From the IMG/VR virus record IMGVR_UViG_3300017952_000104, positions 1 to 23,780 of that record: DNA of 23,780 nt, one strand, 5' to 3'. Made by a program: the position numbers and the translations under genes. This document shows positions 1 through 23,780 of this stretch, piece after piece. The DNA comes from a virus. Position 1 is the stretch's first letter. The number at the start of each line of letters is the position of its first letter. The notes beneath the pieces were generated by a model. It had not been told where the DNA came from, made no database searches, and saw only the letters and a list, made by a program, of their open reading frames with translations.

Positions 1-2
1 AT

Positions 3-599
3 TTTAAAGTTGATCAACATTTTGTTGTTCCTATCATGAAGTGCCATGTAGATTTGCCTCATAAGGAAATCGCTGATTATTGTAGGAAAAGATTGCATGA
101 ACATGGTAATTACACTAGTTACTTCGACGACAAATTCAATGATCATATGAAGTTAAACTTTCCTTACCGCAATGCATTAGAAAGCACTTTGAAAGCAGCA
201 GGAAAATTATTTGCCGAAGAAAGGCAGATTGAGACGATACCGTACTTTGACTATTGGTTCTCAGTTTATTGGGAGGGTACGGATCACGTGTTGCATACGC
301 ATCCTGGCACAATAGCAGCAGGAACTTATTATCCTCATGGCGACGAAAACTCCACCAAGATAAGGTTTAGACATCCGGCGGCAACTCTTTTAGCTCACGC
401 TGAACCAAGCAACGACGCCGAAATGTTCTACACTCACTATCCCAAAACAGGTGAGTTGAATTGTTGGCCAAGTTGGTTAGAGCACGAAGTCCGACCGCAA
501 GGGAAGGTTGATCCCCGAAACAGCAGAGTCGCTATATCGTTCAATTATGGCAAGACATCACAGGCGATAATCCGTAGTCCTGAGTGGAAGGCGCACTAA
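3..599 (+). CDS. 2OG-Fe(II) oxygenase-like protein (TIGR02466-type), 5' end outside window
   Basis: This resembles the TIGR02466 group of putative 2-oxoglutarate/Fe(II) oxygenases, common in T4-like marine phages. The frame is open to the left edge: 11 codons before the first ATG (36) read in frame, including QHFVVPI, which looks like the usual start region of the family, so the true start probably lies upstream. Counting from Met36, HTHPG (H87, H89) followed by GTYYP and then PSWLEHEV (H150) and the strand RVAISFNY (R164) fit the H...H...R arrangement of the double-stranded beta-helix. The natural substrate is unknown. It ends 28 nt before the next -35 box. The family call is by recognition; the exact metal ligands are inferred. 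Confidence 0.72.
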   Translation, partial: FKVDQHFVVPIMKCHVDLPHKEIADYCRKRLHEHGNYTSYFDDKFNDHMKLNFPYRNALESTLKAAGKLFAEERQIETIPYFDYWFSVYWEGTDHVLHTHPGTIAAGTYYPHGDENSTKIRFRHPAATLLAHAEPSNDAEMFYTHYPKTGELNCWPSWLEHEVRPQGKVDPRNSRVAISFNYGKTSQAIIRSPEWKAH

Positions 600-610
600 G
601 TCGTTGATTT
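597..610 (+). repeat. 14-nt direct repeat upstream of promoter (copy 1)
   Basis: TAAGTCGTTGATTT occurs here and again at 3064-3077. Each copy ends 17-18 nt before a TTGCTT -35 box. The matching position suggests an upstream promoter element or regulator site. This copy overlaps the stop codon of the oxygenase gene. Confidence 0.45.
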
Positions 611-627
611 CATTAGAGTTATTTCTC

Positions 628-656
628 TTGCTTTTTCCTCTTGATTGAGGCATAAT
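628..656 (+). promoter_or_regulatory. Sigma70-like (early-type) promoter
   Basis: TTGCTT (628-633) and CATAAT (651-656) are separated by 17 nt. The same pair with the same spacing occurs at 3096-3124. The spacer holds a small inverted repeat, CCTC (637-640) and GAGG (647-650). The promoter would drive the gene at 679 and the operon behind it. Confidence 0.6.
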
Positions 657-678
657 AAAACTATAGGAGGAGCATTCT

Positions 679-993
679 ATGCGTATCTATGGTTCTATGT
701 CACATGATTTTACTGGTCGTAAGATCAAGAAAAGTAAACCCAAGGGTGAGGTCTACGCTAAATATAAGCGACCTGCCTTTTCCGAGATGACTGCCCGTAG
801 TGGTCCTGTTCGTCGCGATGAAGGTGTGGTCTATGCTTCGGTAGACTGTACGAAGGGTGGTCCCTGCGCTGCTCCTGAGAAGAAACAGTATACGGGGACT
901 CTGGTCAAAGGTATTGCGACGATGCATAAGTCGAACGCTGTACCTGTCATTGACGACGAGCAAGCGAAAGATCTTGCCCGTATGCGGAGGTGA
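679..993 (+). CDS. Basic hypothetical protein, 104 aa
   Basis: I do not recognise this protein. It is lysine/arginine rich in its N-terminal third (GRKIKKSKPKGEVYAKYKR) and has a Cys pair around CTKGGPC. It shows no signal peptide or membrane segment. It starts at ATG 679 behind a strong Shine-Dalgarno, AGGAGG at 665-670, and is the first gene after the promoter at 628-656, which suggests early expression. A minus-strand open frame over the same bases lacks an SD and is a shadow. Confidence 0.7.
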   Translation: MRIYGSMSHDFTGRKIKKSKPKGEVYAKYKRPAFSEMTARSGPVRRDEGVVYASVDCTKGGPCAAPEKKQYTGTLVKGIATMHKSNAVPVIDDEQAKDLARMRR

Positions 994-996
994 TGT

Positions 997-1131
997 ATGC
1001 CGTCAGGTGTTTGGACAGAAGAACGTGTGCGCGATTATTTTGATACGCACTGGGACATAACTCTACGACAACTAGCGAGGATGAGTGGGTGGTCTGTTAA
1101 AGACCTGAAGACAATTCTACTTATGGGGTAG
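997..1131 (+). CDS. Small HTH-like phage protein, 44 aa
   Basis: This short gene begins MPSGVWTEERVRDYFDTH and ends with LRQLARMSGWSVKDLKTIL, which reads like a helix-turn-helix (helix, SGWS turn, helix). It starts at ATG 997 with SD GGAGG at 986-990, 3 nt after the previous stop. An ATG at 993 in another frame closes after 16 codons. Short proteins with this WTEE...LSGWS pattern are familiar from T4-like marine phages, and their role is unknown. DNA binding is inferred from the pattern only. Confidence 0.72.
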   Translation: MPSGVWTEERVRDYFDTHWDITLRQLARMSGWSVKDLKTILLMG

Positions 1132-1134
1132 GAT

Positions 1135-1515
1135 ATGCGATACTTACTTTTCGGAGCATTAGTTTTGCTCTTTGTTGGTTGCGGTCAGTTAGAGCAATGG
1201 AAACCAAGTGAGTTCGACAACGTAGAGTTTAACTCGTTGGCGACTCTATATGTCTTGGCGAATACACCAGCGTCAGAAGAAGAATGGTGTAATCGTCGTG
1301 AGTTGTTTGCCATGAAACGTATGTCGCTGAGGTTGCAAGTTTATAGCGAACATAGATTGAACGATAACATCGGTGATATCTACAGAGAACTTAATTCTCT
1401 GATCAACGAACTATATGATAGGGAAACACCCAGCAACGTGTACTGTAAGGTAAAAAGGATGACTGTTGCTGAATCTATAGATCATATGCTCGAAGTGTTC
1501 GGAGGAAGGAAATGA
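1135..1515 (+). CDS. Putative lipoprotein, 126 aa
   Basis: The N-terminus MRYLLFGALVLLFVGCGQ is a short charged start, a hydrophobic core and a lipobox-like FVGC with Cys16 as the likely lipidated residue. Phe at -3 is less common than Leu. The rest is soluble and helical with two further Cys. It begins 3 nt after the preceding stop and ends in an ATGA overlap with the next gene. It would be anchored in the host inner or outer membrane. Its function is unknown; superinfection exclusion or envelope modification are possibilities without direct evidence. Confidence 0.65.
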   Translation: MRYLLFGALVLLFVGCGQLEQWKPSEFDNVEFNSLATLYVLANTPASEEEWCNRRELFAMKRMSLRLQVYSEHRLNDNIGDIYRELNSLINELYDRETPSNVYCKVKRMTVAESIDHMLEVFGGRK

Positions 1516-1727
1516 ATGTAGATCTTTGGCAGAAGGCAGCAGAAATAAAGGTTCGAGAGTACAGATCACTTTTGGACGCAGGACATATAACTATGGGCGA
1601 GTACACAGAACTCGTTGATGATCTTTGTGATTATGCTCGCATAGAAGAGCAACTTGAGACTGAGGACATCAAGAACAAGGTAGTCAAGGCAATTGACGCC
1701 ATTAAAATGGTAGCAGGATTGCTGTAA
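1512..1727 (+). CDS. Small helical conserved phage protein, 71 aa
   Basis: This is a wholly helical, soluble protein (WQKAAEIKVREYRSLLDAGH then MGEYTELVDDL). Small proteins with this layout, an AAE(I/V)K helix, a short turn and an EF/EY-EL-V-(E/D)DL helix, recur in T4-like marine phages, but I know of no function. It starts in an ATGA overlap with the lipoprotein gene, with SD GGAGG at 1501-1505, and its stop overlaps the next ATG (TAATG), so the genes are translationally coupled. Confidence 0.7.
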   Translation: MNVDLWQKAAEIKVREYRSLLDAGHITMGEYTELVDDLCDYARIEEQLETEDIKNKVVKAIDAIKMVAGLL

Positions 1728-2053
1728 TGGAACTAGAAACAATAGAAGAAGTGAACCCTAATGCACTCGTTGGTGTAGAGTGGGTTTCTAATTATTTTAA
1801 GCAGGACGCAGTAGCGGATCATGATGCCTATGGAAAAATCCGTTGGGCGTGGGAGTTTACTCACGATAGCATGCCTGTAGAGGTTCACATGCTTCGCACC
1901 TTAAATGGCCAGTATGCTCTTGCTGTAGCAGATTTTGGAATGAATGGAGCAGTAGCAAGGGATTGGTCTAAACAAAACAAGAATCTACTCAAAGACGCAA
2001 AGAGTAGATTGTGTAAAGCAATGAACAGTGATTTCTTTGGCGACTTGGTATAG
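1727..2053 (+). CDS. Hypothetical protein, 108 aa
   Basis: I do not recognise the family. It is a soluble alpha/beta protein with no signal peptide or metal motif. The middle (RWAWEFTHDSMPVEVHMLRT then YALAVADFG) looks like paired beta strands, followed by a basic helix (SKQNKNLLKDAKSRLCKAM). It starts in a TAATG overlap with the previous gene and lies 2 nt before the nuclease gene, so it is probably co-expressed with it. Confidence 0.65.
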   Translation: MELETIEEVNPNALVGVEWVSNYFKQDAVADHDAYGKIRWAWEFTHDSMPVEVHMLRTLNGQYALAVADFGMNGAVARDWSKQNKNLLKDAKSRLCKAMNSDFFGDLV

Positions 2054-2055
2054 TA

Positions 2056-2745
2056 ATGAAAAAATTTAATTTGGACTTGATCGAACTACCAAAGATCAAG
2101 CGTGTTACCGTCAACGGTAAACGTCATTATGTAAAAGAGGATGGGGAAGCAGTTCCGTACCCTTCTGTCACAACCGTCCTTGCCTCTTGTAAAAAAACCA
2201 AGAGAGCATTACATGAATGGCGTCGCCGAGTAGGTGCTGAGCAAGCGAACAAGATATCGAAGCAAGCATCTTCTCGCGGCACGTCAGTCCATACTTTGAT
2301 AGAGGACTATATACAAGGAAAGGAGTCAACTGGCGTAATAATGCCAAACGCACGCGACATGTTTGGTCGCTTGCGCGATGTTGCTGATGAGCACATCGAC
2401 AATGTTAGATTGATCGAAGGACTGATGTACTCCGAGTATCTGCGAGCAGCAGGAACGGTAGACATGGTCGCCGAGTACGATGGGAAAATTTCAGTGATCG
2501 ACTGGAAAACTTCTGCGCGGCGAAAGACTCGATCTAAGATATATAACTACTTCAAGCAGGAAGCTGCGTACGCAGTTATGTTTGAAGAGATGACTGGAAT
2601 ACCTGTGACTCAATTAGTCACAATCATTACAACGCAAGAAGGAGAGTCTCAAGTATTCATCGAACACCGTGACGAGTGGGTAGATGAGTTCTTGAAGTTG
2701 AGAGACCAGTATGAGTTGGAATTACAGGATAGCGCATCGCCCTAA
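2056..2745 (+). CDS. PD-(D/E)XK nuclease of RecB/Cas4 type
   Basis: This 229-aa protein has the motif order of the PDDEXK_1 superfamily: RGTSVH (G75, H79), then E127 and GTVD (D136), ISVIDWKT (D149, K151) and the QEAAYA motif (Q168, Y172) of RecB-like and Cas4-like exonucleases. The core is complete. The four-Cys iron-sulfur cluster of Cas4 is absent (one Cys at 45), so it is more like phage RecB-type exonucleases. It probably processes DNA ends during replication, recombination or host DNA breakdown. The ATG at 2056 follows the previous stop directly. Its 3' end overlaps the next gene by 35 nt in another frame. Confidence 0.85.
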   Translation: MKKFNLDLIELPKIKRVTVNGKRHYVKEDGEAVPYPSVTTVLASCKKTKRALHEWRRRVGAEQANKISKQASSRGTSVHTLIEDYIQGKESTGVIMPNARDMFGRLRDVADEHIDNVRLIEGLMYSEYLRAAGTVDMVAEYDGKISVIDWKTSARRKTRSKIYNYFKQEAAYAVMFEEMTGIPVTQLVTIITTQEGESQVFIEHRDEWVDEFLKLRDQYELELQDSASP

Positions 2746-2977
2746 AACTGATCCCCTGTTGGGATATCAGATTCACGAGATCTATTATGATGATGAGGGC
2801 AATGTCAAATTTTATTCAACAAATCCTGTAACTGCTTTTGGTGATATACCAGATGAGTTGTATGAAGATATGTGTAACATGATGCGTGCGTTCGACGAAG
2901 AACCGTTGAACCTTGATCATGTAGATTACCTGCTGACAAGGAAGGAGCAGGGTTCCGGTCAAAAGAGGGAAACGTAA
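2711..2977 (+). CDS. Conserved small phage protein (NYRI...HEIYYDDEG type), 88 aa
   Basis: The pattern MSWNYRI followed by IHEIYYDDEGNVKFYSTNP and an acidic PDELYEDM helix matches a small protein family I know from T4-like marine phages and some bacteria. Its function is not established. It starts inside the 3' end of the nuclease gene (35-nt overlap). The domain is compact and looks complete, with a hydrophilic tail. Confidence 0.72.
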   Translation: MSWNYRIAHRPKTDPLLGYQIHEIYYDDEGNVKFYSTNPVTAFGDIPDELYEDMCNMMRAFDEEPLNLDHVDYLLTRKEQGSGQKRET

Positions 2978-2983
2978 GGGTAC

Positions 2984-3062
2984 GACTGCGAGGGCATGGT
3001 AGAGATGTCCTGATGTGTCACTGCTATAGACTAGGAGAAGCAGCGTAGACGGGGTCGCAGTC
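2984..3062 (+). ncRNA. Candidate structured RNA, three-way junction
   Basis: An 8-bp outer stem GACTGCGA (2984-2991) / TCGCAGTC (3055-3062) encloses a 6-bp hairpin GGGCAT (2992-2997) / ATGTCC (3005-3010, one G-U) with loop GGTAGAG. A second arm has CTGCT (3021-3025) / AGCAG (3039-3043), extended by GTC/GAC. The region has no start codon with an SD and is followed by a hairpin with a T-run and by promoters. It could be a small RNA or a 3'-UTR structure. The size and a GGTAG loop hint at a tRNA, but no T-arm is present. The class is unknown. Confidence 0.45.
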
Positions 3063-3063
3063 A

Positions 3064-3077
3064 TAAGTCGTTGATTT
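3064..3077 (+). repeat. 14-nt direct repeat upstream of promoter (copy 2)
   Basis: TAAGTCGTTGATTT is identical to 597-610 and lies 18 nt before the TTGCTT box at 3096. Here the repeat also forms the 5' half of the hairpin at 3066-3086. Confidence 0.45.
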
Positions 3078-3090
3078 TAAACGACTATTT
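3066..3090 (+). terminator. Weak hairpin terminator candidate
   Basis: AGTCGTT (3066-3072) pairs with AACGACT (3080-3086) around a 7-nt loop and is followed by ATTTTAG. The stem is only 7 bp and the T-run is short, so termination would be weak. Its position, after the possible RNA and before the promoters at 3096-3133, fits an operon boundary. Confidence 0.4.
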
Positions 3091-3095
3091 TAGAT

Positions 3096-3124
3096 TTGCT
3101 TTTGTTCCACTATTCAGTCATAAT
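3096..3124 (+). promoter_or_regulatory. Sigma70-like (early-type) promoter
   Basis: TTGCTT (3096-3101), a 17-nt spacer and CATAAT (3119-3124) are identical in box sequence and spacing to 628-656. It overlaps the inverted repeat 3105-3139 and ends 1 nt before the late box. Confidence 0.6.
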
Positions 3125-3139
3125 ATATAAATAGTGGAA
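3105..3139 (+). promoter_or_regulatory. 10-bp inverted repeat around stacked promoters
   Basis: TTCCACTATT (3105-3114) is perfectly complementary to AATAGTGGAA (3130-3139), with a 15-nt loop. The 3' arm runs into the SD AAAGGAG (3138-3144). RNA that reads through from upstream would form the hairpin, while RNA starting at either promoter (expected near 3131-3139) would lack the 5' arm. It could also be a DNA operator. Confidence 0.5.
3126..3133 (+). promoter_or_regulatory. T4-type late promoter TATAAATA
   Basis: Exact match to the T4 late -10 consensus, 18 nt before ATG 3152. The start of transcription would be near 3139, putting the SD at the very 5' end of the mRNA. Confidence 0.65.
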
Positions 3140-3151
3140 AGGAGAAAGACT

Positions 3152-3487
3152 ATGTGGACACCTACTAAACTCGCAGTTCTTGTGACGTTCTTCGTTGTCG
3201 GTCTTTGGACTGGCGCTGCATATGGTCAAGTCAATATCCCTGCTGATACAAAAATCATCGTTGTGGAAAGTAAGACTTGTCGCGACTCGGTTTATTATAA
3301 AGGAACCAACACAATGTATGTGTATGATTGCACGAGCAAGGGCAGGGTTGCAACTGCTACCGATCGTGTTGTCAACCGAAGCATTGACCGAACTGCTCGA
3401 ACGGTTGAGCGTTCTATTCAACATGGCATTGATCGTCAGATCTATGAGATGGGAAGGAAGATCGACAAAGCACTTGGTCGCTTCTAA
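3152..3487 (+). CDS. Exported protein with basic helical C-terminus, 111 aa
   Basis: The N-terminus has a signal peptide: positive start (MWTPTK), hydrophobic core LAVLVTFFVVGLW and a likely cut after AAYG (about residue 25). The mature part has two Cys (TCRDS and YDCTS) that could form a disulfide, then an Arg-rich helix (RSIDRTARTVERSIQHGIDR). I chose ATG 3152 over the in-frame GTG 3134 because AAAGGAG (3138-3144) sits 7 nt before it. A periplasmic location is inferred, the function is unknown. It lies behind both an early-type and a late-type promoter. Confidence 0.72.
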   Translation: MWTPTKLAVLVTFFVVGLWTGAAYGQVNIPADTKIIVVESKTCRDSVYYKGTNTMYVYDCTSKGRVATATDRVVNRSIDRTARTVERSIQHGIDRQIYEMGRKIDKALGRF

Positions 3488-3930
3488 TGTTGGTATATTA
3501 TCATGCTAGGACTCCTCAGTACATTGAGGAGTTCGCCGATTGGTGTTGCGAAGAACTAGGCATAGACAAACTTCGCGGATGGATTGACTTCCGTTGGCAT
3601 TACGGTGAATTAGAAGATAATGCGTTTGGATTATGTACAGGTGACTCTCGCGAAGTTTCCATACAGATTGCCACTAGGCAGTTTGGCGAATCAATATCCT
3701 ACGAAGATAAACTCAAAACTGTTGCGCACGAACTAGTGCATGCTCGTCAGTATCTCCGAAGAGAACTTACAAGTCATCCTGACGAATGGGATCTGCCTGT
3801 TTCCCGTTGGAAGGGCAGGACTGTTCGATACGGAAAAGGCATCTATGCTGAGAACGATACTCCTTGGGAAAGAGAAGCACGACGTCTTGAAGAAAAACTA
3901 TTTAAGAAGTGGATGGAGGAAGAAGTATAA
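3487..3930 (+). CDS. HExxH zinc metallopeptidase-like protein
   Basis: This 147-aa soluble protein carries VAHELVHARQY, a zincin signature with H81, E82 and H85. A downstream PWEREA stretch (E128, E130) is a plausible third-ligand region, as in some SprT-like or ImmA/IrrE-like small peptidases. It is close to a minimal peptidase in length, with no signal peptide, so it should act in the host cytoplasm or within the virion. Its target is unknown. It starts overlapping the previous TAA by one base, and its stop lies inside the late promoter of the next gene. Confidence 0.75.
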   Translation: MLVYYHARTPQYIEEFADWCCEELGIDKLRGWIDFRWHYGELEDNAFGLCTGDSREVSIQIATRQFGESISYEDKLKTVAHELVHARQYLRRELTSHPDEWDLPVSRWKGRTVRYGKGIYAENDTPWEREARRLEEKLFKKWMEEEV

Positions 3931-3933
3931 ATA
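3926..3933 (+). promoter_or_regulatory. T4-type late promoter TATAAATA
   Basis: Exact late consensus overlapping the stop codon of the peptidase gene. The start of transcription is expected near 3939, giving a leader of about 19 nt for the gene at 3958. Confidence 0.7.
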
Positions 3934-3959
3934 GATACATCCAAGAGGAAGGTATCTAT
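3931..3959 (+). promoter_or_regulatory. Start-codon hairpin removed by late initiation
   Basis: ATAGATAC (3931-3938) pairs perfectly with GTATCTAT (3952-3959). The 13-nt loop holds the SD AGAGGAAG, and the first two bases of ATG 3958 are in the stem. The 5' arm ends at 3938, just before the expected late start near 3939. Read-through RNA would hide the start codon and late RNA could not. The sequence is direct; the regulation is inferred from the known T4 gene e arrangement. Confidence 0.62.
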
Positions 3960-5220
3960 GGCAATCCGTTCAACAGATGATCTAAAAATCCAACTCGATA
4001 AGTGTGGATACACCGATCTCAAGCAAGGTAAAACTCGAAGTACAGTGGTTGTCCAACTCGAAAAGGGTAGCGACCGAGAAGGTGCATTGAGAAATATTGC
4101 CACTAAGTTGAAAGGCAGATATAATCCTAGTGGCGGTACATCATCAGTAGGTCGTGCTGAGATGGGGACTTACTACGTTGAAGTAAAAATCAAAGGTGGC
4201 GGTGGATCAGGCGCAGGTTCTGACATCACCAAGCTCGCCGAGTCTGCCCAGTGCGTCTACAATGCTGCTTGCTATGCCAAAAAACCATACACCCATGATG
4301 GACTCAAAGGTGCCAGCAGTAAGTACGACGTTGACGAGAAAATCGAAAACGTGCTAACCAAACTGCCAGACGACTGGATTGCATCTTCTAAGTTGGTGGC
4401 GGCGCAATTAAAGAAGAAATTTCCATCTACCACTTACAAGCACCATCGCGGTTCTGCTTGGGTAAACAATTTATACACGCATGTGAACCTACTCAACAGA
4501 GAGGCAGGTAAACCGTTTGGGGATGCAAACAAATGGAGTCCTGCTGATATTTGGATGGTTACTCCAAAGGGAGCAACCGTCAACTTGACCTCTGCTAAAA
4601 CTTTCACTGAACTGAACGAAATGTTGATCAAGAATTTTATCAGCAAAGATATCATCGGAGTTTCTCTTAAGAAATGTGTAGGCAGGGTCAACTACAAAGA
4701 GTTGAACTTGGGTAGAGAACGACCGACTTTTAAATACGAAAGAACAACAACTGGTCTCCGTGGATTCTTTGACTCTGGTGACGGATATCTTTTCTTCAAC
4801 GGTGGTAAAGCACAGTTCCGTAAGTTCGGCACTACATGGCAGGGCGAACTAAAAGGTAAGAACGCGAACATGGGTAAGATGTCCGGTGGACCAATCAAAG
4901 GGTTGGTCGATATGATCATCGGACCAGGAAAAACTTTTATACCACAAAGAGAACTCAGCGAACGCAACGATGAGACAATCAAAAAGTTTTACGATTGGTA
5001 TACTGCTTGTCCGGACACAAACAAGATGGACGAGTACGAATTTTATAAAGCAGTTATGGAAAAGGATATGAACTGGTTTGTCTCTAAGATTATGACAACC
5101 CAACTTATCTCCATAGTCGAATCAATGTCAAAGAAAAACAAAGATCGTTTCGCCTCAGGTCTAGTGAACTATGCTGGGTCCGAGTCAGAATTATCTGGAC
5201 CATACGCAAAGGTATACTAA
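3958..5220 (+). CDS. Phage protein of unknown function, 420 aa
   Basis: I do not have a firm family. It is a soluble alpha/beta protein: an N-terminal domain ending in YYVEVKIK, a Gly-rich linker (about 78-88), then a helical domain and a central block with KWSPADIWMV and, about 40 residues later, IIGVSLKK. A P-x-D strand followed by a strand ending in LKK resembles the layout of PD-(D/E)XK restriction-type nucleases, but the acidic residue of (D/E)xK is replaced (SLK), so this is weak. The gene sits directly behind the late promoter/hairpin switch at 3926-3959, which suggests late expression and a virion or assembly role. Confidence 0.75.
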   Translation: MAIRSTDDLKIQLDKCGYTDLKQGKTRSTVVVQLEKGSDREGALRNIATKLKGRYNPSGGTSSVGRAEMGTYYVEVKIKGGGGSGAGSDITKLAESAQCVYNAACYAKKPYTHDGLKGASSKYDVDEKIENVLTKLPDDWIASSKLVAAQLKKKFPSTTYKHHRGSAWVNNLYTHVNLLNREAGKPFGDANKWSPADIWMVTPKGATVNLTSAKTFTELNEMLIKNFISKDIIGVSLKKCVGRVNYKELNLGRERPTFKYERTTTGLRGFFDSGDGYLFFNGGKAQFRKFGTTWQGELKGKNANMGKMSGGPIKGLVDMIIGPGKTFIPQRELSERNDETIKKFYDWYTACPDTNKMDEYEFYKAVMEKDMNWFVSKIMTTQLISIVESMSKKNKDRFASGLVNYAGSESELSGPYAKVY

Positions 5221-5221
5221 A

Positions 5222-6040
5222 ATGGCGCAGTTTAATAAACATTTCCAAACAATGCTTGGCAATAATGAAGACATCTATGAAGTCACTATGCTCGGCGATC
5301 AAAACGGTAATATCATCAACAGTTTTGGTGACGCGGCGAACATTCCTATTGCTGCTGGTCAGGTAACTGGGTACAGCGTCGTACACAAGTTTGGTTTGGT
5401 CGACGGTACTAACAGCGGCAACCTATCCACGATCTGGTCTCCAGCCGATACATCATCGACACTACTATATCCTTGGGACTACACTCCTGGGACGGTGGTA
5501 GCAGTTAGTACCAGCGGCGATGATACCAACGGTGGTTCTGGCGCACAAACAATTGTAGTAGAAGGTTTGGACGCCAACTATAATGAGATCTCAGATACTC
5601 TGACCATGGCGGGTGGGACAAACACCGCAGCGAGCAGTAACCAATATATTGTGGTTCATCGTGCCTTTGTTGCGAGCGGAGCAACTAACGTCGGAAAGAT
5701 TAGCATTAATGCTGGCGCAACCAAGGTTGGTGAGATCGCCGCAGGGTACGGACAAACTTTGATGTCAGTGTATACGGTTCCTGCTGGGCACACCGCATAC
5801 CTGTCGAACCTGAGAGTGTCCTCGTCAAAGCAGACGTCAAGCATTATTCGTTTGATGGTCAGACCGTTCGGTGGCGTGTTCCGAGTCCAGTCCACAATCT
5901 CGCTGTACTCTGGTACTGGTGAGACGCAGTTTGTAACTCCGCTGAAGATTACTGAGAAATCCAATATCGACGTCCGGATCACTGGGGGCACCAATAATAC
6001 GGTATCCTGTGACTTCGATATGGTGCTGGTTGAGAACTAA
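5222..6040 (+). CDS. Beta-rich putative virion structural protein, 272 aa
   Basis: The start is ATG 5222 with AAAGG (5209-5213) upstream; an in-frame TTG at 5171 would overlap the previous gene by 50 nt. The protein is rich in Gly, Thr, Ser and Asn with alternating beta-strand patterns, no signal peptide and no Cys-rich motif. It begins MAQFNKHFQTML with a YPWDYTPGTV segment, and later GHTAYLSNLRVSSSKQ. Such proteins are frequent in marine phage virions (decoration, tail or fibre-associated). The exact role is unknown. It follows the 420-aa gene by 1 nt and probably shares its late promoter. Confidence 0.7.
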   Translation: MAQFNKHFQTMLGNNEDIYEVTMLGDQNGNIINSFGDAANIPIAAGQVTGYSVVHKFGLVDGTNSGNLSTIWSPADTSSTLLYPWDYTPGTVVAVSTSGDDTNGGSGAQTIVVEGLDANYNEISDTLTMAGGTNTAASSNQYIVVHRAFVASGATNVGKISINAGATKVGEIAAGYGQTLMSVYTVPAGHTAYLSNLRVSSSKQTSSIIRLMVRPFGGVFRVQSTISLYSGTGETQFVTPLKITEKSNIDVRITGGTNNTVSCDFDMVLVEN

Positions 6041-6044
6041 AAGT

Positions 6045-6056
6045 TATATGCATATA
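6045..6056. promoter_or_regulatory. 12-bp perfect palindrome, possible operator
   Basis: TATATGCATATA is self-complementary and lies 12 nt upstream of the -35 box at 6069. Its position fits an operator for a dimeric regulator. AT-rich palindromes also arise by chance. Confidence 0.35.
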
Positions 6057-6068
6057 GCCAAACAATCC

Positions 6069-6097
6069 TTTACTTTTGTGTCCAGATATAGTACAAT
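6069..6097 (+). promoter_or_regulatory. Sigma70-like promoter, possibly giving leaderless mRNA
   Basis: TTTACT (6069-6074), a 17-nt spacer and TACAAT (6092-6097) lie in the 63-nt gap. The ATG at 6104 is only 6 nt beyond the -10 box, where transcription should start, and no SD precedes it. Confidence 0.5.
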
Positions 6098-6103
6098 GCC
6101 CGT

Positions 6104-7339
6104 ATGAAATCGTTTATGACACATCAAATGCTCTCTGAGGCGAAGAACACTCACATGACTCACATCGAGGACAAAGTCCTCTATGGTGGGGTCAATGGCA
6201 CCCGAGAGGCGATTAATGCCCTTCGTGGGTTGCGGGATATGCTAGCTGGCAAACATAAAGGTGATATCTCCGTCAAGTGGGACGGTGCCCCTGCTATCTT
6301 CGCAGGCATCGATCCTCGCGACGGTAAGTTCTTCGTGGCGAAGAAGGGTATCTTCAACAAGAATCCTAAAGTATACAAGACGAAGGCAGATGTCGACGCT
6401 GACACTTCCGGCGACTTGAATGTAAAACTCAACGCTGCACTTGAGGAACTCCCTGCTCTTGGCATCAAGGGTGTCATACAGGGTGACTTCTTGTTTGGTC
6501 CTGGAGATGTAGCGACCAAGAATATTGGTGGCGAAAGTTATGTTACATTCCATCCCAACACTATCGTGTATGCTTTGCCAAAGGGAAGTGCTGCGGCGAA
6601 AGAAGTGAAGACTGCTCGTATCGGTATCGTGTGGCATACAACATACACTGGTGATACGTTTGAAAGTATGCGAGCATCATTCGGCGTCAACGTTGGTGCT
6701 CTGAAGAACAGTCGTAAGGTTTGGAGTCAGGATGCTATGCTTCGTGACGTGACGACTGCTACTTTGACTGCTGCCAAAACTAAAGAAGTGACCGAATACC
6801 TTTCAACTGCTGGTAAAATATTTCAGAAGATTGCTGGCAGCACCCTGCGACAACTTGAGGCGAATCAAGATCTCGCTCAGTTGATCGAACAGTTTAATAA
6901 CACATTCGTCCGTAAGGGTATGGTCATACAAGACTCGCGTAGACACGTAATCGCGTTACAGCGTTGGTTGCGCACGAAGTACAAAGCAGAGATAGATAAG
7001 CGATCCACGGAGCGTGGTAAGAAGGCACAAAGAGAAAAACTCAACAAAATTATGGCGTTCTTCTCGAAGCAAAACACCGCATCATTAATCGCTATGTTCG
7101 AACTGCAAAAGAATATTGTATTGGCGAAACTGATCCTTATAAATAAACTCAATGCCCTTGCGAATATAAGCACTTTTGTTAAAACGCGGAAGGGTTACAA
7201 GGTAACAGGTCAAGAAGGATTTGTTGCTATCGACAAACTTGGTGGTGATGCGGTGAAGTTAGTTGATCGTATGGAATTTTCATATAACAACTTTTCACCA
7301 GATATATTAAAAGGATGGGATAAACCTAGTAGGAATTAA
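6104..7339 (+). CDS. DUF6267-type protein with ligase-like KxDG motif
   Basis: This 411-aa protein matches the DUF6267 family of T4-like phages as I remember it. It has SVKWDGAPAIFAG (K58, D60, G61), then FFVAKKGIFNK, GVIQGDFLFG (about 123-132), FHPNTIVYA and IGIVWHTTY (about 173-181). The KxDG element and the spacing of the later beta motifs recall the covalent nucleotidyltransferase fold of DNA/RNA ligases and capping enzymes, with Lys58 as the possible nucleotide acceptor; this is inference. The N-terminus (F4, then LSE at 10-12 before A13) resembles the T4 internal-protein targeting peptide with its prohead protease site. The gene is followed by a core-like protein and an HxGH enzyme. Confidence 0.8.
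   Translation: MKSFMTHQMLSEAKNTHMTHIEDKVLYGGVNGTREAINALRGLRDMLAGKHKGDISVKWDGAPAIFAGIDPRDGKFFVAKKGIFNKNPKVYKTKADVDADTSGDLNVKLNAALEELPALGIKGVIQGDFLFGPGDVATKNIGGESYVTFHPNTIVYALPKGSAAAKEVKTARIGIVWHTTYTGDTFESMRASFGVNVGALKNSRKVWSQDAMLRDVTTATLTAAKTKEVTEYLSTAGKIFQKIAGSTLRQLEANQDLAQLIEQFNNTFVRKGMVIQDSRRHVIALQRWLRTKYKAEIDKRSTERGKKAQREKLNKIMAFFSKQNTASLIAMFELQKNIVLAKLILINKLNALANISTFVKTRKGYKVTGQEGFVAIDKLGGDAVKLVDRMEFSYNNFSPDILKGWDKPSRN
7138..7145 (+). promoter_or_regulatory. Intragenic TATAAATA, possible late promoter
   Basis: Exact late consensus inside the DUF6267-type gene, about 200 nt before the gene at 7342. Unlike the others it is not close to a start codon and may be chance. Confidence 0.3.
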
Positions 7340-7341
7340 AC

Positions 7342-7836
7342 GTGCCTAAACCACTTTCATTTAAAGATTTTCTCGTGGTCGACTATGCTCCAGGAATGGG
7401 TGAGTATATCAACTATCAAGCGGCCAAACGCAAAAAGCAGCAAGGTGCTGGCAGCAATGCCGAGTATGCTTCTTACCAACCTGAAGGTGAGAAGATAGAA
7501 GAAGCACTGACTCATGCTCAGCGTATTAAGAAACGTCAGATGATGAAGAAGATGAAGGGACGTATTAAAATTGGAAGACTTCGTGCACTGAAAAGAACTC
7601 CAACAATGGATGTTATCAAGAGACGTGCAAAGAAGAAAGCGAGATTGCTCATGCTCAAGAAATTGACTAGGGGCAAGTCAAAGCAAGATATGAGTTTCGC
7701 TATGCGTCAGTCATACGAAAAGAAACTTGACAAGATGAAACCTCGCTTAGATCGTATTGCCAGAAGGTTAATCCCCGACGTTAGAAAAGCAGATCGTGAG
7801 AGAAAGAAGGCAGCATCTGCTGCTAAAAATAAATAA
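7342..7836 (+). CDS. Very basic phage core/internal-type protein, 164 aa
   Basis: The protein begins PLSFKDFLVVDYAPG, close to the F-x-x-F-L pattern of T4 internal-protein targeting peptides. A segment with EKIEEALTHAQ follows (IEE at 52-54 before A55, an (L/I)xE cleavage motif), and then about 110 residues dominated by Lys and Arg (KKMKGRIKIGRLRALKR). This conserved basic protein is familiar from T4-like marine phages, usually unannotated. It could neutralise or organise packaged DNA, or be a prohead core part; that is inference. The start is GTG at 7342, 2 nt after the preceding stop, with a GTAGGA SD. Confidence 0.75.
   Translation: MPKPLSFKDFLVVDYAPGMGEYINYQAAKRKKQQGAGSNAEYASYQPEGEKIEEALTHAQRIKKRQMMKKMKGRIKIGRLRALKRTPTMDVIKRRAKKKARLLMLKKLTRGKSKQDMSFAMRQSYEKKLDKMKPRLDRIARRLIPDVRKADRERKKAASAAKNK
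7828..7835 (+). promoter_or_regulatory. Near-consensus late promoter AATAAATA
   Basis: Seven of eight bases match TATAAATA at the very end of the previous gene. Initiation near 7841 would place the hairpin 7841-7856 at the 5' end of the mRNA. AT-rich context makes this weak. Confidence 0.3.
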
Positions 7837-7840
7837 TGTA

Positions 7841-7856
7841 GTCGTAGGGAGACGAC
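7841..7856 (+). promoter_or_regulatory. Hairpin with Shine-Dalgarno in its loop, touching the start codon
   Basis: GTCGT (7841-7845) pairs with ACGAC (7852-7856), with loop AGGGAG, which is the SD. The stem ends at the base before ATG 7857. A protein binding this loop would block translation, as T4 gp43 and RegA do at their own sites; this is inference. Confidence 0.5.
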
Positions 7857-8984
7857 ATGATTAAGTCGTTTAATGACTATCTGGTAGAAGAAGCAAAGGT
7901 CGCTTATTTTACCTTCGGTCGTATGAATCCTCCAACCTCTGGTCATCAGAAGTTGTTAGACATGCTCGCAAAAAATGCGGGCAAAAATCCTTATTTTGTT
8001 TTCCTATCTCAGTCGCAAGACGCCAAGAAAAATCCACTCGACTACAGCGCGAAGGTAAAGCATGTTCGTAAGATGTTTCCTCGTCACGCTCGCCGAGTTT
8101 TGATCAACAAGAAAGTCCGCACTGCCTTTGATGCAGCATCATATCTGTATGAGCAAGGTTTTAAAAACTTGGTCATGGTTGTTGGTTCTGACCGTGTACG
8201 AGAGTTTACGACATTGCTAGAAAAGTATAATGGTGTGAAGGGTAAGCACGGATTTTACAATTTCAAGAACATCCAAGTAGTTTCTGCTGGAGCACGCGAT
8301 CCTGACGCCGAAGGTGTAGAGGGAATGTCTGCTTCCAAACTCCGTGCGTTTGCAGCGGATAATGACTTCGCAGGTTTCTCACAAGGTCTCGGATCTATGA
8401 GTAACAAGGACGCGAAGAAGTTGTTTGTTGATGTGCGCAACGGTATGGGCATCAAAGAAGAAACTGTATTCAAACGTCACGTAGAACTTGACCCTGTGTC
8501 AGAGACTCGCGAGAAGTTTGTAAAGGGTGAGTTATTTGAAGTTGGTGATCAGGTTGTTATTAAAGAATCTGAAGAGGTAGGCACTATCACTCATCTGGGT
8601 AGCAACTATGTCATCGTCGAACTAGGCGAAGATAAAGTTGTCCGCAAATGGCTAGATGCCATTGAAAAGTTGGATGAATATGTGTCCAGCGCAGAGTTTG
8701 TTCCGTCACCCACTGGTGGCAAGAGATATGCGACGCTCAATATGCGCGAAGAACCAAAAACTCCTCAAGACCCTGACATTAAAGATCGCAAGGGTTCCCA
8801 ACCAAAAGCATACCATAAAGGTTTAAGCAAGTCGATGAAACGTCGGCGCGATGTTCAGTTTAAGAAGCAGACTAAAATGTCAGACTCAGATCCAAAGGCA
8901 TACAAACCTGCTCCTGGCGACAAAACAACTAAAACTAAACCGTCAAAATACACGAAAGCGTTTTCTAAGATGTACGGCGACTAA
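7857..8984 (+). CDS. HxGH-family nucleotidyltransferase fused to SH3-like and basic tail modules
   Basis: This 375-aa protein has several parts. First comes a targeting-type N-terminus: F5, Y8, LVE at 9-11. Then an adenylyl/cytidylyltransferase fold: FTFGRMNPPTSGH (T27-x-G-H30, the (H/T)xGH site), GSD at 110-112 and MSASKLR (157-163), which corresponds to the ISxTxxR motif of NadD/NadM-type enzymes. Next is a KOW/SH3-like segment (FEVGDQVVIK... about 221-265). Last is a basic tail (KPAPGDKTTKTKPSKYTK) that I recognise as a recurrent module of marine T4-like phage proteins. The likely reaction is nucleotidyl transfer from ATP or CTP. NMN or NaMN is one possible acceptor, unproven. Confidence 0.82.
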   Translation: MIKSFNDYLVEEAKVAYFTFGRMNPPTSGHQKLLDMLAKNAGKNPYFVFLSQSQDAKKNPLDYSAKVKHVRKMFPRHARRVLINKKVRTAFDAASYLYEQGFKNLVMVVGSDRVREFTTLLEKYNGVKGKHGFYNFKNIQVVSAGARDPDAEGVEGMSASKLRAFAADNDFAGFSQGLGSMSNKDAKKLFVDVRNGMGIKEETVFKRHVELDPVSETREKFVKGELFEVGDQVVIKESEEVGTITHLGSNYVIVELGEDKVVRKWLDAIEKLDEYVSSAEFVPSPTGGKRYATLNMREEPKTPQDPDIKDRKGSQPKAYHKGLSKSMKRRRDVQFKKQTKMSDSDPKAYKPAPGDKTTKTKPSKYTKAFSKMYGD

Positions 8985-9108
8985 ATATTCGTGGTCTCCG
9001 TTATGTGCTTGACCTGACGTCCCTGTTTTATTTTCTTTTGTAATTACGAATAATACTATGCAAATCTGATTTGATTTGTTGGACAAAACTACATTAGGAA
9101 ATGGTAAA
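8985..9108 (+). other. Intergenic gap, pyrimidine-rich, no clear element
   Basis: This 124-nt gap holds a pyrimidine-rich stretch (about 9021-9040) and the AT-rich GAATAATACTATG (9048-9060), which resembles the CATAATA -10 boxes but has no convincing -35. A small repeat CAAAT/ATTTG occurs at 9061-9073. I see no clear terminator. Confidence 0.5.
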
Positions 9109-9714
9109 ATGGATAAACTGGACGCAAGTCTATGGCGCATTATCTGTGCCGCTATATTAGTAGTAACATTAGCAGTTGTTGCATCAGAGGCGATAGCGCA
9201 AGATGAAAACCAACCGCTTGATGATGTTATTAGAACCGAGTCGGTCACTAACAGTACAGTGACTACGAACGGCAACACAACCACAACACTGAAGTCTCCA
9301 CCTGCTTCAGCAATCACTCCTACTATAAACACTTCCAACTCCGACCTCTGTACGTTCGGAGTTGCTGGTGCAGTACAAACGCAGATTCTTGGTATCTCTA
9401 CTGGTACGCAGTTTACTGACGAAAACTGTGAACGACTCAAGAACGCAAAGACCTTGTACGATATGGGTATGAAAGTTGCAGCGGTGTCAATGATGTGTCA
9501 GGATGAAAGAGTGTTTAAGGCAATGATGAATGCTGGAACACCTTGTCCTTATGACGGACTTATTGGTGATCAGGCAAGAGCAGCGTGGTTAGCAGAAGGT
9601 AACACAGTAGAAGAAAACGTAAAACCAGAGGAAGGATTGGATGAAACGGATAAGACTGTCGCAGCTGCTAGTGGCGGCATTGCTAGTTTGCTTGCCCTCT
9701 TACTCTTACTCTGA
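9109..9714 (+). CDS. Exported or membrane-anchored protein with C-terminal TM, 201 aa
   Basis: The start is ATG 9109 with SD AGGAA (9096-9100). Residues 9-30 are a hydrophobic signal or anchor ending AIA before QDEN. A Thr/Asn-rich stretch follows, then a compact domain with four Cys (SDLCTFG, DENCERLK, SMMCQDE, TPCPYDG) probably forming disulfides. The last 18 residues are a membrane segment (GGIASLLALLLLL). I recall similar four-Cys proteins (AGAVQTQILGIS) in marine T4-like phages, function unknown. The 3' end overlaps the next gene by 74 nt. It starts a run of five exported proteins. Confidence 0.72.
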   Translation: MDKLDASLWRIICAAILVVTLAVVASEAIAQDENQPLDDVIRTESVTNSTVTTNGNTTTTLKSPPASAITPTINTSNSDLCTFGVAGAVQTQILGISTGTQFTDENCERLKNAKTLYDMGMKVAAVSMMCQDERVFKAMMNAGTPCPYDGLIGDQARAAWLAEGNTVEENVKPEEGLDETDKTVAAASGGIASLLALLLLL

Positions 9715-10525
9715 GCAAGTATTCGGCACCACAACCAATGCGGCGAGTTCTGGATATAACTGGGTTATGTCCAATGTCTTGCCTCAGGCGACAGGGTTGA
9801 CTGTCAGTAATGTGATATACAGATACACTACAGTGAAAGATCCTGATGATCCTATGTTGGTGCACGTTTCTAACGAAAATCCTATAGACGGTGGATATAC
9901 ATTTAGAAGTACTGATGACTGGACTGGAATACCAGGAAATACAATAAACAGAGTTATACCGATATCGCAAATACCTATCGAGTATTGGGGGGATGGAAGT
10001 ATTGAGTGGGAAGGCAAAGGGAGAGTTGATGACCCTTTTGTGGTATACACTTATCAATATGACACCTGCTATGACCCACAAGCAGATCCGGATTGCCCAG
10101 GATACAAACCCGAGATACCTGATATACCACCCGTCCCAGATGTTGCTGATCCTATTAATGATCAGTTTGTGCAAGATGAGTTAGATCGCGAAATGATGCT
10201 TCGCGATGAAGACGAAGAAGAAAAACAAAGAGCAAAACTTGCAGATGCTGAAGAGGAAGAAGAAGACGTAGACCTAGAAACTGTGTTGGGTATAGTTGGG
10301 CGTTCGCTACAAGGCGCAGAGGATACTGCTAAGCACAATCAGGTCATGGCGTTAAGTCAGTTTTCTCAACAATATTTTCAACAGTTGCCTGATGGCGTTA
10401 TAGAGGACACTGTTGTGTTAAAAGATTCTAGACTCCCGAGGAATAATCGGGGTCGTAGACTACAGTTTGCGCAAGACTTACTTCATGATAAATTAGTAAA
10501 ATCTCAATATAGAGGAGAACAGTAA
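9641..10525 (+). CDS. Exported protein with acidic central helix, 294 aa
   Basis: A signal peptide (MKRIRLSQLLVAALLVCLPS, likely cut after SYS near residue 24) leads a beta-rich domain (about 30-140). A Pro-rich linker (PEIPDIPPVPDVADP) and a highly charged helix (DEDEEEKQRAKLADAEEEE) follow, then a helical C-terminus ending in basic residues. A strong SD, GAGGAAGG (9628-9635), lies inside the previous gene. The family is not known to me. A periplasmic or surface location is inferred. It overlaps the next gene by one base. Confidence 0.72.
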   Translation: MKRIRLSQLLVAALLVCLPSYSYSEQVFGTTTNAASSGYNWVMSNVLPQATGLTVSNVIYRYTTVKDPDDPMLVHVSNENPIDGGYTFRSTDDWTGIPGNTINRVIPISQIPIEYWGDGSIEWEGKGRVDDPFVVYTYQYDTCYDPQADPDCPGYKPEIPDIPPVPDVADPINDQFVQDELDREMMLRDEDEEEKQRAKLADAEEEEEDVDLETVLGIVGRSLQGAEDTAKHNQVMALSQFSQQYFQQLPDGVIEDTVVLKDSRLPRNNRGRRLQFAQDLLHDKLVKSQYRGEQ

Positions 10526-11022
10526 TGTTCAAAAAGACGTTGGCATTGTGTGTATCGCTCGCAGCGATGAATGCATATGCTGTAGACACACCGATCATTG
10601 GGCAGGTAGAGTCTAAGTGTGTGGTGACAACTGATAAGCAGGGTGTTTATGGAAACCCGAGTGCTAGCATTCTCAGTACTGATGCAGCAGACGGTGGAGT
10701 AGAACCTGTTGTGCGATTCGATGTTGTCCTCGCTGAAGCATACAAGGCAGTAATTGCTCATCCGATTTCTTTCTCACAGAGTCCACAGTTGAACGACGTT
10801 GTTAACTGGAGTGGATCAACTTCTGTCGAAGCAGTATCTGACGCTGGTATGTCAGCATACGACACTTCCAAAGTTGAGTACGATAATGTGACAGAAGTCG
10901 ATCTTGATATCGCTGGTAGTACGTGGTTCAAGGTAAGTTCTGAAGCAGATTACGGTTTTAATAAGGCACTCCCAGGAGGCACTTATACTGCAATCGTAGA
11001 AGCGAACTGCATAGCACTATAA
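10525..11022 (+). CDS. Exported beta-rich, pilin-like protein, 165 aa
   Basis: The N-terminus MFKKTLALCVSLAAMNAYA is a clear signal peptide. The mature protein is all beta in pattern with just two Cys, C32 near its start and C162 near its end, positioned to staple the fold, and it closes with GGTYTAIVEANC. This is reminiscent of secreted beta-sandwich subunits such as spore-coat-U or chaperone-usher pilin domains, but I see no diagnostic signature, so the resemblance is only structural guesswork. It starts in a TAATG overlap and lies 3 nt before a gene for an Ig-like exported protein. Confidence 0.7.
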   Translation: MFKKTLALCVSLAAMNAYAVDTPIIGQVESKCVVTTDKQGVYGNPSASILSTDAADGGVEPVVRFDVVLAEAYKAVIAHPISFSQSPQLNDVVNWSGSTSVEAVSDAGMSAYDTSKVEYDNVTEVDLDIAGSTWFKVSSEADYGFNKALPGGTYTAIVEANCIAL

Positions 11023-11025
11023 ACT

Positions 11026-11400
11026 ATGCGCTTCGTTATGGCGGTAATCGGGTGTCTGCTGTGTGCGCAAGTTTATGCTCACCAGTGGACACCCACATAT
11101 CCCAAGGTAACTGGTTCATTTGTTCCTGGGATATATCAAGCAAAGATGTACTTATGGAATAATCGAAAGGATGTTTCATATTATACATTTGAAGTGTTTG
11201 ATGAAGATTTTCTACCTGTACCATTCGCAACAGCAGAGAGGACGGTACAGTTAGATTATTTGAAAAAGAAAGAAGTGGTAATTTATTTTAGAGAGACAGA
11301 CTACCTTCGTTCGGTTTATATTTGTAGTCGGTCTATGATTTTACAGGGGGACGTAAGTAGAACGGTTGTGTCCTCGAGGATATGTTCGAAAATACGATGA
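11026..11400 (+). CDS. Exported Ig-like protein, 124 aa
   Basis: The signal peptide is MRFVMAVIGCLLCAQVYA, with cleavage before HQWT. The mature part looks like a single beta-sandwich: GIYQAKMYLWNNRKDVSYY, then TFEVFDEDFLPVPF and VQLDYLKKKEVVIYFRE. A strand with an N-rich turn followed by a hydrophobic strand recalls the first domain of PapD-like chaperones, yet the usual conserved Arg/Lys pair cannot be assigned. Two Cys (100, 120) near the C-terminus may pair. It ends in an ATGA overlap with the next exported protein. Confidence 0.68.
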   Translation: MRFVMAVIGCLLCAQVYAHQWTPTYPKVTGSFVPGIYQAKMYLWNNRKDVSYYTFEVFDEDFLPVPFATAERTVQLDYLKKKEVVIYFRETDYLRSVYICSRSMILQGDVSRTVVSSRICSKIR

Positions 11401-11879
11401 AAAGATTATTGTTGTTTTTATTTTTAGTTTCTGGTTCGGCATATGGACAGAACAACGGGATAAACCTTGCGATACCGCAAACTCCCCAGTCCTTCCAATC
11501 AGATAGAGTTAGAGCGGGTGACGTCGAGTGCTCAGCAGCAATCGGGTCATCCACAAACGTAGAGTTTGGAGTAGTTGGTATTTTAAACCAAGAAGATCCA
11601 ATCTACAACCTTGCTTCGCAAGATCCATATATGATGAACAGATACAATACAGGTGAGTTCTTGCGAGACATTGGTGTATACGGGAAGATCACCATCCCGA
11701 TAGGAGCACCGAAGCAAAGGTTGAATTGTAATGCGTTATATCAGTTAGAATTAGAAAAGAAGCGATTGGAAGTTATGAAACTACAGCAGGAAATAGTAAA
11801 CCTGCGTCAGTTAAAGTTTGAAGGATCTGGACTACCGACAGCACCGAACTTGATGGCAGGACCACCAAGAGAGGATTAA
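11397..11879 (+). CDS. Exported protein with C-terminal coiled coil, 160 aa
   Basis: I chose ATG 11397 because it forms the ATGA overlap and begins the signal peptide MKRLLLFLFLVSGSAYG; an in-frame upstream start at 11382 would spoil it. The mature part has a beta domain with two Cys (GDVECSAAIGSST and RLNCNALYQ), then a charged helix (LEKKRLEVMKLQQEIVNLRQ) and a Pro/Gly-rich tail. I recall similar exported proteins in marine phages, none characterised. It is last in the run of five exported proteins. Confidence 0.7.
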   Translation: MKRLLLFLFLVSGSAYGQNNGINLAIPQTPQSFQSDRVRAGDVECSAAIGSSTNVEFGVVGILNQEDPIYNLASQDPYMMNRYNTGEFLRDIGVYGKITIPIGAPKQRLNCNALYQLELEKKRLEVMKLQQEIVNLRQLKFEGSGLPTAPNLMAGPPRED

Positions 11880-11880
11880 A

Positions 11881-12342
11881 ATGGTAGAAGTAGCAGCAGC
11901 GTTGTCAATGGCAGGCTCTGCTTTTAAGATGTTAAAAGGGGCAATTGAACAAGGACGTGAGGTACAGGATATGTATGCGCAGTTCGCCCAGTTTTTTGAT
12001 GCGAAGGAATCGCTTGCAGAGGCAGATCAACATGCAAAGAATCCATCGATGGTGGGTTCACTTTTTGGTGGCAGCAGTGTTGAAGCGCAGGCACTACAGG
12101 TTACTGCTGCCCGTCATAAAATTAAGCAACTAGAAAAAGAGTTGTACGAATATTTGTTGTACACTGGTCAACAACAATTCTACGATGATATGATGAAAGA
12201 AAGACGAGTTATTCGTCAGCGTAGAATAGAGGCAGCACAAGCAGCTGCTCGGAAAAGGGCAAATATAATAGACGGCATCGCAATAGTTTTGTTTTTATGT
12301 TTTTGTGGTGCTATGATTGCTGGATTTATGAGTATCTTATGA
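11881..12342 (+). CDS. Tail-anchored membrane protein, 153 aa
   Basis: The protein begins with an Ala-rich amphipathic stretch (MVEVAAALSMAGSAFKML), followed by a long helix with many charges and an Arg-rich segment (KERRVIRQRRIEAAQ). It ends in one strong membrane helix at about 128-153 (IAIVLFLCFCGAMIAGFM). The basic face before the helix implies N-in orientation. It is typical of a conserved, unannotated family in T4-like marine phages, and a role in lysis or membrane association is possible. It starts 1 nt after the previous gene and ends in an ATGA overlap. Confidence 0.72.
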   Translation: MVEVAAALSMAGSAFKMLKGAIEQGREVQDMYAQFAQFFDAKESLAEADQHAKNPSMVGSLFGGSSVEAQALQVTAARHKIKQLEKELYEYLLYTGQQQFYDDMMKERRVIRQRRIEAAQAAARKRANIIDGIAIVLFLCFCGAMIAGFMSIL

Positions 12343-12473
12343 TAAAGACTGAGATCACACAGACTGGCATCAGATATATTGTATATGATAATAATGACCG
12401 TATCGTCGTTATTACGTCTGATAGAAAACTCGCTCAAAAATTATGGGAGGAGAAAAGGGATGCGCAGAGGTAA
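12339..12473 (+). CDS. Small protein, 44 aa
   Basis: MIKTEITQTGIRYIVYDNND continues into RIVVITSDRKLAQKLWEEKR: two or three beta strands with a D-N-N-D turn, then a charged helix. It starts in an ATGA overlap with the membrane protein and ends 14 nt inside the next gene. The tight coupling and clean beta-alpha pattern support a real gene. Function unknown. Confidence 0.65.
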   Translation: MIKTEITQTGIRYIVYDNNDRIVVITSDRKLAQKLWEEKRDAQR

Positions 12474-12648
12474 GAAAACTGATATAATTGATTATATCGA
12501 CATTCGTATTTCACAACTCGCTTCTGATATGCACAAAGCGAAAGACGAATACGACAAGCAATGGTATAATCGTATCATTCAAGAACTCAGTTGGGCAAGG
12601 TCGCAAGATCACAACTGTTACATGGGAGAAAACAATGGCGGAGTTTGA
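12460..12648 (+). CDS. Small charged protein, 62 aa
   Basis: I chose ATG 12460, with SD GGGAGG (12445-12450). The longer frame from 12379 would put about 27 extra residues over the preceding gene. The protein is basic at its start (MRRGKKTD), helical in the middle (SQLASDMHKAKDEYDKQWYN) and ends in an Asn/Gly tail overlapping the next gene by 14 nt. Function unknown. Confidence 0.62.
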   Translation: MRRGKKTDIIDYIDIRISQLASDMHKAKDEYDKQWYNRIIQELSWARSQDHNCYMGENNGGV

Positions 12649-13114
12649 ATTCGCTGGCATGACGTTCCGTGGTGGTAAGATAGTGGTGTTGATCACTGCT
12701 CTCTCTACACTTGGCGGTGGCGCATGGGGTGCGTTTGAATTTTATAACGACTACCGTAACATGAAAGCACAAATAACAAGTTACGTCGCTCCTGATCTTT
12801 CTCATATTGATCAAGAGTTAGCAGTGCAGAAAGAAACTATGGCATCTGTAGAGGCGAGTTTATCTGCCCTCTCGTTAAAGATCGATGCCTTGAAATCAGA
12901 CTTGAGTACTGATATGGATAAGGTTGAAGCACTTGCTCGTCGCGTAGACGATACAACTGCAACTACCCAACGCGAATTACGAGATGATGTTTACGAGATT
13001 GAGATTCGAGTAAACGAAAGGATGAGGACTTTGGATAAAGACCTTCGAGATGCACGCAAAGATCTCGAAGAGAAGATTCAGATTATCCTTGACAATCCGC
13101 TCAATAATCCGTAG
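12635..13114 (+). CDS. Single-TM coiled-coil protein, 159 aa
   Basis: The start is ATG 12635 with SD GGGAGA (12624-12629). MAEFEFAGMTFRGGK precedes one membrane helix at about 14-36 (IVVLITALSTLGGGAW). After SYVAPDLSHID comes a coiled coil covering most of residues 60-150 (heptad-like, with RRVDDTTATTQRELRDDVYE). It resembles a conserved membrane family of T4-like marine phages with a TM anchor and rod, similar in layout to an i-spanin but longer. The holin-like gene follows 8 nt later, so a lysis or membrane-scaffold role is plausible, unproven. Confidence 0.72.
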   Translation: MAEFEFAGMTFRGGKIVVLITALSTLGGGAWGAFEFYNDYRNMKAQITSYVAPDLSHIDQELAVQKETMASVEASLSALSLKIDALKSDLSTDMDKVEALARRVDDTTATTQRELRDDVYEIEIRVNERMRTLDKDLRDARKDLEEKIQIILDNPLNNP

Positions 13115-13122
13115 GAGGGGAC

Positions 13123-13425
13123 ATGGAACCTGAAAAGAAAGTAGTACAACTAGAACTTGAAGTTGATACTCGAACCGTTGACAGCGGCAAGAATCCATAT
13201 CAAAACTGGATACACTTGGCACGAGCAGTAGATTCATGGCGGATCTTTCCTCGTCTGTTTTTATCAGTATACATATTCTTATTGTATAAAACAGTGCTCT
13301 GGTATATGGATCTACCAGAACCGAGTATGGAACAGTCAGGTTTGATTTCTGTTATTGTAGGTGCAGGTGCAGCGTGGTTTGGTTTGTACGCTGGAACTCA
13401 CAAAGACTCGTCAGATAATAAGTAA
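13123..13425 (+). CDS. Holin-like protein with two TM helices, 100 aa
   Basis: About 40 cytoplasmic residues precede two hydrophobic helices at about 42-61 (FPRLFLSVYIFLLYKTVLW) and 72-91 (SGLISVIVGAGAAWFGLYAG), with a short charged tail. Size and two-helix layout fit a class II-like holin. The EPSMEQSG...GAGAAWFGLY segment is common in marine T4-like phages, where it is sometimes labelled holin. SD AGGAGG sits at 13113-13118. No endolysin is visible in the window, so the call rests on topology. Confidence 0.6.
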   Translation: MEPEKKVVQLELEVDTRTVDSGKNPYQNWIHLARAVDSWRIFPRLFLSVYIFLLYKTVLWYMDLPEPSMEQSGLISVIVGAGAAWFGLYAGTHKDSSDNK

Positions 13426-13434
13426 AATCTAAAC

Positions 13435-13512
13435 TCCTCTGCGATATAAATAACAGTACTATAATCTAAAATGGTACTGTCAAATGAAGTTTTCAGACTA
13501 TATCGCAGAGGA
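13435..13512 (+). promoter_or_regulatory. Nested inverted repeats hiding the start of the next gene
   Basis: The outer arms 13435-13448 and 13499-13512 are perfectly complementary over 14 bp (core CCTCTGCGATATA). The inner arms are ACAGTAC (13453-13459) and GTACTGT (13474-13480), 7 bp. ATG 13484 lies between the inner and outer 3' arms. The late box 13445-13452 overlaps the outer 5' arm, and initiation near 13458 would remove both 5' arms. Read-through RNA from the holin-like gene would form the full structure. Confidence 0.65.
13445..13452 (+). promoter_or_regulatory. T4-type late promoter TATAAATA
   Basis: Exact consensus, 31 nt before ATG 13484, overlapping the outer inverted repeat. Confidence 0.7.
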
Positions 13513-13717
13513 CGTGTCTAAAGGTCTCGCCAAGAAAGCAGACAAATCAGGTATCTCCGTCGGCACGCTGCGAAAAGTTTATGATCGCGGTGTTGCCGCA
13601 TGGAAGACAGGCCACCGACCAGGAACCACTCCTTCGCAGTGGGGTATGGCAAGAGTAAACGCATTCATTGTTAAAAAGAAAAAGGGTGGACTGAACCACG
13701 ACAAGGATCTTGCGTGA
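13484..13717 (+). CDS. DUF5824-type phage protein with capsid-targeting-like N-terminus, 77 aa
   Basis: The N-terminus MKFSDYIAED follows the T4 internal-protein pattern (aromatic-x-x-aromatic-I-A-E), with IAE at 7-9 as a possible prohead protease site. The rest (LRKVYDRGVAAWKTGHRPGT then WGMARVNAFIVKKK) matches the DUF5824-type proteins of T4-like phages as I recall them; their function is unknown. It is basic and soluble. SD complementarity is poor and lies in the inner hairpin stem. Late expression is expected from the box at 13445. Confidence 0.75.
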   Translation: MKFSDYIAEDVSKGLAKKADKSGISVGTLRKVYDRGVAAWKTGHRPGTTPSQWGMARVNAFIVKKKKGGLNHDKDLA

Positions 13718-14073
13718 AAGGTTACAATCCACAAAAACAAGAGTGGGGCACAGATGCTTCCGATAAACGCGCAAGGAAGATAACTCCGAACGAAGGGAAA
13801 AATAAAATGTTGCGGTTTAAACAGTTTTCTGAAGCAGAGTATCAAGGTAGGAAAGTTACTCTGAATAAACCAATGGCGGGTGATGTCAAGAAGTCAAAGG
13901 TCTATGTAAAAGATCCGACGACTGGTAACGTCAAGAAAGTAAACTTCGGCGATAAGAACATGAAGATCAAGAAGAATATTCCTGGTCGTCGAAAGTCTTT
14001 CCGTGCTCGTCATAATTGTGACAGTCCAGGACCAAAGACTAAGGCACGTTACTGGTCTTGTAAGGCTTGGTAA
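13714..14073 (+). CDS. Basic conserved phage protein with RARHNCD/YWSCKAW C-terminus, 119 aa
   Basis: Two starts are possible. GTG 13714 makes a GTGA overlap and has AAGGA (13703-13707). ATG 13807 has AAGGGA (13793-13798) and gives an 88-residue protein beginning MLRFKQFSEAEYQGRK, which resembles the internal-protein targeting peptide. The shared part is very basic, with YVKDPTTGNVKKVNFGD and a C-terminus RKSFRARHNCD...ARYWSCKAW carrying two Cys. I recognise that ending from T4-like marine phages but know no function. Residues 1-31 from the GTG start (GYNPQKQEWGT) may be a leader peptide or real N-terminus. Confidence 0.7.
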   Translation: MKGYNPQKQEWGTDASDKRARKITPNEGKNKMLRFKQFSEAEYQGRKVTLNKPMAGDVKKSKVYVKDPTTGNVKKVNFGDKNMKIKKNIPGRRKSFRARHNCDSPGPKTKARYWSCKAW

Positions 14074-14074
14074 A

Positions 14075-14410
14075 GTGTCAATAAAAACTTGGAAAACTCC
14101 AGCGAGAGGAACTGGTTGGCGTAGACTTTATATTGAGTCAGATGGATCTGGTAATTTCGTATGGAACGGCGATATGAAGCCAAGGAATATTATGCTGGAC
14201 CATGAATTAGGGACAGAAGGTTGGCAGTTTAAATCTTCCTCTGATGATGGTTTTACTAGGATGGATAAGAATATACCATACTTTTTAAGGGAAGGGGAAG
14301 ATAGAACTTTTATAAGAGATTCAGCAGGAAGGGGTAGATTGCATCTTTTCGTTACTACTGTAAAGTTGCCTGACTCTCATCCGTTTCTCCAAGGACCAGA
14401 TTCAGCATGA
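14075..14410 (+). CDS. Beta-rich protein, first of a tandem paralogue pair, 111 aa
   Basis: The start is GTG 14075, one nt after the previous stop, with TAAGG (14061-14065) as SD; the longer open frame runs back into the previous gene. The protein has a YIESDGSGNFVWNGD segment, later TEGWQFKSSSDD, and ends LHLFVTTVKLP. The same landmarks occur in the same order in the next gene. It looks like an all-beta domain and has no signal peptide. Function unknown. Confidence 0.68.
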   Translation: MSIKTWKTPARGTGWRRLYIESDGSGNFVWNGDMKPRNIMLDHELGTEGWQFKSSSDDGFTRMDKNIPYFLREGEDRTFIRDSAGRGRLHLFVTTVKLPDSHPFLQGPDSA

Positions 14411-14826
14411 CAGATTATTGGAAAAATCCATATGAAGAACATGACGGTCAAGTACATTCTAATAAGAAAGTACCTGAGCAAAGTGTTGAAGGTAACATAC
14501 TGTGGAGGTTAGATTCAGAGAACAATGTTTCTTATTGGATCGCAGAATCTTCTGGCGAGTTTGTTTGGAAGAACGACCACAAAAATAGATTGGCAAGTTT
14601 AGATAGTGAGAACTATACTCCAGGATGGAGTTTTAGAACTCAAACAGATTCTGAATGGACTCCTTTAGTTTTGGGAACCAAGTTTGTTTTACCAAGAACT
14701 AAAGGAAGGCACTTTCGTCCGGAATCTGATGGGGCAAGTTTTTTGTTATTTAAGGCAACCGTTATTCCTCAGGTTATACCTACGAACAGCGATGGAAAAA
14801 TATTTGGGTTTAAGGTACAAGAATGA
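14407..14826 (+). CDS. Beta-rich protein, second of a tandem paralogue pair, 139 aa
   Basis: Its core parallels the preceding protein: WIAESSGEFVWKNDHKNR, then TPGWSFRTQTDSEWT and FLLFKATVIP, with about 25 extra residues at the N-terminus and a longer C-terminus. It starts in an ATGA overlap and ends in another ATGA overlap. The pair has diverged well beyond easy nucleotide identity, so the duplication is old. No enzyme motif is visible. A virion-surface or head-accessory role would fit its neighbours but is only a guess. Confidence 0.7.
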   Translation: MTDYWKNPYEEHDGQVHSNKKVPEQSVEGNILWRLDSENNVSYWIAESSGEFVWKNDHKNRLASLDSENYTPGWSFRTQTDSEWTPLVLGTKFVLPRTKGRHFRPESDGASFLLFKATVIPQVIPTNSDGKIFGFKVQE

Positions 14827-16469
14827 AAAATCCAGTAGCAAAACATGCCAGGAAGTTTAACAAGGGTGGTCCCATGCGCGACCGCAAAAAAGCAATGAAG
14901 AGGGGCGAAGTGAAACACAAGGGCAAACAACTAAACAGTGACAGGCAACAAACTGACACTAACACTCGCACCAACTCCTCCGCTAAAAAACCTCAAACCT
15001 ATGTTGATAAAGACGGGAAGCAAAAGACACGTATGGTTCCTGCTCACCAAGATGTACAGAACGAAAAGTTAAATCCTTCTCAGGGTATCAAGGCATACAT
15101 CGATGACTTTAAAAAGTCAGACGCACCCCAGTTTAAAGGTAAGTCCGATGCTAAGAAAAAAGAAATGGCGATCGCTGCATACCTTGATGCCAAGAAAGGT
15201 GAAAAGAAAGAAGATTGTTGGGACGGATATAAAAGAGTTGGCATGAAGAAGAAAGGTGGTAAGATGGTGCCCAACTGTGTTCCAGAAGAAACACAAATCG
15301 ACGAACTCATGTATAAAGTAAACGTCGAAGGTTTGCCTACTATGATTGTTGACGCTGATAGTCCTTCTCAGATAAAATCAAACTTTCGCAAACTGTTTAA
15401 AAACCCAGACAAAGTTGTTCAAGATGTTGAGCGTGTTTCTAGTGCTGAAGTACAAAAACATTTCCGTCTAAAGTCTCAGGGGAAAGAAGAAATGGATGAA
15501 GGATACAACCCACGCGCTGCTCGCGCACAAAGTCATGCGGCGAATAAAATGTATGGTCGCACATCTGACCCGATTGATAAGAAACCTGCTTCTGCTGCAA
15601 AGAAACCAATCTCTAAAGCAGATTTGTTTAGAGCACTTGATAAGAAGTACGGCAACCCTAAGAAGAAAACAGGGATATATGCCCCAAAGAAAGAAGGTAG
15701 CGATAAGATGAACGGCAACAAGTTCAATCCTCGAGATATGGTTACTTTCCAAAAGATGACTAAAGAAGATGCTGAAGCACGTGCACGTTTAAAGTTAAAG
15801 CACGCCAAAGAAAAAGAGAACCTTAAGAACCGTCACTCCAAGGAGCGCGAAGCAATGAAAGAAACAATGGATCCACGCGACTTCACTGACAAGCCAGGGC
15901 ATGTTGTCGTCGTCAAGAAAAAAGACGGTACTAGGATGATCAAACATTATCACCCCACTCCAGCGGGTGCGAAGAAGTATGCTGATCGCGTAAACAAAGT
16001 CAATAAGGTCGGCGACAAGGCAACTGTCCACAAGACTGATGGTCGTAAGATTCATGAGGCGACCTCTAAGAAACTGGCAGATAAGATGAAGGAGTTGCGT
16101 GGCGGTAAAACTGGTTATATGCCCCCAGCGGAAAGAAAAGCACTGAAGGCAAAAGCGCAAGCGGAACTGAAGAAAGAGCGCGAAGCGAAGAAGGCAGCGC
16201 CACCTAAACCTGTATCTAAAACTTCTAAAGGTAAAGTGCGCACTGGTTCTGCGGATCCAGCAGATCGTAACATCTTTATGCAACTGCGCAAGGCACAAGA
16301 CCGTGGTGGTAATCAAGCAGTGACTGTATCTCCTACTGGTAAAAAGGTGACACTGAATCCTAAGCAGATCGATATGATTTTAAAGAGGCACGACGGTCTT
16401 CAAAAACCAGATGATAAGCGAAGATTTAAAATTATGTTGATCAAATCATTGAGGGCGAAAGCAAAATAA
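14823..16469 (+). CDS. Mosaic, very basic internal/core-type protein, 548 aa
   Basis: This is a string of modules rather than one domain. It has a Lys/Arg-rich start (KHARKFNKGG), an AYIDDFKKSDAPQFKGKS segment, a Cys pair in CWDGYKRVGMKKKGGKM...NC, and a small alpha/beta module (YKVNVEGLPTMIVDADSPSQ... about 163-215). Low-complexity Ala/Lys linkers, a coiled coil (about 310-345), a GHVVVVKKKDGTRMIKHYHP module and a basic C-terminus follow. Several modules are familiar from proteins of T4-like marine phages. IDE (159-161) and IHE before A (410-412) match the T4 prohead protease pattern, so it may be cut into packaged peptides. It is not an obvious enzyme. Confidence 0.72.
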   Translation: MKNPVAKHARKFNKGGPMRDRKKAMKRGEVKHKGKQLNSDRQQTDTNTRTNSSAKKPQTYVDKDGKQKTRMVPAHQDVQNEKLNPSQGIKAYIDDFKKSDAPQFKGKSDAKKKEMAIAAYLDAKKGEKKEDCWDGYKRVGMKKKGGKMVPNCVPEETQIDELMYKVNVEGLPTMIVDADSPSQIKSNFRKLFKNPDKVVQDVERVSSAEVQKHFRLKSQGKEEMDEGYNPRAARAQSHAANKMYGRTSDPIDKKPASAAKKPISKADLFRALDKKYGNPKKKTGIYAPKKEGSDKMNGNKFNPRDMVTFQKMTKEDAEARARLKLKHAKEKENLKNRHSKEREAMKETMDPRDFTDKPGHVVVVKKKDGTRMIKHYHPTPAGAKKYADRVNKVNKVGDKATVHKTDGRKIHEATSKKLADKMKELRGGKTGYMPPAERKALKAKAQAELKKEREAKKAAPPKPVSKTSKGKVRTGSADPADRNIFMQLRKAQDRGGNQAVTVSPTGKKVTLNPKQIDMILKRHDGLQKPDDKRRFKIMLIKSLRAKAK

Positions 16470-16470
16470 A

Positions 16471-16863
16471 ATGCCAATTCTTTTAGTATTATTGTTGTTT
16501 GGTTCTATTGCTGGCGGTGGTTATTTTTATTACACCGATACGCAAAATACTATTCGACAACTTGAAGCAAATAATGCAACTCTAAAGATCGCTGTAGAGG
16601 ATAATCAACGGACTATAGATACTATGAGAGAGAACGCTGAAAAGACAGCGGAGTTGACAGCAAAGTTAGAAGCGGATTTAGAGAAGTCCGAAGAAAGTAG
16701 AAACAGATTAATTGAGGTGTTTGGTAATCACGACCTCACTAGACTTGCGTTGAAAAAACCAGGATTGATTGAAAAGAGAGTGAATAATGGAACTAAGAAA
16801 GCATTTGACGGGATTGAAACTATTAGTGGCAAGTCTGCTCCTGCTGACGACAGCGGGATGTAG
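16471..16863 (+). CDS. i-spanin-like (Rz-type) membrane protein, 130 aa
   Basis: One N-terminal membrane helix (MPILLVLLLFGSIAGGGYFY) is followed by a coiled coil at about 24-82 and a short C-terminal part (HDLTRLALKKPGLIEKRVNN). This is the layout of a class I inner-membrane spanin. The next gene, a lipoprotein, starts inside it (77-nt overlap in another frame), the classic Rz/Rz1 arrangement. Together they would span the periplasm and fuse the two membranes at lysis. The call rests on topology and gene order. Confidence 0.72.
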   Translation: MPILLVLLLFGSIAGGGYFYYTDTQNTIRQLEANNATLKIAVEDNQRTIDTMRENAEKTAELTAKLEADLEKSEESRNRLIEVFGNHDLTRLALKKPGLIEKRVNNGTKKAFDGIETISGKSAPADDSGM

Positions 16864-17203
16864 TACAACTCCTAAAGAAGTTGTCGTCACTCGAACAGTA
16901 GTACAGTATCCGGAGATCCCACTAAGGAACTCTCCTCGTCCAATCAATATGATTGATGTTAATTGGTATACCGTTACCACTGACAACATTCAAGAGTTTG
17001 AGAAAAGGTTTGAAAACGCCAACGGTGATTTAGTTTTCTTTGCGTTGTCTGTTCCGCACTATGAGAATCTGTCATTGAACCTTGCAGATATTCGTAGATA
17101 TATTGAACAGCAGAAGGCAATCATCATTTATTATGAAGAACAGATTACAGCGCAAACTAAAAAGAATATAAATAACGATACTAACTCTACTGATCAGGAG
17201 TAA
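16787..17203 (+). CDS. o-spanin-like outer-membrane lipoprotein, 138 aa
   Basis: The N-terminus has MELRKHLTGLKLLVASLLLL and a lipobox LTTAGC (Cys25), with Ser-Thr after the Cys favouring the outer membrane. The mature part has a Pro-containing extended start (VVVTRTVVQYPEIPL), then an alpha/beta region and a C-terminal helix. It is longer than lambda Rz1 (about 60 residues) but within the range of phage lipoproteins. It overlaps the i-spanin-like gene by 77 nt. The next late promoter lies in its 3' end. Confidence 0.7.
   Translation: MELRKHLTGLKLLVASLLLLTTAGCSTTPKEVVVTRTVVQYPEIPLRNSPRPINMIDVNWYTVTTDNIQEFEKRFENANGDLVFFALSVPHYENLSLNLADIRRYIEQQKAIIIYYEEQITAQTKKNINNDTNSTDQE
17167..17174 (+). 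promoter_or_regulatory. T4-type late promoter TATAAATA
   Basis: Exact consensus within the end of the lipoprotein gene, 34 nt before ATG 17209. A 9-nt direct repeat, AATAACGAT, lies at 17171-17179 and 17202-17210, the second copy covering the start codon. A short imperfect stem ACTCT (17184-17188) / GGAGT covers the SD but would be kept in the late RNA. Confidence 0.62.
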
Positions 17204-17208
17204 TAACG

Positions 17209-17913
17209 ATGGACTTAGAATCCATGAAGAAAGTTTGGGAGGCATATCTCGAAGTAACCGAGAAGAAACTGTCTCCTAAGCAAAAGAAAATTGACCACGA
17301 CGGTGACGGGGATATTGAAGGTGACGACCTTGCTGCTCTCCGTGCTAAGAAGGGTCAGAAAAACGAATCTTCTTGCGGCAAAGATCGTGTGAAGAAAGAA
17401 AACGACAACGGCGACGACGACAAGGAAGAGTGCCCGAAGTGTAAGGGCAAAGGTTGCGACCACTGTGATGATAAAGGTTATCACATGAAGGAAGAAGCAC
17501 CTGCTGATCCTATCAAGGGTGCACCTGCGCGCAGGGGCGACAAGAAAAATGGCGATAAGTCAATGGCGAATGATTACCCAGAGTTGACACGCGAGTTTGT
17601 TGATGTTCTGGAAAAAGCAGGATATCCGCCAAATAAACCTAATAGCGGTCCTGGTCCTGATAAGAAGCATGTCAAAGGTGCCACAAAACCTGAAGGTGTC
17701 ATGGACAAAGAATCACCAAAGTCGAAGAAGTTTGCTGACGACCACAATATGGGCGGCGACACAACTTCATCTGAATCTGACTTTGATGAAAAGGGTCACG
17801 ATGATGTATCAAAGGCAGGAAGGGCAGTAAAATCTCAAGCATCTTCTCGTCGCGGTGACAATCTTGGTAACGGCGACTCAAAGAGTCCAGAGAAAGTAAA
17901 AGATAATTCATAA
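17209..17913 (+). CDS. Acidic/basic low-complexity protein with EF-hand loop and zinc knuckle, 234 aa
   Basis: The N-terminus KKVWEAYLEVTEKKLSPKQK resembles the start peptides of other T4-like marine phage core proteins. Residues 29-40 (DHDGDGDIEGDD) are a canonical EF-hand calcium loop with acidic residues at 1, 3, 5 and 12 and Ile at 8. Residues 75-86 (CPKCKGKGCDHC) form a DnaJ-type CxxCxGxGCxxC zinc knuckle. The remaining 140 residues are hydrophilic, charged and probably disordered. Calcium and zinc binding are inferred from motifs. SD AGGAG sits at 17196-17200, behind a late promoter, so a virion-associated role is likely but unproven. Confidence 0.72.
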   Translation: MDLESMKKVWEAYLEVTEKKLSPKQKKIDHDGDGDIEGDDLAALRAKKGQKNESSCGKDRVKKENDNGDDDKEECPKCKGKGCDHCDDKGYHMKEEAPADPIKGAPARRGDKKNGDKSMANDYPELTREFVDVLEKAGYPPNKPNSGPGPDKKHVKGATKPEGVMDKESPKSKKFADDHNMGGDTTSSESDFDEKGHDDVSKAGRAVKSQASSRRGDNLGNGDSKSPEKVKDNS

Positions 17914-17928
17914 TTGGAGTTTGTTGTA

Positions 17929-18243
17929 ATGGAAGCATTATTTGTACTTGGTTTGGTTGTACTAGCAGGTGTTGTAGTCTGGTATGTAATGAGTGAGTCG
18001 AAAGACTTGTTCCCGAAGGTAGAAGAAACAATTGAAGAGATCGAAGAGAAGATCGACGAAGTTGTTGACGATATCAAGGAGGAGGTAAAAGAAGCACTTG
18101 ATTCATTACCGACTGCTGCTGAACTGAAAAAGTTGACGAAGGCAAAGTTGGAAGAACTTGGTCGCGATCTTGGCGTAGAGTTAGACAAGCGAAAGACCAA
18201 AGACAACATGATCAAAGAGTTACAAGAAAAGGTCGGCAAGTAG
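17929..18243 (+). CDS. TM-anchored protein with acidic helix and HeH/SAP-like domain, 104 aa
   Basis: I chose ATG 17929 (SD TGGAG at 17915-17919); an in-frame TTG at 17914 would only add five residues. One N-terminal membrane helix (about 3-21) leads an acidic helix (EETIEEIEEKIDEVVDDIKE). The C-terminal LTKAKLEELGRDLGVELDKR continues into KTKDNMIKELQEK (69-102), which fits the HeH/SAP-like fold used to bind nucleic acids. It could tether DNA or RNA at the membrane; that is inference. Confidence 0.7.
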   Translation: MEALFVLGLVVLAGVVVWYVMSESKDLFPKVEETIEEIEEKIDEVVDDIKEEVKEALDSLPTAAELKKLTKAKLEELGRDLGVELDKRKTKDNMIKELQEKVGK

Positions 18244-18250
18244 TTTTAAA

Positions 18251-18284
18251 ATCTCAACTATATAATCTGTATGAATGTTGAGAT
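18251..18284 (+). promoter_or_regulatory. 8-bp inverted repeat with the start codon in its loop
   Basis: ATCTCAAC (18251-18258) pairs perfectly with GTTGAGAT (18277-18284). The 18-nt loop contains the promoter-like TATATAAT (18259-18266) and ATG 18271. No SD precedes the ATG. If TATATAAT acts as a -10 box, the mRNA would be nearly leaderless and would lack the 5' arm. Confidence 0.45.
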
Positions 18285-18633
18285 AAACGAAGACAATTTC
18301 TTGATCTATGCTGCGAAGAATTACCATACTCCTCGCAGCATCGATGCTGAAGAATTTTATGAAGAACTAAATCGCTTTAAGTATATCAAGCGATTGTTCA
18401 ACAGGTACACGCGTGGAGGAGACTTGTGTGAGAGACTAATACTCAATCACATAATGATCCTCCTAAACGTATTTGGGCATGAATCAGGCGTCTTAATGTT
18501 GATGTTTAAAACAGGACCAAGAGATTTGCCCATACTAAAACCTTTCTTAGAATATCTTCAAGCGTTGAAACCAGGAGACTTAGAAGGAATAGAATCGGAT
18601 CCTTGGGTGGTCCAAAAATTGGAAAATATCTAA
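18271..18633 (+). CDS. Conserved T4-like phage protein (YAAKNYHTP...ERLILNH type), 120 aa
   Basis: This is a helical, soluble protein with FLIYAAKNYHTPRSIDAEEF, then FKYIKRLFNRY and ERLILNHIMILLNVFG. I recognise this pattern from T4-like marine phages, where it is conserved and uncharacterised. It starts at ATG 18271 within the loop of an inverted repeat and without an SD, and ends in a TAATG overlap with the next gene, with which it travels in my memory of related genomes. Confidence 0.75.
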   Translation: MNVEINEDNFLIYAAKNYHTPRSIDAEEFYEELNRFKYIKRLFNRYTRGGDLCERLILNHIMILLNVFGHESGVLMLMFKTGPRDLPILKPFLEYLQALKPGDLEGIESDPWVVQKLENI

Positions 18634-19214
18634 TGGGACTTTTATCCAGAACAGGCGATCTAGTATACACCCTTCGGTTCTTGCGTCTACTCACAACCAA
18701 GTTTGAAGACACAACTGCCTTTAAACTTGGTCTTATCGACAAAGACGGTAAAAAACTCAAATCACCTGAAACCAGTGATGAAAGAAGCGCATATAATATG
18801 TTTCATCGTTTGGTGTTCAACCTTAAGAAGTTACTCGCTAAAGTTCCTGGTGGCAGTAGTAAACTTGCCTCGTATGCAGCAGCACTTTTCTTAATCAAGG
18901 AACAACTGAACCTATCCGACTCTTCTGTCGACAAAATAGTGCAGGCGTCCGGTGTGGATCCTCTAGAGGCACTTACAGAAGGTAATTCATGGTTCTGTAC
19001 TAAAGATGGTATGCTGTCTCCAGGAATCTATAGACTCGCCAATGATAAGATGCTCAATGTTACTTGCGAGGATGTTTGTCGGAAAGGTGATAAGGTTCGA
19101 GTCTTTGACAACACCTATTCTAAAGGAAACATACTTGGCGTAGACATATTTGAAGTCACGCACGAACGAACAGCGAAGCAACTGTATGTTGCTGTAGGAG
19201 AACTCAGGAAATGA
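18633..19214 (+). CDS. Conserved T4-like phage protein (LLSRTGDLVYTLRFLRLL type), 193 aa
   Basis: The start is ATG 18633, forming TAATG with the previous stop; the in-frame start at 18603 would lie inside that gene. The first third (SRTGDLVYTLRFLRLLTTKF then AFKLGLIDKDGKKLKSPETS) and the middle (HRLVFNLKKLLAKVPGGSSK followed by LASYAAALFLIKE) are landmarks of a T4-like marine phage family, probably virion-associated. The last 60 residues look like a separate small beta domain (GIYRLANDKMLNVTCEDV). The exact role is unknown. Confidence 0.75.
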   Translation: MGLLSRTGDLVYTLRFLRLLTTKFEDTTAFKLGLIDKDGKKLKSPETSDERSAYNMFHRLVFNLKKLLAKVPGGSSKLASYAAALFLIKEQLNLSDSSVDKIVQASGVDPLEALTEGNSWFCTKDGMLSPGIYRLANDKMLNVTCEDVCRKGDKVRVFDNTYSKGNILGVDIFEVTHERTAKQLYVAVGELRK

Positions 19215-19372
19215 AAAAGTTTAAGGAATTTGCCGCTGAGGACGCAATGACTACTGCTGCCGCTGGCATCCCTCAAGACACTGCTAATATGGGACCTCGT
19301 AAAAGAAACAGATACCCCATTACTAGGAGGTTCATTGAGATCGCAGGGAGGATGCGAAAGATTCAAAAATAA
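19211..19372 (+). CDS. Small capsid-targeted-type protein, 53 aa
   Basis: The start MKKFKEFAAEDAMTT follows the T4 internal-protein peptide pattern (F-x-x-F-A-A-E before D; the cleavage residue is AxE rather than IxE). GIPQDTANMGPRKRNRYP follows, then a basic C-terminal helix. It begins in an ATGA overlap with the preceding gene and ends just before the nrdA promoter. A packaged internal peptide is the best guess. Confidence 0.65.
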   Translation: MKKFKEFAAEDAMTTAAAGIPQDTANMGPRKRNRYPITRRFIEIAGRMRKIQK

Positions 19373-19373
19373 C

Positions 19374-19401
19374 TTGCTTTGTTGACACATCTCATTATAA
19401 T
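19374..19401 (+). promoter_or_regulatory. Sigma70-like promoter for the nrd cluster
   Basis: TTGCTT (19374-19379) and TATAAT (19396-19401) are 16 nt apart. The region TAATATATAA also occurs around 3121-3130. A TTGACA at 19382 is only 8 nt from TATAAT, so it is not its -35. The leader to ATG 19445 is about 37 nt. Confidence 0.6.
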
Positions 19402-19444
19402 ATATAAGTCTACCCTGTAAAATTAATTCGTCAAAGGAAGCGAA

Positions 19445-21247
19445 ATGGCAAAGCAAGAATACCTTGGGATCGAGATAGATCTCTCCCGAGACGACCTCTT
19501 CGACAAACTTGGTCTTCAAAGATTACGCGAAAGTTATATGAGAGAAGATGAAGAGTCGCCTCAACATCGTTTCGCTTTCGTTTCTAAAAAGTTTTCCTCC
19601 AACCCAGAACATGCTCAGCGTCTTTACGATTACGCATCTAAGCATTGGTTATCTTACTCTACTCCTATCCTCGCGTATGGGCGCACGGGAAAGGGTATGC
19701 CAATCTCATGCTTCCTGAACTATATCGAAGACACTGCTGAAGGTCTAGTCGCTAACCTGTCAGAAACCAATTGGTTGTCTATGATGGGTGGCGGTGTAGG
19801 TATCGGGTTTGGCATCCGTTCCTCAGACGAAAAGTCTACTGGCGTTATTCCTCACCTTAAAACTTATGACGCATCTTCCTTGGCGTATCGTCAGGGCAAG
19901 ACTCGCCGTGGTTCCTATGCGGCATACCTTGACATCTCTCACCCAGATATTACTGAGTTCCTTGAGATGCGCAAACCAACAGGTGATCAAAATCGTCGTT
20001 GCCTAAACCTGCATCATGGTATCAATATCAACGATCGCTTTATGGAATTAATTGAGCGATGCATGCAGGATCCTGATGCAGACGATAGGTGGAACTTGAC
20101 CGATCCGCACTCAGGCGAGATCCGCGACACCGTATCAGCGAAAGCACTCTGGCAAAAGATCCTAGAGTTGCGTATGGAGACGGGCGAACCGTACATTCAT
20201 TTTATTGACACAAGTAATCGGATGATGCCAGAGTTTCAAAAAGAACTCGGTTTAAAAATTCATCAGTCCAACCTTTGCTCCGAGATCATCTTGCCAACTA
20301 ACGAGGAGCGCACTGCTGTTTGTTGCTTGTCGTCAGTAAACCTTGAGAACTATGATGCTTGGAGCAAGAACGATATGTTTTTGAGGGACATGGCAGAAAT
20401 GCTTGATAACGTCCTTCAGTTCTTTATTGATAACGCACCCGACACCGTGTCCCGTGCTAAGTTTTCTGCTATGAGGGAACGAAGTATCGGCATCGGTGCC
20501 CTTGGGTTCCATGCTTATCTTCAAAAGAAAATGTTGCCTTTCGACTGTGCTATGGCGAAGGTAACAAATAATCGAATCTTTTCTTTAATAAGGAGGAAAC
20601 TCGATGAAGCAAATATGGAACTGGGTAAAGAACGGGGAGAAGCACCTGACGCCGCAGGCACTGGCAGACGCTTTTCTCACGTTATGGCTATTGCTCCTAA
20701 TGCTAGCAGTAGCATCATCATGGGCAATACTTCTCCAAGTGTTGAGCCATATCGAGCAAATGCTTACAGACAGGATACCCTTTCTGGAGCGTATCTTAAT
20801 AAGAACCGCTATCTAGATCAACTGATTAAATCTAAGATTGAGTCGGGTGAAACTAAGCAGGACTATAATGAAATATGGTCTGGCATTATTGCCAGCGATG
20901 GTTCTGCTCAGCATCTACGGTTTTTGACGCAAGATGAACGCGACGTTTTTAAAACGTCAATGGAGATTGATCAACGTTGGGTTGTTGAACACGCTGCTGA
21001 TCGACAAAACTTTATTGATCAATCTCAGTCAATTAATTTATTTTTCCGTCCTGATACAAATATTGTATACCTGCACGCGGTGCACTTTTTAGCATGGAAG
21101 AAAGGCATGAAGACTTTGTACTACTGTCGGTCTGAGAAACTTGGTAAGGCAGACAGAGTATCGAAGCGTATTGAGCGCGAAGTTATCAAAGAGATAGATA
21201 TGAGCGCAATGGTGAATGATGAAGAATGTATTGCATGCGAGGGATAA
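19445..21247 (+). CDS. nrdA: Ribonucleotide reductase class Ia, large (alpha) subunit
   Basis: NrdA reduces ribonucleoside diphosphates to deoxyribonucleotides together with NrdB. The catalytic set is visible: C89 (PISC), the NLCSEI site with N276, C278 and E280, the second active-site thiol in VCCLSSVNL (C293 or C294), the radical-transfer pair Y559-Y560 (LYYCRSEKLG), and the C-terminal redox pair C595-x-x-C598 (ECIACEG). At 600 aa it is much shorter than E. coli NrdA (about 760) because the N-terminal ATP-cone is missing, as in many phages, so dATP inhibition is probably lost. No intein is seen. SD AAAGGAAG sits at 19433-19440. Confidence 0.95.
   Translation: MAKQEYLGIEIDLSRDDLFDKLGLQRLRESYMREDEESPQHRFAFVSKKFSSNPEHAQRLYDYASKHWLSYSTPILAYGRTGKGMPISCFLNYIEDTAEGLVANLSETNWLSMMGGGVGIGFGIRSSDEKSTGVIPHLKTYDASSLAYRQGKTRRGSYAAYLDISHPDITEFLEMRKPTGDQNRRCLNLHHGININDRFMELIERCMQDPDADDRWNLTDPHSGEIRDTVSAKALWQKILELRMETGEPYIHFIDTSNRMMPEFQKELGLKIHQSNLCSEIILPTNEERTAVCCLSSVNLENYDAWSKNDMFLRDMAEMLDNVLQFFIDNAPDTVSRAKFSAMRERSIGIGALGFHAYLQKKMLPFDCAMAKVTNNRIFSLIRRKLDEANMELGKERGEAPDAAGTGRRFSHVMAIAPNASSSIIMGNTSPSVEPYRANAYRQDTLSGAYLNKNRYLDQLIKSKIESGETKQDYNEIWSGIIASDGSAQHLRFLTQDERDVFKTSMEIDQRWVVEHAADRQNFIDQSQSINLFFRPDTNIVYLHAVHFLAWKKGMKTLYYCRSEKLGKADRVSKRIEREVIKEIDMSAMVNDEECIACEG
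20604..20816 (+). CDS. Possible overlapping small membrane protein inside nrdA, 70 aa
   Basis: In another frame of nrdA, ATG 20604 follows a perfect AAGGAGG (20590-20596) by 7 nt. The product starts MKQIWNWVKNGEKHLTPQ and has one strong hydrophobic helix (FLTLWLLLLMLAVASSWAIL), then an amphipathic basic end. The nrdA codons under the SD are ATA-AGG-AGG, uncommon choices. Against it, a hydrophobic frame can arise by chance, and I know of no such phage gene. Expression is unproven. Confidence 0.3.
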   Translation: MKQIWNWVKNGEKHLTPQALADAFLTLWLLLLMLAVASSWAILLQVLSHIEQMLTDRIPFLERILIRTAI

Positions 21248-21826
21248 ATGGGTGGTTATGTAAAAGATGTAATCCTATCCGAACAAGCATTAGAACAGGC
21301 AAAAGAGTATTACAAGAATAGTGATCACTGGTATCCAGTTTGGCAGTATTATAACCTATTCCATTTGGACAGGTTAGATGTTACAACAGAAGATTATGAA
21401 CTGGAATTTCTTAAAGAACTACATAACTACTCTAGAAAATCGCATATCGTTGGATGTTACTTCCTAAGATATCCTCCTGATTCTTTCACTAGATTGCATG
21501 AAGATTTTGACTCGGAATTGACGATTGTTACGTTAATAGATTCGAAGGATTTGGTGGGAGGAGAATGTATTATATTATCTGAGTATGAATCTCCTGGTCC
21601 CAGACCATCGCACTATGCTTGCGCAAGGCATAATGACAAAGAAAAAGATAAACACGCACCATACGGACTAAACATTGTTCCGGACATAGTAAATTTAGAA
21701 GATGGTCAAAGTATGATATATGGTCCAGACCTGACACATGGAGTGAGTAAAGTATATCAAGGGGAACGAATAGTATTAATAACTTGGTTTAAAAACGGAG
21801 AAAGGAAAAGAAAACATGAGACCTAG
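21248..21826 (+). CDS. 2OG-Fe(II) oxygenase, prolyl-4-hydroxylase-like
   Basis: This 192-aa protein has the facial triad of 2-oxoglutarate dioxygenases: RLHEDFDSE (H84, D86), the downstream strand GGECIILSEYES, and MIYGPDLTHGVSKV (H164), with R174 (GERIVLITWF) for 2-oxoglutarate. Length and order fit the P4Hc/2OG-FeII_Oxy_3 group. It sits between nrdA and nrdB, overlapping nrdB by 11 nt, so it is made with them. The substrate is unknown: protein, nucleotide or host surface component. Confidence 0.8.
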   Translation: MGGYVKDVILSEQALEQAKEYYKNSDHWYPVWQYYNLFHLDRLDVTTEDYELEFLKELHNYSRKSHIVGCYFLRYPPDSFTRLHEDFDSELTIVTLIDSKDLVGGECIILSEYESPGPRPSHYACARHNDKEKDKHAPYGLNIVPDIVNLEDGQSMIYGPDLTHGVSKVYQGERIVLITWFKNGERKRKHET

Positions 21827-22796
21827 TCTAGTCAACGAAAGAGAATACTTTAAACCATTTAATTATCCATGGGCATATGAATCATGGTTGAAGCACGAAC
21901 AATCTCACTGGTTGCATACAGAAGTACCAATGGCAGAAGATGTCAAGGATTGGCAACGCAAACTGTCGCACGAGGAAAAAGCATTCCTCACAAATATTTT
22001 TAGATTCTTCACCCAAGGCGACATCGATGTTGCGGGTGGGTATGTTAACAACTATCTCCCATATTTCAAGCAACCAGAAGTGCGTATGATGCTTGCTGGT
22101 TTCTGTGCGCGCGAGGCACTACATGTCGCGGCATATTCTCATCTCATCGAGACTCTGGGTATGCCCGAATCAACATACAATGAGTTCCTAGAGTACGAAG
22201 CGATGCGCGAGAAGCACGATTACTTCATGGATCTGTCAAATAATAACGGCACTCCTGAATCAGTCGCTACTAACATCGCCGCGTTCTCAGCGTTTACTGA
22301 AGGCATGCAGTTGTTTTCTTCTTTTATCATGTTACTCAACTTCCCGCGTCACGGCAAGATGAAGGGTATGGGTCAAATCGTAACTTGGTCCATCGTTGAC
22401 GAGACTATGCATGCTGAGTCCATGATTAAGTTGTTCCGCACCTACGTTGAAGAAAATATTGAGATTTGGAACGACGACCTCAAGTCTCAAATCTACGTTA
22501 TCGCTGAGAAGATGGTTGCTCTTGAAGACAAGTTTATTGATCTTGCGTTTGCGATGGGACCGATGGAAGATTTGACCCCAGAAGAAGTCAAGCATTATAT
22601 TCGATATATTGCAGATCGAAGACTAATTAGTTTAGGCATGAAGGGAATTTTTAAAGTAAAGAAAAACCCCTTGCCTTGGGTAGAAGAAATGATCAACGCA
22701 CCTACGCACACGAACTTCTTTGAAAACCGTGCTACTGATTATGCTCGCGGTGCGTTAACTGGAGACTGGAAAGAGGTTTGGGGTGCAGCACAATAG
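21816..22796 (+). CDS. nrdB: Ribonucleotide reductase class Ia, small (beta) subunit
   Basis: NrdB holds the di-iron centre and tyrosyl radical that starts NrdA chemistry. Ligands align well: D69 (FTQGDID), E100 and H103 (REALHVAAY), E162 (FTEGMQ), and E196 and H199 (VDETMH). The radical tyrosine is Y107, four residues after H103 as in E. coli Y122. At 326 aa it is slightly short of the typical 340-380. It starts 11 nt inside the oxygenase gene, and its last codons overlap the next gene. Oxygen-dependent activation implies growth in an aerobic host. Confidence 0.95.
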   Translation: MRPSLVNEREYFKPFNYPWAYESWLKHEQSHWLHTEVPMAEDVKDWQRKLSHEEKAFLTNIFRFFTQGDIDVAGGYVNNYLPYFKQPEVRMMLAGFCAREALHVAAYSHLIETLGMPESTYNEFLEYEAMREKHDYFMDLSNNNGTPESVATNIAAFSAFTEGMQLFSSFIMLLNFPRHGKMKGMGQIVTWSIVDETMHAESMIKLFRTYVEENIEIWNDDLKSQIYVIAEKMVALEDKFIDLAFAMGPMEDLTPEEVKHYIRYIADRRLISLGMKGIFKVKKNPLPWVEEMINAPTHTNFFENRATDYARGALTGDWKEVWGAAQ

Positions 22797-23313
22797 GTTA
22801 GACCCTGCTTGGAACAATAGAGCAGTCAGGGAGCAGTTGATACCTGAGTATATCGTTGAGCAACTTCCTGATGAGGACGAGTTATGGTCTTTGGGTAGTC
22901 GTACAGAGCAAGGGTGGTCATGTAGGGGGCAGGACTGGGGTGAACCCATAAGATGGGTTCATCGCTGCCCCGATTTGGTTGAGTCCGGATTGTCACCAGA
23001 ATCATTGGAGGTTATGCGAGAGCAACTAGATTGCGAGTTTGTTGCTATGTTTGCTTCTGATGCGGAAACCACCATAGGCACTTTAAACTGGCACATAGAC
23101 GGTTATCATGTCTATGCCTTTAACATAGAAGGCATTACTGAGTGGCAATGGTTTGATATACATGAGGGGAAAATAAAAAGTATCGTATTAGAACCCAAGA
23201 AAAATATGATCACTATGCCTTCTGGGGTTACGCATAGAGTCATTTTACATACTCCTTATAGGATGTCTGTTAGTATTATACGGACTGCGCATATCAGAGA
23301 CCTGTCTCAATGA
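22783..23313 (+). CDS. Cupin/JmjC-like Fe(II) oxygenase candidate, 176 aa
   Basis: The C-terminal half forms a cupin-type barrel: LNWHIDGYHVYAFNIEG (H104, D106), then LEPKKNMITMPSGVTHRV (H151) and a final basic residue (R160). HxD...H fits JmjC/cupin_8 2OG oxygenases. The N-terminal half is unique. The start is GTG 22783, overlapping nrdB by 14 nt and preceded by AAAGAGG; the next in-frame ATG is too far in. The gene ends in an ATGA overlap. The substrate is unknown, and a non-enzymatic cupin cannot be excluded. Confidence 0.65.
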   Translation: MQHNRLDPAWNNRAVREQLIPEYIVEQLPDEDELWSLGSRTEQGWSCRGQDWGEPIRWVHRCPDLVESGLSPESLEVMREQLDCEFVAMFASDAETTIGTLNWHIDGYHVYAFNIEGITEWQWFDIHEGKIKSIVLEPKKNMITMPSGVTHRVILHTPYRMSVSIIRTAHIRDLSQ

Positions 23314-23780
23314 AAATTTTGATCGTAGCGATCGGGCGTACAGGCAGCACTAATCTAATGCGCTGCCTATCTGAAACTCTAAACCTTAAACTTATAGCAG
23401 AACCCTTTAACACACATTTCTGGAGAGACCTCGAGAAAAGAAAACCAACGTATAAAGAAGGCGACCCTATACCAGATAACTGCGTATTCAAAACCATGAT
23501 AGATCATAACCCAGAATGGTTAAATAAAAATGTAAAAAACTTTTCCCATGTTATAGTGCTTGCCCGTGCGAATATTCGCGAGTTGTGTATAAGCGGAGTC
23601 AATGCTGTAAAGTATGGATATTATCATGAATACGAACCAACAGAAATTCCTTACATAAACAATTTTGTGCATGAAGCTACGAAGTACAGAAAACTATTTC
23701 AGTTTGCTGCTTTACACCCAAAATCTAAACTGGTGTTTTACGAAGATCTATATAACAAGAATACGTCGATTGTAGAAAAC
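23310..23780 (+). CDS. Sulfotransferase-like protein, 3' end outside window
   Basis: The N-terminus MKILIVAIGRTGSTNLMRCL has the 5'-phosphosulfate loop of PAPS sulfotransferases (R10-T-G-S-T14). A second strand-helix with VIVLARANIRELCIS (R86...S95) fits the 3'-phosphate binding motif. EPFNTHFW resembles the segment after the first helix in Stf0/NodH-like enzymes. Such enzymes move sulfate from PAPS to a carbohydrate or lipid acceptor, unknown here. It starts in an ATGA overlap, and 157 codons are visible with the frame open to the window end. Confidence 0.72.
   Translation, partial: MKILIVAIGRTGSTNLMRCLSETLNLKLIAEPFNTHFWRDLEKRKPTYKEGDPIPDNCVFKTMIDHNPEWLNKNVKNFSHVIVLARANIRELCISGVNAVKYGYYHEYEPTEIPYINNFVHEATKYRKLFQFAALHPKSKLVFYEDLYNKNTSIVEN

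Follow-up and report, generated by a model that had tools for sequence, protein, structure and literature searches.

In this T4-like virus of bacteria, the gene between the ribonucleotide reductase genes nrdA and nrdB is predicted to encode an active 2OG-Fe(II)-dependent oxygenase, P4H/PKHD-like and from the PF13640 side of the superfamily. The reading we favour, with a probability of roughly 0.4, is that this protein belongs to a mobile phage family, is co-translated with the nrd genes and acts on a purine-like base or nucleotide, the substrate being putative. Since distant homologues lie within viral pathways for modified DNA letters, nucleotides and not the reductase are its probable target. 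The nrdA-nrdB gap, judged by its content in related phages, is a cargo slot with many unrelated occupants. Location in this gap therefore does not speak for a participation in the reductase reaction, and the gene position must not be taken as a sign of reductase function.

The window, i.e., the whole stretch of DNA that was analysed, covers a whole IMG/VR virus record (23,780 bases), and all genes described here lie on its plus strand. The nrdA gene (19445..21247) encodes the class I ribonucleotide reductase large subunit of 600 aa (PF02867, 3.5e-107; PF00317, 1.5e-11; phrog_84, 7e-167). Its TAA stop codon ends at 21247 and is followed directly by the ATG of the oxygenase gene (21248..21826, 192 aa); both genes thus abut with zero overlap. 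The oxygenase gene overlaps nrdB (21816..22796; reductase small subunit, 326 aa; PF00268, 1.3e-74) by 11 bp. The overlap between nrdB and the following gene for a JmjC_2/cupin-like protein (22783..23313) is 14 bp, provided that the GTG start at 22783 is correct, and a further, partial gene (23310-23780) starts right after the cupin-like ORF with an overlap of 4 bp. The original prediction had placed a 2OG-Fe(II)-type oxygenase between nrdA and nrdB, a cupin/JmjC-like HxD...H protein 3' of nrdB and a third 2OG-like gene at the window start. All three were found, and the coordinates and frames were correct. Overlapping frames had also been taken to indicate co-expression with the reductase; the overlap exists at the oxygenase/nrdB junction, but nrdA and the oxygenase gene only abut. 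From the gene layout, co-expression of the oxygenase with the reductase is likely. The NrdB protein has D69, E100, H103, Y107, E162, E196 and H199, which we take to be the positions of the di-iron ligands and the radical tyrosine of E. coli NrdB.

As had been proposed, H84, D86, H164 and R174 are intact in the oxygenase. In the 2OG-Fe(II) oxygenase superfamily, the 2OG carboxylate is bound by an Arg or Lys that follows the distal His, a place taken here by R174. The pattern HxD-(40-150)-H-(8-10)-R arose in 3310 of 20000 shuffles of the oxygenase sequence, so the motif alone is weak evidence. We aligned 71 homologues, for which the truncated rows L187, L188, L206 and L207 were dropped and the window protein, L054 and L055 were added. 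Each of the four residues, i.e., the HxD...H triad and the distal Arg, was conserved in 71/71 sequences. A loss of metal ligands in relatives, named beforehand as evidence against the prediction, thus did not occur. PF13640 (2OG-FeII_Oxy_3) matched 11/14 family members at E<=0.01 (best 1.7e-5). The match of the window protein spans residues 72-181 and reached 18.4 bits, below the cut-off of 27 bits; the best member from the nrdA-nrdB slot reached 26.1 bits, and L200 from the que clade described below exceeded the cut-off with 30 bits. Weak matches to PF09859 (Oxygenase-NA) were obtained for 8/14 members (best 2.5e-5), with at best 24.3 bits against a cut-off of 26.2. When a profile of 14 oxygenase members was compared to one built from five other phage 2OG proteins, the probability was 89.9% (E 1.7e-6), while two control profiles (NrdB and the cupin-like protein) gave 0.3% each. 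Conservation of the four residues in 71/71 sequences, PF13640 matches in 11/14 members and the profile-profile match together make the identity as an oxygenase firm.

With PF13640 and the PKHD-type Fe2+-dependent dioxygenase PRK05467, presumably PiuC/YbiX, the window protein shares the HxD...H with an Arg at +10. A distant family member passes the PF13640 cut-off at 1e-6 and has a C-terminal PRK05467 match of 1.2e-8. The window protein, by contrast, stays below both cut-offs and has an N-terminal QxYNLF motif, which is (nearly) fixed in the reductase-linked clade and mostly retained outside of it. A search against the sequences of solved structures gave no meaningful match for the oxygenase. 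AlphaFold models reached a pLDDT of 33.6 with a shallow alignment of 7 sequences and 41.3 for a second model with 4 sequences. The name "DNA endonuclease" of phrog_2297 was rejected as a function of the oxygenase; the label looks wrong, because the same model also matches other 2OG-FeII_Oxy_3 genes in a related phage.

The dN/dS values of the oxygenase were 0.07-0.23 in those pairs of relatives with usable dS; part of the pairs showed saturation with NG86, and three rows had an undefined dN/dS. These values indicate that the gene is under purifying selection between the compared relatives. It evolves much faster than the reductase, with 57% identity where NrdA has 96% and NrdB 93%. Within one and the same genome pair (window 19445-23313 versus L051 and L020), synonymous divergence of the oxygenase far exceeded that of nrdA, which suggests gene exchange or recombination within the operon.

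A search of viral loci with a profile from diverse slot members resulted in 72 family loci, 45 with a reductase gene in the locus and 27 without. In 39 of the 45 reductase-linked loci, nrdA was located just upstream and nrdB just downstream. Four showed only nrdB (fragments beginning in or near the oxygenase gene), one had nrdA just upstream and an extra gene before nrdB, and in one nrdB was located farther downstream. In the tree all 46 reductase-linked rows fell into one clade (support 92/92), and nine que-linked rows formed another (support 94/85). Seven context labels on this tree need only the minimum of six changes, which together with the single reductase-linked clade fits one entry into the nrdA-nrdB slot; the family appears to have entered this slot once. 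Among the 27 reductase-free loci, 9 had the order QueE-oxygenase-phosphoribosyltransferase-QueD. The other 18 had a glycerophosphodiesterase-like neighbour (6), tail sheath or terminase (5), a cpn10-like gene (3) or other contexts (4), several of these labels being short motifs read by eye. The family was thereby found in six or more kinds of neighbourhood, the majority of which form a clade each. Against 50,697 phage records the window oxygenase gave no match at E<=1e-3, four family members including it gave none at the limits used, and the best E for a fifth member, L020, was 2. A pattern scan of the genome contigs resulted in 49 matches, none of them a relative, and little was gained from scans with the alignments A1 and A5.

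The link to nucleotides comes from the nine que-linked loci. Here the oxygenase gene lies between a gene for a QueE-like radical SAM protein and a phosphoribosyltransferase gene, followed by QueD where the flank suffices. HMM searches with representatives identified the cassette neighbours as QueE (TIGR03963, 1.3e-11), Pribosyltran (4e-11), PTPS/QueD (3.6e-14) and GTP cyclohydrolase (1.2e-53). We also surveyed 80 QueE loci, 70 of them with >=500 nt after QueE. The oxygenase followed QueE directly in 28/70 loci, a number that is biased upward and is not a population frequency, because the QueE query came from oxygenase-positive loci; 7 of these 28 contigs were shared with the nine found by the family profile. 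In 66 QueE loci with >=1200 nt of flank, oxygenase and transferase were found together in 26, the oxygenase alone in 0, the transferase alone in 1 and neither in 39 (Fisher p 1.6e-17, a value that ignores relatedness). On the QueE tree the state of the oxygenase changes at least 4 times, 2 of these changes being forced by well-supported branches, so that oxygenase and phosphoribosyltransferase appear to come and go together. In the que cassettes, the likeliest substrate is accordingly a base or nucleotide.

QueC was present in 8/21 que-type records, 3/11 oxygenase-positive and 5/10 oxygenase-negative ones, without a clear rule. TGT was found in 0/21 of these records, a search that may overlook DpdA2-type proteins. 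In the oxygenase-positive que cassettes of L247, L251, L258, L259, L264, L271, L272 and L291, two additional, weak members of the oxygenase family lie in tandem just upstream of QueE. In the phage QueE proteins of L198, L200, L202, L204 and L208, the second and third cysteine of the apparent radical SAM motif are separated by about 40 residues.

Phage cassettes for 7-deazaguanine DNA modification have been described (PMC6884629), and the likeness lies in the distant oxygenase homologues that sit in QueE/QueD/FolE cassettes. In the available part of that text, DpdA is named for insertion, and a modified dGTP, produced by some phages, is mentioned as a possible substrate for the polymerase; a search of the text gave 0 occurrences of "oxygenase" and "phosphoribosyl" (PMC6884629). 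Unlike these cassettes, the phages with the oxygenase between nrdA and nrdB showed no que genes in their two longest contigs, G001 (151.7 kb) and G008 (153.9 kb), both of which carry the nrdA-oxygenase-nrdB order. A phmmer search (E<=0.01), in which two que loci served as positive controls, detected no QueE, QueD or FolE in G001 or G008; it covered one of the two contigs up to its last 883 bases, and the contigs are possibly incomplete. QueC was found in neither contig. The que clue stems from a different clade than that of the window, for whose own clade no que genes were found in G001 and G008. Portal, Gp23, terminase and UvsX show G001 to be T4-like. Thymidylate synthases, considered as markers of modified pyrimidines, were uninformative (PF00303 in 0/3 and PF02511 in 1/3 related contigs).

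A modification of phage nucleotides or DNA, one of the roles originally suggested, therefore has indirect support from the QueE-oxygenase-phosphoribosyltransferase-QueD cassettes but not from the window phage itself, the best-covered relatives of which showed no que genes. We counted against the nucleotide reading the missing que genes in G001 and G008 and the 18/27 reductase-free loci in other contexts. If it is correct, members of the family would move between auxiliary-gene slots of T4-like phages, and the oxygenase of the window would be translated from the nrd mRNA. It would hydroxylate or oxidatively trim a purine-like base or nucleotide, as may happen in the related que cassettes, and the altered nucleotide would then pass through the nucleotide supply of the phage. 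The link to nucleotide metabolism and the pairing with the phosphoribosyltransferase provide a concrete, testable substrate class and a set of four genes that can be expressed. A more specific version, which we regard as improbable, is that the family oxidises purine-like bases or nucleotides and, together with the phosphoribosyltransferase, converts 7-carboxy-7-deazaguanine, the product of QueE, to a novel oxidised nucleotide of the 7-deazaguanine type. This would enter DNA via the dNTP pool without a DpdA transglycosylase, and the nrdA-nrdB clade would feed a comparable nucleotide through the phage reductase. If true, such T4-like phages would have a hitherto undescribed modified base in their DNA.

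Proteins are frequent substrates of P4H-like enzymes. The oxygenase could be a prolyl-hydroxylase-like enzyme whose target is a protein of the host or the phage, with the nrdA-nrdB gap as a mere landing site for cargo. The nearest Pfam family (the P4H-type PF13640) and the nearest NCBIfam family (the PKHD-type dioxygenase PRK05467), the structural genes among the related contexts and the unrelated cargo in the slot are in line with this. Protein hydroxylation leaves the strict pairing with the phosphoribosyltransferase in the que cassettes unexplained, and the Oxygenase-NA profile also matches members of the family, if weakly. We consider it somewhat unlikely, and because 18/27 reductase-free loci lie in unrelated places it stays a serious rival. 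Less likely again is a generic cargo enzyme that modifies small molecules or glycans, without a fixed partner and with its own substrate in each clade. This would agree with the variety of neighbourhoods and with one member, the que-cassette oxygenase L198:3908-4939, which forms an in-frame fusion with a domain resembling GT29 sialyltransferases (PF00777, 3.6e-14). The 151-kb relative G001 also has a carbamoyltransferase (L022:10712-12235; PF16861, 6e-42) and a flavin halogenase-like gene (L026:1968-3407; PF04820, 2.4e-83). Against generic cargo, two of the best-sampled contexts both belong to nucleotide metabolism.

The content of the nrdA-nrdB gap was surveyed in the best 80 viral loci with a close NrdB (100-81% identity), and nrdA could be placed upstream in 70 of them. 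The gap held the oxygenase in 14 of these 70 loci and was empty, i.e., <150 bp, in 10. Other occupants included glutaredoxin-like (16), thioredoxin-like (10) and QueC-like (9) proteins and IscU (4), and a desaturase, a nitroreductase and a protein of the ErpA/IscA type were also present among the 70. The oxygenase was found in 14/17 of these loci with NrdB identity of >=88% and in 0/53 loci below. Its presence on the NrdB tree needs 4 changes, of which the starred branches force only one; the oxygenase may have been lost or gained more than once. L058, L066 and L070 (NrdB 89-91%) have no oxygenase in the gap, and the gap of L068 is only 55 bp long, a possible loss of the oxygenase inside the clade. 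None of 13 inspected annotated phage records had an oxygenase between nrdA and nrdB.

A function for the reductase itself, in which the oxygenase would modify NrdB or NrdA or handle the iron and oxygen of the enzyme, agrees with its position directly beside nrdA, nrdB or both in 44/45 reductase-linked loci, with no member of this clade having been found elsewhere and with the retained metal ligands and tyrosine of NrdB, but we regard it as very improbable: the close relatives L058, L066 and L070 manage without the oxygenase, L068 has just 55 bp in the gap after a possible loss, other phages place a dozen or more unrelated genes there, and the gap held the oxygenase in 0/13 annotated records. 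The suggested tuning of the iron/oxygen chemistry of NrdB gained no support from these data, nor from the homologues located far from any reductase.

QueC-like (PF06508) proteins occupy the same slot in the sister phages L066, L067, L072, L074, L088, L091, L093, L094 and L095, in L067 and L095 as two proteins in tandem. Their matches are confined to parts of the QueC profile, and the proteins may represent a different PP-loop ATPase. Glutaredoxin (PF00462) was present in 0/3 oxygenase-positive and 2/3 oxygenase-negative contigs, numbers too small for a conclusion.

T4-like cyanophages have several 2OG-Fe(II) genes per genome, as seen here; in the part of the source available, one cyanophage, Nanhaivirus ms29, has eight such ORFs (PMC10436341). 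Several 2OG genes in one T4-like phage are ordinary. In S-RIM2 a 2OG-Fe(II) gene follows about 3 kb after nrdB, and, unlike in the window, nrdA and nrdB overlap or almost overlap in the 4 inspected cyanomyoviruses. The literature search, covering the available text of sources such as PMC10436341 and PMC6359870, found no report of the nrdA-oxygenase-nrdB or the oxygenase-que arrangement. Substrates of the several 2OG-Fe(II) oxygenases of T4-like marine phages are not given in the available parts of the literature examined.

The cupin-like protein (22783..23313, 176 aa) has H104-x-D106, H151 and R160-x-S162, and these five residues (H104, D106, H151, R160, S162) are invariant in 8/8 members. It shares the HxD...H and a weak profile match with JmjC_2 (PF08007), presumably ribosomal-oxygenase-like proteins: 7/8 members matched at E<=0.1 (best 7.2e-6), and the window copy (0.051) reached 13.5 bits, below the cut-off of 22. 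No meaningful match to solved structures was obtained for it. The gene is missing 3' of nrdB in part of the clade, and in L053 it is followed by a further 2OG-type gene. Neither the partial gene at 23310-23780 nor a full-length copy matched Pfam; by eye, its start resembles a P-loop sulfotransferase.

The first ORF (3..599), cut at its 5' end by the window start, encodes an ordinary 2OG-FeII_Oxy_5 protein (PF13759, 2.5e-13, above the cut-off; phrog_81, 2e-21) that reads HTH, not HxD, at the matched place. It lies about 20 kb from the reductase genes, is unlinked to them and has a 63% relative in G001.
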